From Sulfitobacter noctilucae (GTDB lineage Bacteria > Pseudomonadota > Alphaproteobacteria > Rhodobacterales > Rhodobacteraceae), in NCBI RefSeq assembly GCF_000622365.1, contig NZ_JASC01000013.1:1-64000 (forward strand): a DNA stretch of 64,000 nt, read 5' to 3'. The notes beneath the pieces were generated by a model that saw only the letters and a list, made by a program, of their open reading frames with translations, had not been told where the DNA came from and did no database searches. Of the stretch, positions 1-64,000 are shown in pieces. Position 1 is the first letter of the stretch, and each line of letters begins with the position of its first letter. The translations under genes and the position numbers were made by a program.

Positions 1-1118
<1,118 letters not shown>

Positions 1119-1207
1119 GGTGGTAGCACCCTTATGTATTTGAGGGGCCACAGGGGCCCGGACCTTCTTCGGCACACGACAACACGCCCTGCACCGTTAT
1201 GGCGGGC

Positions 1208-1236
1208 GATGTATTGGGTCTGGGCGGTAAAATCAA
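1208..1236 (-). promoter_or_regulatory. Possible tuf promoter
   Basis: On the minus strand TTGATT (1231-1236) and TACATC (1208-1213) are separated by 17 bases, about 90 bases before the tuf start. Both hexamers are weak matches. The 218-base gap upstream of tuf holds no tRNA or other gene that I can see. Confidence 0.3.
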
Positions 1237-1335
1237 GCGTGTTTCACGCGGCTGCGTGATCTACAACGTCATAGTCGCAAGAGTGTATCTGCTTGGTCGT
1301 CTGCGATGCCAAAAGCCGCGGCCGCGATGCCAGCG

Positions 1336-1917
1336 TTATGCAGGGTCTTCTGCAACAGATTCGCCGACCGCGACAGGTGAGCCATTGAACCAGCCCTGTT
1401 CCTTGTTTTGCTTCACAAGAAAGTTCTCGATCTGTTTGGCCGCATTCTGTGACAGGTTTTTTAACTGCTCTTCCGCAGATTTGGTGTAGCCAGACCCGAC
1501 AACCGGCCCCTGATCAAGCGATTCAAGCACCGTGATCGTATGCGGCTCGGGTGTCAGCTTGAGGTTTTTGGCATCGTCCCAAACAGTCAGCTTGATGATC
1601 AGGATGGATTTGGGCGAAAACACCAGCGGAATACCGGGCTGCGCCAGCACATAGCCTTCAACACTCATCCCGAAATGGTAATCCCGGCTGCCATTGTAGC
1701 GGCCAAAGCGTTCTTCCGTGGCATCAGAAAGTGCCTTGGCCAGAACCTCTTCGCTCACAGTACGGCTTAACGGACCTTTCTGCGCTTTGGGTGCCACTGC
1801 GATGTTATGCACCAAATTGAAATCGCCCAATGGCACCGGTGCGTCCTGCAAGTCACGTGCGCCATTGCAGGCAGTCAGGATCGAAAGACAGGTCAGAATG
1901 GCAAACAGGCGGATCAT
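1336..1917 (-). CDS. Hypothetical lipoprotein
   Basis: A 193-residue protein of unknown function. The N terminus MIRLFAILTCLSILTAC is a short lipoprotein signal peptide ending in the lipobox LTAC, so the mature protein should start at the cysteine and be membrane anchored. I chose the ATG at 1917 because the longer reading frame puts extra residues in front of a complete signal peptide. The rest is soluble and has no motif I recognise; such proteins are common in Rhodobacterales (family knowledge, not searched). It stands alone between tuf and the M48 peptidase gene. Confidence 0.75.
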   Translation of the reverse strand: MIRLFAILTCLSILTACNGARDLQDAPVPLGDFNLVHNIAVAPKAQKGPLSRTVSEEVLAKALSDATEERFGRYNGSRDYHFGMSVEGYVLAQPGIPLVFSPKSILIIKLTVWDDAKNLKLTPEPHTITVLESLDQGPVVGSGYTKSAEEQLKNLSQNAAKQIENFLVKQNKEQGWFNGSPVAVGESVAEDPA

Positions 1918-2126
1918 GGCGCGAACTTTCCGGTAACACCCCCAAGCGATAGCGCACGCCCCCTCAAGGTGCAATCAATTGCCACGTTTGCGGGGCGTGG
2001 TCAGCCGTTTACCTTCGTTCCGAACACCAAAGGGATTGCGATGGCCGATGACGCAGAGTTGCAGGAGGCGGCGATAAACCTGCCCCTGCGCCCACAGGGC
2101 GATGTTCGGTTAATAACAGAACCCGC

Positions 2127-3221
2127 CTAGTCGCAGATCGTTTGCACGGCGGCCCAGTCTGCGTCCATCATTGACGGGGTGTAAACCGCGTCTTCCTCCA
2201 CCTCGGCCTGTGCCGCATTAATGCGATCACCAAGCGATGGATGGCTCAGGAAATGGGCAACCAGACCGTCCACGTCTCCGGTCTTGGCCCGCATGTTTTC
2301 AAACATGTCGCTCAGCGCACCGGGGTTGATGCCCGCCTGCGCCAACACATCATGGGCAAACGTATCCGCACCGATCTCGGCTGCCTGGCTGTATTGCGCG
2401 GCGATCAAGCGCTCGGCCAGAAACAGTACCACCGCACCGCCAGCAAAATCACCGAACAGCAGGCCTAGCACACCGATTGATCCCGCAGAGCGCAGCGCGT
2501 GGCGCGTGGGATCGGCGCTGATCACATGGCCAATCTCATGAGCGAGCACGGCGGCCACTTCGTCCGGGCCATTCGCCGCCTCGATCAAGCCGCGGAACAG
2601 GACAACAAAGCCGCCGGGCAGCGCGAAGGCGTTGACCATTTCGTGGTCCAGCACCGAAATGGTAACCTCCTGACTGAAATCGCGGTCTCCGCCCAAACGG
2701 CCCACAAGGGCGTTCAGCGCCGCAGTCCCTTCCGCGCCCTCGCAAATCTCCAGCGGGCTCAAACCGGATTCATCCAAGGCTTCGCGTATCTGACCAAAGG
2801 TCGCCTCGCCCAGCGCACGTTCACCTCCGGGCGGGATGAAGCCTGCGAGATTATCCGCAAGCAGAGGAACCAGGACAAATATTTGAAACGCCACAGCGGC
2901 CACCGCAGCCACAGCCCAGGCCACCAACCGCCCGCGTCCCTTTGGCGGTGCGCGCCGCGTCAGATGGGGCAAATGCTCCAACACAGATTTATCCGTCAGG
3001 TACAGCCGCCCGACCGGATCGGTGATACGGCGCAGGACAACTCCCGTCTTGCCGGCATGATCAGGCAGTTGGCGGACTTCACCTACAGGCCAACGCAGGG
3101 TATCGCCGTCATCCAATCCAATCTGCAACATGCCGCTGGCAATATGCAGGCTGACCTCCTGTGGCTCTGGCCTGTCACCGTCAAAATAGGCGGCCCCCAG
3201 GCCATCAAACCCGAGGCTCAT
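2127..3221 (-). CDS. DUF7092-domain M48 family metallopeptidase
   Basis: A 364-residue membrane-bound zinc peptidase. Residues 1-90 form a beta-rich N-terminal domain resembling DUF7092, one membrane segment lies near 100-122, and the M48 catalytic domain follows with HEIGH (228-232) and the downstream glutamate ligand in AAEIGAD (E282). M48 enzymes of this kind, such as BepA and HtpX relatives, act in envelope protein quality control; the substrate here is unknown. The start overlaps the stop of the upstream DUF898 gene by four bases (ATGA), so the two are probably translationally coupled. The catalytic motif looks intact. Confidence 0.85.
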   Translation of the reverse strand: MSLGFDGLGAAYFDGDRPEPQEVSLHIASGMLQIGLDDGDTLRWPVGEVRQLPDHAGKTGVVLRRITDPVGRLYLTDKSVLEHLPHLTRRAPPKGRGRLVAWAVAAVAAVAFQIFVLVPLLADNLAGFIPPGGERALGEATFGQIREALDESGLSPLEICEGAEGTAALNALVGRLGGDRDFSQEVTISVLDHEMVNAFALPGGFVVLFRGLIEAANGPDEVAAVLAHEIGHVISADPTRHALRSAGSIGVLGLLFGDFAGGAVVLFLAERLIAAQYSQAAEIGADTFAHDVLAQAGINPGALSDMFENMRAKTGDVDGLVAHFLSHPSLGDRINAAQAEVEEDAVYTPSMMDADWAAVQTICD

Positions 3222-4576
3222 ATCGCAGCCCCCAGATCCAGAGCTTCGGCAAAGCCTTCTGCCTCGGCAAAATCATCGCGGTCCCTTTGGCTGATCAATC
3301 CCAAACCCTCTGTCACCGGCAGCGTGGTGGTACGCGCCATGTGACGCATCAGCGGAAAGGTCACAAATGTATTATAGAGCACGCCCCAAAGCAGAAAAAA
3401 CGTCAGATACAAGACGGCGAACACTACAACCGATATCCAACGCGGCAGATCGGCAAGATAGTTTCTTCCCCATATGTCGTCAGCCAGCACCATATCCCCC
3501 CCAACGAACACCACCAGCGCCAGCAGCACGAGAGAGACAAGCCCCAGCACAAGTGTCAGATAGGCGATGAAATTGCCCAGCACATAGATAAAGGTTACGC
3601 GCACACCGCTGAGAGCAGAAGCGAACTGCACGCCGGGACCAAGCTTGTGATTGGCCATAATCCGCTTGCTGACCCACCGGTAATAGATCGCCCCGAAAAG
3701 CAGGCCGGACAGAGTGATCGGGATCAGCAAAAGCCGCTCTGGCCCCAGCAAATCAAAAGACGACCAGCTCCCGTTCATTGCATCATCAAGTTCCTTGATC
3801 AACTGGGTCGCGGTGATGGCGTCACCATCAAATACCGGATCAATATAGAATACCCACGCGATACTGGCACCCAGCGCGATCAAGCTAAAAACAAAGGGCA
3901 GCGTCGCGCGGTAGAGCATGGGCCATCGGCCGCCTTGATAAAGCCGCGCAGACCCAAAGAACATCCTGTCCGTTTTGTATTTTTCCAACAAGAACGTCAT
4001 GCGCGGCCAAAGGATACCCAGCGTGACAATCGTGCAGAACCAATACCATAGCGCCCGCCAGGCATAACCCCAGGCGCCCTTTTCCAACCCAAAGCGCACA
4101 CCGCGCCAGCGCGTGCGCGCCAGAACGTAACGTCGCGCCCGATAGCGTGCATAAAACCACAATGGGATCACGCCGGCAAAGCTGGCCAGATAGCCGATGA
4201 CCGAGGAGTTGAAGACCGAGAAGCTGACGAACATCAGCAAGAGGTTCACCAGACCAATGTAGAACGTCAGGATCACCACAGCGATGAAGAACCCCAAAAG
4301 CTTTTCAATTGGATCGCCAGCATATTCCATGGGATGCCCACCGGGCCGCATGGCGGACCAGTACCACCGCCGCAGCCGCGTCTTCATCCAGAACCGGTAA
4401 AAGCCCAACGTGAGAATGGTGAAAAACCCGGTCTTGAGCGCCAACCAGAACAGCGCCCCGCGCCGTCCTGTGAAATCGACCCGCATTGTCCCGTCATCTG
4501 CTGGACCCACTGGCGCTGCGCTGCGCATTTTCGGGGTTGCGGCCCAGGGGCCTGTCTGGATCGACGTATCGCTCAT
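3218..4576 (-). CDS. DUF898 (YjgN-like) multi-pass membrane protein
   Basis: A 452-residue inner-membrane protein with two repeated halves, each with several hydrophobic helices and the conserved aromatic/arginine pattern of DUF898 (for example FYRFWMKTRLRRWYW near residues 60-75 and the later YKTDRMFFG). Function is not established for the family. The ATG at 4576 (MSDTSIQ) is preferred over an upstream codon because that would place the start inside parC; this choice leaves 13 bases after the parC stop. It runs directly into the M48 peptidase gene, an arrangement that suggests the two act together at the membrane (inference). Confidence 0.8.
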   Translation of the reverse strand: MSDTSIQTGPWAATPKMRSAAPVGPADDGTMRVDFTGRRGALFWLALKTGFFTILTLGFYRFWMKTRLRRWYWSAMRPGGHPMEYAGDPIEKLLGFFIAVVILTFYIGLVNLLLMFVSFSVFNSSVIGYLASFAGVIPLWFYARYRARRYVLARTRWRGVRFGLEKGAWGYAWRALWYWFCTIVTLGILWPRMTFLLEKYKTDRMFFGSARLYQGGRWPMLYRATLPFVFSLIALGASIAWVFYIDPVFDGDAITATQLIKELDDAMNGSWSSFDLLGPERLLLIPITLSGLLFGAIYYRWVSKRIMANHKLGPGVQFASALSGVRVTFIYVLGNFIAYLTLVLGLVSLVLLALVVFVGGDMVLADDIWGRNYLADLPRWISVVVFAVLYLTFFLLWGVLYNTFVTFPLMRHMARTTTLPVTEGLGLISQRDRDDFAEAEGFAEALDLGAAI

Positions 4577-4589
4577 CCCAACACAGGCG

Positions 4590-6896
4590 TCAGGACGTAA
4601 ACTTGTTGTCACGCGGGAACCCACGCGGGGCCATCCGCCCGGCAGAAGCCCGTTTGCCGGTCCATTCGGCCAGCTCTGTCTCTGTCCGGGTGCGGCCCGC
4701 CGGGTCCAGCCAGCTCAACCCTTCCTCGCGGGTGAAAGTTGTCGCATCCGACAGTCCACCGTCCCTATATTTCTGCAAGCGTACGCCTTTGCCGCGTCCC
4801 ATTTCCGGCAGCTCGTCCAGACCAAAAACCAGCACCTTGCGGTTTTCGCCAACGGTCGCCACCGAATCGCCGGTCACCGGCTTGCACACCAGCGCCTGCG
4901 AAGGTGCCCGCACGTTCAACACCTGTTTGCCACTGCGCGTCTGCGCGACAACGTCGGCCTCAGGCACCACAAATCCGTCACCCGCAGAGGACGCGAGCAG
5001 CAATTTGCCTTCAGGCCGGTGAATGAACAGCGCGACGATCTGTGCCTCATTAGGGAGATCGACCATCAAGCGCAGGGGTTCACCCATGCCACGCCCGCCG
5101 GGCAAGTTTGACGCAGATATCGTATAGAACCGACCGTTTGATCCAAAGACCAAGAGCCTGTCCGTGGTTTCAGCATGGAAGATGTGGCGCGGCCCGTCAC
5201 CGTCTTTGAATTTCAAGTCGCGGGCCAGATCGATATGGCCGGTCATCGCCCTGATCCAGCCCATCTGCGAACAGACCACAGTGATCGGCTCTCTGTCGAT
5301 CATCGCCTCAAGCGGCACATCCTCGACCTCGCCCGCTTCGGCAAAGGTGGTGCGACGTGCGCCGCCGACCCAATCCTTGCCAAATTGCTTTTTGGTCGCC
5401 TTCAACTGCTCGGTGATGGACTGCCACTGCAAATCCGCACTTTCCAGCAGGTCTTCCAGCCCGGCGCGTTCTTCCATTAGCTCGGATTGTTCACGAAGCA
5501 ACTCCAGCTCTTCCAGACGGCGCAAAGAGCGCAGGCGCATGTTCAGGATCGCATCGACCTGCACGTCTGACAGCTCGCCCTCTCCGGGCGGTGGCGATAC
5601 GTAGTCGGCTTCGTCCATCGCACGAACGTGGTCTTTGCCCCAATCCTCGCGCATCAGGGCCGCCTTGGGATCATCGTCATAGCGGATGATGTCGATCACA
5701 CGGTCAAGGTTCAGGAAGGCAATGATAAAGCCTTCGAGTACTTCCAACCGGTGGTCGATCTTTTCCATCCGGTGCGTCGAGCGGCGTTGCAGCACTTCGC
5801 GACGGTGATCAAGAAAGGCGCGCAGCACTTCCTTCATCGAACAGACGCGCGGAGTGACCCCGTCAATCAGCACGTTCATGTTCAGCGAGAACCGCACTTC
5901 TAGATCGGAGTTGCGATAGAGCATGCCCATCAAGACTTCAGGGTCCACGTTCTTGGACCTCGGCTCGATCACCATGCGGATGTCGTCGGCGCTTTCATCC
6001 CGGACATCGGCCAGAATGGGTATTTTCTTGGTCTGGATCAGCTCGGCGATCTTCTCGATCAGCTTGCCCTTTTGCACCTGATAGGGAATTTCGGTGACCA
6101 CGATCTGCCACAGTCCACGGCCCAGATCCTCAACCTCCCAGCGGCAGCGGAGGCGGAAGCCGCCCTTGCCCGTGCGATAGGCGGTCGCGATGTTCTCGGG
6201 CGGTTCAACAATGATGCCGCCCGTCGGAAAGTCGGGCCCGGGCACATAGTTCAACAACGTCTCGTCCCGACAATCGGGCACTTTGATCATGTGGATGCAA
6301 GCGTCACAAAGCTCGGCAATGTTGTGCGGCGGTATGTTCGTCGCCATGCCCACCGCGATGCCACTTGATCCATTGGCCAGCAGATTCGGAAATTGCGCAG
6401 GCAGCACCGCAGGTTCGGTCAGCGTGCCATCGTAGTTCTCGCGGAAATCGACGGCGTTTTCGTTCAGCCCTTCGAGCATCGCTTCTGCGACTGCGGTCAT
6501 CCGCGCTTCGGTATAGCGGCTGGCAGCGGGGTTATCCCCGTCAATGTTGCCAAAGTTGCCTTGCCCGTCGACCAGCGGGTACCGGACGTTGAAGTCCTGC
6601 GCCAGCCGCGCCATCGCATCATAGATCGCAGCGTCGCCATGCGGGTGATAGTTGCCCATCACATCGCCACTGATCTTGGCCGACTTACGGTATCCCCCGT
6701 TCGACGCCAGCCGCAATTCGCGCATCGCATAAAGGATACGACGGTGCACGGGCTTGAGCCCATCGCGGGCATCCGGCAAGGCACGATGCATGATGGTAGA
6801 CAAAGCATAGGTCAGATAGCGGTCGCCCAGCGCAAGGCGCAGCGGTTCCGAGATATTGCGAGGATCAACCTCGGGGGGATCGGTGATATCTGACAT
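4590..6896 (-). CDS. parC: DNA topoisomerase IV subunit A
   Basis: The 768-residue breakage-reunion subunit of topoisomerase IV, which decatenates sister chromosomes with ParE. The winged-helix region holds HRRILYAM and HPHGDAA, and the catalytic tyrosine is in SRYTEARM (Y128). A long coiled coil and a C-terminal beta-pinwheel follow; the latter is ParC-like and lacks the GyrA box. The ATG at 6896 (MSDITDPP) fits the family N terminus. The position equivalent to the quinolone-determining serine (E. coli S80) is alanine (A89). The gene is divergent from the SH3-domain protein gene across a 193-base gap. Confidence 0.96.
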   Translation of the reverse strand: MSDITDPPEVDPRNISEPLRLALGDRYLTYALSTIMHRALPDARDGLKPVHRRILYAMRELRLASNGGYRKSAKISGDVMGNYHPHGDAAIYDAMARLAQDFNVRYPLVDGQGNFGNIDGDNPAASRYTEARMTAVAEAMLEGLNENAVDFRENYDGTLTEPAVLPAQFPNLLANGSSGIAVGMATNIPPHNIAELCDACIHMIKVPDCRDETLLNYVPGPDFPTGGIIVEPPENIATAYRTGKGGFRLRCRWEVEDLGRGLWQIVVTEIPYQVQKGKLIEKIAELIQTKKIPILADVRDESADDIRMVIEPRSKNVDPEVLMGMLYRNSDLEVRFSLNMNVLIDGVTPRVCSMKEVLRAFLDHRREVLQRRSTHRMEKIDHRLEVLEGFIIAFLNLDRVIDIIRYDDDPKAALMREDWGKDHVRAMDEADYVSPPPGEGELSDVQVDAILNMRLRSLRRLEELELLREQSELMEERAGLEDLLESADLQWQSITEQLKATKKQFGKDWVGGARRTTFAEAGEVEDVPLEAMIDREPITVVCSQMGWIRAMTGHIDLARDLKFKDGDGPRHIFHAETTDRLLVFGSNGRFYTISASNLPGGRGMGEPLRLMVDLPNEAQIVALFIHRPEGKLLLASSAGDGFVVPEADVVAQTRSGKQVLNVRAPSQALVCKPVTGDSVATVGENRKVLVFGLDELPEMGRGKGVRLQKYRDGGLSDATTFTREEGLSWLDPAGRTRTETELAEWTGKRASAGRMAPRGFPRDNKFTS

Positions 6897-6925
6897 GACG
6901 GTTTTTGTATCTCCGTGATGCCGTC

Positions 6926-6943
6926 TCAGCAAGCGCTTGCTGA
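6926..6943. promoter_or_regulatory. 18-bp perfect palindrome between parC and the SH3 gene
   Basis: The sequence TCAGCAAGCGCTTGCTGA is an exact palindrome centred about 38 bases upstream of the parC start and about 155 bases upstream of the SH3-domain gene. It could be an operator for parC or a short hairpin. No U tract follows on either strand, so it does not read as a terminator. Confidence 0.5.
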
Positions 6944-7035
6944 TGCGGTTGCGACCATTCTGGCACAGATGCCACGGGGGAAAGGTTTCTGTGAATTCCC
7001 GTCTATCGTTTACCGAATTAAACGCTATTGGAACT

Positions 7036-7065
7036 TTGACGCTATTTTTTGTGTTAAACTATCAA
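7036..7065 (+). promoter_or_regulatory. Candidate promoter of the SH3-domain gene
   Basis: TTGACG (7036-7041) is followed after 18 bases by TATCAA (7060-7065), in an AT-rich stretch. Transcription would begin near 7072, which supports a translational start at 7090 rather than at the upstream in-frame ATGs. Confidence 0.45.
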
Positions 7066-7089
7066 GAATCACGAATGTGGGGTAAGGTG

Positions 7090-7692
7090 ATGATACGGTT
7101 CATGTTATTGTCGTTCGGCTTTCTCGGCTGGGCCTTTTACGAGATGAGCGGTGGCAGTGATTTCGATGCTGGCGCGATCCGCGAAGCACGCCTAGCTGCC
7201 ATTGAGGCGGAGAAACCGCAAAAGCCGGCACCTGCGCCCGCCCCTGTGATCGTTGCGGATGCGCCGAAGGTTTTCGTAGATACTGATCCACCACAAACGG
7301 GCGATGTAACACGGGTGGCGTTGAACCTGACAGAACTCGAAAGCGCCGTCACCGCCGACGCGCAAGAGCAGCAAGCTGTGCCTCAAAACGTGGCAACTGT
7401 GACCTCTTCGGCAGATACGCCCGCGATCATCCCCAGTTTGATTGACCCGAATGATGGCGTGACCAGCGGGCATTCTATTCCTACCTCCGCAGCGGGCGAC
7501 ATCCGCACCGTCACCGGCAACCGAGTGAATGTGCGTGGCGGACCGGGCACAGACTTTGGCATTGTCGCCCGTCTGGTGCGCGGTGACGCGGTGAAAATTC
7601 TCCAGGATGATGGCAACGGCTGGGTCCGGCTTGAGCCAATCGACGGTGGCCCCGGCGGCTGGATGGCGGATTTCCTGCTTGAAAGCAGCTGA
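7090..7692 (+). CDS. SH3 domain-containing exported or anchored protein
   Basis: A 200-residue protein with an N-terminal membrane segment (MIRFMLLSFGFLGWAFYEM), a long low-complexity linker rich in Ala, Pro and Thr, and a C-terminal bacterial SH3 domain (about 138-198; NRVNVRGGPGTDFGIVARL and a closing GGWM). Bacterial SH3 domains of this type bind peptidoglycan or stabilise envelope proteins; the ligand here is unknown. The start is uncertain: 7090 lies after the predicted promoter, though the purine-rich GGTAAGG is only two bases upstream; 7075 and 7102 are alternatives. A hairpin terminator follows. Confidence 0.8.
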   Translation: MIRFMLLSFGFLGWAFYEMSGGSDFDAGAIREARLAAIEAEKPQKPAPAPAPVIVADAPKVFVDTDPPQTGDVTRVALNLTELESAVTADAQEQQAVPQNVATVTSSADTPAIIPSLIDPNDGVTSGHSIPTSAAGDIRTVTGNRVNVRGGPGTDFGIVARLVRGDAVKILQDDGNGWVRLEPIDGGPGGWMADFLLESS

Positions 7693-7723
7693 CAGGTTGC
7701 TTTGACACCCAACTCACGCGATC

Positions 7724-7754
7724 AAAGGCCTGCGGTGATACCGGAGGCCTTTTT
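7724..7754 (+). terminator. Intrinsic terminator overlapping the next gene's ribosome binding site
   Basis: AAAGGCCT (7724-7731) and AGGCCTTT (7745-7752) form an 8-bp stem around a 13-base loop, followed by a T run (7750-7754). It ends the SH3-domain transcript. The GGAGG at 7743-7747, which is the Shine-Dalgarno of the next gene (start 7756), lies in the 3' arm. Confidence 0.7.
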
Positions 7755-7755
7755 C

Positions 7756-8598
7756 ATGTCAGAAACCCCGTCCAAGCGATCTATTCTGATCACCGGATGT
7801 TCCACTGGCATCGGCTATGCTGCAGCGCACAGCTTGCGCGACCGGGGCTGGCGCGTCTTTGCCGCCTGTCGTCAGACCAAGGACTGCGCCCGCTTGCAGA
7901 GTGAAGGTTTCGACGCGCCGCTCTTGGACTATCAGGACGAATCCAGCATCCATGCCGCCCTTGCGCAGGTGCTTGACGCGACGGGCGGACGGCTGGATGC
8001 GGTCTTTAACAACGGTGCTTTTGCCATTCCCGGTGCTGTCGAAGACCTGCCCACCGATGCGCTGCGCAGCATATTCGAGGCGAACTTTTTTGGCTGGCAC
8101 ACACTGACCCGTGCTGTGATCCCCGTGATGCGCGACCAAGGGGCCGGCCGGATTGTGCAATGTTCCTCGGTGTTGGGTCTCATCTCCACTCCCTGGCGCG
8201 GGGCCTATAATGCCACGAAATTCGCGTTGGAAGGACTGAGCGATACGCTGCGGCAAGAAATGAAAGGCACCGGGATCGAGGTAATCCTGATCGAGCCGGG
8301 GCCAATCACATCGGATTTCCGCAAGAACGCGGCAGCGCAGTTTGAACGCTGGATCGAGTGGACCAAAAGCCCGCGCGCCGCGCAATACGAAAACCAGCTG
8401 CGCAAACGGTTGTACGATTCGGTGAACAAGGCCTCCTTTCAACTGGAGCCAGATGCGGTGGTAGGCAAACTGATCCATGCCATCGAAAGCCAGCGACCAA
8501 AGCCGCGTTACTACGTCACACTCCCTACTTATTTCGCCGGTTTCGCACGGCGCATCCTGCCGACGGGCCTACTTGATAGGATTATGGGGCGCCAATAG
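7756..8598 (+). CDS. Short-chain dehydrogenase/reductase family oxidoreductase
   Basis: A 280-residue classical SDR enzyme that uses NAD(P)H in a Rossmann fold. Seen: the cofactor loop TGCSTGIG near residues 12-19, the FNNGAF (NNAG-like) segment, the catalytic serine in CSSVLG and the YNATK motif. The substrate cannot be read from sequence; the general look resembles SDRs acting on retinol- or steroid-like or long-chain substrates. The ATG at 7756 has GGAGG eight bases upstream. That Shine-Dalgarno sits in the terminator hairpin of the preceding gene, so translation could be limited on read-through transcripts (inference). Confidence 0.85.
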   Translation: MSETPSKRSILITGCSTGIGYAAAHSLRDRGWRVFAACRQTKDCARLQSEGFDAPLLDYQDESSIHAALAQVLDATGGRLDAVFNNGAFAIPGAVEDLPTDALRSIFEANFFGWHTLTRAVIPVMRDQGAGRIVQCSSVLGLISTPWRGAYNATKFALEGLSDTLRQEMKGTGIEVILIEPGPITSDFRKNAAAQFERWIEWTKSPRAAQYENQLRKRLYDSVNKASFQLEPDAVVGKLIHAIESQRPKPRYYVTLPTYFAGFARRILPTGLLDRIMGRQ

Positions 8599-8654
8599 CC
8601 CTTGCACAGCGCGACAACGCGGCTACATCTCGGTGCCTGACAAAGGGGAATACC

Positions 8655-8861
8655 ATGACCGAAGATCCACTTTTCACCATCGTTCTGCTGGCGGTGTTCG
8701 CTGTCCTGGTTGTTTTGATGATTGGTTTGGGGGGATTCGCCGGCGGCGGGGCTTTTAACAAGAAAAACGCGAACCGGTTGATGCGCTACAGGATCATCGC
8801 ACAATTCATTGCGGTGGCGCTGATACTGGCGTTCGTTTGGCTGCGCGGGGGGGCAAGCTGA
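8655..8861 (+). CDS. Twin transmembrane helix small protein (HIG1 N-domain type)
   Basis: A 68-residue inner-membrane protein with two hydrophobic helices (about 7-31 and 45-63) joined by a short basic loop (KKNANRLMRYR). This matches the alphaproteobacterial small HIG1_N family, related to mitochondrial HIG1 proteins associated with respiratory complexes. A good ribosome binding site (AAAGGGG) precedes the ATG. Its stop overlaps the start of the cobalamin adenosyltransferase gene by one base (TGATG), so the two are co-translated; why they are paired is unknown. Confidence 0.8.
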   Translation: MTEDPLFTIVLLAVFAVLVVLMIGLGGFAGGGAFNKKNANRLMRYRIIAQFIAVALILAFVWLRGGAS

Positions 8862-9433
8862 TGGTTGTGCTGAACAAGATTTACACGAGAACCGGAGACA
8901 AAGGCACAACAGCACTTGGCAACGGGGACCGGGTTGCGAAACACGATGCACGCGTCGAAGCCTATGGCACGGCGGACGAATTGAACTGCTTTGTGGGTGT
9001 GGCGCGACTTGAGGCGACGGGCGAAACAGATGCCGCCCTGTCGCGCATACAAAATGATCTGTTCGATCTTGGTGCCGATTTGTGCCGTCCCGATATGGCC
9101 GCCGATAAAGACGCAGAATATCCGCCGCTGCGCATGGCGCCTGCACAAGTTGACCGGCTCGAGGCCGAGATTGATCTGATGACATCACAACTCGAGCCAC
9201 TTCGCAGTTTTATCCTGCCAGGTGGATCAAAACTGTCGGCGCACCTGCATGTTTGCCGCACAGTGGCCCGCCGGGCAGAGCGTCTTGCGATGTTGTTGTC
9301 CGAACGTGAAGACGTGAATGTGGCGGCCGTGACGTATTTGAACCGGCTCAGCGATTGGTTCTTTGTCGCCGCCCGCATGGCGAATGATACCGGCAAGAAA
9401 GATGTCCTGTGGGTGCCGGGTGCCAACCGCTAG
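8861..9433 (+). CDS. Cob(I)alamin adenosyltransferase, PduO type
   Basis: A 190-residue enzyme that transfers the adenosyl group of ATP to reduced cobalamin, making adenosylcobalamin for mutases such as methylmalonyl- and ethylmalonyl-CoA mutase. The ATP-binding N terminus KIYTRTGDKGTT is clear, with YGTADELN and the later C-terminal helical motif RLSDWFFVAAR. The ATG at 8861 overlaps the preceding stop by one base. The link to the ethylmalonyl-CoA pathway enzyme encoded at 23955 is functional rather than positional. Confidence 0.93.
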   Translation: MVVLNKIYTRTGDKGTTALGNGDRVAKHDARVEAYGTADELNCFVGVARLEATGETDAALSRIQNDLFDLGADLCRPDMAADKDAEYPPLRMAPAQVDRLEAEIDLMTSQLEPLRSFILPGGSKLSAHLHVCRTVARRAERLAMLLSEREDVNVAAVTYLNRLSDWFFVAARMANDTGKKDVLWVPGANR

Positions 9434-9457
9434 GACAGCTAAACGAAGCGGGAGCTC

Positions 9458-9488
9458 TGTTTTCGCATGGTATGAAACCATGCAAACA
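9458..9488. promoter_or_regulatory. Inverted repeat upstream of etfBA
   Basis: GCATGGT (9465-9471) and ACCATGC (9477-9483) are exact inverted repeats around ATGAA, extended by TGTTT/AAACA outside a two-base bulge. No T run follows, so it is more likely an operator or a weak hairpin than a terminator. It lies 25 bases after the adenosyltransferase stop and about 160 before etfB. Confidence 0.35.
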
Positions 9489-9645
9489 AAGCCGATGGCC
9501 GCGCTCAGACACGAAACGCGGCGTCCTAAGTGCCGCAGATGCCGATTTTGCCCTGTTTTGACGTGATTTGTTTCGTTAAACCAGCGCAAGAGAGATAAAC
9601 CGCTCCGCCCCAAAGGCTGGGCAGCAACCAAGGAGAGTAACGCTC

Positions 9646-10404
9646 ATGAAGGTGCTTGTACCTGTCAAACGCGTGATCGACTACAACGTGAAAGTGCGCG
9701 TCAAAGCGGACGGATCGGGTGTTGATCTTGCCAATGTCAAAATGTCGATGAACCCCTTTGACGAGATTTCGGTCGAACAGGCGATCCGCCTGAAAGAAGC
9801 CGGTCAGGTCGAAGAGGTCGTTGTGGTCTCTATCGGCGTCAAGCAGGCGCAGGAAACTCTGCGTACCGCACTGGCAATGGGTGCAGACCGGGCCATTCTC
9901 GTCGTCGCCTCCGATGATGTGCACAATGACATCGAACCGCTGACTGTGGCCAAGATCCTCAAGGGGATCGTGGACGAAGAGCAGCCCGGATTGGTGATGT
10001 GCGGCAAACAAGCGATCGACAACGATATGAACGCGACCGGCCAGATGCTGGCGGCGCTGATGGGGTGGTCACAGGCGACCTTTGCCTCTGACGTCGAGAT
10101 TTCGGGCGACAAGGCCAAAGTCACACGCGAAGTGGACGGCGGCTTGCAGACCATTGAAGTGACCATGCCGACAGTCATCACTGTTGACCTGCGCTTGAAC
10201 GAGCCGCGCTATGCATCGCTGCCCAACATTATGAAGGCAAAGAAAAAGCCTTTGGAAGAGAAGACACCAGCCGACTATGGCGTCGACGTCGCGAACCGCT
10301 TGGAAATCGTCAAAACGGTCGAGCCAGCCGAACGTGCTGCGGGCATCAAAGTCGGATCAGTCGATGAACTGGTTGCGAAACTCAAAGAAGCGGGGGCTGT
10401 GTAA
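9646..10404 (+). CDS. etfB: Electron transfer flavoprotein subunit beta
   Basis: The 252-residue beta subunit of ETF, which with EtfA carries electrons from acyl-CoA dehydrogenases and related flavoenzymes to ETF:quinone oxidoreductase. Visible: [17 protein letters not shown] at the N terminus, the AMP-binding [12 protein letters not shown] region and the recognition-loop region ([17 protein letters not shown], near residues 186-202). The ribosome binding site AAGGAGAG precedes the start. The stop abuts the etfA start with no gap. The likely electron donor encoded in this window is methylsuccinyl-CoA dehydrogenase (23955-25646). Confidence 0.97.
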
Positions 10405-11331
10405 ATGGCTGTTCTACTCCTTGCAGAAATCACCGATGGCGAACTGGCAATGGATGCCACTGCCAAGGCCGTGACCGCATGTAAGTCACTGGGCGATATC
10501 ACTATTCTGGCCGCAGGTGGCACCGCCGCAGCTGCGGGTGAAGCCGCTGCCAAAATCGACGGCGTGTCCAAGGTGCTTGTCGCTGAAGACGAGACATTGG
10601 GCCATCGGTTGGCGGAATCCACTGCCGCCTTGATCGTGTCGCTCGCGGGCGATTACGACCACATCGTCGCCCCGGCAACCACAGACGCAAAGAACGTGAT
10701 GCCACGGGTCGCGGCTCTTTTGGATGTAATGATCATCTCCGACGCCTCCGGCGTGGTGGATGCCGACACATTCGAACGTCCAATCTATGCAGGCAACGCG
10801 GTGCAGACCGTCAAATCCTCGGACGCCAAGAAGGTCATCACCTTCCGTGGCGCGTCCTTTGATGCAGCAGGCGAAGGCGGTTCCGCCTCTGTCGAAACCA
10901 TCGGTGCTGCTGCTGATCCAGGCCTGTCGAGCTGGGTTGAAGACAAGGTCGCCGAGTCAGATCGCCCCGAACTCACATCTGCTGGTGTGGTTGTGTCTGG
11001 TGGTCGCGGTGTCGGTTCCGAAGAAGACTTTGCGCTGATCGAGAAACTGGCCGACAAGTTGGGTGCCGCCGTTGGCGCATCGCGTGCTGCGGTTGACAGT
11101 GGCTATGCCCCGAACGACTGGCAAGTTGGCCAGACCGGTAAGGTCGTGGCCCCAGAGCTTTATGTCGCCGTCGGCATTTCCGGTGCGATCCAGCACCTTG
11201 CCGGTATGAAAGACAGCAAGATTATCGTCGCCATCAACAAAGACGAAGAAGCGCCGATCTTTCAGGTTGCCGACTACGGGCTCGTGGCCGATTTGTTCGA
11301 GGCCGTGCCAGAGTTTATCGACAAACTCTGA
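10405..11331 (+). CDS. etfA: Electron transfer flavoprotein subunit alpha
   Basis: The 308-residue alpha subunit, which binds FAD in its C-terminal domain. The signature region is clear: [14 protein letters not shown], then [29 protein letters not shown] and [13 protein letters not shown], all FAD-contacting in the family. It follows etfB immediately (TAA then ATG) and the pair ends at a strong bidirectional terminator (11352-11383). Full length for the family. Confidence 0.97.
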
Positions 11332-11351
11332 TCCTGCCTCAAACGAAGTTC

Positions 11352-11383
11352 AAAAGGCCCGCCTTCATCGGCGGGCCTTTTTT
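11352..11383. terminator. Bidirectional intrinsic terminator between etfA and the DUF6473 gene
   Basis: AAAAGGCCCGCC (11352-11363), loop TTCATC and GGCGGGCCTTTT (11370-11381) form a 12-bp stem with T runs on both strands. It terminates etfBA on the plus strand. On the minus strand its arm touches the stop codon of the convergent gene at 11382. Confidence 0.88.
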
Positions 11384-12215
11384 ATCGCAAGGCTGCAATG
11401 GCGTTACAAAGCGCTTCCGCAGCCTCGGCATGCGCCGCCGGACCAAGCATTCCAGAGGCAGCAACAACATCCATGTCATCATAGATCATGCCCTCGGTGC
11501 CGCGCGATAGCGCGTTCTTGGACGGGACCACTTCGACAACAGATGTGCAATATGGCGCAATCTCATCCATCATCTGACGGGTGACAAACAACGGATCACG
11601 GCCCAGGTCGCCGGCTCCATCGTCGCTCTCATCCTCCGGTGCATGATCCGCAAACCACAGCACAATGGACTTGCCCGTAATGCGTTTCAGCATCAGACGC
11701 ATACGCGCGCTCCAGGCATCCTGAAGCTCTTGGCGAACGGCGGCAAAGCGCTCCGCCGATGTTTGTTTGAGGCAGTTCAGCATGTGTTTATTGAAATGGA
11801 AGTCCGAAAAATCCACCTCGCGGTAGATCGTACGTAATAGAGATGCTGTCGTTACGAACCGATCGTTGCGCCGCGGATGCACCGCATAAAAGCGATTCGT
11901 CATATTCTGCGCCCCCATCACCTGAATAACAGCAATGTCTGAACCGGATGCCGCATCCATGACAAAAGGATCAGAAGAGAAGGCATCAATACCCGCGTTG
12001 ATCTGACCGAAGTTTGCACAGGTCAGTCCTGTGGCTTTCTCGACCAGGGCCGGAAACGGCGTTTCGATGAACTTTCCGTATGTTTCGGTTGTGCCGATAA
12101 AGGACAGATACGGCTCTTTCAGCTCGCGCCGGGGACCCCGGAACAAAAGTTTCGACGTGCCATAACGGCACGGCAGATAGTCTAGGGGACCCTGCCCCAA
12201 TGCGTCATAGGTCAT
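11382..12215 (-). CDS. DUF6473 family protein
   Basis: A 277-residue cytosolic protein matching the Rhodobacterales family DUF6473: MTYDALGQGPLDYLPCRYG, LLFRGPRR and the GTTETYGKFIETPFPALVE segment. That segment, followed by CANFGQINAGIDAF, resembles the opening blocks of SGNH hydrolases, but the usual GDS is replaced by GTT, so a hydrolase role is only inference. The ATG at 12215 is chosen because AAGG lies eight bases upstream; an in-frame GTG at 12224 is possible. It converges on etfA and shares its terminator. Function unknown. Confidence 0.75.
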   Translation of the reverse strand: MTYDALGQGPLDYLPCRYGTSKLLFRGPRRELKEPYLSFIGTTETYGKFIETPFPALVEKATGLTCANFGQINAGIDAFSSDPFVMDAASGSDIAVIQVMGAQNMTNRFYAVHPRRNDRFVTTASLLRTIYREVDFSDFHFNKHMLNCLKQTSAERFAAVRQELQDAWSARMRLMLKRITGKSIVLWFADHAPEDESDDGAGDLGRDPLFVTRQMMDEIAPYCTSVVEVVPSKNALSRGTEGMIYDDMDVVAASGMLGPAAHAEAAEALCNAIAALR

Positions 12216-12250
12216 CTCACCCACCTTGTTTTACTCACCCAAGGCCCTGT

Positions 12251-12279
12251 TTGACAAAGCGGGCTTGCGATTCTGTTAA
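12251..12279 (+). promoter_or_regulatory. Candidate promoter for 3-hydroxyacyl-CoA dehydrogenase
   Basis: A perfect -35 TTGACA (12251-12256) is separated by 17 bases from TGTTAA (12274-12279). Transcription would start about 90 bases before the ATG at 12375. Confidence 0.55.
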
Positions 12280-12374
12280 ACGCAGCATTTGCCATGTGTT
12301 TGAGTGAAACGCTGCCCTTGCGGCGCGCCCCCTGCCCGCCCTATTGTACCCCGAAGACCTAGAAAGGACCTTTG

Positions 12375-13250
12375 ATGGACATCCAGACAATCGGGATTGT
12401 AGGCGCGGGCCAAATGGGCAACGGCATTGCGCATGTGATGGCTTTGGCCGGGTATGAGGTGATGCTTACGGACGTCAGCGCCGAAGCGCTGGAAAATGCG
12501 ATGAAGATCGTTGAGGGCAATATGGCCCGACAGGCCGGACGCGGCAAAATCACCGATGAAGAGATGGTCGAGGCGATGAAGCGCATCGGCACCACAACCA
12601 CGCTGACCGATTTGGGCAAGAGCGACCTGATTATTGAAGCCGCAACCGAGCGGGAAACCGTCAAGCAGGCGATCTTTGAAGACCTGTTGCCCTCCCTCAA
12701 GCCCGAGACGATCCTGACGTCAAATACGTCCTCAATTTCGATCACCCGACTGGCCAGCCGGACCGACCGGCCCGAGCGGTTCATGGGGTTCCACTTCATG
12801 AACCCCGTTCCTGTGATGCAATTGGTTGAATTGATCCGGGGCATCGCGACGAACGAGGAAACCTATGCGGCCTGCAACGCAGTCGTCGAAAAGCTTGGCA
12901 AGACCGCGGCGGCGGCAGAGGATTTCCCGGCCTTCATCGTGAACCGGATCCTGATGCCGATGATCAACGAGGCGGTCTATACGCTTTATGAGGGGGTCGG
13001 TAACGTCAAATCCATCGACAGCTCTATGAAGCTGGGGGCCAACCATCCGATGGGTCCATTGGAGCTGGCCGATTTTATCGGGCTGGATACCTGTCTGGCG
13101 ATTATGAATGTCTTGCACGACGGTCTGGCAGATACCAAATACCGGCCCTGCCCCTTGCTGACGAAATATGTCGAAGCAGGATGGCTTGGTCGCAAGACCC
13201 AGCGCGGGTTTTATGACTATCGCGGCGACACGCCGACGCCGACGCGCTGA
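12375..13250 (+). CDS. 3-hydroxybutyryl-CoA / 3-hydroxyacyl-CoA dehydrogenase
   Basis: A 291-residue NAD-dependent dehydrogenase of the short, monofunctional type (Hbd/PaaH-like), oxidising L-3-hydroxyacyl-CoA or running in reverse from acetoacetyl-CoA. Seen: GAGQMGNGIA (Rossmann loop, from residue 10), the catalytic HFMNPVP segment and, in the C-terminal domain, NRILMPMINEA and LGANHPMGPLELADF. The ATG at 12375 has AAAGGA six bases upstream; a TTG one codon earlier is less likely. Possible routes are butyrate/PHB metabolism or the early ethylmalonyl-CoA pathway (inference). Confidence 0.93.
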   Translation: MDIQTIGIVGAGQMGNGIAHVMALAGYEVMLTDVSAEALENAMKIVEGNMARQAGRGKITDEEMVEAMKRIGTTTTLTDLGKSDLIIEAATERETVKQAIFEDLLPSLKPETILTSNTSSISITRLASRTDRPERFMGFHFMNPVPVMQLVELIRGIATNEETYAACNAVVEKLGKTAAAAEDFPAFIVNRILMPMINEAVYTLYEGVGNVKSIDSSMKLGANHPMGPLELADFIGLDTCLAIMNVLHDGLADTKYRPCPLLTKYVEAGWLGRKTQRGFYDYRGDTPTPTR

Positions 13251-13361
13251 AACACAAGCGGGCGGCTTGGGTTGAGAGTGCGGACGGTATATAAGGCCAA
13301 AAAGAGAAAGTAGGGCGGCACTGCGACTGCGAATTGGTGCGCCTGCGGGTCGGGGCGCGGT

Positions 13362-14237
13362 TCAGTCGGTTAGCGAGAGCGTGTGCTTGCGCAGCCAAGC
13401 CATGAAACCGCGCGGATCATCGGCGCGGGCTTCGATTTCGGCGTGAGGGATCGGATGGCCCACAATCGGCCCTTGTGGCTTGTTGCAGGCATGCACGATT
13501 TCATGCAGCAAAAGACCCTGACGCAGCATCGGGCTGAGTTTGTTGGCGATCTGGTAGGCGCGGCTGTTCTGGCCGGGGAACTTCATCGGCACGACTGTCG
13601 CACCGGAGCGGCGGATCATCTTTGCGGTAAAGACGTTCCATTCCGCTTCGACTGCTGGCCCCCACCATGTCTCGGACGCCGCCACCACGCCGGACGGAAA
13701 GAGCGCCACGACACCGCCATTCTGCAAGTGTTTCATCGCCTTCGCACGCATCTCAACACCCTTGCGCTGGGCATCAGGGTCATGCGGAAACGGCACGGGG
13801 ATCATGAAGCTACCAGCGACTTCGTCGATAGACGTCAGGAGCGAGCGTGTGAGGATGCGATAATCGGGGCGGACTCTGCCGATCAGATCGGCAAAGATCA
13901 TACCATCAACCATGCCATGCGGATGATTGGCGACAACGACCACGGGCCCTTCACGGGGGATGCGGGAGAGTTGGTCCTGCGGGGTGGTCAGGTCGATCCC
14001 CATCGTATCAAGCGCACCACGCCAGAACGCCTGCCCTGTGGGCGCGCCGGCACGCTCGAACTTGCGCACAAGGCGCAAAATCGTGAGCTTTCCGGTCAGC
14101 AATTCGATCAGCCCGATGATCCGCGATTTCACCGGATCGCTGAACGTGGAGGCATAAGACAAACTGCTGCGGTCGTATTTGACCGGTGCATCTGTATCGG
14201 CTCTCGGCTCCGCTATGGACTGTGCCTCATCGACCAA
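13362..14237 (-). CDS. Lysophospholipid acyltransferase family protein
   Basis: A 291-residue 1-acylglycerol-3-phosphate-type acyltransferase. The catalytic block NHPHGMVDG (residues 104-112) keeps the His and Asp of the HX4D motif, and FPSGVVA corresponds to the substrate-binding FPEG block. The exact acceptor (phosphatidic acid or ornithine lipid synthesis) is open. The start is TTG at 14237, supported by AAAGGGGA five bases upstream; no suitable ATG is nearby. It is the last gene of the chvI-chvG-hprK-rapZ-EIIA-HPr run, 32 bases after the HPr stop, so it may be co-transcribed. Confidence 0.82.
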   Translation of the reverse strand: MVDEAQSIAEPRADTDAPVKYDRSSLSYASTFSDPVKSRIIGLIELLTGKLTILRLVRKFERAGAPTGQAFWRGALDTMGIDLTTPQDQLSRIPREGPVVVVANHPHGMVDGMIFADLIGRVRPDYRILTRSLLTSIDEVAGSFMIPVPFPHDPDAQRKGVEMRAKAMKHLQNGGVVALFPSGVVAASETWWGPAVEAEWNVFTAKMIRRSGATVVPMKFPGQNSRAYQIANKLSPMLRQGLLLHEIVHACNKPQGPIVGHPIPHAEIEARADDPRGFMAWLRKHTLSLTD

Positions 14238-14269
14238 GAAGATCCCCTTTTCAGGTCCGCTTGCAGGCC

Positions 14270-14539
14270 CTAGTGGCCCTCGCCAAACTTGTCCGCAACC
14301 AACGCGGTCAAGGCCTCGGCCAGCGCCTGCGCATCCGGGCCCGAAGTCGTCACTTCAATAGTGCTTCCCCGTGCAGCTGCCAACATCAAAAGACCCATAA
14401 TACTATCGCCTGATGCAGTCATGCCATCCTTGGCGACCTCGGCGCGGGCGTCGAATGCCTCGACCACTTCGACCAGTTTGGCTGACGCACGGGCATGAAG
14501 CCCTTTTTCGTTTACAATTTTCAGAGAAACCTGGGTCAT
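14270..14539 (-). CDS. ptsH: Phosphocarrier protein HPr
   Basis: An 89-residue PTS phosphocarrier. It has both regulatory sites: His15 in GLHARAS, phosphorylated by enzyme I, and Ser46 in SGDSIMGLLML, the target of HPr kinase. With the EIIA protein and HprK next door and no sugar permease, it should work in the regulatory rather than the transport PTS. The ATG at 14539 gives the standard HPr length; upstream in-frame ATGs would overlap the EIIA gene. It lies 10 bases after EIIA. Confidence 0.96.
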   Translation of the reverse strand: MTQVSLKIVNEKGLHARASAKLVEVVEAFDARAEVAKDGMTASGDSIMGLLMLAAARGSTIEVTTSGPDAQALAEALTALVADKFGEGH

Positions 14540-14549
14540 TTTGGGGCCT

Positions 14550-14942
14550 TTAGCTGACGCTGACATTTTGGCTGTCGATATATTTCTTACCAGCCTCAAG
14601 AGCGGCACGCACGGCATCGGGCACATCCATCTGGCGCGATTTCGCCAATTTGATCAACATGGGCAAATTCGCCCCGTATAGAATGCGCCGGTTCTCAGGC
14701 TGACAGGCGCGCATCGACAGATTGGACGGCGAGCCGCCGAACAAGTCGGTGACAACCACAACGCCCTGGCCCTGGTCAACTTCATCGGCAGCGATACAGA
14801 TCTCTTCCTGCTTGCCATCCCGGTCGTGATCAGCGTGGATTGCGATTGCCCGAACGCCGTTCTGAGACCCGACGACGTGTTCAATCGCCGCGAGGTATTC
14901 CTGCGCCAATCCGCCATGTGCGACGATCACTATACCGATCAC
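14550..14942 (-). CDS. PTS EIIA component, mannose family (regulatory)
   Basis: A 130-residue EIIA-Man/ManX-like protein accepting phosphate from HPr on His9 (IVIVAHGGLA). TDLFGGSPSN is the family's second conserved block. No EIIB or EIIC partner is present, so in alphaproteobacteria this protein is thought to signal PTS phosphorylation state rather than import sugar. It starts with GTG, overlapping the rapZ stop by four bases (GTGA), which indicates translational coupling. Confidence 0.93.
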   Translation of the reverse strand: MIGIVIVAHGGLAQEYLAAIEHVVGSQNGVRAIAIHADHDRDGKQEEICIAADEVDQGQGVVVVTDLFGGSPSNLSMRACQPENRRILYGANLPMLIKLAKSRQMDVPDAVRAALEAGKKYIDSQNVSVS

Positions 14943-15856
14943 TGACTACCGTTTCCTTCCAACTGACGATCAAGTTCGCGGTGCCTTATTGACACCTGCC
15001 ACCCCCGTTGCGCAAGGCGCAAAGCGTGGTGCTCTGCCAAGGTTACTGAACGGTGACGGCCCCCTGTACAGCCAAATGCAATCGAGATGTTGGACTTGCC
15101 CTCTTCGCGGAATGCTGGAAGCAGAAGATCACTCAGCGACAGCACCTGATCCGCAAAAGAATCAAATCGCGGATCAGCGCTGACGAATTCCGCAACACTG
15201 GCCTGTCTGCCATCCCCTTCACGCAGGCTCGGCTCCCAGTAAGGGTTCCGCAAAAACCGGCAATCGTAAACCATGTCGACCGACCGTGGTAAGCCCCGTT
15301 TGTAGGAGAAGGACTGCACCGAAATACTGAGCAAACGCTGGCCTTGGGGGGCAAACCACCGCTCTACCTCGGCACGCAGTTCGTGGATGTTCAGATGCGT
15401 GGTCTCGATCAGGACATCTGCCCGGAACCGCAGGGGGCGCAAGAGAACCTGCTCTCTCTCGATCCCGGCAATGGGAGGGCCACCATCAGCCAAAGGATGG
15501 CGGCGCCGTGTTTCAGAGAAGCGGCGCAGCAGAACATCAGGCGCGCAATCGAGATAGAGCATTTCGACCGAGACGTCAGTTCGTGCGGATAGTTGAGCCA
15601 ACAAGTCAGTCACGCCGTTGGTCGAGAAATCCTGCGTGCGGGCGTCAATGCCAAGCGCAAGTGCGCCATCACCCGCCCCCTGGTCCAGAAGTTGAGGCAA
15701 AAGGCGCAGCGGCAGGTTGTCGATTGCTTCGAATCCGGCATCTTCAAGCACGTTAAGGGTAGTGGAGCGCCCGGCACCGGACGCACCGGTGACCAGAACG
15801 ATCCGACGCTTCCGCGGCGGTAGCTCAATTTCAGTGGACGACGCGTTCTCGCTCAT
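14939..15856 (-). CDS. rapZ: RNase adapter protein RapZ
   Basis: A 305-residue nucleotide-binding protein with Walker A GASGAGRS (24-31) and a C-terminal domain including FGCTGGRHRSV. In E. coli RapZ senses glucosamine-6-phosphate and guides RNase E to GlmZ; in alphaproteobacteria its target is less clear. It lies between hprK and EIIA, overlapping hprK by four bases (ATGA), and is embedded in the PTS signalling operon. The ATG at 15856 (MSENASS) sits in that overlap; an upstream ATG would extend far into hprK. Confidence 0.95.
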   Translation of the reverse strand: MSENASSTEIELPPRKRRIVLVTGASGAGRSTTLNVLEDAGFEAIDNLPLRLLPQLLDQGAGDGALALGIDARTQDFSTNGVTDLLAQLSARTDVSVEMLYLDCAPDVLLRRFSETRRRHPLADGGPPIAGIEREQVLLRPLRFRADVLIETTHLNIHELRAEVERWFAPQGQRLLSISVQSFSYKRGLPRSVDMVYDCRFLRNPYWEPSLREGDGRQASVAEFVSADPRFDSFADQVLSLSDLLLPAFREEGKSNISIAFGCTGGRHRSVTLAEHHALRLAQRGWQVSIRHRELDRQLEGNGSQ

Positions 15857-16290
15857 GGGTGACGAGGTATACCATGGCGCAGGCAAAGCAAGACAGCAGC
15901 GGCAAAATCGCCGGTGTCAGGATGCCAAAGACACGGCAATGTGACCCCCAGCACGCTGTAGTCGTGCGGGCGGGGCAGGCGATCAGGTTCTTCCCGATCC
16001 AGATCGACCACCAACGCCACGGGCGCCGGTCCTGCTTGTGGTAGTTCGAGCAAACCTACGCCACGTGCTTCGATGCGGCCTTCAAGGGCAGGCGGTACGG
16101 AAGCTATGAGTTTGGTGCCGTTGACGTGGAGAGTGGTTCTGTCATCCGCAACCAGCACCGCGCCGTAGCAGATAAGTTGCAACGCCAGCGTGGATTTCCC
16201 CGCACCCGATGCCCCTAGGATTAACGCCGCGCGTCCGCCAACACTGATGGCCGTTGCATGAAGCGTTTCGTGAAGCGACTCACTGCTCAT
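15853..16290 (-). CDS. hprK: HPr kinase/phosphorylase, short alphaproteobacterial form
   Basis: A 145-residue protein made only of the C-terminal catalytic domain of HPr kinase; Firmicute enzymes are about 310 residues. Walker A GASGAGKST (26-34) and the following LVADD segment are clear, with IEARGVGLLEL matching the conserved HprK block. It should phosphorylate Ser46 of the nearby HPr and so gate PTS signalling. Placed directly after chvG with a six-base gap. Short HprK is normal in this group, not a truncation. Confidence 0.94.
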   Translation of the reverse strand: MSSESLHETLHATAISVGGRAALILGASGAGKSTLALQLICYGAVLVADDRTTLHVNGTKLIASVPPALEGRIEARGVGLLELPQAGPAPVALVVDLDREEPDRLPRPHDYSVLGVTLPCLWHPDTGDFAAAVLLCLRHGIPRHP

Positions 16291-16296
16291 GACAGA

Positions 16297-17997
16297 TCAG
16301 ATGGGCAAACCTACCACAAAGCGGGCACCCAATGGGTCGGAGGTGATATCCGCCTCGGTTGGGCGGATATTCTCGGCCCAGATCACACCGCCATGGGCTT
16401 CAACGATCTGCTTGGAAATCGCGAGGCCAAGACCGGAGTTGTTGCCGAAGTGTTCGTCAGGCCGCTGAGAGTAGAAACGTTTGAAGATTTTGGACAGCGC
16501 CTGTTCAGGGATGCCGGGACCCGTGTCTTCAACCACAACCAGCACACGGTTTTCGCGCTTGCGGGCCCAGACACGAATCGCGTCTCCGTCTTCGCAAAAG
16601 GAAATCGCGTTGGTGATCAGGTTAACGAATACCTGCGCCAAGCGCGCTTCCAACCCGTGTACAAAGATGGGCTTCTCCGGAAGGTCGGTGATGAAATCAA
16701 TACCTTTGCTTTGGGCATCCTCACCCAGATACTGGCCCAGATTGCCCACCATTTTAAGAAGGTCAAATCGCTCTTCTTCTTCTTTGACCAGTTCGGAATC
16801 AAGCCGCGAAGCGTTAGAGATGTCACTGACAAGCCGGTCCAGACGACGCACGTCATGGTCGATCACATCCAGCAGTTTCTCGCGCTGGTCTTCGCGCTTG
16901 ATCATCCGCAGGGTGCCCACGGCAGAGCGCAAAGAGGCAAGCGGGTTCTTGATCTCATGCGCAACGTCAGCGGCAAATTGTTCGTTGCCATCAATTCGGT
17001 TGTATAGCGCCGATACCATGCCACGCAGCGCACCGGACAGCCGCCCAATCTCATCGGGCCGCGCCGTCAGATCGGGGATCCGAATGCGGCCCGGGTTCAT
17101 CTTGCGAGCATCCTTATCGCGACCCAATTCAGCAGCAGCAGCCAAATCCGCCAGCGGATTGGCAATGGTCGAGGCCAGAACAAGGCTCAGGCCGATGGAA
17201 ACAAGTGTGGCAATCACGAACATGCGCAGCACGCGCTCGCGTTCACCGCGCACAAGACGGTCGATTTCACCGGCGGCCGAAACGATGGCAACAACGCCGT
17301 ATTCGGTACCATCCTTCAGGATCGGGGTCAGGACGGTAAAGAGCGTGCCGCCCTCAGCATCCAGCGTGTCCTCAATCCGCGTACCGTTTTCAAGACTGCC
17401 GGCAATCAGCGGTTTAAACTGCTCTTCAAGCGGCAGAATAGGCGCAGCATTGCCACTGCTGAAAGGCGCAGAAAGCTTGTCCCAGACCCAGCTCAACCCA
17501 TCCGTCAGGAATGTCGGTCCGCGCATATCGTCGCCATTGCCTGTCTCGCGAACGGTCATCGTGCCTTCGGACCGCGCGACAAGCTCTGGCACTGTGTCGT
17601 AGATATAAACGGTGATGCCACTGCGCAGCTCGATCGCGTCAAGCGTGGCTGCCGCATCAATTGCCCCATCGCCGGACAGGGCAGCCTCGCCCGTATCGGG
17701 CAATTTCGCTTCGAACACATTGGCGATCAGCTCGGCTTCAGAGACCAGTCCGGCCGCCCGCTGAACCGCTAATGAATCCCGCGAGGAATTGAGGTAGAGA
17801 ATGCCCGCAACAAGGATGTTGAGGGCAATCAGATTGAAGGTGATGATCTTGCGCGTCAGCGCGGAGCCCCGAAGCGAGAAAAGCCCCCGCCGTTCCCGGT
17901 GCATGCGCATCTCGTCGACACCTGTGCTGTTCGGGGCGACCCAATCGTCGCCCAGTACAACATCACCGTCCCGCGCAGATGTGCTTAGATCACGCAC
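16297..17997 (-). CDS. chvG: Sensor histidine kinase ChvG
   Basis: A 566-residue membrane sensor kinase. Predicted membrane helices near 50-70 and 258-278 enclose a periplasmic stimulus-sensing domain; then HAMP, a HisKA domain with the phosphoacceptor His347 (DVAHEIKNPL), and an ATPase domain with NLITNAISF, VVVEDTGPGIP and GNNSGLGLAIS. ChvG/ExoS in rhizobia and Agrobacterium responds to acidity and envelope stress. The start is GTG, supported by AAAGGA five bases upstream. It forms a pair with the upstream chvI and is followed closely by hprK. Confidence 0.94.
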   Translation of the reverse strand: MRDLSTSARDGDVVLGDDWVAPNSTGVDEMRMHRERRGLFSLRGSALTRKIITFNLIALNILVAGILYLNSSRDSLAVQRAAGLVSEAELIANVFEAKLPDTGEAALSGDGAIDAAATLDAIELRSGITVYIYDTVPELVARSEGTMTVRETGNGDDMRGPTFLTDGLSWVWDKLSAPFSSGNAAPILPLEEQFKPLIAGSLENGTRIEDTLDAEGGTLFTVLTPILKDGTEYGVVAIVSAAGEIDRLVRGERERVLRMFVIATLVSIGLSLVLASTIANPLADLAAAAELGRDKDARKMNPGRIRIPDLTARPDEIGRLSGALRGMVSALYNRIDGNEQFAADVAHEIKNPLASLRSAVGTLRMIKREDQREKLLDVIDHDVRRLDRLVSDISNASRLDSELVKEEEERFDLLKMVGNLGQYLGEDAQSKGIDFITDLPEKPIFVHGLEARLAQVFVNLITNAISFCEDGDAIRVWARKRENRVLVVVEDTGPGIPEQALSKIFKRFYSQRPDEHFGNNSGLGLAISKQIVEAHGGVIWAENIRPTEADITSDPLGARFVVGLPI

Positions 17998-18030
17998 ACG
18001 ATTCCTTTCGGCAATTGCCCTTAGGCAATA

Positions 18031-18732
18031 TCACTCTTCATTATATCTGTAGCCGATACCGTAGAGCGTCTCAATCGCAGAGAATTCATCATCGGCGGTG
18101 CGCATCTTCTTGCGCAAGCGCTTGATATGGCTGTCGATGGTGCGGTCGTCGACATAAACCTGATCGTCATAGGCGACATCCATCAACTGATCGCGCGACT
18201 TAACGAAGCCGGGACGTTGGGCCAAGGCTTGCAACAGCAGGAATTCAGTCACCGTCAGGGACACGTCATTGCCCTTCCAGGACACTGCATGGCGCAGTGG
18301 ATCCATCCGCAGATCGCCACGCTCCATCACTTTTGTTTCTTCGGTATCTCCAACTTCGCCCGTATCAACCGCATCCTGGCGGCGCAGCAATGCGCGGATA
18401 CGTTCGACCAACAGCCTTTGGCTAAAGGGTTTTTTGACGTAGTCGTCGGCACCCATCCGCAGGCCCAGCACTTCGTCAATTTCGTCATCCTTGGACGTCA
18501 GGAAGATGACCGGCATCGCCGTCTTCTGGCGCAGACGCTGCAACAGGTCCATCCCGTCCATGCGCGGCATCTTGATGTCGAGCACGGCCATATCGGGGAG
18601 CCTTTTGTTAAATGCATCCAACGCGGCCTGACCGTCGTTGTATGTTTCCACCTCAAAACCTTCGGCTTCGAGAGTCATCGACACAGACGTCAGAATATTT
18701 CTGTCGTCATCCACCAACGCAATTTTTGACAT
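18031..18732 (-). CDS. chvI: Response regulator ChvI
   Basis: A 233-residue OmpR-family regulator: receiver domain with acidic pair VDDD, phosphoacceptor Asp52 (VLDIKMP) and Lys in YVKKPFS, then a winged-helix DNA-binding domain ([33 protein letters not shown]). It is phosphorylated by ChvG. The ATG at 18732 follows AAGGA at eight bases. It is the first gene of the signalling operon and faces pckA, whose expression ChvIG is known or suspected to touch in some relatives (inference here). Confidence 0.96.
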
Positions 18733-19095
18733 TGCCTGTTTCCTTGTACTGCTCAATTTTCGTTTTTTGTATTTTGAGCCATTGATCACCACTTTTGCCC
18801 GGCGAATCAATCTCTAACTGCGAATCACCCAAGCCTCTGGCCATATTTCCGCCATAATTTGGTTAGGAATGACTAAATTGCCGCAGTTTCCCCGCCGCGA
18901 TGATCCATAGACTTTGTCCTATTTCACGCTTCGCGGCCAAAGTTTGCCATGATGGCGCTAACTGCCACTTGGCCGTCTGTTCATTTCGCAAATCATCGTG
19001 TTAAGAGCCACACATGGCCTGATCCAGGGCCACGGGCGCATCCGCCCTTTCTTAAGCTCTGCGCCTGAAACACGTGCGCCTACAGGAGAGATTAC
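18733..19095. other. Intergenic region between chvI and pckA (363 bases)
   Basis: This is the only gap over 300 bases. It must carry the divergent promoters of chvI and pckA, but I cannot pick a convincing -35/-10 pair for either. It holds two GAATC (CcrM-type GANTC) sites at 18804-18808 and 18822-18826 on the chvI side and a small GC hairpin in the pckA leader (19034-19047). No small RNA or short coding sequence is evident. Confidence 0.6.
19034..19047 (+). promoter_or_regulatory. Short hairpin in the pckA leader
   Basis: GGGCG (19034-19038) and CGCCC (19043-19047) pair around a four-base loop and are followed by TTTCTT, about 50 bases before the pckA ATG. The five-bp stem is weak for a terminator; it could be an attenuator or a chance match. 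Confidence 0.25.
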
Positions 19096-20694
19096 ATGAC
19101 ATTTGGACGGGTAAACCCGCAGTTCCGCCTTGAGGATCAACAGATCACCGGGTTGGGCGATGTCTATTACAACCTGATGGAACCCGCGCTGATCGAAACC
19201 GCGCTGAAGCGGGACGAGGGCACACTGGGCAATGGCGGTGCCTTTTTGGTCACCACCGGCAAGTTTACCGGGCGCTCTCCCAAAGACAAACATGTGGTCA
19301 AGACCGCCAGCGTGGCCGAAAAAATCTGGTGGGAAAACAACGCCGAGATGTCGCCCGAAGGGTTCGACGCGCTTTATGAAGACATGCTGGCCCACATGCA
19401 GGGCAAGGAATATTTCGTCCAGGATTTGGTCGGCGGTGCGGACCCGCGTCATTCGATCAACGTACGCATGGTCACCGAATTGGCATGGCATGGCCTGTTC
19501 ATCCGCCACATGCTGCGCCGCCCGGACCGTGCCGATCTGGATGATTTCATCGCCGACTTCACAGTGATCAACTGCCCCAGCTTCTCTGCTGATCCGCAAA
19601 AACACAATTGCCGGTCAGAGACCGTTATCGCGATGAACTTTGACCGGAAGCTGATCCTGATCGGCGGCACGGAGTATGCGGGCGAGAACAAGAAATCCGT
19701 CTTCTCACTGCTGAACTATCTTCTTCCTGAAAAAGGCATCATGCCGATGCATTGCTCTGCCAACCATGCGGTAGGCAATCCTGTTGATACAGCTGTGTTC
19801 TTTGGTTTGTCCGGTACGGGCAAGACAACACTTTCCGCAGATCCGCAGCGCGTTCTGATCGGCGACGATGAACATGGCTGGTCTGACAACGGCACCTTCA
19901 ACTTTGAGGGGGGCTGTTACGCCAAAACAATCAACCTCAGCCGCGAAGCGGAGCCGGAGATTTACGACACTACGTCGAAATTCGGTACCGTGATCGAAAA
20001 CATGGTCTACGATGAAGAGACCAAGGAACTGGATTTTGACGACGACTCACTGACGGCGAACATGCGCTGCGCGTATCCGCTGCACTATATTTCGAATGCG
20101 TCAGAGAAAGCGGTCGGCGGACACCCGAAGAACATCATCATGCTGACCTGCGATGCCTTTGGCGTGCTGCCCCCCATCGCACGGCTCACCCCGGCGCAGG
20201 CGATGTATCACTTCCTGTCCGGCTTTACTTCCAAGGTTGCGGGCACAGAGCGCGGCGTGACCGAACCTGAGCCGACCTTCTCCACCTGCTTTGGCGCGCC
20301 CTTCATGCCACGTCGGCCGGAAGTCTACGGCAACCTGCTGCGCGAAAAGATCGCCCAGCACGGCGCGACTTGCTGGTTGGTGAATACGGGCTGGACCGGC
20401 GGCGCTTATGGCACCGGGAGCCGGATGCCGATCAAGGCAACGCGCAACTTGCTGACGGCCGCGTTGGAAGGTGCACTGGCGTCCGTTGAATACCGCAAGG
20501 ACGCGAACTTCGGTTTCGAAGTGCCCGTCGCGGTACAGGGTGTGCCGGACATCCTGCTTGATCCGCGCCGCACATGGGACAACCCCGAGGCCTATGACCG
20601 TCAGGCAGCTAAACTGGTTGGCATGTTCTCGTCCAATTTTGAGCAGTACCTGCCCTTCATCGACGATGATGTGAAATCAGCCGCGATCGGCTAA
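19096..20694 (+). CDS. pckA: Phosphoenolpyruvate carboxykinase (ATP)
   Basis: A 532-residue ATP-dependent PEP carboxykinase that converts oxaloacetate to PEP for gluconeogenesis. The kinase-1a loop LSGTGKTT lies at 238-245, followed by the metal-binding GDDEHGW region, and the oxaloacetate-binding [12 protein letters not shown] is near 55-66. AGGAGAG precedes the ATG. Full length for the family. It is divergent from chvI; a strong hairpin follows at 20704-20734. Confidence 0.97.
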
Positions 20695-20703
20695 CGCAAA
20701 TGC

Positions 20704-20734
20704 GCACAAGAGCCGCCCGATAAGGCTCTTGTGC
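20704..20734. terminator. Hairpin between convergent pckA and the next gene
   Basis: GCACAAGAGCC (20704-20714) and GGCTCTTGTGC (20724-20734) form an 11-bp stem with a nine-base loop. Neither side has a run of Ts, so termination may be incomplete or Rho-assisted, or the structure may protect the mRNA 3' end. Confidence 0.55.
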
Positions 20735-20748
20735 AACGACAAAAACGA

Positions 20749-21465
20749 TCAGCCCGCTTCAGCCACCAAATCCTCGATCGGGATATCGAGCATGTATTTC
20801 GCATCTTGACGGCTAAGATAGATAAGAAACGCCTCGATCAGCTTTTCGCGCCCATGCACCGCCCAGTTCAACGCCCCAGGTTCGCAGTGCATATAGCCGA
20901 CCCGGCTGGAAAAGCCTTTGAACACGACAGCACGTACCATAAAGGCAAAGATCCAGTCAGGATCCCAACGCCGGATCGCTTCCGTCAGGCCGAAACGTGT
21001 CAGAACGGTCGACAGCCCGTTTCCTCGGTAAAGCGTGCCCTCCGGTGCCATCCAGACCTCACCATGGTAAACTGTGCTGCCTCTGATTCCATGTGCACCC
21101 GGTGACGAACGATAGCGGGATCTTGAAAAATCCACACCCGGGATCGGCGGTGGAAACTTACAATAGTTGCGCCGCAAATATTGGCTGAGCGGCAGGCCAG
21201 TCAAATCGATGGTCTTGAATGCCTGGGTATGTACCAAAACCCCATCGCTATTGCGCCCGATCAGCCAGAAGCCGTTTCCATCCCCAAGGGGATGAAGTTC
21301 TGGATTAAAGGGGTCGCCCAGTTTCTGGGTAGGTCTTTCTTCCGCGATAACACGCGCATACTCGGTAAAATCACTGCTGATGGTCACATCAATCCCGTGT
21401 CCAGCAAGAATCGTATTGCTGGCCGCGACCAAAGCAGCGGGACCATTCGAAAATTGAAACGTCAT
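20749..21465 (-). CDS. Unrecognised protein, possibly GNAT-like
   Basis: A 238-residue protein I do not recognise. The middle and end read like a GNAT-type fold: a strand GEVWMAPE, then the loop YRGNGLSTVL, which resembles the acetyl-CoA pyrophosphate-binding R-G-x-G-x block, a helix, WIFAFM, and GYMHCEPG near the end. This assignment is inference from pattern only. A strong AGGAGG nine bases upstream supports the ATG at 21465. It lies 93 bases downstream of a hybrid HTH protein on the same strand, and the two are probably functionally linked. No membrane segment or signal peptide. Confidence 0.6.
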   Translation of the reverse strand: MTFQFSNGPAALVAASNTILAGHGIDVTISSDFTEYARVIAEERPTQKLGDPFNPELHPLGDGNGFWLIGRNSDGVLVHTQAFKTIDLTGLPLSQYLRRNYCKFPPPIPGVDFSRSRYRSSPGAHGIRGSTVYHGEVWMAPEGTLYRGNGLSTVLTRFGLTEAIRRWDPDWIFAFMVRAVVFKGFSSRVGYMHCEPGALNWAVHGREKLIEAFLIYLSRQDAKYMLDIPIEDLVAEAG

Positions 21466-21558
21466 GGCCTAGTGCCTCCTTGTCCGTTCACCCGTTAAAG
21501 TAGGACAAAAGGCATGGAAATACCCGCAATTTGAATCTCGTCGGCTAAATCTTGTCGT

Positions 21559-22506
21559 TCAGGGGCCTTCACCCGAGGCCAATGCCTCGAACTTGGCATC
21601 CGCCAAGTCGAGCGCCGGGATGCTCAGATCAGCCAATGCGGCAAGATCCTCGCTGGGCAAACCAGTGATTTGAACACTAGCAGTGGGATTTACCAAGGTC
21701 ATTACCGCAAGGGAGCCATCCGGGAAAAACCCTGATATCATAAGGCGTTCGTAGGCCATCGGGGCCCATCCTTGGCCATCCTCGTCCGGCATTCTTGTAA
21801 AAACGTGATCCAGACGGGCCAGCTGCGTTGCCTGCACATCAAAAAATGCCTCGTTCAGCATATGGCCAAATGCCTCTCCGGCGGGCAATTCACCAATCGC
21901 CAGCCCGACGCTTGAGCGGGCGTAATCCAGACCGAACCAATCCACATATGCAGACTTCTCGCCGAACTCGACGCAAATCCATTTATTGCCTGATTCGCGG
22001 TAGATCATCAGGTACGGCCGAATATGCGCAAAATGTGGACTTTGGATGTGGCCGCCCGCCATTGTCCACGCACGGAAGGCCTCGCGCAGAATTAAGTGCT
22101 CCTGCTGCCAGATCAATCCCATCGGTTTCTGCTCTTGGTAGAAGTCCCAATCGCCCTTATGCGCCTTGAGGAACTGCAGCGCCCCAACTGACCCTGCGCC
22201 ACCGCCAAGCCAGATCTCGCCCCGTGCAAGGATGTCTTTCGCGCCAGGTAGCACCCTTTTGCCGAGATCGGTCAGGACGTATCGGCGCTCCTCAACGAAA
22301 AAAAGCGGCCCTTTCATCTCGACTTCGAGGTTCAAAATATGCCGCCTCACGGTTTGCCGGGTGCTGCCAAGTACCTTGACTGCATGACTTAAATTTAGCG
22401 TGGAGGCCAAAGTGACAAAGGAACGGATCATCTCGAACAAGAGCGCTGGCGGCGCACTCGCTTCAGGGACCGTCGTACCACTTTCAAAACTTGGATTAGC
22501 ATTCAT
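21559..22506 (-). CDS. LysR-type HTH protein with an unusual C-terminal domain
   Basis: A 315-residue protein. Residues about 25-90 form a LysR-like winged helix (FVTLASTLNLSHAVKVLG, then TVRRHILNLE and a YVLTDLGKRVLP end). The remainder does not look like the periplasmic-binding-protein effector domain of LysR regulators: it lacks the hinge pattern and is rich in aromatic residues (IWQQEHLILREAFRAW, WICVEFGEKSAYVDWFGLDY). It may be a transcription factor with a new sensing domain. It faces the PhrR-like regulator across an AT-rich gap and precedes the GNAT-like gene. No clear ribosome binding site is seen. Confidence 0.65.
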   Translation of the reverse strand: MNANPSFESGTTVPEASAPPALLFEMIRSFVTLASTLNLSHAVKVLGSTRQTVRRHILNLEVEMKGPLFFVEERRYVLTDLGKRVLPGAKDILARGEIWLGGGAGSVGALQFLKAHKGDWDFYQEQKPMGLIWQQEHLILREAFRAWTMAGGHIQSPHFAHIRPYLMIYRESGNKWICVEFGEKSAYVDWFGLDYARSSVGLAIGELPAGEAFGHMLNEAFFDVQATQLARLDHVFTRMPDEDGQGWAPMAYERLMISGFFPDGSLAVMTLVNPTASVQITGLPSEDLAALADLSIPALDLADAKFEALASGEGP

Positions 22507-22509
22507 AGT

Positions 22510-22598
22510 GTTATCTTTATAACTGATTGGGTAAACAAATAATACATCAATATAATAAATTTAATACTTCGACTATCTATCCGTGTATCAAAGATAAC
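22510..22598. promoter_or_regulatory. AT-rich divergent promoter region with a 9-bp inverted repeat
   Basis: GTTATCTTT (22510-22518) and its exact complement AAAGATAAC (22590-22598) bracket about 71 bases that are very AT-rich (roughly a quarter G+C by my count) in an otherwise high-GC chromosome. The region lies between the hybrid HTH gene and the PhrR-like gene and could bind one of them at two sites. Confidence 0.5.
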
Positions 22599-22672
22599 CA
22601 AATGTATGCAATTGATTGAATATGGTGTTTTAGCGAATAACCCTGAGGATACACAACCAGAGGTTAACACTT

Positions 22673-23032
22673 ATGTCACATCCCGTCGATCTGCACGTCG
22701 GTCGCAAACTCAAACAGATTCGCACCCTCCGGCGTTTGTCCCAAACGGATGTTGCGAAGAAACTGAACTTGTCCTTCCAGCAAATTCAGAAATACGAAAT
22801 TGGATCAAACCGTGTCGCAGCCAGCCGCCTGTTTGAACTTGCCCAGATTCTGGATGTGCCGCCGTCTTTCTTTTTCGAAGGCCTGCATGACAACGAAAAC
22901 AGCGCGCCTCAAAAAGACCCCGGCATGGAGATTGTAAGCGCGCTTGCCTCTATTAAGGACGACGAGATTAAAACGCGCATCGTGACCTTTATAGAAGACG
23001 TGTCAGGTGTAACGGTCGCCCGCCGCGGTTAA
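22673..23032 (+). CDS. XRE-family regulator of the PhrR/PraR type
   Basis: A 119-residue protein with a helix-turn-helix at about 10-64 (SQTDVAKKLNLSFQQIQKYEIGSNR split over the domain) and the PhrR/PraR continuation NRVAASRLFELAQILDVPPSFFFEG. Relatives in rhizobia respond to acid or stress and repress quorum-sensing or biofilm genes; the target here is unknown. AGAGG lies nine bases upstream of the ATG. It is divergent from the hybrid HTH gene and ends two bases before the convergent TauE/SafE gene, leaving no room for a terminator. Confidence 0.88.
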   Translation: MSHPVDLHVGRKLKQIRTLRRLSQTDVAKKLNLSFQQIQKYEIGSNRVAASRLFELAQILDVPPSFFFEGLHDNENSAPQKDPGMEIVSALASIKDDEIKTRIVTFIEDVSGVTVARRG

Positions 23033-23034
23033 GC

Positions 23035-23799
23035 CTAATACAGCGCGCGCCGCATCAGGTTTGCCCCAGCGATCAGCAACATGATCAAGGTAAACCGCTT
23101 GAACGTGCGTTGATCCACGCGATCAGAGAATTTACCGCCAGCCCACATTCCGATCAGGGCTGGTAGAACCAATACTAGTGAAAACGGCAGTGTCTCTGCA
23201 CGCAACACGCCTGATCCGGTATGCGCGAGTGTTAACGCCACAGCGCCCATGCCGTAGATCACGCCTTGCACCCGCATTTGATCCCCTTTCGGCGTGCCAA
23301 GCGCTGTCAGATACATGACTGTCGGCGGCCCCCAGACCCCGGCCAGCCCGCCCATTACGCCAGCAACCGCCCCCACCGCTGTCTCGACGACCGCGCTGCG
23401 ACGTTTGATGGAGAACAACACGCCCAGCAATTGCAGCGCCGCATAGGAAAACGCAGGCAAACCGATCGCGAACAGCAGAACTTCTTCGGGCACCACCCGA
23501 ACCATTTGAGCGGCCAGCACCAGCGTCACGCCGCCTGCCATCAGGAAATACCGGAACGCCTTGATCGACTCCCAAGCCGCCTGTGGCCCCTGCCGCAACG
23601 CTTGGACGCCGTTAGACATCAAAGTCGGGATGATCAGGCCAGCCAACGCCAGTTCCGGCGCGAGAAACAGCGTCAGCCCTGAGATCAGCACGAGCGGCAT
23701 CGCGAAACCGACCACGCCTTTGACGAATCCCGCGCAGAAGGCGATAGTCAAAGCAAGCAGACCCGTGAGCGGGCCCAGAAATGGGAAAAGCGCGTCCAT
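23035..23799 (-). CDS. Sulfite exporter TauE/SafE family permease
   Basis: A 254-residue inner-membrane protein with about eight hydrophobic helices, including FCAGFVKGVVGFAMPL in the first repeat and AVAGVMGGLAGVWGPP in the second, the paired Gly-rich motifs of TauE/SafE carriers. The family exports sulfite or sulfonate-like anions; the substrate here is unproven. The reading frame extends upstream without membrane character, so I place the start at the ATG at 23799; 23820 is an alternative. It is divergent from the methylsuccinyl-CoA dehydrogenase gene. Confidence 0.82.
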   Translation of the reverse strand: MDALFPFLGPLTGLLALTIAFCAGFVKGVVGFAMPLVLISGLTLFLAPELALAGLIIPTLMSNGVQALRQGPQAAWESIKAFRYFLMAGGVTLVLAAQMVRVVPEEVLLFAIGLPAFSYAALQLLGVLFSIKRRSAVVETAVGAVAGVMGGLAGVWGPPTVMYLTALGTPKGDQMRVQGVIYGMGAVALTLAHTGSGVLRAETLPFSLVLVLPALIGMWAGGKFSDRVDQRTFKRFTLIMLLIAGANLMRRALY

Positions 23800-23954
23800 A
23801 GGTCTACATAACAGGTCCATTTCCGACTGCACGACGAAACCGCAATACATTTGGGCGCGCAATTTTAAACCAAATTGACGCAGCAAAACGTATCTTTGTT
23901 GTGCTGCACCTGCGAAGGCGCTATGTGCGGGATAACAATATGAGGATAGAAAAT

Positions 23955-25646
23955 ATGGCACATGATGGTCAGGATATGACACTCGTGCAGGCACCGGTCC
24001 TGCTGGATGACTTGCTTGGTTTGACAGCCGCTGCTGTCCCCCCGGTCGAGGCTGTTTTGGAAAAGGCAAAGGACGCAGTCCGCGCTCTGGTCAGCGACAA
24101 TGACCGCGTATGTGCCGCCCTTGTCGAACAGCACCAGACCGCATCCCACGGCCTGGCCTGGCTGGCAACCTATACGCAATCCTTACAGCAAATGCAGAAA
24201 TGGGCCGAAGCCCTGAATGCCCAAGGCAAATTCGGCGAGACTGAACAACTGATCCATCAGATCGCATTTGGCGAATACCTTTGCCAGATCTACGGCGGTA
24301 TCCAGATGAACCAGGGCGAAATCCTGCGCCTGCAGGATATGGGCCTGAGCCAGGATGACATGCTTGGCCAGATGGAACCTGCCATCCAGACCCTGACGCA
24401 GGGTGGCAATACACAAGGCGCACGGACCCGTCTGGTCGAGCTGATGCAGGAGCAGTCTGCCAATATCACTGTCGGCGCTTCAGGCCTTGATGAAGAGCTT
24501 GAAATGATTCGCGAGCAGTTCCGCCGCTATGCGGTCGACAAGGTCGAACCCTTTGCCCACGAATGGCACCTCAAGGACGAGCTTATCCCGATGGAGGTGA
24601 TCAACGAACTGGCCGAGATGGGTGTATTCGGCCTGACCATCCCCGAAGAATTCGGCGGATTCGGCCTGTCCAAAGCGTCGATGTGTGTCGTTTCCGAAGA
24701 GCTTTCCCGCGGCTACATCGGTGTCGGCTCGCTCGGGACCCGCTCCGAGATTGCGGCAGAGCTGATTATCGCAGGCGGCACGCAAGAGCAGAAAGAAAAG
24801 TGGCTGCCCAGGATTGCCTCTGCCGAAACACTGCCAACAGCTGTCTTCACAGAGCCGAACACCGGTTCTGACCTCGGTTCCCTGCGAACACGCGCGGTCA
24901 AGGATGAGAACGGCGATTACAAGGTGACAGGCAACAAGACCTGGATCACCCATGCTGCCCGTACCCAGATCATGACATTGATGGCGCGTACCGATCCGAA
25001 CACGACAGACTACAAAGGCCTGTCGATGTTCCTTGCGGAAAAGACACCCGGCGATGATGCGAACCCCTTCCCGACCGACGGAATGACCGGCGGCGAGATC
25101 GAAGTGCTCGGCTACCGTGGAATGAAGGAATACGAACTGGCATTCGATGACTTTCACGTCAAAGGCGAGAACCTGCTCGGCGGCGAGGAAGGCAAAGGCT
25201 TCAAACAGCTGATGGAAACCTTCGAATCGGCCCGCATCCAGACCGCAGCCCGCGCCATTGGTGTGGCCCAATCCGCGCTCGATATTTCAATGCAATACGC
25301 ACAGGACCGCAAGCAGTTCGGCAAGGCGCTAATCAACTTCCCCCGTGTCTCTTCCAAACTAGCAATGATGGCGGTCGAGATCATGGTTGCCCGCCAGCTG
25401 ACCTATTTCTCTGCATTTGAGAAGGACGACGGGCGTCGCTGTGACGTCGAGGCCGGCATGGCCAAGTTGTTGGGCGCCCGTGTGGCATGGGCCGCAGCGG
25501 ACAATGGTCTGCAAATCCACGGCGGCAACGGTTTCGCGCTTGAATACAAAATCAGCCGCGTGTTGTGCGACGCCCGCATCTTGAATATCTTTGAAGGTGC
25601 GGCTGAAATTCAGGCACAGGTGATCGCGCGTCGTCTTCTCGGCTGA
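23955..25646 (+). CDS. mcd: (2S)-methylsuccinyl-CoA dehydrogenase
   Basis: A 563-residue acyl-CoA dehydrogenase with an N-terminal extension of about 150 residues (LLDDLLGLTAAAVPPVEAVL onward) that ordinary family members of ~380 residues lack. That extension, the overall length and the C-terminal FEGAAEIQAQVIARR block match Mcd of the ethylmalonyl-CoA pathway, which oxidises methylsuccinyl-CoA to mesaconyl-CoA during growth on acetate or C1 compounds. FAD-site motifs TEPNTGSDLGS and GNKTWITHA are intact, and the glutamate of FEG is the expected catalytic base. GAGGA eight bases upstream fixes the ATG at 23955. Confidence 0.88.
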   Translation: MAHDGQDMTLVQAPVLLDDLLGLTAAAVPPVEAVLEKAKDAVRALVSDNDRVCAALVEQHQTASHGLAWLATYTQSLQQMQKWAEALNAQGKFGETEQLIHQIAFGEYLCQIYGGIQMNQGEILRLQDMGLSQDDMLGQMEPAIQTLTQGGNTQGARTRLVELMQEQSANITVGASGLDEELEMIREQFRRYAVDKVEPFAHEWHLKDELIPMEVINELAEMGVFGLTIPEEFGGFGLSKASMCVVSEELSRGYIGVGSLGTRSEIAAELIIAGGTQEQKEKWLPRIASAETLPTAVFTEPNTGSDLGSLRTRAVKDENGDYKVTGNKTWITHAARTQIMTLMARTDPNTTDYKGLSMFLAEKTPGDDANPFPTDGMTGGEIEVLGYRGMKEYELAFDDFHVKGENLLGGEEGKGFKQLMETFESARIQTAARAIGVAQSALDISMQYAQDRKQFGKALINFPRVSSKLAMMAVEIMVARQLTYFSAFEKDDGRRCDVEAGMAKLLGARVAWAAADNGLQIHGGNGFALEYKISRVLCDARILNIFEGAAEIQAQVIARRLLG

Positions 25647-25660
25647 TACCCGCACTAAGC

Positions 25661-25685
25661 AGAGGAGGCATGACTTGCCTCCTCT
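25661..25685 (+). terminator. Hairpin downstream of mcd
   Basis: AGAGGAGGCA (25661-25670) and TGCCTCCTCT (25676-25685) form a 10-bp stem with the loop TGACT, 14 bases after the mcd stop. No T run follows, so termination efficiency is uncertain. Confidence 0.55.
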
Positions 25686-25700
25686 ACGCCCTCGGGCGTA
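25685..25700. promoter_or_regulatory. Palindrome just upstream of the TetR-family gene
   Basis: TACGCCCTCGGGCGTA (25685-25700) has 7-bp arms with a two-base centre and lies ten bases before the TetR-family ATG. Position and symmetry fit an autoregulatory TetR operator, though it could also form a small hairpin. Confidence 0.45.
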
Positions 25701-25710
25701 ACAAGGGCCT

Positions 25711-26229
25711 ATGTCCCGTACCCGTCTCTCCCGCGAAAAATGGATCACCGCCGGTCGTGCCGCTTTGGCTGATCACGGTCCGACAGCCCTTGCTGCCGAA
25801 CCGCTTTCCCGCGCGCTGAAGACGACCAAAGGGTCATTCTACTGGCATTTCAAAGACGTACCCGCCTTTCAGCAAGCGGTAATCGCCCAGTGGCAGGCAG
25901 ATGCATTGCAACATGTGGTGGAACAGCTGGGTCGAGATGACAGCGCAGACCAGCGGTTGCGCCAATTCGGCAATATGATTCTAGCAGACCGTGCCGAACC
26001 GCAGTTGCGCATCTGGGCGCAGCATGATGGTGATGTCCGCGCTGTTCTGGCTGAAGTAGACGAGGAACGGTTGAACTATATCACCCGCCTTCTGGCCCAA
26101 CTTGGCCTGCGCAATCGCGACTTTGCCCGCGCCCTTCAAGCATCCCTTATCGGGCTGCCTTTGCTGGCTTCGCCGTCCGACAAAGCCCCCTTTGATACAC
26201 TTGTTGATACGATACTTGCGCTGGAATAA
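25711..26229 (+). CDS. TetR/AcrR family transcriptional regulator
   Basis: A 172-residue repressor with an N-terminal helix-turn-helix (about 8-50; TALAAEPLSRALKTTKGSFYWHF, quoted in part as KTTKGSFYWHF) and an all-helical ligand domain. The ligand is unknown. A palindrome ten bases upstream is a plausible operator. It is followed after five bases by a META-domain gene, so both are probably on one transcript. Confidence 0.87.
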   Translation: MSRTRLSREKWITAGRAALADHGPTALAAEPLSRALKTTKGSFYWHFKDVPAFQQAVIAQWQADALQHVVEQLGRDDSADQRLRQFGNMILADRAEPQLRIWAQHDGDVRAVLAEVDEERLNYITRLLAQLGLRNRDFARALQASLIGLPLLASPSDKAPFDTLVDTILALE

Positions 26230-26234
26230 CGCGA

Positions 26235-26627
26235 ATGATTTGGCACCTCCTCCTTTCCACCCTGATGATTGCGCATACATTGCAACCCGACGAAACCGTC
26301 TGGCGATATGGAGGAGCGGACCGCGAATGGCACCTGGTCTCGCTCCATGGTGATCCGTTTGATGCAAAGGCGACCCTTACTTTTCCCGCCCGGCATGAGG
26401 TAGCAGGACGAGGGCCTTGCAACAGCTTTCGCAGCACCAACCGCACCCCGTATCCGTGGATCAAACTTGGCCCGATCATGGCAACCCGCCGCGCCTGTCC
26501 GGAGTTGCAAGCCGAGACCGCGTATTTTAAAGCGCTCAGCCTAGCATCAGTCGTCGTGATCGACGGCGACACGCTCACGCTGTCGGACGAAGAAAAATCG
26601 TTGATGATTTTCAAAGCCCGCGGCTGA
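26235..26627 (+). CDS. META domain-containing exported protein
   Basis: A 130-residue protein with a short hydrophobic N terminus ([16 protein letters not shown]) that may be a signal peptide, and a META/HslJ-like domain: [18 protein letters not shown] and a closing DGDTLTL. META proteins include HslJ, linked to heat shock and novobiocin resistance, but the biochemical role is unknown. It follows the TetR gene by five bases. Its 3' end overlaps the 3' end of convergent recO by 17 bases. Confidence 0.8.
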
Positions 26628-27336
26628 ACGCCTCGACAAATCGGGCGCGTGCTTCCGGCAAGGGCTTGTCACCAAGATCCTTCGCCAGATGCGCCGTCAG
26701 AAAGTATCCCGTCGTGACAAAACCTTGCGCAATTTCCGCATCCGGTGCAGCGCCAACGCCGCGAAGCACCTCTGGCAGGGGCAAGAGCTTTTCGGCCCAT
26801 TCGCCGGCCCCTGCGGCCGATACTGCCCGTCCAGATTTGGGCGACACATAAACCAGGCCATCCACCGCCCCTGTTACCGCGCATTCCGTCAGATCAAGGC
26901 CGTAGCCCATCTCCTCCAACAGCGCCAATTCCCACTTCAGATAGGCCAGGGGCCACAAATCGCCCTGCCCCAGCAGATCCAGCAAAGCTTCGGTCCGGGC
27001 GTAAAGCGGGGGATGCGCCTCGCGCTCGGGCAGACAAAACGCCAAAAGCCCGGTCACCGCGTTCAGCCCCGCCAAAGCCAATCGGTCACTCATCGCAATG
27101 GCTGCACGGCTGCGTACCGGCTCCACGGTGAAACTGCCGATATGTTCTTCCAGCCGCCCACGCCAGGAAACATCGAGTTGTGCACCAGGCTGTAGGATGG
27201 GAGCGATCTTGCGACTCGTGCCCCCGCGCACAACGCCCGCATGCCGCCCGTGTGACGGCGTAAACACTTCAATAATCGCGGATGTCTCTGCATGGCGGCG
27301 CGCACTCAACAGTATCCCCTGATCGCGCCACTCCAT
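26611..27336 (-). CDS. recO: DNA repair protein RecO
   Basis: A 241-residue recombination mediator that helps load RecA in the RecFOR pathway. The OB-fold N terminus ([21 protein letters not shown]), GVVRGG, and the helical C-terminal half match the family. The start overlaps the stop of the DUF1491 gene by one base (TGATG). It is the last gene of the era-rnc-lepB operon region, a common alphaproteobacterial order. The 3' end overlaps the convergent META gene. Confidence 0.93.
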
Positions 27337-27665
27337 CAGGCCAGACCCTCTTGATCCAGAAGATGCCGCCCCTGTCTATCTTCCACTTCGATCACCCAAA
27401 GATCGGGATCAAAACTGCGCTGCCGGGTCACCGCCTCGTCCACATCACGTTCTGCCCCGCTGGTCAGTTCGACCCAAGCCCGCTCTCCGCTCATCAGATC
27501 GAATGACCGCTGAAACACCACCGCCTGACCATCCAGTGTGGCAAGCTTGACCAGAACCGCGCCGCCGGTGTCATCGCCATGCGTTACAACAAAGGCCGGA
27601 ATGTCGAACACAGCCAAGCGCGCCAGATAGGCATCGACCCAGAACCGTGCTGTCAGTCTTGGCAC
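27336..27665 (-). CDS. DUF1491 family protein
   Basis: A 109-residue cytosolic protein of the alphaproteobacterial family DUF1491, recognisable by [15 protein letters not shown] and [18 protein letters not shown]. Function unknown. It sits between era and recO and overlaps recO by one base, a conserved neighbourhood that hints at a role near RNA or DNA processing, but this is only contextual. Confidence 0.85.
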
Positions 27666-27732
27666 CGGCCCTCTCCTTCACCCTTTTTCAAATACCCGAC
27701 ACTGCATTTGCCACCGGCACGGCGGCCTGAGT

Positions 27733-28659
27733 TCAGCTGTTGCCGTCTTTGAAATCCAGCCCCATTTCGGAATAGCGTTCCGCCTCGTCCAGCCAGTTGG
27801 AGCGGACCTTTACCTGCAAAAACAGATGAATGCGGCGGCCAAGAAACTCTTCCAATTCCTCGCGCGCGGCCTTGCTGACAGCTTTGATCGTCTCGCCCTT
27901 GTTGCCCAGCACGATGCCCTTGTGACCGTCGCGCACAACATAGATCAGTTGGTCGATCCGCGCCGATCCGTCGGGCCGTTCCTCCCAGTTCTCCGTCTCT
28001 ACCGTCAATTGATAGGGCAATTCCTGATGCAGGCGCAGGGTCAGTTTCTCGCGCGTCATCTCGGCGGCGATCATGCGCATCGGCAGATCGGCAATTTGGT
28101 CTTCGGGGTACAGCCACGGCCCCTCGGGCAATTCTCCGGCCAGCCATTGGCGCAGCGCATCCACGCCGTGCCCGCGCTCCGCCGAAATCATAAATGTTTC
28201 GGCAAACTCAAAGCGCTCGTTCATCTTTTCGGTCAGACCCAACAGAACCGGCGCTTCGACCCGGTCGATCTTGTTGATGGCCAGAGCCACTTTACGGCCT
28301 TTGCCAATTTCTGACAAACCATCAAGGATGCGTTCCACCCCTTCGGTCATACCCCGGTTCGCTTCGATCAAAAGCACCACCACATCGGCATCCGCCGCCC
28401 CGCCCCAAGCGGCGGCGACCATCGCACGGTCCAGTCGGCGACGCGGCTGGAACAAGCCTGGCGTATCGACGAACACAATCTGCGCCTGCCCTTCCATCGC
28501 GACACCGCGAATACGCGCACGCGTGGTTTGCACCTTGTGCGTCACGATCGAGACCTTGGCACCCACCATGCGGTTCAGCAGGGTTGATTTACCCGCGTTC
28601 GGCTCTCCGATCAGGGCAACAAATCCGGCCCTCTGCGCTGTCGAGGGGGATTGTGTCAT
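27733..28659 (-). CDS. era: GTPase Era
   Basis: A 308-residue ribosome-associated GTPase needed for 16S rRNA maturation and 30S assembly. G1 [10 protein letters not shown]3 DTPG and G4 NKID are present, and the C-terminal KH domain holds the GNKGETIK loop. The start overlaps the rnc stop by four bases (ATGA), the usual rnc-era coupling. The stop is 67 bases before the DUF1491 gene. Confidence 0.97.
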
Positions 28660-29342
28660 GTCTCGTTCTCCAGTTGCGTCAAAAGCGTCGTTGCCGCGGC
28701 TTGTTCCGCTGCGCGTTTCGATGAAGCCGTTGCATAAGCCTCATATCCGTTTTCCAACCTGGCCGCGATGGTAAAGACCGGCGCGTGGTCCGGCCCGCTG
28801 CGGTCTGTCTGGACATAGCGCGGGGGTTGCAGTTTGCGCGCCTGCGCCCATTCCTGCAAAGCCGTCTTGGCATCGCGGGCATCTTCTTCGACAGATTGAA
28901 CCCGGTCGCCCCAAAGCCGCAAAATCAGGTCTTTCGCCGCATCAAAACCACCGTCTTGGTAGACCGCAGCAATCACCGCTTCAATCGCATCGCCCAGCAG
29001 CGCCTGTTTGCGTCGCCCGCCCGAAATCATCTCGGACCGGCCCAGTTTCAGCACTTTTCCCAGATCGATTTCCCGCGCCACATCGGCGCAGGTTTCCTTG
29101 CGGACCAGCGCATTGAAGCGCGGTGCCAGTTGCCCCTCGGCCGCAGTTGGATCAAGCTCCAACAGAGCCTCGGCCATCACAAGACCCAGCACACGGTCGC
29201 CGAGAAACTCCAACCTTTGGTTATCATCCCGATTGGCCGAAGACATAGAGGCATGGGTAACCGCGCGCACCAAGAGACCGGGATCGGAAAATACATGTCC
29301 GATGCGCCCCTGGAAGGCTTTGAGATCGCCGCTCAGCTTCAT
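28656..29342 (-). CDS. rnc: Ribonuclease III
   Basis: A 228-residue double-strand-specific endoribonuclease that processes rRNA precursors and structured mRNAs. The signature [13 protein letters not shown] is near 42-54, and the second acidic cluster is in [12 protein letters not shown]; a dsRNA-binding domain ends the protein. It overlaps lepB upstream and era downstream by four bases each, giving a tightly coupled lepB-rnc-era unit. Confidence 0.97.
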
Positions 29343-30175
29343 TCAACCCCTTTAAAGAAACGGTCGCCGCGCCATGTCCAGAAATACAACATCGAAGACC
29401 CGGCCGAACTGAACATGATCCGGTCCGCGCGCCCGATGAGGTTCTCGTAAGGGACGAACCCTACACCGCCCACTTGCTGCGGCAGACGGCTGTCTGCCGA
29501 GTTGTCGCGGTTGTCACCCATAAAGAAGTAATGCCCCTCGGGCACTGAATAGATGCCTGTGTTGTCGGACTGCTGGTTCGCGATATTGAGAATGCTGTAA
29601 GACACCCCATTCGGCAGGGTCTCGGTCTGGCGGGATTTTGTGCAAACACCACCTTCGCCGACCGGTCCATTCTCGCAGCGCGGGCGCAGCCGTTGTGGCC
29701 CCTGTGCGGCCATGACTTCTTCGAAGACACCGGCGTCTTCCAATTCGACCGGCGTGTCGTTGATATGCAGAACACCGGCTTTCATCTGGATCGTATCACC
29801 GGGCAACCCCGTCAGACGTTTGATGTAATCGCGGCCCGACACCGGATGGCGAAAGACCACCACGTCGCCGCGCTCAGGCTCGCCCCCCCAAAGACGGGTG
29901 TTGTCGCCATCAAAGGCTCCACAAACATCCAGTGCGTCTACTTCAATGCCAAAGCGGGGCAACATCAAAGACGGACAGGAGGCATAGGAATAGCCATAGG
30001 CCATCTTGTTCACGAACAGGAAATCACCAATCAGCAATGTCTCTTTCATAGAGCCGGAGGGGATCCAGAACGGCTGAAAGAACAGCGTACGAAACACGCC
30101 TGCGATCACCAGCGCATAGACGATTGTCTTGACCGTTTCGACAAAGGCATTGCCGGATTTTTCCTTGTCGGCCAT
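29339..30175 (-). CDS. lepB: Signal peptidase I
   Basis: A 278-residue membrane serine protease that removes signal peptides from exported proteins. One N-terminal membrane helix (about 17-34) is followed by the catalytic Ser42 ([11 protein letters not shown]) and the general-base Lys119 (RDYIKRLTG); [12 protein letters not shown] is the family's box E. It is the first gene of the coupled lepB-rnc-era unit, 107 bases after acpS. Confidence 0.97.
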
Positions 30176-30282
30176 GCCGTATCCTTTTCGATCAGATTTG
30201 AGGTTACATGCGGGTGGGCGGCGCTGCTGTCAAGATGGGCTGGCTGTCCCGATGCTTTGCAGTCGTTCCGGCACCGAGCGTG

Positions 30283-30693
30283 TCAGCCGGTTTGCGCTAT
30301 AGGCCGCGCTTCGATGAGGACAAAAGCCTGCGCCCAAGGGTGATCATCGGTCAAGGTAACGTGGATAATCGCCTCATGGCCTGCCGGTGTCATCCCGGCC
30401 AGACGCTCGGCTGCCCAGCCAGTGACATGCATGATCGGTTGACCGGTGTGCATATTGCTGACGGCCATATCGCGCCAGGCGATCCCCATGCGAAGCCCTG
30501 TACCCAAAGCCTTGGAACAAGCCTCCTTCGCAGCCCAGCGTTTGGCATAGGTCCCTGCGACATCCTTGCGCCGCTCGGCCTTGCGCTGCTCTGTTTCCGT
30601 GAACACGCGATTGCGAAACCGATCCCCAAAGCGGTCTAGCGTGCCCTGGATACGCTCGATGTTGGCCAAATCAGTTCCGATCCCGAGGATCAT
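30283..30693 (-). CDS. acpS: Holo-[acyl-carrier-protein] synthase
   Basis: A 136-residue phosphopantetheinyl transferase that activates apo-ACP for fatty-acid synthesis. The metal-binding [12 protein letters not shown] at the N terminus and [13 protein letters not shown] in the middle are the two hallmark blocks. Full length. Its ATG overlaps the stop of the deaminase gene by one base (TGATG). In many relatives acpS follows pdxJ directly; here a deaminase gene lies between them. Confidence 0.95.
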
Positions 30694-31184
30694 CAGTCGG
30701 CACTCCAGCGGGTCGCGGTTTCGCGGTAGATGTGATTGACCATTTCGGCGTGGACCCCACCCGCGTAGTCAAACCCACCGCCGCAAGCCGCGTGATACTG
30801 CGGCAAAACCAGACTGGGAAACTGGAACATCGCGGCGTCGATGTTTTCTTGTTGCGCGGCAAAGATCACACGGTCGATCCCGGCCCAACGCATTGCAGCC
30901 AAACACATCTCGCAGGGTTGGCAAGACGAGATTAGCGTACACCCATGCAGGTGCCGACTGTCCAGCGCTCCAGTTGCCTTGCCGATCGTCACAACCTCCG
31001 CATGGTGCGTCGGATTATTGTCTTGTCGCGATGTATTGCGGCCGCGCACCAATTCGCGGCCCTCATGAATGATCGCTGCGGTAAAGGCAGGCCCATCTTC
31101 GTTCGCATCAATCTGAAGCGCCCAGTCGTTGATACTGGCCATGATCTCGCGCTCTAACGCTGTGGGCTCAACCGTCCCGTTCAT
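30693..31184 (-). CDS. Nucleoside deaminase family protein
   Basis: A 163-residue zinc-dependent deaminase of the cytidine/guanine deaminase-like superfamily. The catalytic THHAEVV (His and Glu) and CQPCEMC zinc motifs are intact. The substrate is not readable; guanine or a nucleoside is plausible. It overlaps pdxJ by four bases upstream and acpS by one base downstream, so it is a full member of the operon, but its biochemical tie to pyridoxine or ACP activation is unclear. Confidence 0.85.
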
Positions 31185-31930
31185 GCACGCGCCTCGTCCA
31201 TCAAACGCCGCATCTCTTTGATCGCGGGTGCAAGGCCGAGGAATATCGCCTCACCAATCAGAAAGTGCCCGATGTTCAGCTCTCGCACCTCGGGAAAGGC
31301 CGCAACGGGAGAAACTGTATCATAGGTCAGTCCGTGCCCCACATGCACTTCAAGACCCAGGTCATGGGCAAACCCCGACATCTCACGCATCTTTTGCAGC
31401 TCGGCGTCCGCCTCATCATAACGGCCTTCGCTGTAGGCATCGCAATAGGCACCGCTATGCAGCTCGATCACCTGCGCACCGATGCGGTTTGCCGCTTCAA
31501 TCTGACGCTTGTCAGCGGCGATAAAGATTGACACACGGCTACCCGCCTCGCGCAGAGGCGCAATGAAATGCGCCAAACGGTTTTCTTCGCGCGCAACTTC
31601 CAGACCGCCTTCGGTGGTACGCTCCTCGCGCTTTTCTGGCACGATGCACACCGCATGTGGTCTGTGACGCAGCGCAATCTTCTGCATTTCATCGGTTGCT
31701 GCCATCTCGAAGTTCAGCGGAACGGTCAGAACCTCCATCAACCCTTCGATATCAGCGTCGGAAATGTGGCGACGGTCTTCGCGCAGGTGCGCGGTAATGC
31801 CGTCGGCACCCGCCTCTTCTGCAATTCGTGCGGCGCGCAGCGGATCAGGATAGGCACCACCGCGTGCATTGCGTACGGTCGCCACATGGTCGATGTTCAC
31901 GCCCAATCTGAGGGTGTCACTGCCTGACAT
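31181..31930 (-). CDS. pdxJ: Pyridoxine 5'-phosphate synthase
   Basis: A 249-residue TIM-barrel enzyme that condenses 1-deoxyxylulose-5-phosphate with 3-amino-2-oxopropyl phosphate, the last ring-closing step of DXP-dependent vitamin B6 synthesis. Typical blocks: [32 protein letters not shown], and [11 protein letters not shown] with [11 protein letters not shown] near the end. It is followed by an overlapping deaminase gene and preceded by a DUF2062 gene 12 bases upstream. Confidence 0.97.
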
Positions 31931-31942
31931 GTCGCATCCTTC

Positions 31943-32608
31943 CTATTTGACTTCGTTCACTTTGCGCTTTGCATCCGCCTTTGCAGCACTTTTGGCTTTG
32001 ATCGCCTCAAACTTGGCCTTGATCAAACCCCGACGACGTTTTTGATAGGCATGCAAAATCGGGACGGCAAGGTAGTAGGCGATCGTGCCGCAAATAACGC
32101 CCGGAACGATGCTGCCTATGAGGTAGGGGTAAAACACATCGCGCGAGAAAATCGCGAGGCCAGACCAATCCATTGTCGCATCGGTGAAGGCGGCGACGAA
32201 ATTGTGCCACAGATCACTGCCCGCATCGCCAAATTTGCGGCTCAATGCGCGCAGCTCGCCTTCCTCCAGGTCGGTACCAAGGATCCAATGGCCCGTCTTG
32301 AGAGAGGACAGCGCGATAAACACAAAGGTCAGCGGGTTGCCCACAAAGGTCGCCATCAGCGCCGCAATGATATTTCCCTTCATAAGACGCGCCAGAAGCA
32401 CGGCAGCCACGAAATGCATCCCGAACAACGGGGTGAAGGTGATGAAAACACCTGCCCAGATGCCGCGTGCGATCCGTTCGGGACTGTCCGGCAGTCGGCG
32501 CATCCGGTGTTTGACATAGGTAAACGCACGTGACCAGCCACCGCGCGGCCAGAGGAACTCTGCCATCGCTCGCAATGTCGGCTTTGGGTCACGGCGTTTG
32601 AAGATCAA
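31943..32608 (-). CDS. DUF2062 domain-containing membrane protein
   Basis: A 221-residue inner-membrane protein with the DUF2062 pattern RIARGIWAGVFITFTPLFGMHF and several hydrophobic helices, ending in a Lys/Ala-rich tail. The family is of unknown function. The start appears to be TTG at 32608 (MIFKRRD), which matches the conserved N terminus of relatives better than the internal ATG at 32566. It lies between relA/spoT and pdxJ, as often in alphaproteobacteria. Confidence 0.82.
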   Translation of the reverse strand: MIFKRRDPKPTLRAMAEFLWPRGGWSRAFTYVKHRMRRLPDSPERIARGIWAGVFITFTPLFGMHFVAAVLLARLMKGNIIAALMATFVGNPLTFVFIALSSLKTGHWILGTDLEEGELRALSRKFGDAGSDLWHNFVAAFTDATMDWSGLAIFSRDVFYPYLIGSIVPGVICGTIAYYLAVPILHAYQKRRRGLIKAKFEAIKAKSAAKADAKRKVNEVK

Positions 32609-32664
32609 AGTGGCTGTCCTGCGTCAGTCTGTTGCAACGCCAGAAGGCGTAACGGCTGTAAAAG

Positions 32665-34806
32665 TCATCGAGGGGGCATATGCACGTCAATTTTGCGATA
32701 CCTGCTTACCGCAGCAACGTCACCCTCAGCTTCAAGCGTCGACATCAGCGAATGCAGATGTGCAACGTCTCTTAGGTCCAGATAGATCAGGATCCTGTAA
32801 AAGTCAGGTTTGCGTTCCAAAAATTCCAGATCAGAGATATTTGCCGAGGCTTCACCGATCAAAGTGCAAATGCGCCCCAGCACCCCTGCACCGTTGCCGA
32901 TTGTCAAATCCAGAACGGTGCCATTGACCGCCGGGTGGTTGCCTTCCTGCCACCGCAGGTCGGTCCAGCGATCAGGCTGGTCTTCATATTCGCTCAGTTT
33001 TTCGCAATCAATGGCGTGCACAGACATGCCTTTGCCGCGCGATGAGATGCCGACAATCCGCTCCCCCGGCAAAGGGGTGCAACAGGCCGCACGGGTAAAG
33101 GATTGCCCCGGTTCAAGCCCGACCACGGCGCGGTCGCCTGCAATCTGCTCTCCTGATTTGGGCGCGATGTCAGGATAGACGGACTGCACCACTTCGCGCC
33201 CCAACAGTTCAGAACTGCCCAACCGCGCCAGCAGGTCCTGTGGACCGTCAAGCCGCATGTTCTTGGCCGCAGTGCGCAAAACCTTATCGGTGGCCTTCTT
33301 GCCCACCTGTGCAAAGGCCGAGCGCGCAAGTTCCTGCCCCAGTTTCACAAATCGCTGCTTGTCCGCTTCGCGCAGGGATCGGCGGATCGCGGATTTTGCT
33401 TTGCCGGTCGTCGCGATATCAAGCCATGTGGTCTGGGGCATCTGGCCTTGGGCGCGGATAATCTCGATGGACTGGCCGTTCTTGACACGGGTCCAAAGTG
33501 GCACGCGCATGCCGTCGATCTTGGCCCCGACACAGTCATTGCCGATGCGCGTGTGGATGGCATAGGCAAAGTCAATCGGCGTGGCCCCTCGCGGCAGTTT
33601 GACCACCTCGCCCTTGGGCGTGAAGCAAAAGACCTGATCGGCATACATCTCAAGCTTGACCGCCTCAAGGAAATCCTCGTGATCCTCTTCGGCATTGAAC
33701 TGCTCGGAAAGCTGCGAAATCCATTTGGCAGGGTCGACTGCGAAAGGGTTCTGGGATCGTTTGCCGTCGCGGTATGACCAATGCGCGGCCACACCTGTTT
33801 CGGCCACGTCATGCATCTGGCGCGTTCTGATCTGCACCTCGACACGCTTGCCATCGCGTCCGGAGACTGTGGTATGGATCGACCGGTACCCGTTCGATTT
33901 GGGCTGACTGATGTAATCCTTGAACCGCCCCGGCACAGCCCGCCAGCGGCCATGGATCACCCCCAGAATGCGGTAGCAATCCTCGTCGCTACCGGTGATG
34001 ATGCGAAAACCGTAGATATCCGACAATCGAGAGAAGCTTTGCTCTTTCTCCTGCATCTTGCGCCAAATTGAATAAGGCTTCTTGGCGCGGCCAAAAACCT
34101 CTGCCTGAATGCCCGCCTTGTCCAACTCCAAGCGCATGTCACCGGTGATCCGCTGGATGACATCGCCGGTTTCGCGCTGCAGCGTGATAAAGCGGCGGAT
34201 GATGCTGGCCCGGCCTTCGGGGTTCAGGACGCGAAACGACAGGTCTTCCAGCTCTTCGCGCATCCACTGCATACCCATGCGCCCGGCAAGTGGCGCATAG
34301 ATGTCCATCGTTTCACGGGCCTTTTTCGCCTGCTTCTCGACGCGCATCGCCTTGATCGTGCGCATGTTGTGCAAACGATCCGCCAGCTTGACCAGAATAA
34401 CACGCAGATCTTTGGACATGGCCATGAACAGCTTGCGAAAGTTCTCGGCCTGTTTGGTTTCGGTCGAGTTCAGCTGCAGGTTCGTCAGCTTGGTCACGCC
34501 ATCGACCAGCTCTGCCACCTCCTTACTGAACAACCGTTCAATATCCGCATAAGAGGCACGGGTGTCTTCAACGGTGTCATGCAAAAGGGCGGTGATAATC
34601 GTGGCATCATCCAACTGCTGCTCAGTCAGAATGGCCGCGACCGCGACAGGATGCGTGAAATAGGGCTCACCCGAGTGGCGTTTCTGCCCCTCATGCATCT
34701 TGCGGCCATAGTCATAGGCCGCACGCAGTGCTCTGGTACTGGTTTTCGGGTTATAGGCCCGGACAAGTGCGATCAGATCATCGGCAGTCGTGTTGGCGCT
34801 GTCCAT
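32665..34806 (-). CDS. Bifunctional (p)ppGpp synthetase/hydrolase (Rsh)
   Basis: A 713-residue RelA/SpoT homologue that makes and degrades (p)ppGpp. The hydrolase HD motif LLHDTVEDT is intact near residue 70, the synthetase domain includes GFRIITGSDEDCYRILG and RSIHTTVSG, then TGS (CFTPKGEVVKLPRGATP), a helical/zinc-finger region and a C-terminal ACT domain. Alphaproteobacteria usually have this one bifunctional enzyme (named rsh, spoT or relA). Immediately downstream of rpoZ with a 30-base gap, giving a stringent-response pair. Confidence 0.96.
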   Translation of the reverse strand: MDSANTTADDLIALVRAYNPKTSTRALRAAYDYGRKMHEGQKRHSGEPYFTHPVAVAAILTEQQLDDATIITALLHDTVEDTRASYADIERLFSKEVAELVDGVTKLTNLQLNSTETKQAENFRKLFMAMSKDLRVILVKLADRLHNMRTIKAMRVEKQAKKARETMDIYAPLAGRMGMQWMREELEDLSFRVLNPEGRASIIRRFITLQRETGDVIQRITGDMRLELDKAGIQAEVFGRAKKPYSIWRKMQEKEQSFSRLSDIYGFRIITGSDEDCYRILGVIHGRWRAVPGRFKDYISQPKSNGYRSIHTTVSGRDGKRVEVQIRTRQMHDVAETGVAAHWSYRDGKRSQNPFAVDPAKWISQLSEQFNAEEDHEDFLEAVKLEMYADQVFCFTPKGEVVKLPRGATPIDFAYAIHTRIGNDCVGAKIDGMRVPLWTRVKNGQSIEIIRAQGQMPQTTWLDIATTGKAKSAIRRSLREADKQRFVKLGQELARSAFAQVGKKATDKVLRTAAKNMRLDGPQDLLARLGSSELLGREVVQSVYPDIAPKSGEQIAGDRAVVGLEPGQSFTRAACCTPLPGERIVGISSRGKGMSVHAIDCEKLSEYEDQPDRWTDLRWQEGNHPAVNGTVLDLTIGNGAGVLGRICTLIGEASANISDLEFLERKPDFYRILIYLDLRDVAHLHSLMSTLEAEGDVAAVSRYRKIDVHMPPR

Positions 34807-34836
34807 TTAACTGCCTCATGACCTCGAAAGGTCTGG

Positions 34837-35190
34837 TTAGCCCTGACCCTGTGCTGCCATCAACTGACGCAAGAGCATCTCTTCGGACATACTGTCTTCT
34901 TCAGGCTTGTCCTGTTCTGCACCCATAAGCAGTGCCATTGCATCCTCTTCGGGCTCATCCACCTCGATCTGGCTCTGGTTGCTTTCGATCAGACGCTCAC
35001 GCAGATCATCCGCCGACTGGGTCTCCTCCGCAATCTCGCGCAGGGAAACGACAGGGTTCTTGTCATTGTCCCGGTCTACGGTCACCGCAGACCCGGCCGA
35101 GATTTCACGCGCCCGGTGGGCAGCCAGCATAACAAGCTCGAAACGGTTGGGAACTTTGTCCACACAATCTTCGACGGTAACGCGTGCCAT
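34837..35190 (-). CDS. rpoZ: RNA polymerase omega subunit
   Basis: A 117-residue omega subunit that aids RNA polymerase assembly and forms part of a ppGpp-binding site. The N terminus [20 protein letters not shown] is the family signature, followed by an acidic Glu/Asp-rich tail. It precedes relA/spoT, so effector enzyme and target subunit are likely co-transcribed from the promoter at 35231-35259. Confidence 0.96.
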
Positions 35191-35230
35191 GTTGCTGCTC
35201 CAATATCATGAATTTAGCCAGAAGACGCGT

Positions 35231-35259
35231 ATGTATGGCCCTTTCATCAGATTTACAAC
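35231..35259 (-). promoter_or_regulatory. Candidate rpoZ promoter
   Basis: On the minus strand TTGTAA (35254-35259) and TACATA (35231-35236) are spaced by 17 bases, 40 bases before the rpoZ ATG and just after the folK stop. Confidence 0.4.
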
Positions 35260-35262
35260 CCG

Positions 35263-35835
35263 TTATTCAAGGGGTTTGACCGCTTCGACTTCTGCCGGAT
35301 CGAGGGCGTCGCGCATCTGGGTCACGGTCTGCTGCAACACCGGATGCACCCAATCAGGTGCCACATCGGCCAGGGGCACCAGCACAAAGGCGCGCTCTTG
35401 CAGACGGGGATGGGGCAAGATCAGCGTATCCGGCACCTGCTGCATCTGCGCTTTCAACGCCAGATTACGCCATATTGCATGGGTTTTCGCATCCGGCAGC
35501 ACCAGATCGCCTTGCGCTATCAGATCCAGATCAAGCGTCCGCTGCCCCCAGCGCACATCACGGGACCGGGCAAACATCGCCTCGATCCGGTGCAGTTCCG
35601 CGATCGTTTGCTCGGGCGACCATGTGACATCCATCAGTGCAGCGGCGTTCACATAATCAGGGCCGTTTCCCTTTGGGAATGCCGGTGTCTGGTAAAATGC
35701 GCTTGTCTTTCGAATCACCGCGCCTGCATCCCGCAATGCCTCCAGCGCAGCCCGCAGAGTCACGGGGGGCGGCCCCATCGGTGACGTCAGGTTAGCCCCG
35801 AGCGCCAAAAGTATGCTATGATTGCGTGTGAGCAT
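35263..35835 (-). CDS. folK: 2-amino-4-hydroxy-6-hydroxymethyldihydropteridine diphosphokinase
   Basis: A 190-residue HPPK that transfers pyrophosphate from ATP to hydroxymethyl-dihydropterin in folate synthesis. LALGANL at the N terminus and the family signature RWGQRTLDLDLI are present, with LPHPRLQERAFVL later. Slightly longer than the E. coli enzyme. It is divergent from the NYN-domain gene and 72 bases upstream of rpoZ. Confidence 0.95.
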   Translation of the reverse strand: MLTRNHSILLALGANLTSPMGPPPVTLRAALEALRDAGAVIRKTSAFYQTPAFPKGNGPDYVNAAALMDVTWSPEQTIAELHRIEAMFARSRDVRWGQRTLDLDLIAQGDLVLPDAKTHAIWRNLALKAQMQQVPDTLILPHPRLQERAFVLVPLADVAPDWVHPVLQQTVTQMRDALDPAEVEAVKPLE

Positions 35836-36000
35836 TTATCCGCCAGTTTCCCCGTGTTCTTGCACTTGCAGCAGGTCTAAAAACCACTAGTTAGCCGAGC
35901 GTGCAGGTGATGGTCCCGGTTTTGAATAAAATCATTTGAAGACCAGCATACTAAGAATGTCGGTCGCGAGTATGACGCCAAGACGTCAAAAGGAATAGAA

Positions 36001-36555
36001 ATGTTTTATAAAGACGAGCGCCTTGCGCTTTTTATTGATGGCGCAAATCTTTACGCGGCCGGAAAAACCCTTGGTTTTGACATCGATTACAAACTTCTGC
36101 GCCACGAATTCATGCGCCGCGGCAAGCTGCTGCGCGCGTTCTACTATACCGCCTTGCTGGAAAACGATGAGTATTCGCCGATCCGGCCGTTGGTCGATTG
36201 GCTGAACTACAACGGGTTCACCATGGTGACCAAGCCCGCCAAGGAATACACCGACAGCATGGGCCGCCGTAAGGTAAAGGGCAACATGGACATTGAGTTG
36301 GCCGTGAACGCAATGGAACTGGCCCCGCATGTCGACCATATCGTCATCTTTTCCGGCGATGGTGATTTCCGGCCTCTGGTCGAAAGCCTGCAGCGCCAGG
36401 GCGTACGCGTGTCTTGTGTATCCACCATTCGCAGTCAGCCACCGATGATCTCGGACGAGCTGCGCCGTCAGGTTGATAACTTCATCGAGTTAGAAGACCT
36501 GCGCGATGTCATTGGTCGCCCCCCGCGCGACAATGAGCCTGTGCGCAACGATTGA
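36001..36555 (+). CDS. NYN domain-containing protein (LabA/DUF88 type)
   Basis: A 184-residue protein of the PIN-like NYN superfamily, usually RNA-processing nucleases. Conserved acidic residues appear in LFIDGANLYAAG, in NMDIELAVNAME and in FSGDGDFRPLVE, enough for a metal site. LabA in cyanobacteria affects clock output; the target here is unknown. AAAAGGAAT precedes the ATG. It is divergent from folK and 48 bases before ispH. Confidence 0.88.
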   Translation: MFYKDERLALFIDGANLYAAGKTLGFDIDYKLLRHEFMRRGKLLRAFYYTALLENDEYSPIRPLVDWLNYNGFTMVTKPAKEYTDSMGRRKVKGNMDIELAVNAMELAPHVDHIVIFSGDGDFRPLVESLQRQGVRVSCVSTIRSQPPMISDELRRQVDNFIELEDLRDVIGRPPRDNEPVRND

Positions 36556-36603
36556 TCCCTTCCGCCTGAGTGTTTAGGTCTAGGGCAACCCAAGGAGCGC
36601 CTG

Positions 36604-37554
36604 ATGACCAAGCCCCCTCTCACCCTCTATCTTGCCGCACCGCGTGGCTTTTGTGCCGGTGTGGACCGCGCTATCAAGATCGTCGAGATGGCGTTGGAGA
36701 AGTGGGGTGCCCCTGTCTATGTGCGCCACGAGATCGTGCATAACAAATTCGTCGTTGATGGCCTGCGCGACAAGGGTGCGATCTTTGTCGAAGAGCTTGA
36801 CCAATGCCCCGATGACCGCCCGGTGATCTTTTCTGCGCATGGCGTGCCGAAATCTGTGCCCAGCGCCGCGGCGGCTCGGCAGATGGTCTATGTCGATGCA
36901 ACCTGTCCTTTGGTCAGCAAGGTTCATATCGAAGCACAACGGCACGCGGATGCCGGTCTTCAGATGATTATGATTGGCCACGACGGCCACCCCGAAACCG
37001 TTGGCACCATGGGCCAGTTGCCCGAAGGTGAAGTCCTGCTGGTGGAAACCCCCGAAGACGTGGGGCGGGTTGAGGTGCGCGATCCTGAAAGACTCGCCTA
37101 TGTCACACAAACAACGCTGAGCGTTGACGACACTGCCGATATTGTCGCTGCCTTGCGGGCGCGGTTCCCGTCGATCGTTGGTCCGCACAAGGAAGACATC
37201 TGTTACGCCACCACCAATCGGCAGGAGGCGGTCAAGGCGATGGCCCCCAAATGCGACGCAATGCTGGTGGTTGGTGCGCCTAATTCGTCAAACTCAAAAC
37301 GCCTTGTCGAAGTCGGTGCACGCGCTGGCTGCAAATACGCGCAACTTGTGCAGCGCGCCGCTGACATCGACTGGCGCAGCCTTGAGGGCATCACCAGCAT
37401 CGGCATCACCGCCGGTGCCTCTGCCCCTGAGATCCTGATCAACGAAGTGATCGACGCCTTTGCCACGCGGTTCGATGTGACTGAGGAATTGGTGGAAACC
37501 GCCGTTGAGAATGTCGAGTTCAAAGTGCCACGGGTGCTGCGTGAACCGGCCTGA
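36604..37554 (+). CDS. ispH: 4-hydroxy-3-methylbut-2-enyl diphosphate reductase
   Basis: A 316-residue iron-sulfur enzyme for the last step of the MEP isoprenoid pathway, giving IPP and DMAPP. The three cluster cysteines are in [19 protein letters not shown] and DICYATTN, and the substrate-binding NSSNSKRL is present. AAGGAG precedes the ATG. Its 3' end is overlapped by the next gene, starting a chain of touching genes to 40803. Confidence 0.97.
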
Positions 37555-38074
37555 GGCATCGCAGCACTCCGTTATATGGGAGTGGCACGATGGCAGCTAT
37601 GACCGAGCGCAAATCATCCGCGAAACCCAAGGCTGGCGCGTCGCCGGCCGACACGGCGACATCCGATATCTGATCAAACTGGACGCCGGTTTTCTTTGCC
37701 AGTCGCTGGAAGTCACCAGCGATGCGGCGGGCATCACCTTGAACCGGACCAGCGCCGGGTGGTTCGAGACGAACACAGGCCTTTTGCCCGGCAGCGCCAA
37801 TGTCTTCGACCTTGATCTAAGCTGGACTGCTGTCACCAATACCTTTCCCATCAAACGTCTTGACGGCAATGCGACGGAGGCCGGCACATTTGACGTCGTT
37901 ATGGTCACCGCGCCCGACCTCGAGATGAAGGTCATGCAACAGTCTTACACGAAGTGGCAGAACGGTTGGGTGTATGGGGAGGAGGAAAGCGGTTACACCG
38001 CCGATCTCACAGTAGACAAATTCGGACTGGTGACGGACTATCCGGGTCTGTGCAGCCGAAAGGATTTAAGCTGA
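37541..38074 (+). CDS. Putative glycolipid-binding domain protein (DUF1089)
   Basis: A 177-residue protein of the DUF1089 family, whose founding member has a beta-structured putative glycolipid-binding fold. Recognisable segments are [32 protein letters not shown] and the ending [13 protein letters not shown]. The frame has no ATG outside ispH; I propose GTG at 37541 (VNRPEASQ), overlapping ispH by 14 bases, with modest certainty. The stop overlaps the LysE-family start by one base. Confidence 0.75.
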
Positions 38075-38688
38075 TGATCTCCCTGCAATTCCTGCTCACC
38101 GCCTTTGTTGTGGTCATTACCCCCGGCACGGGAGTGATTTATACGCTGGCGCTCGGTCTCGGTCAGGGGCGGCGGGCCGCTCTTTGGGCCGCATTGGGAT
38201 GCACCTTCGGGATCCTCCCCCATCTGGCGGCCGCAACACTGGGGCTCGCTGCTGTTCTCCACACCTCGGCCTTGCTGTTCACCCTCGTGAAATGGGCGGG
38301 GGTCAGCTATCTGCTTTATCTTGCATGGCAAAGCCTGCAATCCGGCGGTGCACTTGCTGTCAGCGCTGAAAAGACACTCGAGTCCGGTTGGGTCATCGCG
38401 CGGCGCGGCGCGCTAATCAACATCCTGAACCCGAAACTGTCGATCTTCTTTCTCGCTCTCCTGCCCCCGTTTCTGAGCGGGACTGCGGCAACGGCAACCG
38501 CAGAGATGGCGCTGCTGGGCCTGATCTTTATGGTGATGACCTTTGCGGTCTTTGTCCTTTATGGCGTCTTTGCGGCCGGTGCCCGCCGCTGGTTACTAGG
38601 GTCCGAGCCGGTGATGCGGTGGCTGAACCGGTCTTTCGCAGCGATCTTTGCCGCCCTTGCGGGGCGCCTCGCGCTGGAACGGGCCTAA
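38074..38688 (+). CDS. LysE family translocator
   Basis: A 204-residue inner-membrane exporter with about six hydrophobic helices and the LysE/RhtB pattern near the N terminus (FVVVITPGTGVIYTLALGLGQG) and INILNPKLSIFFLA later. Family members export amino acids such as lysine, threonine or homoserine; the substrate here is unknown. AAGGA upstream and a one-base overlap with the preceding stop (TGATG) set the start. Confidence 0.87.
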   Translation: MISLQFLLTAFVVVITPGTGVIYTLALGLGQGRRAALWAALGCTFGILPHLAAATLGLAAVLHTSALLFTLVKWAGVSYLLYLAWQSLQSGGALAVSAEKTLESGWVIARRGALINILNPKLSIFFLALLPPFLSGTAATATAEMALLGLIFMVMTFAVFVLYGVFAAGARRWLLGSEPVMRWLNRSFAAIFAALAGRLALERA

Positions 38689-38692
38689 TCGC

Positions 38693-39148
38693 ATGCTGGG
38701 CCGCATTCCTCCCGCCGCTTTCGTGCTCGGACTTGCCGGGCTGACCCCTTTCCTCTGGGCCGCCCTTCTGGTGCTTGGCCTCTTTAATGTCCCCGATTGG
38801 CCAATACCCCAAGTGCTTTTGGGCGACGGCAAGCTGATCATGATCCGCTACGGCGGCATCATTTTACCGTTCATGGCCGGAGTACTCTGGGGCTTTGCGA
38901 CCAACGCCCGCGGCTCGCAAGCCATCGCGGCTTATGCACTCTCAGTGCTGCCTGCACTTTGGTGGTTTTTCATGCCCGGCACGGGCGTTACATCGGCGCT
39001 GACGAATCTGACGACGGGCTTTATCGGGCTGCTATTGCTCGATTATGCCTTTGCCCGTTGGGATCTGGCCCCGAGTTGGTGGATGGCACTGCGGGTCCAA
39101 TTGACCGCTGTCGTGGTGCTGTGCCTGCTCATCGGCGTCTTCCTGTGA
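38693..39148 (+). CDS. DUF3429 domain-containing membrane protein
   Basis: A 151-residue protein with about five hydrophobic helices, including GGIILPFMAGVLWGFATN and LLLDYAFARWDLAPSWW, fitting DUF3429. Function unknown. The ATG at 38693 follows the LysE-family stop by four bases, and its stop overlaps the next start by four bases (GTGA). Confidence 0.78.
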   Translation: MLGRIPPAAFVLGLAGLTPFLWAALLVLGLFNVPDWPIPQVLLGDGKLIMIRYGGIILPFMAGVLWGFATNARGSQAIAAYALSVLPALWWFFMPGTGVTSALTNLTTGFIGLLLLDYAFARWDLAPSWWMALRVQLTAVVVLCLLIGVFL

Positions 39149-39738
39149 CCGATGCGGAAACCCTGCGCACCTATGCTGCCAAGGCCGCTGAATACGCCGA
39201 TGTGACAGGGCCGGTCATTGCCAAGGATCCTGTCTTCGCCGCCTTTCTCGAAGAAGTGTCGCCCGGTGGGCACATTCTTGATTTAGGATGTGGTCCGGGC
39301 CTCTTTGCCGGTGCGATGGCGGCACGGGGATTCAAAGTCACTGCTACAGACGCCGTGCCAGAAATGGTTGAAATGGCCAACACTCACCACGGCGTCACGG
39401 CGCAGGTCACTGCGTTCGACGACATCAAAGGCATCGACATCTTTGATGGCATCTGGGCCAACTTCAGCCTGCTGCACGCGCCGCGCAATGCGATGCCGCG
39501 CCACCTGGCGGCCCTGCACCAAGCGCTTAAACCCGGCGGCACGTTTCACATCGCGTTAAAAACCGGAACGGGCGAAAAGCGCGACACCATAGGCCGCCTT
39601 TATACCTACTATACTGATGCGGAACTGACCGATCTTGTGGCGCAGGCAGGTTTCACCGTCACAGATCGCAACACCGGACGCGATAAAGGGCTGGACGGCA
39701 CCTATGCCGATTGGATAGCCCTGCGCGCATATGGCTAG
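39145..39738 (+). CDS. Class I SAM-dependent methyltransferase
   Basis: A 197-residue Rossmann-fold methyltransferase. Motif [17 protein letters not shown], then [13 protein letters not shown] and the post-motif [12 protein letters not shown], identify the SAM site. The acceptor substrate is unknown. The start is GTG at 39145, within a four-base GTGA overlap with the DUF3429 gene. It overlaps rnhA by eight bases. Confidence 0.87.
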
Positions 39739-40183
39739 ATTATACGCATACACAGACGGTGCCTGCTCGGGCAATCCCGGCCCCGGTGGCTGGGGTGCCT
39801 TGATGCAGGCGCGCGACGGCGACGCGATCGTCAAGGAACGCGAATTGAAAGGTGGCGAAGCGCAGACCACCAACAACCGCATGGAATTGTTGGCTGCAAT
39901 CAACGCGCTTGAAGCGCTGGACCGCCCGACCGAAATCACGATCGTGACCGACAGCAATTACGTCAAGAACGGGATCACTGGCTGGATCTTTGGCTGGAAG
40001 AAAAACGGCTGGAAGAATGCAGCCAAAAAGCCCGTCAAGAATGTCGAGCTTTGGCAGCGGCTGGACGAGGCCAACGCCCGCCATCAGGTGACATGGGAAT
40101 GGGTCAAGGGCCACGCAGGCCATCCTGAAAACGAACGCGCCGACGCTTTGGCACGGGCGGGCATGGCACCCTTCAAACCATGA
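39731..40183 (+). CDS. rnhA: Ribonuclease HI
   Basis: A 150-residue RNase H that cuts RNA in RNA-DNA hybrids. Catalytic acids are visible: [30 protein letters not shown] and the late [12 protein letters not shown]. Full length. It overlaps the methyltransferase upstream and the TRIC-family gene downstream (four bases, ATGA). Confidence 0.97.
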
Positions 40184-40803
40184 ACGTTGTGGCGTTTCTC
40201 GACTATGCCGCCGTGCTGGTCTTTGCCATCACCGGCGCGCTGGTCGCCAGCCGAGCCCAGCTCGATCTGGTAGGCTTTGCCTTTATCGCCTGCCTCACGG
40301 CTTTGGGCGGTGGCACAATCCGAGACCTGCTACTCGACCGCAATCCGATCTTCTGGATCGACAATCCCGCGTACCTCGGCGTCGCCGCCGGTGCTTCCCT
40401 CGTCATCTTCTTCACCGCGCATTTGTTTGAAAGCCGTATGCGGGCGCTGATCTGGCTGGATAGTTTTGCCCTCGCCGTTGCTGTTGCCGCAGGCGCGGGC
40501 GTGGCCATATCGCTTGAACAATCACCCACCATTGTAATCCTCATGGGTATGATCACCGGCTGCATGGGCGGGTTGATGCGTGATGTGGTCGTGGGCGATG
40601 TGCCGGTGGTCCTGAAACAAGGCGAGCTATACGTCACCGCCGCTTTCGCCGGAGCGGCAACCGCTGCCACCGCCAAACTCTACCTTATTGAAACACCTAT
40701 TGCGCTGCTCGCCTGCGCCGCTGCGACATGGGTGCTCAGAGCGGGCTCGCTTGCCTTTGGCTGGAATCTGCCCGTCTACAAAAGCACGCCACCCAAGACT
40801 TGA
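40180..40803 (+). CDS. Trimeric intracellular cation channel family protein (YadS-like)
   Basis: A 207-residue inner-membrane protein of the UPF0126/TRIC family, with seven hydrophobic helices in two repeats. Each repeat carries the Gly-rich hallmark: [14 protein letters not shown] and [13 protein letters not shown]. Bacterial homologues form K+-permeable or small-molecule channels. It ends the overlapping run that begins at ispH. Confidence 0.88.
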
Positions 40804-40848
40804 GGCACGGCACACCAGGCTTCACCCTTTTAGAAATACCAAAGAGCG

Positions 40849-41085
40849 TCAGCGCCGCCAGTGAAACGGCACAATAATCAGCGCCCCTATGGAAGACACG
40901 ATGGCATTCACGCCGGGGCTGGCAAACCCGAACCCGAACATTATCCGCACAAAGTAGAACAAGAACGCCCCACCGATGCAGATGATGATTGATTGCAGAT
41001 ATCCATTATGTGTCCAACCCGTCTTTTCGGAAACATATCCAACGATCCCCGCAATGACGACCGTGCCGAAAAGGACGAGAAACAT
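40849..41085 (-). CDS. Small membrane protein, GlsB/YeaQ-like
   Basis: A 78-residue hydrophobic protein with two to three membrane helices (FLVLFGTVVIAGIVGYV and the GGAFLFYFVRIMFGF region) resembling transglycosylase-associated GlsB/YeaQ proteins, though the match is loose. It starts four bases after fmt and could be the last gene of the def-fmt operon. Function unknown. Confidence 0.65.
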   Translation of the reverse strand: MFLVLFGTVVIAGIVGYVSEKTGWTHNGYLQSIIICIGGAFLFYFVRIMFGFGFASPGVNAIVSSIGALIIVPFHWRR

Positions 41086-41089
41086 CGCG

Positions 41090-42004
41090 CTATACTCCGC
41101 TCAGGATGGTGCCGGGGGCAATCTGCGCCCCGCTTTGAAACACATCCACATCCTGCGCTGCCTTGCCCGCCCGTTGCAAGCGCAGCAACTGTACCGCGCC
41201 AGTGCCGCAGGCCACGCGAAGACCGGAATCAAGCACTTTGCTCGGTTGTCCAGAACCTTCCGCAAGGGATGAGCGCAATACCTTGATACGCGTGCCATTT
41301 AGATCAAACCAGGCACCGGGAAACGGCGAAAGACCTCGGATCAAACGATCCACTTCTGCCGCGGGCCGCGTCCAATCGATACGCGCCTCGGCTTTATCGA
41401 TCTTGCTGGCGTAGGTGACACCCTCCTCCGGCTGCGGCTCTGGCTGTAATCGGTCCAATGCAGCAAGCGCTTCGACAATTGCCTCTGACCCCAAAACGCT
41501 CAAACGGTCATGAAGCTCTGCCGTTGTCTCCTCAGCCCCAATGGCCAGCGATTTGCGCAACAACACATCGCCCGTGTCCAACCCTGCATCCATCTGCATG
41601 ATGCAAACACCGGTTTCCGCATCCCCTGCCATGATCGCCCGGTGAATAGGAGCCGCCCCGCGCCAACGCGGCAAAAGGCTCGCGTGGATGTTCAGACAGC
41701 CCTTCTCGGGCGCGTCCAATATCGCCTGCGGCAGGATCAACCCATAAGCGACAACCACCGCAATATCCGCCTTCAGTGCTGCAAAATCGGCCTGCGCCTC
41801 CGCCGTCTTCAGCGAGACTGGGTGGCGCACATTCAGCCCCAACGCCTCGGCACGGGCCTGAACCGGCGACGGGCGATCCTTCTTGCCCCGGCCCGCCGGA
41901 CGCGGGGGCTGGCAATAGACAGCAGCAATTTCGTGGCCTGCTGCGACCAAAGCCTCCAGGACCGGCACTGAAAAATCCGGCGTTCCCATAAAGACGATCC
42001 GCAT
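41090..42004 (-). CDS. fmt: Methionyl-tRNA formyltransferase
   Basis: A 304-residue enzyme that formylates initiator Met-tRNA. The active-site region [20 protein letters not shown] holds the Asn and His, and [12 protein letters not shown] the Asp; the N terminus [19 protein letters not shown] is typical. It lies ten bases downstream of three deformylase genes, so both enzymes of the formyl-methionine cycle share an operon. Confidence 0.97.
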
Positions 42005-42014
42005 GGTCTGGCCC

Positions 42015-42512
42015 CTATCCGTTCAGCTTCCGCGCCTTGCGCAACAGCATGTCGCGCTTGGTTTTGCTGAGATTGTCGAAATACATCTTCCCCGCCAGAT
42101 GGTCGATCTGATGCTGCACGCTGGTGGCTTCCAGCCCGACAAACTCGCGCCGGGCGATCACACCTTTTTCGTCCAGATACCGGACAGATACTGCACGCGG
42201 CCGCGTGATTTTGGCCGAGACGCCCGGCAAACAGGGGCTGGCTTCCTCGTGCTCATTGGGTTTGGCCGAGGCTTCGATCACCTGCGGGTTGGCCATGAGG
42301 ATCCGCCGCTTGCGATCTGTTGAGGCATCAACTACCGCCAGCCGCAGCATCACGCCGATCTGCGGTGCCGCAAGACCCACCCCCGGCATGGCATCCATAG
42401 TCTCGACCATATCCGCCCAGATACCACGCACCTTATCGGTGATCTGCGATACCTCTTCGGCAGGAGTGCGAAGCCGCTTGTCTGGCCATTGCAAGATGGG
42501 CCGAACCGTCAT
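42015..42512 (-). CDS. Peptide deformylase paralogue with a degenerate active site
   Basis: A 165-residue deformylase-fold protein. Motif 1 GVGLAAPQ is intact, and the metal-binding Cys94 remains, but the EGCLS motif reads ASPCLPG and the zinc motif reads HQIDH (134-138): the catalytic glutamate is glutamine at 135 (codon CAG at 42108-42110, one base from GAG). It is therefore probably inactive as a standard deformylase, or altered. It is the third of three tandem copies, overlapping the second by four bases. Confidence 0.9.
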
Positions 42513-43006
42513 TGCGCCGCGTATTCCGTCATCAAGGCGGCCCGGTTTTCAGCATCTAAATGATCAAAGGTTACGACCCCATCCAGATGATCCAACTCAT
42601 GCTGCACACAAGCCGCGGCAAAGCCGTCAAAGCTTTGCACATAGCGCCCACCGTTCAGCCCGGTCCAGACCATCTGCACCTGTGCAGGACGGCTGATGTC
42701 GGCGCTCACCCCCGGAATACTTAGGCAGCCCTCGCTGTTGGTCTGGCGCTCCTCGCTGACCTCCTGCAGCATCGGGTTAATGCAAACGATCGGGTCGGAC
42801 TTGCCCTCTTTCCAGCCCGTGTCCATCACGAAAATGCGCTGCATCACACCAACTTGGGGGGCGGCCAGCCCGCGACCGGGGGCATCGTACATGGTTTCCA
42901 GCATATCCGTCGCCAATTTCTCGATCTCGGGGGTGATCTCGGCCACCGGCACGCAGGTTTCGGTCAGACGCGGATCAGGCCACAGGACAATCGGCAGCAC
43001 GCTCAT
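42509..43006 (-). CDS. def: Peptide deformylase, second copy
   Basis: A 165-residue metal-dependent deformylase with all motifs: GRGLAAPQ, EGCLSIPG (Cys94) and HELDH (136-140). It should remove the formyl group from nascent proteins. It is more divergent than the first copy and closer in length to the degenerate third copy. It overlaps the neighbours on both sides by four bases (ATGA). Confidence 0.95.
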   Translation of the reverse strand: MSVLPIVLWPDPRLTETCVPVAEITPEIEKLATDMLETMYDAPGRGLAAPQVGVMQRIFVMDTGWKEGKSDPIVCINPMLQEVSEERQTNSEGCLSIPGVSADISRPAQVQMVWTGLNGGRYVQSFDGFAAACVQHELDHLDGVVTFDHLDAENRAALMTEYAAQ

Positions 43007-43521
43007 GCGCGGGCCAATTCGCGTTTCAGCTTGACCATTTTGCGCGTCATCATCTGACGCTTGAGCGGCTTGAGGTAATCAATGAACAGCTTGCCATCCA
43101 GATGGTCGATCTCGTGCTGCACGCAAGTCGCCCATAGCCCGTCAAATGTCTCGGATTGCGGATTGCCGTCGCGGTCAACCCACTCGACATCGACGACTTT
43201 AGGCCGCGTCACATCTGCATAAAGATCGGGAAGCGACAAACAGCCCTCTTCATAAGTGTTCAACTCATCCGACCCGGCCACAATCTGAGGGTTGAACATC
43301 ACCAGGGGGCGCGGCTTGTCGCCCTCTTCCTTGACACAGTCCAGCACAATCAGCCGGTCCAGCACGCCTACCTGAGGCGCAGCCAGCCCGATCCCCGGTG
43401 CCTCGTACATGGTGCGCAGCATGTCGCCCGCCAACAGGCGCAGATCGTCGCTCAAGTCAGCGACGGGCTTTGCCACCTTTTTCAGGCGCGGGTCAGGGTG
43501 CAAAAGAATAGAGCGTTTCAT
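43003..43521 (-). CDS. def: Peptide deformylase, first copy
   Basis: A 172-residue canonical deformylase: MKRSILLHPDPRLKK at the start, GIGLAAPQ, EGCLSLP (Cys94) and HEIDH (136-140), plus a basic C-terminal helix that in E. coli contacts the ribosome. It is first in the def-def-def-fmt operon and most likely the main housekeeping enzyme. It is divergent from the PatB-like gene. Confidence 0.96.
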   Translation of the reverse strand: MKRSILLHPDPRLKKVAKPVADLSDDLRLLAGDMLRTMYEAPGIGLAAPQVGVLDRLIVLDCVKEEGDKPRPLVMFNPQIVAGSDELNTYEEGCLSLPDLYADVTRPKVVDVEWVDRDGNPQSETFDGLWATCVQHEIDHLDGKLFIDYLKPLKRQMMTRKMVKLKRELARA

Positions 43522-43616
43522 ACCGATGATTTAGGCGATGCCCCCCCGCTGTGCAAGGCAGGGCTTGCGGCCCGCGTCTCAACCGCTAGCTTGGCCCCGA
43601 AAACGAGGAGCACCCC

Positions 43617-44786
43617 ATGAGTTTTGACGAAATCATCGACCGCCGCGATACACATTGTGCCAAGTGGGACAAGATGGAGGCGCTATACGGCGTACCGCGC
43701 GATACCGGCATTGCCATGTGGGTGGCAGATATGGATTTCCGCCCGCCGCAGGTGGTCCAGGATGCCCTGCGTGAACAGCTTGAGCACGGCATCTTCGGCT
43801 ACTTCGGCGATGACAGCAAATATCTGGGCGCGATTCAGTGGTGGATGGAAAATCGCCACGGCTGGCAGGTCGATCCCTCCTGGATCTTTACCACCCACGG
43901 TCTGGTGAACGGCACCGCGATCTGTGTCGATGCCTTTACCGCGCCCGGCGACGGTGTGGTTCTATTTACGCCTGTGTATCACGCATTCGCCAAGGTGATT
44001 ACCGCCGCCCAGCGCAAGGTTGTCGAATGTGTGATGGCGCAGGTCGACGGGCGCTACGAAATGGATTTCGACGCCTGGGACGCCCAGATGACCGGGTCAG
44101 AAAAGATGCTGGTCCTGTGTTCGCCGCACAACCCCGGGGGCCGCGTCTGGAGCCAGACAGAGCTGCAAGGCGTTGCCGATTTTGCCAAACGCCACGATCT
44201 TGTGCTGGTCTCGGACGAGATCCACCACGATCTGGTTATGCCCGGTCAGACCCATATCCCGATGGCCAAGATCGATGGCATCGCAGACCGCCTTGTGATG
44301 ATGACGGCCACCACCAAGACCTTTAATATTGCGGGCAGCCATGTAGGCAATGTGATCATCGAAAACCCGCAGCTTCGCGAAAAATTCGCAGCTCGCATGG
44401 CCGCTTTAGGCCTGTCGCCGAATTCTTTCGGGTTGTTCATGGCTACGGCGGCCTATTCTCCCGAAGGTGCCGCTTGGGTGGATGATCTGGTCACCTATCT
44501 GGACGGCAATCGCAAACTTTTCGACGATGCGGTCAACGCCATACCCGGGCTGAAATCCATGAAGCTTGAGGCGACTTATCTGGCTTGGGTGGATTTCGAA
44601 GATACAGGCATGGAACGTGCGGACTTCACCAACCGCGTGCAACAGGATGCAGGCATCGCTGTGAACCACGGGCCTACGTTTGGAAAAGGCGGTGAAAGCT
44701 TCCTGCGCTTTAACATCGCTACACCCCGCGCGCGGGTAGAGGAAGCCTGCGCCCGACTGGCGGACGCTTTCAAAGATCTTCAATAG
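43617..44786 (+). CDS. PatB/MalY-family PLP-dependent C-S lyase or aminotransferase
   Basis: A 389-residue fold-type I PLP enzyme. PLP-site features: SPHNPGGRVW, SDEIHHDLV and the Schiff-base Lys234 in MTATTKTFNIAG. MalY/PatB proteins are cystathionine beta-lyases, some also regulators; roseobacters carry several that may act on sulfur compounds. The N terminus WVADMDFRPP is typical. GAGGAG precedes the ATG. Confidence 0.88.
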   Translation: MSFDEIIDRRDTHCAKWDKMEALYGVPRDTGIAMWVADMDFRPPQVVQDALREQLEHGIFGYFGDDSKYLGAIQWWMENRHGWQVDPSWIFTTHGLVNGTAICVDAFTAPGDGVVLFTPVYHAFAKVITAAQRKVVECVMAQVDGRYEMDFDAWDAQMTGSEKMLVLCSPHNPGGRVWSQTELQGVADFAKRHDLVLVSDEIHHDLVMPGQTHIPMAKIDGIADRLVMMTATTKTFNIAGSHVGNVIIENPQLREKFAARMAALGLSPNSFGLFMATAAYSPEGAAWVDDLVTYLDGNRKLFDDAVNAIPGLKSMKLEATYLAWVDFEDTGMERADFTNRVQQDAGIAVNHGPTFGKGGESFLRFNIATPRARVEEACARLADAFKDLQ

Positions 44787-44811
44787 GCCGCTTAGCGCAA
44801 GAATCTGAGCG

Positions 44812-45165
44812 CTAGCCGAACTGTTCGATCAAGGCGACCGGCGCATGGGTCGGTCGCTCAAAATCCAGTGCCGCAGCTGTGGCAACAGGTGTGGCCCGCT
44901 TGAACACATAATGCATCTCGTCAGCCTCTTGTGCGGCAGTGACGATCAGACATTGGAACAGATGCGTGGCCCCATCGTAAAGATCGACCAGACCGCGTAG
45001 CGTAGGCGCATCCTCGACAGCGACCGAAAAGCCGGTTTTCCACATGCCCAGCACGGCAATCTGACGCCCGTTCACTTCCAGCCTCAGCCGCGATTGCTTT
45101 CGTAGGCGATGTATCCGCGCGGCGTCCAACCCAGCTTGCACATCTTTTGACAGCATCTCTTCCAT
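44812..45165 (-). CDS. Hypothetical protein, possibly PilZ-like
   Basis: A 117-residue protein I do not firmly recognise. The segment RLRLEVNGRQIAVLGMWKTGF followed by alternating short beta strands (GLVDLYDGATHLFQCLIV) gives a small beta-barrel look reminiscent of PilZ-like domains, but the RxxxR and D/NxSxxG c-di-GMP motifs are not clear. GGGAGA six bases upstream supports the ATG. It lies between patB and the glutathionyl-hydroquinone reductase gene. Confidence 0.65.
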   Translation of the reverse strand: MEEMLSKDVQAGLDAARIHRLRKQSRLRLEVNGRQIAVLGMWKTGFSVAVEDAPTLRGLVDLYDGATHLFQCLIVTAAQEADEMHYVFKRATPVATAAALDFERPTHAPVALIEQFG

Positions 45166-45321
45166 TTAGTGTCTCCCCATTCATCCCAGAATTGGCGCAG
45201 TTTCGGACGAAATCAACATAATATCTTCTGTGCGCAGATGCAGATCGGTTGCGCTCAGGTTGCTGGGGTCAGACTAGGCGAGGAACGCTACAGTTTGATG
45301 AAGAACCGAAGGGAGAATGAC

Positions 45322-46302
45322 ATGGGTTTGCTGGTCGACGGAAAATGGCAGGACAAATGGTATGACACCGAGGCATCAGGCGGCAAATTCGAACGCTCCG
45401 CCGCGAAGTTCCGCAATTGGGTGACCGCAGATGGCTCCGCCGGTCCATCGGGCGCGGGCGGCTTCAAAGCGGAGAGCGGGCGCTATCACCTCTACGTCAG
45501 TCACGCGTGCCCATGGGCCCACCGCACGTTGATCTTCCGCAGTCTGAAAGGTTTGCAAGACCATATTGAGGTAAGTGTCGTGCACCCCGATATGTTGGGC
45601 GAAGGCTGGACCTTTGACACGGATTTTGACGGGGCCACCGGCGACAGGTTGTTTGGCCTACCCTATGCCAGAGACATCTACACCAAGGCTGAACCAAAGT
45701 TCAGTGGTCGCGTCACTGTGCCGATCCTATGGGACAAAAAGCGCGAAACTATCGTGTCGAACGAAAGCTCCGAAATCATTAGAATGTTCAACAGCGCATT
45801 CGACACCATCACAGGCAACACCGAGGATTACTGGCCCGAAGCCCTGCGCGAGGCGATCGAACCGGTGAACGATCGTATCTATGAAACGTTGAACAACGGC
45901 GTCTATCGCTGCGGATTCGCCACTACTCAGGAGGCCTACGACGAAGCGGTTGAACCGCTATTCGACACACTTGATTGGTTGGAGGACCGACTGTCTGCCA
46001 AAAGGTACCTGATGGGCGACACCATCACTGAGGCAGACTGGCGGCTGTTCACCACGTTGATCCGTTTCGACAAGGTTTATCACCAGCATTTTAAATGTAA
46101 TCGCCGCCGGATCGTCGATTATCCGAACCTTTGGGGGTATCTGCGCGAACTCTATCAATGGCCCGGGGTCTCAGACACGGTCCACTTCGATCACATCGTG
46201 CGGCACTATCACTACAGCCACGAGACGATAAATCCGCACCGCATCATCCCCATCAACCCGGTTCTGGCTTTTGACGCCCCGCACAATCGAGAGGGCATCT
46301 AG
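45322..46302 (+). CDS. Glutathionyl-hydroquinone reductase
   Basis: A 326-residue omega/Xi-class glutathione transferase that reduces glutathionyl-hydroquinones (YqjG/EcmB type). The active-site Cys63 lies in SHACPWAHRTL, and NESSEIIRMFN and the C-terminal HFKCNRRRI/YPNLWGYLRELYQ blocks are typical. The ATG at 45322 has GGGAG upstream; the frame extends further but without family similarity. The 3' end overlaps the convergent receiver-like gene by four bases. Confidence 0.9.
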   Translation: MGLLVDGKWQDKWYDTEASGGKFERSAAKFRNWVTADGSAGPSGAGGFKAESGRYHLYVSHACPWAHRTLIFRSLKGLQDHIEVSVVHPDMLGEGWTFDTDFDGATGDRLFGLPYARDIYTKAEPKFSGRVTVPILWDKKRETIVSNESSEIIRMFNSAFDTITGNTEDYWPEALREAIEPVNDRIYETLNNGVYRCGFATTQEAYDEAVEPLFDTLDWLEDRLSAKRYLMGDTITEADWRLFTTLIRFDKVYHQHFKCNRRRIVDYPNLWGYLRELYQWPGVSDTVHFDHIVRHYHYSHETINPHRIIPINPVLAFDAPHNREGI

Positions 46303-46709
46303 CCGTCGACTGTCCCGTAGTGTTCGATCATAGCCGCCAGATCATCTGGCGGCGTGGTAGATGGCAGGAAAGCACGCGCATTGGATGAATGACTAAATAT
46401 CGATCCATCCGAGAAAAAGCTGGTGTTGGTCACAAATATAACCCGCGCGGCCGGTTGACGGTAATTCGCGTAATCCGCCACGGCCAACGCGGCTCCCTCT
46501 TCCAACACCAGATTTAGAACGATGATATCAACCGCATGCGTGCTGAGATATTCAGTCGCGGCATCCTGCGTTCCGCACCTGCTGACAATCATGCCCTGTC
46601 GTTCAAGGTGGCGTTGCCAAATCTGGCCTAGCGGTTCACTGCTTTCAACGATCAATACTTTCAGACCATTCGTCGAAGCGGGCTTTTCTGGTTTAGGGTG
46701 CGAAGTCAT
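46299..46709 (-). CDS. Receiver-like protein lacking the phosphoacceptor aspartate
   Basis: A 136-residue stand-alone receiver fold. Strand 1 VLIVESSEP has Glu-Ser in place of the acidic pair; the phosphorylation site reads IVLNLVL with Asn66 where Asp is expected; the conserved Thr is kept (VIFVTNTS) but the Lys-Pro is replaced (AFLPSTTPP). It should not be phosphorylated normally and may act as a pseudo-receiver or by binding a partner. The ATG at 46709 is preferred to a TTG at 46727. No kinase gene is adjacent. Confidence 0.78.
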   Translation of the reverse strand: MTSHPKPEKPASTNGLKVLIVESSEPLGQIWQRHLERQGMIVSRCGTQDAATEYLSTHAVDIIVLNLVLEEGAALAVADYANYRQPAARVIFVTNTSFFSDGSIFSHSSNARAFLPSTTPPDDLAAMIEHYGTVDG

Positions 46710-46720
46710 ATCTTCTGATG

Positions 46721-46757
46721 TTCCCAATTCCTTAACGAAGTATTAACAGATTGGGAA
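46721..46757. promoter_or_regulatory. Inverted repeat upstream of the receiver-like gene
   Basis: TTCCCAA (46721-46727) and TTGGGAA (46751-46757) are exact inverted repeats 23 bases apart, just upstream of the receiver-like gene and in the gap divergent to cobC. A two-site operator is possible; chance is also possible at this length. Confidence 0.25.
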
Positions 46758-46865
46758 ATCAGTTAACGCCATAGACGAGCCTTGTAGAACCGGCGCTTTT
46801 CCGCTTTTGCTAGCTTCTGATATGGCGCACCTCCGCCAAAAGTCGAGAATACGGACAAAGCACGC

Positions 46866-47813
46866 ATGACATTTACTCAACGGGATCACGGCGGCAATCT
46901 TGATGCCGCAATCGCCCGTTTTGGCGGCGAGCGCGACGAATGGATTGACCTGTCCACCGGGATCAATCCGGTGCCCTACCCCCTTCCAAACGTGTCAGCC
47001 GGGGCCTGGACAGCGCTTCCCGACCAAGGCGCAATGAACCGCTTGATAGACGCGGCCCGCCGCTTTTGGTCTGTGCCGGATGCGGCTGCGGTGCTTGCCG
47101 TCCCGGGGGCTTCTGCGGCGATTGCGCATATCCCGCTGCTCGCTCCGGCGGGGCGTGTTTCCATTCCCGCGCCCACTTACAATGAACATGCCGCCAGTTT
47201 TGAGAGCGCAGGCTGGCACAGCGCGAAAGACGGCGCACCGCATGACGCATCCGTGCATGTGCACCCCAACAACCCGGATGGACGATTGTGGCAGACCAGC
47301 GATCTGACGGGTCATCTGCGGGTCATCGACGAAAGCTTTTGTGACATCCTGCCAGAGGCCAGCCTTATTCAAGAAGCAGCACGGCCCGGCACTTTAGTCC
47401 TTAAAAGTTTCGGCAAGTTCTGGGGATTGGCCGGCGTGCGACTCGGCTTCGTGATCGGCGACCCTGAATTGATCCGCCGCCTCGAAACCATGCTGGGGCC
47501 ATGGGCGGTCGCAGGTCCGGCGCTCGAGATCGGCGTCAATGCTTTGGAAAACACACCCTGGGCCACTCACACCCGCGCCCGTCTGGCCACGGATGCAGCC
47601 CGGTTAGACAAAGTGATGACCGACAAAGGGGCCGCCTTGATTGGCGGTACCTCTCTCTTTCGCCTTTACGATGTAGGTGATGCAGCAGACTGGCAAACCC
47701 GTCTGGCAAAACATCACATCTGGACGCGGGTGTTTCCTTATAACCCCCGTTGGCTCCGCCTGGGACTACCGGATACGGCGGGCTGGCACCGCTTGCATCA
47801 GGCGCTTGCATGA
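46866..47813 (+). CDS. cobC: L-threonine-O-3-phosphate decarboxylase, CobC type
   Basis: A 315-residue PLP enzyme that makes (R)-1-amino-2-propanol phosphate for the cobalamin lower-ligand linker. The N terminus [14 protein letters not shown] and IDLSTGINP are hallmarks; HPNNPDGR and Lys184 in [10 protein letters not shown] form the PLP site. It corresponds to Pseudomonas CobC (Salmonella CobD). It overlaps cbiB by four bases (ATGA), forming a two-gene cobalamin unit. I see no cobalamin riboswitch upstream. Confidence 0.92.
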
Positions 47814-48724
47814 GCGGCCCAGCCATCCTCGCCGCGGCGATGCTGCTTGATGCGGCTTTTGGCGAACCCGGTTGGCTGTGGCGCAGGCTCCCTCATCCTG
47901 CAGTGCTGATGGGCCGTTTGATTGGGTTGTGTGATGTGCGTTTCAACACCGGCAGCAGTCGCAAGTTAAAAGGTGTAATGCTCGTCTTGGGCCTCGTCGC
48001 CTTGTCCATTATCATCGGTCTCGCGCTTGCCGAACTGGGTGCATTGGTCGAGGTTATCGCGGTCGCTATCCTGCTGGCCCAACGGTCACTGGTGCAGCAC
48101 GTCACAGCGGTGGCAACCGGATTGCGAATGTCGCTGACCGCAGGACGGCGCGCTGTCGCCATGATCGTTAGCCGCGATACAGCCAATATGGAACAGCCCG
48201 CCGTCGCCCGCTCTGCCATCGAAAGTGCCGCGGAAAACCTGAGCGATGGGGTTATCGCACCCGCCTTCTGGTTCCTGATCGGCGGATTGCCGGGAATCTT
48301 TTTGTATAAGATCGTCAATACTGCGGACAGCATGATCGGCTATCGCACCGAACGGCATGCGGACTTTGGCTGGGCTGCGGCCCGGTTGGACGATGTGTTG
48401 AACTGGATACCAGCACGGTTGACCGCGATTCTCATCGCCCTACCCGGCCGTGTGTTGACCCATTGGCCCGCGATCAGCGCAGATGCAGCGCTACATCGCT
48501 CGCCCAACGCAGGTTGGCCCGAAGCCGCGATGGCCAAGGCCGTGGGAGTGGCGCTTGCCGGGCCAAGCGCCTATGATGGCGTGATGCAGAATTTTGCGTG
48601 GGTCAACGACAGTGGCCGCAAGACCATCGCCGCGCCGGAAATCGACGCCTGCGTCAGGCAATTATGGCTAGCATGGGGGCTGGCGCTGGCAATGGTTTTG
48701 GTCCTTGCTGTCGGAATGGGTTGA
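47810..48724 (+). CDS. cbiB: Adenosylcobinamide-phosphate synthase
   Basis: A 304-residue integral membrane enzyme (CbiB in Salmonella, CobD in Pseudomonas nomenclature) that attaches the aminopropanol linker to adenosylcobyric acid. Blocks seen: [37 protein letters not shown], and [10 protein letters not shown]. It takes the product of CobC encoded just upstream, with which it is translationally coupled. The lytic transglycosylase gene begins three bases later. Confidence 0.95.
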
Positions 48725-48727
48725 GAG

Positions 48728-49906
48728 ATGAAAATGCGACGAACCATTTTTGCAGCGACGGCGCTGCTCATGTCAGTTAGCCAGATGGCCGTTGCCGCGT
48801 GCGGAGGATCCTTTGCTACCTTCGTCGATGAATTGAAAGCCGAGGCCATCGCGACAGGCATCGAACCCGTCACCGCGGATGCGTTTTTCGCCTCTGTCCG
48901 CCAGGATACCGCCGTGCTGGCCGCCGACCGCAAACAGGGCGTTTTTCAACTGCCATTCATCGAATTTTCCCGCAGACTCATCTCGAACGACAGGATCAAT
49001 CGGGGCCGCGCCAACGCGGAACGCTTTGACACAGTCTTTGACCGGATCGACCGCGACTATGGCGTGGATCGCGGCGTCCTGCTGGCCTTCTGGGCGTTCG
49101 AGACGGATTTCGGTGCCTTCCAAGGAGATTTCAACACCGCCAACGCACTTGTAACACTGGCGCACGACTGTCGTCGCCCCGATCTGTTTCGGCCGCAGGT
49201 GCTGGCCGCTGTTGAGCTTTTTGCCCGTGGTCAGTTTGACCCGCGCCGCACCACAGGTGCCTGGGCGGGAGAGATCGGCATGGTGCAAATGCTGCCACGC
49301 GATATTTTGGAGAACGGCGTCGACGGGGATGGGGACGGCAAAGTCTCTTTGAAAAATTCTGCCCCGGACGCCTTGCTATCAGGTGCGGCAATGCTGCACG
49401 ACTTGGGCTGGCGCGCAGGTGAGCCCTGGCTGACCGAAGTCACCCTGCCGTCCGATTTCGACTGGTCGTCAACCGGGCTTGAGACTGTCAAATCCGTTTC
49501 GGAATGGTCCGCTCTGGGCGTCACCCCGCGAATGGGCTCCCTTCACGAAGGGCTCGGCGCCTCTGTCCTGATCCCGCAGGGGCACAAGGGGCCTGCGTTC
49601 ATCGCCTATCCCAATTTCCGCGTTTATTTCGATTGGAACCAAAGCTTTACCTATGTGATGACCGCCGCCTACTTCGCCACGCGACTGGGTGGTGCACCGG
49701 TGTTCAATGCGGGCCAACCGGATACCGGACTGAACAGTGACCAGATGAAAACGCTGCAAACCAGATTGCAGGCACAAGGCCATGACGTGGGCAACATCGA
49801 TGGTATTCTCGGGGCAGGCACACGCACCGCTGTGCGCGCCGAACAGGCGCGGCTGGGTCTGGTCGTCGATGGATGGCCCACGCCTGCGCTACTTTCACTG
49901 CTCTAA
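48728..49906 (+). CDS. Lytic murein transglycosylase, MltB type
   Basis: A 392-residue periplasmic peptidoglycan lyase. Signal peptide 1-23 (cleavage after AVA), SLT_2 domain with the catalytic Glu125 (FWAFETDFGAF) and GEIGMVQMLP, then a C-terminal peptidoglycan-binding domain (about 335-390; LQTRLQAQGHDVGNIDGILG). No lipobox, so it should be soluble. It starts three bases after cbiB but its function is unrelated. Confidence 0.92.
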   Translation: MKMRRTIFAATALLMSVSQMAVAACGGSFATFVDELKAEAIATGIEPVTADAFFASVRQDTAVLAADRKQGVFQLPFIEFSRRLISNDRINRGRANAERFDTVFDRIDRDYGVDRGVLLAFWAFETDFGAFQGDFNTANALVTLAHDCRRPDLFRPQVLAAVELFARGQFDPRRTTGAWAGEIGMVQMLPRDILENGVDGDGDGKVSLKNSAPDALLSGAAMLHDLGWRAGEPWLTEVTLPSDFDWSSTGLETVKSVSEWSALGVTPRMGSLHEGLGASVLIPQGHKGPAFIAYPNFRVYFDWNQSFTYVMTAAYFATRLGGAPVFNAGQPDTGLNSDQMKTLQTRLQAQGHDVGNIDGILGAGTRTAVRAEQARLGLVVDGWPTPALLSLL

Positions 49907-49920
49907 CCAAAGGAAATTCA

Positions 49921-50316
49921 ATGCCGCTCAAGACTTCCGCCGCCCAGATGGTCGCCGCCGCACGTGCCCGCATCGAAGAGATCGAGACCGCCGATGCCAT
50001 CGCGATGGTCGATGACCCAAACGTGCAGATTGTCGATCTACGCGACCCGCGCGAACGCGAGCGCAGTGGCTTCATCCCCGGTAGTTTTCACTGCCCACGC
50101 GGAATGCTCGAATTCTGGGTTGATCCCGACAGCCCCTATTTCAAAGACGTCTTTGCGCAGGACAAAAAGTTTGTCTTTCACTGCGCGTCCGGCTGGCGCT
50201 CTGCCATTTCCGTAGCCACGCTTCAGGACATGGGCTTCGACGCGGCGCATCTGAAGGAAGGTTTCGGTGCTTGGGAAAAGGCAGGCGGACCCGTGGAAAA
50301 GAAAACGGCGAAATAA
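49921..50316 (+). CDS. Rhodanese-like domain protein
   Basis: A 131-residue single-domain rhodanese, a sulfurtransferase or sulfur-relay protein. VQIVDLRDPRERERSGFIPG and the active-site loop FHCASGWRSA with the catalytic Cys are present. AAAGGA lies just upstream of the ATG. Its stop is four bases from the end of convergent smc, leaving no terminator between them. Confidence 0.9.
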   Translation: MPLKTSAAQMVAAARARIEEIETADAIAMVDDPNVQIVDLRDPRERERSGFIPGSFHCPRGMLEFWVDPDSPYFKDVFAQDKKFVFHCASGWRSAISVATLQDMGFDAAHLKEGFGAWEKAGGPVEKKTAK

Positions 50317-50320
50317 GCGC

Positions 50321-53300
50321 CTAGGCGACCAGCGTTTCAGCCGCTTTCAAATCGACGGATACCAACTGGCTCACGCCTTGCTCGGCCATCGTCACACCAA
50401 ACAGCCTGTCCATCCGCGCCATCGTCACCGCGTGGTGCGTGATGATCAAAAACCGCGTATCGGTCTGTCGGCACATTTCATCCAGCAGGTCGCAAAAGCG
50501 CGTAACGTTGGCATCGTCCAAGGGCGCATCCACCTCGTCAAGCACACAAATCGGTGCAGGATTTGCAAGGAAGACCGCAAAAATCAGTGCCATCGCGGTC
50601 AGCGTCTGCTCGCCCCCCGACAACAGGCTCAGCGTGCTCAGCTTCTTACCCGGCGGTTGGCAGAGGATTTCCAGCCCGGCTTCCAGCGGATCTTCGGATT
50701 CGACCATCACCAGATTGGCCTCGCCGCCGCCAAAAAGATGCGTGAACAACATCGAGAAATTGGAATTTACCTGCTCAAACGCCGTCAGTAACCGTTCCCG
50801 TCCTTCACGGTTCAGGCTGGCGATGCCGGAGCGCAGGGTTTTGATCGCCTCCACCAAATCCGCTTTTTCCGTGGTCAAGCTGTCATGCTCTTCCTGCACT
50901 TCCTTGGCATCTTCTTCGGCACGCAGGTTCACGGCACCTAATGAATCACGCTGCCGCTTCAGGCGGTTCACATCCGCTTCCAGCGTATCTGCCCCCGGCA
51001 TCTGATCGGGATTTATGTCCAGAGAAGTCAGCAATTGATTGGGCGTCTGCTGGCTGTCCTCGGCGATCCGTTCAGCCGCAGCTGCAACCATTTCTTTCGC
51101 CGCTTCCGTCCGTGCCTCTGAGCGCGCACGCGCCTCGCGGGCTTCTGATGCAGCGCGTTCCGCCTCGCGTTCGGCAGTGGTGGCGTCGCGCAATGCCGCC
51201 TCCGCTTTCGATAGCGCATCTGCAGCATCGGCGCGCCGGGCTTCTGCTGTGGTAATCGACTGGCTCAATTCATCGCGCTTGGCAGCCAGCTCATCGGGCG
51301 CGGCACTGGCTTCTTTCAACTCGACCTCTGCGGAGAGTTTACGGTCAGCGAGTTCGGCGCTGTGTTTCTCGGCAGTCTCAAGCCGGTGTCGCCACCCGCT
51401 CAGTTCTTTCGTGACTTCCTGCGTGCGCTTCACCCGTGCCTCGCCTTCGCGGCGCAATTCATCATGGATGGAGCGGCGTGACATCATCGTAATGCGCGCC
51501 GCTTCAACCGTCATGCGCAGATCTTCAATGCCCGCACGGGCCTCTGCTAGATCACCAAGTTCTGCCAAGGCACGCTCGGCCTCAAGCACCCGGCCCCGTG
51601 CGGCCATCGCTTCATCTTCATGCCGTTTGACGGCCAGCCCAAGGCTTTCCAAACGTCCTTCGGCCAATGTGCGATCCGCCTCGACCCGGCTCAGCGCCCG
51701 GCCGGCATCCGCCAGCGCCCGGTCCGCATCGCGCCGCGCTGCGCGGGCCGCTTTGTCAGCTTCGGTTTGTGACTGCAGACTGCGCGTCAGACTATCATGC
51801 GCAGCGCGAGCACCTTCGGCCCGCTGGCTGGCCTGCTCCAACGATTGCTTAAGCACTTCCAAACGGTTCAACTGCTGCAACCGCAACGCCGCCGCTGAGG
51901 GCGCATCTTCTGCCCAAGCGCGAAAGCCGTCCCAGCGCCATAGATCGCCTTCAACCGAAACCAAGCGCTGTCCGGGCAACAAGCCCGCCTGCAAGGCCGC
52001 ACCCTCATCCGTGTCCACCAAGCCGATCTGTCCCATGCGACGCACCAGCACATCAGGCACCGACACATGCTGCGTCAGCGGCGTGACCCCACCGGGCAAA
52101 GGCTGATCTTGGTCATACCCGGGCAGAACGGCCCAACCGGAGGGACCATCCTGATCAACCTGAGGGGCGCGCAAGTCGTCAGCCAGTGCGGCACCTAATG
52201 CCTTTTCGAAACCATGCTCAACCTGCAACCGGTCCAAAATCTGGCCACCTTCGGCAGTATCGCGTTCGACCAGCTTGGCAAGCGCCCCGACTTCTGCCCG
52301 CAAGGCGTTCATCTCGCCTTCTGCCTCCGACCGCTCCGCCCGTGCGTCCGCCTCGCGCGATTGAGTCTCAGCGCGGGTTTCTTCGGCCTGGATCAAGGCG
52401 GCATCCGCAGCAGCAGCGGCCGCCACGGCAGAAGTTTCCGCCCGTTTGGCGGTGTCGAAATCCGTCGCAGCCTTTGCAAGGGCTTCGCGACTTTGGGCAG
52501 CAGCCTCTTGCGCCTTGGCCGCGTCGGTTTCAGATTTGGCTTGGGTCTTGCGACTGTCTTCCAACAGGCGCTCGGCAGAGCCATAACGCGCGGCCAACCG
52601 CGCCACGTCTTCAGTTTGTTTCGACAGATCGTCCTCGCGCGCCTGCAATACCCCTGCCGCTTCGCGCGCCGCTTGTGCTGCAGCTTCGAGCGCGTCGGTA
52701 TGGCCTTCACCTGCTTTAGAAAGCTCCTGCGCCTCCCACTCCAACCGCTCGATTGTCTCGCCCGCATCGCGGTTCAAACCCGCTTCCCGCTCGATATCGC
52801 GGGCAAGTTGCGCGATGCGCCCGGTGAGCGTCGCGATTGTCTGCTGCGCACGCGCTTCCTGATCAGCCAGTGTATCCCGCTGCACGGCAAGACGTTGCAG
52901 AATGGCAGCGGCGATCGCTTCTTCCTCGCGCAGAGACGGCAAGGCGTCTTCTGCTGTTTGCCGGGCTTTGGCGCTTTGCTGCACCTCGCCCTGCGCTTGC
53001 GCAGCGGCCGACACCCGCGCGCGCAGTTCCTCGTCCATACGCGCCCGCGCATCATCCGCTTCGCGCCAGCGGCGGTACAGCAGCATGCCTTCACTGCGCC
53101 GCAACGCGTCGCCGATCTCGCGGTAGCGGGCGGCTTGCCGTGCCTGTCGCGCCAATTGTGCCAGTTGCGCGGCCAGTTGTTCGATTACATCATCGACGCG
53201 GGCCAAGTTCGATTCCGCGCCGTTCAGCTTCAACTCCGCCTCGTGGCGCCGCTGGTAGAGGCCGGAAATGCCCGCCGCCTCTTCCAGAATGCGGCGGCGG

Positions 53301-53776
53301 TTCTTGGGTTTTGCGTTGATCAATTCCGAAATCTGACCTTGCCGGACCAGCGCCGGACTATGGGCACCGGTGGAAGCATCGGCGAAGAGCATCTGCACAT
53401 CGCGGGCTCGCACGTCCTTGCCCGCGGCCTTGTAGGCGCTGCCCACATCGCGGGTGATCCGCCGCACAATCTCTAACGCATCAGTGTCGTTGAACCCAGC
53501 CGGGGCAAGGCGTTCGGAGTTGTCGATATGCAGGGCGACTTCGGCGAAGTTGCGCGCAGGCCGTGTTGCGGCCCCGGCAAAAATTACGTCTTCCATACCG
53601 CCGCCGCGCATCGCCGTCGGCCGGTTCTCCCCCATGACCCAACGGAGCGCTTCCAGCAGGTTCGACTTGCCACAGCCGTTTGGCCCCACAACGCCGGTCA
53701 GACCATCGGCGATGATCAGATCAGTGGGGTCCACAAAGCTTTTGAAGCCCGTCAGTCTCAGTTTGGAAAAGCGCAC
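50321..53776 (-). CDS. smc: Chromosome segregation protein SMC
   Basis: A 1151-residue SMC ATPase that organises and segregates the chromosome. Walker A GPNGCGKS at 31-38, long coiled coils on both sides of a central hinge, and at the C-terminal end the ABC signature LLSGGEQTLTAMAL and Walker B ICVLDEVDAPLDD. I start at GTG 53776 (VRFSKLRLTGFKSF), which gives the usual Rhodobacterales length; an upstream ATG would add 26 atypical residues. A DnaA-box-like sequence lies upstream. Confidence 0.95.
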   Translation of the reverse strand: MRFSKLRLTGFKSFVDPTDLIIADGLTGVVGPNGCGKSNLLEALRWVMGENRPTAMRGGGMEDVIFAGAATRPARNFAEVALHIDNSERLAPAGFNDTDALEIVRRITRDVGSAYKAAGKDVRARDVQMLFADASTGAHSPALVRQGQISELINAKPKNRRRILEEAAGISGLYQRRHEAELKLNGAESNLARVDDVIEQLAAQLAQLARQARQAARYREIGDALRRSEGMLLYRRWREADDARARMDEELRARVSAAAQAQGEVQQSAKARQTAEDALPSLREEEAIAAAILQRLAVQRDTLADQEARAQQTIATLTGRIAQLARDIEREAGLNRDAGETIERLEWEAQELSKAGEGHTDALEAAAQAAREAAGVLQAREDDLSKQTEDVARLAARYGSAERLLEDSRKTQAKSETDAAKAQEAAAQSREALAKAATDFDTAKRAETSAVAAAAAADAALIQAEETRAETQSREADARAERSEAEGEMNALRAEVGALAKLVERDTAEGGQILDRLQVEHGFEKALGAALADDLRAPQVDQDGPSGWAVLPGYDQDQPLPGGVTPLTQHVSVPDVLVRRMGQIGLVDTDEGAALQAGLLPGQRLVSVEGDLWRWDGFRAWAEDAPSAAALRLQQLNRLEVLKQSLEQASQRAEGARAAHDSLTRSLQSQTEADKAARAARRDADRALADAGRALSRVEADRTLAEGRLESLGLAVKRHEDEAMAARGRVLEAERALAELGDLAEARAGIEDLRMTVEAARITMMSRRSIHDELRREGEARVKRTQEVTKELSGWRHRLETAEKHSAELADRKLSAEVELKEASAAPDELAAKRDELSQSITTAEARRADAADALSKAEAALRDATTAEREAERAASEAREARARSEARTEAAKEMVAAAAERIAEDSQQTPNQLLTSLDINPDQMPGADTLEADVNRLKRQRDSLGAVNLRAEEDAKEVQEEHDSLTTEKADLVEAIKTLRSGIASLNREGRERLLTAFEQVNSNFSMLFTHLFGGGEANLVMVESEDPLEAGLEILCQPPGKKLSTLSLLSGGEQTLTAMALIFAVFLANPAPICVLDEVDAPLDDANVTRFCDLLDEMCRQTDTRFLIITHHAVTMARMDRLFGVTMAEQGVSQLVSVDLKAAETLVA

Positions 53777-53875
53777 CTGTTCTGTGGCTCCGATGATTCC
53801 CAGCTTGATCGAAACTGCGTGTTGGACCCCTATGCTGTCAAGCAAACCCCACAACCAGCGGTGCCATAGGCCATG

Positions 53876-53884
53876 TTATCCACA
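53876..53884 (+). promoter_or_regulatory. Consensus DnaA box upstream of smc
   Basis: TTATCCACA is an exact match to the consensus DnaA box, 100 bases upstream of the smc start in the gap between smc and the lipoprotein gene. Only one box is visible, so it does not by itself suggest an origin. Confidence 0.4.
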
Positions 53885-53903
53885 AGATATTGCGGAAAAC
53901 CGC

Positions 53904-54308
53904 TTAGGCAGGGTCGCAATCCAGCTCAACACGCAGTTGGCCAATCTCTGGTATCCCGCTACCGCGTACCGGCACACAATCTAGTTCGCGTGGCCGCCTT
54001 ACTCGCCGTGCGGCTTTGGTACCGCACTTCAAGCGCCCGAAAGCCTGCGCCTGATCGCCTGATACGCTCAATACGTCGCACCCGCTGACCAATTGCATCG
54101 CCAGTGCAGCGCGATACCGGATTGGGCCAAAGCGCGGGGCATATTCGGGATTGATGCGAATGGCTTCCGCCCGCAGCCCCTTGATGCGCACATCGAATGT
54201 TGACCCTTCGACTTTTACACGCGTTGCAGCGGCCCCTCGAAACGCAGGGCTCGGCATATTACAGCCCACACAAACCGCAATCATACCGAAGAGCAAAGAC
54301 CACCTCAT
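53904..54308 (-). CDS. Hypothetical lipoprotein
   Basis: A 134-residue protein of unknown function. The ATG at 54308 gives a lipoprotein signal MRWSLLFGMIAVCVGC with lipobox CVGC. The mature part has three further cysteines (CDVL, LKCG, LDCVP) and a final LDCDPA, which could form disulfides in the periplasm (inference). It precedes smc by 127 bases and is divergent from the GntR gene. Confidence 0.75.
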   Translation of the reverse strand: MRWSLLFGMIAVCVGCNMPSPAFRGAAATRVKVEGSTFDVRIKGLRAEAIRINPEYAPRFGPIRYRAALAMQLVSGCDVLSVSGDQAQAFGRLKCGTKAARRVRRPRELDCVPVRGSGIPEIGQLRVELDCDPA

Positions 54309-54422
54309 CCGATGACCATGACGCCGGAAGGTTAACAGGTCGATAACTGACGCCTGCCAAAGGCGCGGCCATTGCCGTTTCGCCCTACTGGTCATATGTT
54401 ATTACCAATTTCAGGAGACCCC

Positions 54423-55190
54423 ATGCCCTTTCGCCCCGTTACATCGGAAAAGCTGTCCAATGCTGTTGTGCGCCAAGTCGAGGAGTTGATCCTGCGCGGT
54501 ATCCTGCGGGCGGGCGAGCGTTTGCCGTCAGAGCGCGAATTGTCAGATCGGCTCGGTGTCTCGCGTCCCTCTTTGCGCGATGCAATTTCCGCCTTGCAAG
54601 AAACCGGGCTGTTGAACGCAAGACCCGGTGCCGGGATCTTTGTCGCGGACGTATTGGGCAGCGCCTTTTCACCCGCGCTCATACAGCTGTTCGCGCGTCA
54701 TGATGAGGCAGTCTTTGACTACCTGTCTTTTCGCCGAGACATGGAAGCGCTTGCGGGGGAACGTGCTGCCCAACATGGATCCGGCACCGATTTGGCCGTG
54801 GTGCAAACCGTCTTTGATAAAATGGTTGCCGTGCACAGCAAACGGAACGCCGAGGAAGAAGCACAACTGGACGCGCAGTTTCACATGGCGATCATTGAGG
54901 CGAGCCATAATGTCGTGATGCTGCACATGATGCGGTCGATGTATGAATTGCTGCGTGGCGGCGTTTTCTACAACAGACAGGTGATGTTCAAACAACGTAC
55001 CAGTCGGGCCGCGTTGCTGGAACAGCACCGGGCGATTAATACAGCCCTTCAAGCGCGCGATCCCCTGCAAACCCGCACAGCCATTGAGGCGCATCTGAAC
55101 TACGTTGAAAAATCTTTAAGCGATCAGCGCAGGGCAGAGCGCAACGAGATCATTGCGCAGCAGCGGCTCCAGCATGAGGTGGGCGGGTAA
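54423..55190 (+). CDS. FadR-subfamily GntR transcriptional regulator
   Basis: A 255-residue regulator with an N-terminal winged helix (GERLPSERELSDRLGVSRPSLRDAI split across 38-60) and an all-helical FCD effector domain that usually binds organic acids such as lactate, glycolate or pyruvate. The FCD metal-binding Asp/His residues appear in QLDAQFHMAI and the later HRAI and HLNY segments. AGGAGA lies just before the ATG at 54423. The target is unknown; no transporter or oxidase gene is adjacent. Confidence 0.88.
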   Translation: MPFRPVTSEKLSNAVVRQVEELILRGILRAGERLPSERELSDRLGVSRPSLRDAISALQETGLLNARPGAGIFVADVLGSAFSPALIQLFARHDEAVFDYLSFRRDMEALAGERAAQHGSGTDLAVVQTVFDKMVAVHSKRNAEEEAQLDAQFHMAIIEASHNVVMLHMMRSMYELLRGGVFYNRQVMFKQRTSRAALLEQHRAINTALQARDPLQTRTAIEAHLNYVEKSLSDQRRAERNEIIAQQRLQHEVGG

Positions 55191-55215
55191 AATATTTCGC
55201 GCCACAGCCTGAACG

Positions 55216-55249
55216 CAAAAAGCCCCGGTAATCTACCGGGGCTCTTTCT
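55216..55249. terminator. Terminator of the F0 operon, usable by the GntR gene
   Basis: AGCCCCGGTA (55221-55230) and TACCGGGGCT (55234-55243) form a 10-bp stem with a three-base loop. On the minus strand it is followed by a T run, ending the atp transcript; on the plus strand by CTTTCT, a weaker end for the GntR gene. Confidence 0.82.
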
Positions 55250-55271
55250 ATATGTCGTTGACTAAACCGGC

Positions 55272-55841
55272 CTAGTGCAGCTTGGCGTCAACCTGCGCAA
55301 TAGCGTCATCGATCAGCTGATTGCCATCTGCTGCCGTCATTTGCTTGGCGATCACTTCGCGTGCGGCTGCAACGGCGATCATCGCCGCCTGATCACGCAC
55401 TTCCTTGATCGCGGCAGCTTCGGCTGATCCGATCTGGTCTTCTGCAGCAGCCATGCGGCGGGCCACAGACTTTTCAAGATCAACACGAGCTTGCGCGGCA
55501 GCGGCTGTTGCTTCATCTTTGGCGCTTGCAACAATCCGGTCTGCCTGGTCCTGCACTTCCTTCTGCTTGCGCTCGTAAGAGGCCAACAAAGTCTGCGCTT
55601 CTTCACGCAGGCGGCGTGCTTCGTTCAGTTCAGCGCGGATATCATCGGCGCGCTTGTCCAACATGCCGCCCAATAGGCTCGGCACTTTGAAATAGAAGAG
55701 CACCGCGATGAACAGCAAGAAGGCCAGCAGGACGACAAAGTCCGTATTGCCCAGTGAGAAAAACGGACCTGTTGCCGCAAATGCGGGCGATGCCGTCAGA
55801 CCGACGAGAGCGGCGGTGAGAGTAAAACGCATCCGGTTCAT
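55272..55841 (-). CDS. atpF: F0F1 ATP synthase subunit b
   Basis: A 189-residue peripheral-stalk subunit: an N-terminal membrane helix (about 31-50; [17 protein letters not shown]) preceded by a short signal-like stretch, then a long charged coiled coil. It pairs with b' from the neighbouring gene, with which it overlaps by four bases (ATGA). It is the last gene of the F0 operon. Confidence 0.93.
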
Positions 55842-56389
55842 CCTTTCATCCGCGCGGTCACCGCAGCGTTGATGGTCTTGGCATCTGCCTTGCCACCCAA
55901 AGCCGCGACGATTTCTTTGGCAGTGTCTTTCGCAACAACAGCAACATTCTCCAAAGCAGAGGCGCGAATGTCGGCGATTGCCTTTTCAGACTCTGCGGAT
56001 TTGGCTGCGATTTCTGCATCTGCCTTGGCAATTGCAACGTCCAGATCGCCTTTGATCTCGGCCTTGGCATCCGCCACAATACGCTGTGCTTCAGCACGCG
56101 CATCAAGCAATGCTTTGTCGTAAGCCGCTTCGGCTTCGACCGCTTTTGCCTTGAGGTCTTCGGCGGCAGCGATGTCGTTGGTGATGGTCCCGGTCCGTTC
56201 GGCCAGAACCGCACCAATCCGGGGCAGCGCCACGCGCGACAGGATCAGATAGATCGCAATCAACGCCAGAACGAGCCAGAAAATCTGGTTGCCCCACCAG
56301 TCGAAACACAGTTGCGGCATACCAATGGCAGAGCCGTTCGGCCCTACGCAGGTGCCTGCCATTTCGATATCAATTGGTTCAGTTGCCAT
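55838..56389 (-). CDS. atpF': F0F1 ATP synthase subunit b'
   Basis: A 183-residue b-type subunit (AtpG/b' in photosynthetic bacteria and alphaproteobacteria) with one membrane helix (about 33-51; [19 protein letters not shown]) and an Ala/Lys/Glu-rich coiled coil. Together with b it forms a heterodimeric stalk. It is separated from atpE by a 100-base gap containing a strong hairpin. Confidence 0.92.
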
Positions 56390-56436
56390 ATTGGCTTCTC
56401 CTTGGAAACGAGACCCTGAAAACTTGGGGCTTACAA

Positions 56437-56462
56437 GCGGACAGGGGTGTGCCCCTGCCCGC
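56437..56462 (-). promoter_or_regulatory. mRNA hairpin between atpE and atpF'
   Basis: In the minus-strand transcript an 11-bp stem (outer GCGG/CCGC, a G-U pair, inner CAGGGG/CCCCTG) closes on a four-base loop CACA. No U tract follows. It lies 28 bases after the atpE stop and could block 3' exonucleases or attenuate expression of the stalk genes. Confidence 0.6.
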
Positions 56463-56489
56463 GCATAAGAGTGTCGTTACCGTGAGGTC

Positions 56490-56714
56490 TTAGACAGCGA
56501 ACATCAGCAGCAGAGCGACGAGGAACGCGAAGATCCCCAGGGCTTCTGCGAAAGCGATGCCGATGAACAATGTTGCTGTCTGCGATGCAGCAGCGGAGGG
56601 GTTGCGCAATGCGCCGGCAAGGTAGTTGCCTGCAACGTTACCAACACCGATTGCGGCTGCGCCGGAACCGATTGCTGCCAGACCTGCGCCGATGTGTGCG
56701 AGTTCGCCTTCCAT
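56490..56714 (-). CDS. atpE: F0F1 ATP synthase subunit c
   Basis: A 74-residue proteolipid with two membrane helices, forming the rotor ring. The proton-carrying glutamate is in helix 2 ([13 protein letters not shown]). AGGAG seven bases upstream sets the ATG at 56714. It is flanked on both sides by strong intercistronic hairpins, which may help raise its mRNA relative to the other F0 genes, since the ring needs many copies. Confidence 0.97.
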
Positions 56715-56749
56715 GAGAATTCTCCTATGCGTTGGAAGTAAAGAGTGTG

Positions 56750-56767
56750 GGCGGGGATATCCCCGCC
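56750..56767 (-). promoter_or_regulatory. 18-bp palindromic mRNA hairpin between atpB and atpE
   Basis: GGCGGGGATATCCCCGCC is an exact palindrome that folds in RNA as a 7-bp GC stem with an AUAU loop. It lies six bases after the atpB stop and 35 bases before the atpE start. Confidence 0.6.
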
Positions 56768-56773
56768 GCGTCG

Positions 56774-57529
56774 TTAGTGGTGAGGGTGCAGCGCGTCCTT
56801 GAGGTACACGCATGTCAGGATGGTAAAGACGTAAGCCTGAATGAAGGACACGAGGACCTCCAAACCGTACATCGCCGTGATGCCGAGGATCGCGATGGGC
56901 GAGACCGCCAGCAAGGCTGCAAAGCCCGCGAAAACCTTGATCACCGCGTGGCCCGCCATGACGTTACCCGCCAGACGAATGGAATGGCTGACCGGACGCA
57001 CGAAGTACGAGATCAGCTCGATCAAAGCCAGAATGGGGCGCAGCGCCAGCGGTGCCGAGGATACCCAAAAGAGGCTGAGGAAAGACGCGCCGTTCTTGAC
57101 AAAGCCAAGCACGGTGACTGTCAGGAAGACCGCCAGGGCCAGCACAACCGTCACGGCGAAGTGCGACGTCGGCGTAAAGGCCGTCGGGATCAGACCCAGA
57201 AAGTTTGCGCAGACGATGAACATGAACAGCGTCATGATGTAGGGGAAGTATTTAACCCCTTCTTTGCCGCAGATGTCTTCGACCATCTTATAGACAAAAC
57301 CATACGCCAGTTCGGCCACTGACTGCATCCGCGAAGGCACGACCGCCCGCTTGGAGCTGCCGACAACCAGAAGCAGGAATACTGCGATCACAGCAAGGAA
57401 CATCCAGACGGTTGCGTTGGTCACCGTATACCATGCCACCTCACCACTGCCGAAGAACGGCTTAATGATAAACTGGTCCATCGGGTGAAACACCAGACCG
57501 CCTTCTGCGCCGCTTGTATCTGTCGCCAT
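56774..57529 (-). CDS. atpB: F0F1 ATP synthase subunit a
   Basis: A 251-residue membrane stator subunit forming the proton half-channels. The essential arginine lies in [14 protein letters not shown], and the five- to six-helix pattern with [20 protein letters not shown] is typical. It starts one base after the atpI stop and is followed by the 18-bp hairpin and atpE. Confidence 0.97.
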
Positions 57530-57530
57530 C

Positions 57531-57875
57531 TCAGGCTCCTTCGTTCTTGTCAGCCCCGTTCGGGGAATTCATCACGGCCTCATCAGCCATCTTCTTGGCC
57601 TGGATTTCCTGCGCAGAGCGGAGCATCGTCTTTACCCCGGCCGCAAGACCCAGCATCGTAAACAGGACCATGAATATCGGCAGCGTGCCAAGCAGCACAT
57701 CCAATCCGTACCCAATGCCAAAACCGATCCCAAGACCGGCCACAAGTTCGATCACCATCCGCCACGCCAATTGCGCCTGGGAGTAGTGCTCTTCCTGATG
57801 CGGTTTCGCCGGCGCCGACCGCGCTTTGGCGGCGTTGATCTTGGCTTCAAGGTCTTGAAGGTCTTGATCCGGCAT
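57531..57875 (-). CDS. atpI: ATP synthase protein I
   Basis: A 114-residue assembly factor with two membrane helices (about 40-60 and 67-87; [19 protein letters not shown]), the AtpI family that helps build the c-ring. The ATG at 57875 (MPDQDLQDL) is used in preference to a TTG two codons earlier. First gene of the F0 operon, with a good promoter candidate 30-60 bases upstream. Confidence 0.9.
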
Positions 57876-57905
57876 CGACAATTCCCCACTGGAATTCTTG
57901 GCTGT

Positions 57906-57934
57906 GTGCTACTGGGGAAGCGCAAGAGAGTCAA
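57906..57934 (-). promoter_or_regulatory. Candidate promoter of the F0 ATP synthase operon
   Basis: On the minus strand TTGACT (57929-57934) and TAGCAC (57906-57911) are spaced by 17 bases. A GANTC site (GAGTC on the plus strand, 57928-57932) overlaps the -35, and a second (GATTC, 57962-57966) lies just upstream. Confidence 0.5.
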
Positions 57935-58070
57935 CTGAGCAAAGCTGATCCGTAACGTACTGATTCACTTCACTTTATTCACGCCGATAGGCAGAGGTGC
58001 TGCGCAAAATACCGACGCAATGCCACCTCAGGTGCAAGGCGCAATATTCAACTGGTTGGTTGATTATAGC

Positions 58071-58958
58071 TCAGCCCGCATGTCGCCAGATTGCCGTTTC
58101 TGCCAAAAGCCACTCTCGAAACACCCGCACAGGCTTGCGCCGCAACACACCGTCGCCGTGCAGCAGATGATACCCTCCCTCACGGAACCCGACATCCGAC
58201 ACGCGCTCCAACCGCCCGGCGGCGACCTCTCCGGCAACCACTTCATCCGAAATCAGCAGGATACCCTGCCCGCAGATGGCCGCTTCCGCTTCCAAATGGG
58301 AACTCATCCGCCAGGAGGACTGCGGCACCTCGTCCGGTGCAACACCTCCGGCAAGGGAGAACCACAAATCCCAGGTTCCTGTCGTTCGGTCCCGCAACAA
58401 CGGGTACGACAGCAGATCGCGCGGCACCAACGTGGTGCCTTTCGTCAGGTCCGGCGCTGCGTAGGGATGCAGCGGCGCATCACTCAACAACTCCGAACCG
58501 GGACACCACCCACCGGGGCTGACAAAACGGATCGCCAAATCTGCCTCATAGCGGGCGACATCCGCAAGGCGGCGCGAGGCCTCAAGCCTGATATCCACGT
58601 CTGGGTGCAGAGCCCGAAATGCGCCTAGACGCGGTACCAGCCATTTTGTCGCGAACAAGGTCTCTGCATTCACCGTGACCGTCCCCTGCGGCGTCTCTGC
58701 CAATCCTTCGGTCGCATGGGAAATCGCATCAAAGGCGGGCGATACCTGCGCCAGAAAAGCGGCACCGTCCTGCGACAGGACCAGCCCGCGTGAGGCCTCC
58801 CGAAACAATTGCACGCCCAGACGATCTTCCAGACCGCGCACATGGCGACTGATCGATGAATGGCTGACGCCCAACTCTTCTGCCGCCCGCGAGAAGCTTT
58901 GATGGCGGCCTGCGGCTTCGAATGCGCGCAGTGCGTTAAGGGGAGGCAGGTTTCGCAT
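58071..58958 (-). CDS. LysR-type transcriptional regulator (GcvA-like)
   Basis: A 295-residue LysR regulator: N-terminal HTH (LNALRAFEAAGRHQSFSRAA, ELGVSHSSISRHVRGLE) and a periplasmic-binding-protein-like effector domain with TVNAETLFATKWLVPRLGAF, the GcvA-subgroup pattern. The inducer is unknown. It is upstream of the F0 operon on the same strand but probably separate, and is divergent from a DUF1127 gene. Confidence 0.88.
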   Translation of the reverse strand: MRNLPPLNALRAFEAAGRHQSFSRAAEELGVSHSSISRHVRGLEDRLGVQLFREASRGLVLSQDGAAFLAQVSPAFDAISHATEGLAETPQGTVTVNAETLFATKWLVPRLGAFRALHPDVDIRLEASRRLADVARYEADLAIRFVSPGGWCPGSELLSDAPLHPYAAPDLTKGTTLVPRDLLSYPLLRDRTTGTWDLWFSLAGGVAPDEVPQSSWRMSSHLEAEAAICGQGILLISDEVVAGEVAAGRLERVSDVGFREGGYHLLHGDGVLRRKPVRVFREWLLAETAIWRHAG

Positions 58959-59064
58959 GAGCCGAACTTGTGCATTTTTCGCACATTATATGTCAAGGAA
59001 CTCTTTTTGTTCTTGCCTGTCGGACCTGCGATGTTCGGCAAATACAGCGACAGGGAGAGCCAAA

Positions 59065-59295
59065 TTGATCAAAATGCTTCAAAACATGCCGTGGCGCGAT
59101 TGGAAAGTATGTGCGCAAATCGCACAGGCTATTGCCTCGCTTCGGTCTACAGTACCACCACACACACCCGGTCGCTTTGATCATGTAAACAATCTGGACG
59201 ACCATCTAACCCGCGATATCGGTTTGGACCCTGTCAGCCGCGCCTATCGCCGGCATCGACACCCGTCACAGCACACCCATCATCCGCGCGGCTGA
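59065..59295 (+). CDS. Small DUF1127-like protein
   Basis: A 76-residue basic protein. The part FDHVNNLDDHLTRDIGLDPVSRAYRR matches the DUF1127 ending (L-x-D-I-G-L); the remainder is not distinctive. DUF1127 proteins are small Arg-rich proteins linked in some alphaproteobacteria to RNA binding, phosphate or stress responses. The start is likely TTG at 59065: AGGGAGA lies six bases upstream, whereas the next ATG (59074) is 15 bases away. It is divergent from the LysR gene. Confidence 0.6.
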   Translation: MIKMLQNMPWRDWKVCAQIAQAIASLRSTVPPHTPGRFDHVNNLDDHLTRDIGLDPVSRAYRRHRHPSQHTHHPRG

Positions 59296-59335
59296 GCGAC
59301 TTTCCCTGCCCGCGCCCAAGGGCTATTATCCCCCA

Positions 59336-59656
59336 ATGAGCATAGATCAGGTATTTGCCGCGCTAGCGGACCCGACGCGGCGCGCGATCCTTGCGATGCT
59401 GCTGGAAGACGATATGGCGGTGACAGATGTGGCTGAACCCTTCGAGATGTCGCTCGCCGCGATTTCCAAACATCTGGGCGTGCTGACCTCTGCGGGACTG
59501 ATATCGCAGGAAAAGCGGGGGCGGGTGAAATGGTGCAAGCTGGAGCCGGATGCGCTTAGGGATGCGTCGATCTGGATGCAGGGGTTTGGACAGTTTGAGC
59601 CTGTCCATCTCGACGCCTTCGAACGTTTTCTGGAAACGGAATTGCGTCAGAAATAA
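59336..59656 (+). CDS. ArsR family transcriptional regulator
   Basis: A 106-residue winged-helix regulator: MSIDQVFAALADPTRRAILAML, then VTDVAEPFEMSLAAISKHLGVL and a beta-wing EKRGRVKWCKL. It lacks the CVC metal motif of ArsR/SmtB sensors, so it belongs to the metal-free subgroup often paired with SRPBCC proteins; no such partner lies next to it here. It follows the DUF1127 gene by 40 bases. Confidence 0.88.
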   Translation: MSIDQVFAALADPTRRAILAMLLEDDMAVTDVAEPFEMSLAAISKHLGVLTSAGLISQEKRGRVKWCKLEPDALRDASIWMQGFGQFEPVHLDAFERFLETELRQK

Positions 59657-59663
59657 TTAAAGA

Positions 59664-59684
59664 CGCTGACCAGGGAAGTCAGCG
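59664..59684 (-). terminator. Possible terminator of the 22-residue gene
   Basis: CGCTGAC and GTCAGCG (59664-59670, 59678-59684) form a 7-bp stem with a seven-base loop. On the minus strand it is followed by TCTTTAATTATTT, an imperfect U tract. Confidence 0.42.
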
Positions 59685-59698
59685 CCATTGGGGGTGTT

Positions 59699-59767
59699 CT
59701 ATAATACGAACTGGACGATCGCCAAGACAATGACGACGAGACCGACAAGATAAATAATACCGCGCAT
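59699..59767 (-). CDS. 22-residue hydrophobic membrane microprotein
   Basis: The reading frame encodes MRGIIYLVGLVVIVLAIVQF followed by VL and a stop: a single membrane helix with an N-terminal arginine. AAAGGA seven to eight bases upstream is a strong Shine-Dalgarno, and a hairpin follows. Short proteins of this form (M-R/K-x-IIYLVGL-V-V-V) occur in alphaproteobacteria as unannotated or hypothetical genes; the function is unknown. It is transcribed away from the DMT-transporter side and converges with the ArsR gene. Confidence 0.6.
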   Translation of the reverse strand: MRGIIYLVGLVVIVLAIVQFVL

Positions 59768-59829
59768 AGTGTTTCCTTTCATTCACTTGGATACAGAACG
59801 TCGCAGGACGCTGAAAGGTTCCCCAACTT

Positions 59830-60693
59830 TTAACACTTTCGAACTTCATCGTCCCGCAGCAATAAAAACAACGCCAGAACCGTGAGCATGACACCGATCA
59901 AGACGAGTGCTGGTGGCGTGTCATTGCCCAACAGGACTTCCCAGATGATCACCCAGCTTGGCACCAGATACGTGTAGGCCATCACCTTTGCCGAGGGCAG
60001 GCGCAGGGTGGCAAACTGCAAAATGACCACGGTAACAGCGGTCGCAAAAAACGCTGTATAGAAGAGTGCCACCCAAACGCGCAGAGGCAGGTCCGCCCAA
60101 TTCACTGCGACAAGATCGGACCATGCATAAATGCTCAGAATAATCCCGCCGGCGACCACTGTGCCAAATGTGAATGTGACCGCTGTCTCGCCCCGGTTCA
60201 GCCGCCGCACCATCGGGGTATAAAGTGCATGGCTGGCACAGCCGATGAAATAGACCGCCTCGCCGCGCCCTAAATCAAACGCCAGAAGGGCCTGAAAATC
60301 TGCACGGAAAATGACCCACAGCGCGCCAACAGCACCCACCGCAAGTGCGAGCGACATCCGGCCCGTCATCACTTGCCGCAACAAGAGCCAGGCAAATCCA
60401 GCCGCCATCAGCGGCACGAGGGTAAAGACCGCAGCCGCACTGACGGGTGGCGCTGTCTTCAGCCCTTCGAACATTAAAACAAAGTAGAGCCCGAACAGTC
60501 CGCCCAAAACAGCATACCGCCAGGGAGCCCTAAAGCTGCCCGTGCCGAACCCGCCGCGCAGACTAGCAAGCATGCCGACAAACACTGCCGCCAGCCAGAA
60601 CCGCACTGCGGTAAAGGCAGCAGGGTCAATATCATTGGCCATCAATCCGCCCAAGGAAAATGACCCGGCCACCAGTGCAGAGAACGCCAGCAT
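59830..60693 (-). CDS. DMT superfamily (EamA) transporter
   Basis: A 287-residue permease with ten hydrophobic helices in two EamA repeats (first LGGLMANDIDPAAFTAVRFW, second beginning with YFIGCASHALYTPMV and ending in VLLGNDTPPALVLIGVMLT). Substrates in the family are metabolites or amino acids; none can be assigned. The ATG at 60693 has AAGGG nine bases upstream and lies 27 bases after the LysR stop, so both genes are probably co-transcribed; a TTG overlapping that stop is an alternative. Confidence 0.85.
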   Translation of the reverse strand: MLAFSALVAGSFSLGGLMANDIDPAAFTAVRFWLAAVFVGMLASLRGGFGTGSFRAPWRYAVLGGLFGLYFVLMFEGLKTAPPVSAAAVFTLVPLMAAGFAWLLLRQVMTGRMSLALAVGAVGALWVIFRADFQALLAFDLGRGEAVYFIGCASHALYTPMVRRLNRGETAVTFTFGTVVAGGIILSIYAWSDLVAVNWADLPLRVWVALFYTAFFATAVTVVILQFATLRLPSAKVMAYTYLVPSWVIIWEVLLGNDTPPALVLIGVMLTVLALFLLLRDDEVRKC

Positions 60694-60719
60694 CGCCAGA
60701 TGCCCTTGCGCACCGGGGC

Positions 60720-61598
60720 TCAAAGCGGATGCTCTGCGACGTAGTGTTTGATAAAGCTCAAAAGGGTCTGAACCTTTGTCGTGCGGTGCAAGTCCACATG
60801 TGACACCAACCAAAGTGGGGCTGACCAATCCGGCCGAGGTGCGTGGATCTGCACCAGCCCCGGCGTCCTGCCTGCTTCTATTTCCGACATAAAGCCGATC
60901 CCTGCACCGGCACCGATTGCCGCTGATGCCGCCCGCCAATCAGTACACCGAAAGGTAATCGCGCTTTCCGGCACCGTCTGCCGCAGCCATATTTCCGTGG
61001 GGGCCCGGCTCTCGCGGTCATCACTGCCAATAAAACGGTGGCTGGCATAATCTTCCGGCCCTTCCGGAACACCGTACTCCGCCACATAGGCGTCGCTCGC
61101 GTAGGCCCCGGTGGTCAGATCGGTCAACCGTTGGACAACGTTGTCCGGCTGGTCCGGCGCTGCGCCGGCCCGAATTGCCACATGCGCCTCGCCATATTCC
61201 AACCGGAACAACCGTTCGCCGGTCAAATAGCGGACGGATACCTCTTTATGTTCCTGCTGAAAGGCCGCGAGCAGTGGCGCAATATAATCCGCCAAAACGG
61301 TCAAAGAGGTCACCACCATGTCGCCGGATACGTCGGCACCGCGCCCTTTGATCCGCCCCGCAAGCTGGTTCAGTTGATCATGGGTTGCTTGCGCCACCCG
61401 CAGCAGATCATTCCCCGCTTCGGTTGGCGTATACCCCCGCGCGTGGCGCTGGAATAACTTCACGCCCAATTGGCCCTCAAGCGCATCTATATGCCGGATC
61501 ACTGTGGCGTGGTGAACACCTAACACTTCTGCGGCACCACTGACCGTCCCGATCCGCGCCACCTGAAAAGCTGTCCTGATCTCGTCCCAACTGTCCAT
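60720..61598 (-). CDS. LysR-type transcriptional regulator
   Basis: A 292-residue LysR regulator with HTH near 3-60 (SWDEIRTAFQVARIGTVSGA, VLGVHHATVIRHIDALE, GVKLFQRHARGYTPTEAG) and an effector domain. The ATG at 61598 is used; the longer frame has no HTH-compatible extension. It is divergent from azoR over a 117-base gap holding a 12-bp palindrome, the classic layout in which a LysR protein controls the facing gene. It is followed by the DMT transporter gene. Confidence 0.88.
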   Translation of the reverse strand: MDSWDEIRTAFQVARIGTVSGAAEVLGVHHATVIRHIDALEGQLGVKLFQRHARGYTPTEAGNDLLRVAQATHDQLNQLAGRIKGRGADVSGDMVVTSLTVLADYIAPLLAAFQQEHKEVSVRYLTGERLFRLEYGEAHVAIRAGAAPDQPDNVVQRLTDLTTGAYASDAYVAEYGVPEGPEDYASHRFIGSDDRESRAPTEIWLRQTVPESAITFRCTDWRAASAAIGAGAGIGFMSEIEAGRTPGLVQIHAPRPDWSAPLWLVSHVDLHRTTKVQTLLSFIKHYVAEHPL

Positions 61599-61644
61599 TT
61601 CAAACCATGTGCAAATGTGAACACTTCCTGCGCCATACTGCCCG

Positions 61645-61656
61645 TTGCGTTCGCAA
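61645..61656. promoter_or_regulatory. 12-bp palindrome in the LysR/azoR divergent region
   Basis: TTGCGTTCGCAA has 5-bp arms (TTGCG/CGCAA) and a two-base centre. It lies in the shared regulatory gap and could be the LysR recognition site, although the typical T-N11-A spacing is not met exactly. Confidence 0.35.
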
Positions 61657-61715
61657 ATGCAAGGCGTACCTGCTCCATAGAACAACAGACTATTATCCAA
61701 AGGAAAGGCCCGCCC

Positions 61716-62294
61716 ATGAATATCCTCCGCATCGACAGCTCCGCCAATCTCACGTCATCGGTCACGCGAAGGCTGACCGACCAGATTGTTGCAAAGCTTG
61801 GTACATCAAACATCGTCATCCGCGATCTTGCGAAAAGCGGTTTACCCCAGATTGACAACGCGTGGACGGCGGCCGGCATCACGCCCAAGACCGAACGCAC
61901 GGCAGACCAGCACGCCGCTTTGGCGCAATCGGATGCCTTGATCGCGGAAATTCGCACTGCAGATACCCTTGTCATCGGGATACCGATCTACAACTTCTCC
62001 GTAGCCGCATCGCTCAAGGCATGGATCGACCTGATTTGCCGCGCCGGTGAGACATTCCAGTACACCGCCACCGGTCCCGTTGGCCTACTGAAAGGCAAAC
62101 GTGCGATCCTCGTGCTGGCATCGGGCGGCACGCAAATCGGTTCCGAAATGGACTATGCCAGCGGGTACATGCGCCAGATCATGAATTTCATCGGCATAGA
62201 AGAGGTCGAGATCGTTGCAGCCGACGCTCTGATGATGGACGCCGACGCCGCGCAGGATCGCGCCGCCACCGCGATCGACAAACTGGCCGCCTAA
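61716..62294 (+). CDS. azoR: FMN-dependent NADH azoreductase
   Basis: A 192-residue flavodoxin-like enzyme that reduces quinones or azo compounds with NADH. The N terminus ILRIDSSANLTSSVTRRLTD, IPIYNFSVAASLKAWIDLI and LVLASGGTQ are AzoR blocks. AAAGGA precedes the ATG at 61716. It is divergent from a LysR gene, fitting induction by electrophiles or quinones (inference). A hairpin terminator follows. Confidence 0.9.
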   Translation: MNILRIDSSANLTSSVTRRLTDQIVAKLGTSNIVIRDLAKSGLPQIDNAWTAAGITPKTERTADQHAALAQSDALIAEIRTADTLVIGIPIYNFSVAASLKAWIDLICRAGETFQYTATGPVGLLKGKRAILVLASGGTQIGSEMDYASGYMRQIMNFIGIEEVEIVAADALMMDADAAQDRAATAIDKLAA

Positions 62295-62303
62295 GCGCTA
62301 AGG

Positions 62304-62329
62304 CATGCAGCGCTCCCCGCCGCTGCATG
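62304..62329 (+). terminator. Terminator-like hairpin after azoR
   Basis: CATGCAGCG (62304-62312) and CGCTGCATG (62321-62329) form a 9-bp stem with an eight-base loop, followed by a pyrimidine-rich stretch (TCTTGACTCCTTCCCTCT). A second small hairpin (CCGGAAG/CTTCCGG, 62371-62390) lies downstream. The 237-base gap before ffh holds no gene that I can support. Confidence 0.55.
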
Positions 62330-62462
62330 TCTTGACTCCTTCCCTCTAAACGCCTAATTGCCGCTCAATCCCGGAAGCAAAGCCTTCCGGTCCCATTGCC
62401 ATGAGGCAGGGATCGCCCTCCGTCAGCGCGTTGCGCCCACGGGGGCCGCTCCGCTTTGGGAT

Positions 62463-62491
62463 TTGCGCATTTTCGCGGGCCTTCCTAAATA
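62463..62491 (+). promoter_or_regulatory. Weak candidate ffh promoter
   Basis: TTGCGC (62463-62468) and TAAATA (62486-62491) are spaced by 17 bases, about 40 bases before the ffh ATG. Each hexamer matches the consensus at about half its positions. Confidence 0.3.
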
Positions 62492-62531
62492 GGAGGCATC
62501 CCGCAACCGAACCGAGAAAGGGGCCAGCCCC

Positions 62532-64000
62532 ATGTTTGAGAACCTCAGCGAACGCCTTTCAGGCGTCTTTGACCGCCTCACGAAACAGGGTGCCCTGTCA
62601 GAGGAAGACGTCAAAACTGCCCTGCGCGAAGTGCGCGTGGCTTTGCTTGAGGCGGATGTGTCCCTCCCGGTTGCACGTGACTTTGTCAAAGCGGTGCAGG
62701 ACAAAGCCACCGGTCAGGCCGTCACCAAATCCATCACACCCGGCCAGCAGGTCGTCAAGATCGTTCATGATGCGCTGATTGATGTGCTTAGCGGCGAAGG
62801 CGAACCGGGTGCGCTCAAGATTGATAATCCACCGGCACCCATCCTGATGGTTGGCCTGCAAGGCGGCGGTAAAACAACAACGACAGCGAAACTTGCAAAA
62901 CGGCTGAAAGAACGTGATGGCAAGCGCGTGCTTATGGCCTCGCTCGACGTGAACCGCCCCGCCGCGATGGAACAGCTGGCGATCCTCGGCACCCAGATCG
63001 GCGTCGACACCCTTCCCATCGTCAAAGGTGAAGACCCCGTTGCCATTACCAAACGCGCCAAGACCCAAGCCGGGCTTGGGGGCTATGACGTATATATGCT
63101 CGACACCGCCGGGCGCCTCTCAATCGACGAAGAGCTTATGGCCCAGGTCGAAGCCGTCCGCGATGTAGTCACGCCGCGCGAGACACTTCTGGTGGTCGAT
63201 GGCCTGACAGGTCAAGACGCGGTGAACACCGCCGAAAACTTCGACGACCGCATCGGCATTACCGGCGTTGTCCTCACCCGGATGGACGGCGACGGACGCG
63301 GTGGTGCCGCCCTTTCCATGCGTGCCGTAACCGGCAAACCCATCAAGTTCGTCGGCCTTGGCGAAAAGATGGACGCGCTCGAGACCTTCGAGCCCGAGCG
63401 CATCGCGGGCCGTATCCTTGGCATGGGCGACATTGTTGCCTTGGTCGAGAAAGCACAGGAAACTATCGAAGCCGAGCAAGCCGAGCGCATGATGAAGCGC
63501 ATGGCCAAAGGTCAGTTCAACATGAACGACCTCAAGATGCAGCTTGAGCAGATGATGAAGATGGGCGGCATGCAGGGTATGATGGGCATGATGCCCGGCA
63601 TGGGCAAAATGGCCAAACAGGTCGAAGACGCAGGTCTCGACGACAAGGTGCTGGTCCGTCAGATCGCCCTGATCCAGTCCATGACCAAAAAAGAACGCGC
63701 CAACCCGGCGTTGCTGCAAGCCTCCCGTAAGAAACGCATAGCCAAAGGTGCGGGCATGGAAGTCTCCGACCTCAACAAGCTGATGAAAATGCACCGCCAG
63801 ATGTCCGACATGATGAAAAAAATGGGCAAGATGGGTAAGGGCGGCATGCTCAAACAGGCCATGAAAGGCATGATGGGCAAAGGCGGCATGGACCCTGCGG
63901 CGATGGCCGGACAGATGGACCCCAAAGCCATGGAAGCCGCCGCCAAAGCCATGGGCGGCAAACTGCCGGGCATGGGTGGCGGCATGGGCCTGCCCTCAGG
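62532..64000 (+). CDS. ffh: Signal recognition particle protein Ffh (3' end cut by window edge)
   Basis: The SRP GTPase that binds 4.5S RNA and delivers signal-sequence-bearing ribosomes to FtsY. About 489 residues are visible: N domain, G domain with GLQGGGKTT (108-116), DTAGRL and TRMDGDGRGG, and the Met-rich M domain (MEQLAILG is in the G domain; the M domain begins near residue 325). The tail is very rich in Met, Gly and Lys (repeated MGKGGM-like units), longer than in E. coli; the stop lies beyond the window. Confidence 0.97.
   Translation, partial: MFENLSERLSGVFDRLTKQGALSEEDVKTALREVRVALLEADVSLPVARDFVKAVQDKATGQAVTKSITPGQQVVKIVHDALIDVLSGEGEPGALKIDNPPAPILMVGLQGGGKTTTTAKLAKRLKERDGKRVLMASLDVNRPAAMEQLAILGTQIGVDTLPIVKGEDPVAITKRAKTQAGLGGYDVYMLDTAGRLSIDEELMAQVEAVRDVVTPRETLLVVDGLTGQDAVNTAENFDDRIGITGVVLTRMDGDGRGGAALSMRAVTGKPIKFVGLGEKMDALETFEPERIAGRILGMGDIVALVEKAQETIEAEQAERMMKRMAKGQFNMNDLKMQLEQMMKMGGMQGMMGMMPGMGKMAKQVEDAGLDDKVLVRQIALIQSMTKKERANPALLQASRKKRIAKGAGMEVSDLNKLMKMHRQMSDMMKKMGKMGKGGMLKQAMKGMMGKGGMDPAAMAGQMDPKAMEAAAKAMGGKLPGMGGGMGLPS

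Follow-up and report, generated by a model that had tools for sequence, protein, structure and literature searches.

Peptide Deformylases and Their Accessory Forms

Peptide deformylase (PDF) removes the formyl cap from new proteins and is both an essential enzyme and a drug target. Canonical PDFs carry motif I (GxGxAAxQ), motif II (EGCxS), which contains the metal-binding Cys, and motif III (HExxH), which contains the catalytic Glu, and the backbone NH of the residue after the metal Cys (position 91) presumably helps to hold the formyl oxygen. K150, R153, K157, K160 and R163 are described as the ribosome contacts of E. coli PDF (PMC12690207). The available text of PMC7683392 reports that the C90S substitution abolishes the activity of Salmonella PDF, in which Cys90 is the nitrosylated residue. 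Type 3 PDFs, known from S. aureus, S. pneumoniae, trypanosomes and archaea, are described as accessory and weak or inactive proteins with substitutions in motifs I and II and with unconserved C-termini (PMC12690207, PMC5591237). DefA of B. subtilis is an accessory PDF whose binding and inhibition of the kinase PtkA do not depend on deformylase activity; this role outlives the loss of its catalytic Glu in the inactive E133A form, as presented in the available part of PMC11194573.

The survey of Lamberioux et al. in 2025 reported that 98.1% of the reference species of Rhodobacterales have def clusters, with three genes in 62.5%, discussed motif-poor accessory PDFs in general terms and termed the rationale of the Rhodobacterales clusters elusive (PMC12690207). 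A catalytically void member, a constant member and a helix difference between members are not described in its available text, supplements aside. A literature search for a deformylase pseudoenzyme returned nothing related among the titles and abstract openings, a search on Rhodobacter sphaeroides essential genes and deformylase likewise returned nothing related, no def paralog was found in the available text of PMC13131673, and PMC3101196 contained no term of interest. The cluster itself is therefore already known; as far as these searches show, and supplements aside, a fixed pseudoenzyme as its core second member is new, and so, within the same literature, is a split of catalysis and docking among the cluster copies.

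A Tandem def Cluster Upstream of fmt

The window is a stretch of 64,000 nucleotides of Sulfitobacter noctilucae (contig NZ_JASC01000013.1, positions 1 to 64,000), and it carries a tandem def cluster of the same kind as those described in PMC12690207. All genes of the cluster lie on the minus strand. PDF copy 1 (43003-43521, 172 residues) is canonical, with the catalytic motifs and a basic C-terminal helix. Copy 2 (42509-43006, 165 residues) has the catalytic motifs, lacks the basic ribosome helix and is often absent from relatives. Copy 3 (42015-42512, 165 residues), a putative pseudo-deformylase, is followed after a gap of 10 nucleotides by fmt (41090-42004, minus strand), which encodes methionyl-tRNA formyltransferase (TIGR00460, 285.7 versus 201.5 bits). 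Copies 1 and 2 contain EGCLS and QHExDH, and copy 3 contains EEASPCLPG and QHQIDH (Gln135 in its own numbering). A profile search gave PF01327 scores of 175.4, 166.4 and 149.1 bits for copies 1, 2 and 3 against a cut-off of 22.8, and these are the only three PF01327 matches at E <= 0.001 in the whole genome (3.9 Mb, 14 contigs). Copy 3 also scores 132.3 against TIGR00079 (cut-off 103.95), and it is a member of the peptide deformylase superfamily (PF01327 / TIGR00079) by profile scores and fold. The adjacent def genes (1/2 and 2/3) overlap by 4 nucleotides each, and all three frames are intact. The original prediction had described three tandem PDF genes at these positions, with EGCLS and HExxH in the first two and with an intact third gene that overlaps the second and precedes fmt, and the open reading frames and PF01327 scores bear this out. 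Its reading of HQIDH and ASPCLPG in copy 3 is likewise correct.

The layout recurs in relatives. In 153 of 158 copy-3 loci a same-strand fmt gene follows downstream, the others having none in reach (four) or no room (one). Copies 2 and 3 overlap in 79/87 loci, and a 4-nt overlap joins copies 1 and 3 in 35 of the 67 loci that hold only these two. Among the best 80 of 495 named relatives, the nearest copy 3 is that of Sulfitobacter sp. EhC04 (80% identity). Position 97 (E. coli numbering) of the canonical copy 1 (43003-43521 in the window) is Tyr in 100 and Phe in 54 of 154 loci. The R97Y substitution lowered actinonin susceptibility in V. cholerae (PMC12690207), and by analogy bacteria with such a copy 1 may tolerate actinonin.

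Active-Site Residues Lost and Retained in Copy 3

Residues were counted, in E. coli numbering, over the 154 loci, out of 160, that contain both copy 1 and copy 3 (87 of them also copy 2); the loci span two genome collections, possibly with shared species. Motif I of copy 3 (GVGLAAPQ in the window; 42360-42383, minus strand) is retained, with Gln50 in 154/154, although some relatives have Gly in place of A47 or A48. The region EASPCLPG (42222-42245, minus strand) replaces the EGCLSxPx of motif II and fails the canonical pattern in every copy, with C90S and L91P in 154/154 and G89A in 145/154. In motif III (42099-42116, minus strand), QHQIDH replaces QHExDH; E133Q is present in 154/154, and HQxDH is found in 158/158 classified copy-3 proteins. 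C129S is likewise present in 154/154, so that both active-site Cys residues (90 and 129) are Ser throughout. Gln133 is encoded by CAG in 143 and CAA in 11 copies and Ser90 by five different codons, the residues being unchanged. G43, G45, Q50, E88, R102, H132, D135, H136 and G139 are invariant in 154/154, and R97 is replaced by Ser in 132/154.

Position 92 of copy 3 is Asn in 135, Cys in 18 and His in one of the 154 loci. In the window (42237-42239 and 42231-42233) a Cys stands there in place of the commoner Asn, as in 17 others, a minority in which a thiol has returned near the site. This Cys of the SPC sequence was considered as a relocated metal ligand and rejected, because it aligns at E. 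coli position 92, where 135/154 relatives have Asn; the metal-ligand position itself, two residues earlier, is Ser in 154/154.

Judged from the aligned residues, copy 3 has lost the metal ligand, the oxyanion-side residue and the general base, all in fixed form, and has kept the cleft and both His residues. Since the metal Cys, the residue that follows it and the catalytic Glu are all fixedly replaced, copy 3 is very likely to be without deformylase activity. Glu-to-Gln inactivation of a deformylase was not found in the literature searched, the cases found in the available texts being E133A of DefA and C90S of the Salmonella enzyme.

Copy 3 resembles the canonical type 1B PDF (E. coli def) in its full-length fold including the C-terminal helix, in motif I, in both His ligands and Glu88, in its basic helix and in its fmt neighbour, and differs from it at four residues substituted in 154/154, namely the metal Cys, Leu91, Cys129 and the catalytic Glu. 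It shares with the type 3 PDFs, as described, an accessory position, substituted motifs and predicted weak or absent activity. Unlike them, by those descriptions, it retains motif I and a type 1-like helix and is changed in motifs II and III; the type 3 combination of substituted motifs I and II is thus not found in copy 3, in which motif I is intact. DefA, as described in PMC11194573, offers a precedent for copy 3 as an accessory PDF whose role persists once the catalytic Glu is gone, and differs from it in being an active enzyme of a Gram-positive bacterium that acts on the kinase PtkA.

Conservation of Gln133 in the Rhodobacteraceae

To classify proteins independently of the substituted residues, profiles of copies 1, 2 and 3 with the motif columns masked were built from every second sequence and applied to 418 proteins. 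All 158 proteins of the copy-3 class have Gln and all 257 others with a readable motif have Glu, the remaining 3 of the 418 having no readable motif. All 13 genomes of the same genus, that of the window included, carry copy 3 with HQIDH and E[A/G]SP[N/C]LPG. In a sample of 80 Rhodobacteraceae genomes drawn evenly, the copy-3 profile (E <= 1e-45) gave 67 matches, one of which (in G074) is a canonical PDF, leaving 66 of 80 genomes with copy 3, all with HQ. Among the best 80 of 495 named relatives, HQ was found in 80/80, a count that is not an independent test of Gln since SVQHQIDH served as a search pattern. The original prediction had proposed an alignment across relatives, and this alignment shows that both the Gln and the absence of EGCLS are conserved (E133Q, C90S and L91P in 154/154). 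A private mutation is thus rejected, Gln being present in 13/13 same-genus, 66/66 family-sample and 158/158 motif-blind copies.

Outside the family, a QHQxDH DNA pattern, which misses other flanks such as the LHQVDH of the family member L092, matched no PDF, either in 237 other genomes of the class or in 284 other genomes of the phylum, versus 15/15 family genomes in the latter set; the two outside samples have 17 genomes in common. A scan of viral sequences revealed no relative of copy 3. The record L145, titled Nocardioides marinus, contains a roseobacter-like def cluster with a copy 3 of 72% identity, and is probably a mislabelled or contaminated assembly.

Of the 14 family genomes without copy 3, 11 have exactly one PDF (E <= 1e-10) with canonical motifs, and copy 3 is therefore not indispensable; no PDF was found in the other three, which are 82, 91 and 83% complete. 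The 66 family-sample loci comprise 36 with copies 1, 2 and 3 (35 assigned by script, plus L059, whose copy 3 had no start codon for the script), 29 with copies 1 and 3, and one (L058) with no other PDF in the locus; copy 3 thus persists in loci that have lost copy 2. A similar division into 40, 37 and three irregular loci is seen among the best 80 of 495 named relatives, the irregular ones being L168, in which copy 1 is split, L175, whose middle gene is unclassified, and L205, which is cut by a contig end. Because loci were fetched through copy 3, an arrangement of copies 1 and 2 without copy 3 could be seen only in genomes lacking copy 3, and a second PDF was found in 0/14 of these. It is copy 3, and not copy 2, that consistently accompanies copy 1.

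Two irregular genes were observed in the other copies. In L168 (Pseudophaeobacter leonis 306), copy 1 is spread over two overlapping frames, either through a sequencing error or because this canonical def is broken. Copy 2 of L255, which lies outside the classified set, has IQHKLDHL with Lys in place of the catalytic Glu, and from this example copy 2 seems to decay in places.

Origin of Copy 3 and a Second Altered Lineage

In a quick tree of 98 rows, copy 3 forms one clade (SH-aLRT 100) and copy 2 another (97). A more careful tree of 70 rows, from which the motif columns were dropped, recovers the copy 3 clade at 100/99 and separates the family copies from other alphaproteobacterial PDFs at 100/100. 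This tree was thinned from 247 rows, with 7 named rows dropped, mostly on long branches, and since it gives a warning of long branches that meet between copies 2 and 3, any placement of a sister to copy 3 is tentative. Because the copies group by family (100/100), duplication within the family lineage fits best, and copy 3 probably arose when a PDF gene was duplicated in tandem within the Rhodobacteraceae.

A second PDF lineage that has lost active-site residues, NF009484 (an NCBIfam entry typed as an equivalog 'peptide deformylase'), was observed in L219, L220, L221 and L249; we take it to be the 'peptide deformylase-like' lineage of Swiss-Prot. It exceeds the cut-off in 3/142 genomes of the class, and one more sequence was found besides. 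The sequences have GITxPH, EGS[V/I]S and HEIDQ, with loss of Gln50, the metal Cys and the second His. They share with copy 3 the replacement of Cys90 by Ser and a basic C-terminal helix (4/4, the helix judged by eye), and differ in retaining Glu133, in losing the second His (HEIDQ), in having His for Gln50 and in not adjoining fmt in the three stretches fetched. NF009484 was rejected as the home family of copy 3, which scores 138.4 against its cut-off of 190 and has other motif losses. The careful tree places NF009484 among other alphaproteobacteria and apart from copy 3, with an AU p of 0.27 for a tree joining them, and with the quick tree's data the joined tree is better by 30.6 log units (p 0.83); a joint origin is thus rejected by neither.

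Selection on Copy 3

Genomes carrying all three copies form 3,741 pairs, over which identity averages 0.744 for copy 1, 0.683 for copy 3 and 0.534 for copy 2; it is higher for copy 3 than for copy 2 in 3,449 of these pairs, and higher for copy 1 than for copy 3 in 3,193. In a first set of comparisons dS was saturated and dN/dS inflated, with medians of 0.31, 0.23 and 0.48 for copies 3, 1 and 2. In the closest independent genome pairs (those of lower dN), dN/dS of copy 3 is about 0.05-0.18, similar to copy 1. Pooled values are 0.29 for copy 3 and 0.26 for copy 1 over 24 independent pairs. Several of these pairs still show a low dS beside a high dN, probably an artefact of base composition; in one of them the ratio is 0.98 for copy 3 and 0.90 for copy 1. 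Over the 8 pairs with copy 2, the values for copies 3, 1 and 2 are 0.20, 0.21 and 0.34.

Sites at which at least 97% of copy 3 sequences share one residue make up 22/44 of the active-site stretches and 19/115 elsewhere (Fisher p 3.7e-5), and the lost active site is thus still among the most conserved parts of copy 3. No broken copy 3 occurs among the 158 classified, a set whose length limit would miss fragments. The suggestion in the original prediction of selection for a non-catalytic or altered role gains support, Gln being shared with other genomes and dN/dS being low in the closest pairs; the opposite outcome, a Gln private to this genome with relaxed selection, is contradicted by both conservation and dN/dS.

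Fold and Ribosome-Facing Helix

An AlphaFold2 model of copy 3 built with 78 relatives has a mean pLDDT of 96.5. The closest solved chains, among those ranked highest by Foldseek, are canonical PDFs (9qfr_A: Z 27.2, rmsd 1.8, 164 residues aligned). Against E. coli PDF (4az4) the model gives Z 27.1 and rmsd 1.5, and against E. coli and Vibrio PDF together Z is about 27 and rmsd 1.5-1.8 over 163-164 residues. By this model, copy 3 has the canonical PDF fold, with a substrate cleft and a basic helix. The C-terminal helix, model residues 150-164 (42021-42065, minus strand), is the counterpart of the ribosome-binding helix of E. coli PDF. Lys or Arg occupies all of E. coli positions 150, 157 and 160 in 154/154 of copy 1, 154/154 of copy 3 and 0/87 of copy 2, and the median helix charge is +8, +6 and -1, respectively. 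These sequence features suggest that the two jobs of PDF may be divided within the cluster, copy 1 keeping both, copy 2 the catalytic residues only and copy 3 the helix only.

Docking of copy 3 on the ribosome appears probable on this basis, with less assurance than its loss of activity. E. coli R153 is Met in 148/154 of copy 3 and 135/154 of copy 1, and therefore the ribosome contact is not wholly E. coli-like; the helix end of copy 3 (R163 onward) is variable or missing. Given these changes, docking of copy 3 may be weaker or different, and part of its helix charge may reflect descent from copy 1, not retention for docking.

Possible Roles of Copy 3

The preferred reading, to which we give a probability of roughly 0.4, is that copy 3 is a pseudo-deformylase, docked at the tunnel exit, to which formyl-Met chains bind without being hydrolysed. 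Copy 3 would share a transcript with the real deformylase, would dock at the ribosomal tunnel exit in a PDF-like manner and would bind N-formyl-Met nascent chains without hydrolysing them. It would thereby compete with or time deformylation, and hence Met removal and the formyl-Met degron. The formyl-Met binding or competing role, taken by itself, is a tentative proposal. More tentative still is a whole split system, in which copy 1 would be dual, copy 2 would serve catalysis only and copy 3 would be a docking reader of formyl-Met that gates N-terminal processing, with NF009484 maybe a parallel invention. Counting against the preferred reading is the invariance of both His ligands and of Gln133, in keeping with a retained metal site and perhaps with a different chemistry.

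Copy 3 could instead be a regulatory partner off the ribosome that binds copy 1 or an unrelated protein, by analogy with DefA and PtkA. The strict companionship of copies 1 and 3 and their frequent 4-nt overlap would suit co-translational pairing, though overlap of genes by itself is no proof of contact, and the copy-3-specific residues W8, W31 and M41 also speak for this reading. The E133A form of DefA provides a precedent, but B. subtilis DefA is itself an active enzyme (PMC11194573). On balance such a partnership seems unlikely, even as the foremost of the alternatives.

An altered enzyme, using Ser/His/His with another metal, or a metal-free Ser and His, on formyl-Met or other acyl groups, would have a thiol-free site that could resist oxidation or NO, and is less likely again. 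Consistent with it, H132, H136 and Gln133 are invariant in 154/154; however, deformylation chemistry presumably needs a base and an oxyanion donor, and copy 3 has neither, with Glu lost in 158/158 and Leu91 replaced by Pro in 154/154. The change of Cys90 and Cys129 to Ser in 154/154 would remove the residue that is nitrosylated in Salmonella PDF, yet C90S abolished activity in that enzyme (PMC7683392), and Cys is regained at position 92 in the window and 17 others. Alternative metals have been proposed for type 3 PDFs (PMC12690207).

Very improbable is a role as an inhibitor sponge, in which copy 3 would take up natural PDF inhibitors and so shield copy 1. Much of the cleft is retained in copy 3, but its R97 is Ser in 132/154, and actinonin-type binding requires a metal centre. 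Natural PDF inhibitors are reported to occur in the sea, but copy 1 already has Tyr/Phe97, a feature tied to low actinonin affinity (PMC12690207).

That copy 3 is a relic under relaxed selection, kept merely to couple translation to fmt, is hardly credible and was rejected on conservation (residues 154/154, Gln 158/158): its location, flanked by fmt and the other def genes in 153/158 loci, and its absence from 11 family genomes would suit a relic, but Ser, Pro and Gln would not have become fixed in one, the dead site is invariant, dN/dS is low in the closest pairs, and identity (0.683) exceeds that of copy 2 (0.534; copy 1, 0.744; 3,741 pairs).

Implications

Copy 3 bears on the Rhodobacterales def clusters that the 2025 survey left without a rationale (PMC12690207). 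Copy 3 lies above the cut-off of TIGR00079, which is of the type 'equivalog', and annotation by this family would thus count dead proteins as deformylases, affecting surveys of PDF redundancy and resistance. The group concerned is a widespread, culturable and mostly marine family. If the fixed member of its def cluster is indeed a ribosome-docking pseudoenzyme, deformylation at the tunnel exit would be regulated in these bacteria by a dedicated non-catalytic factor.
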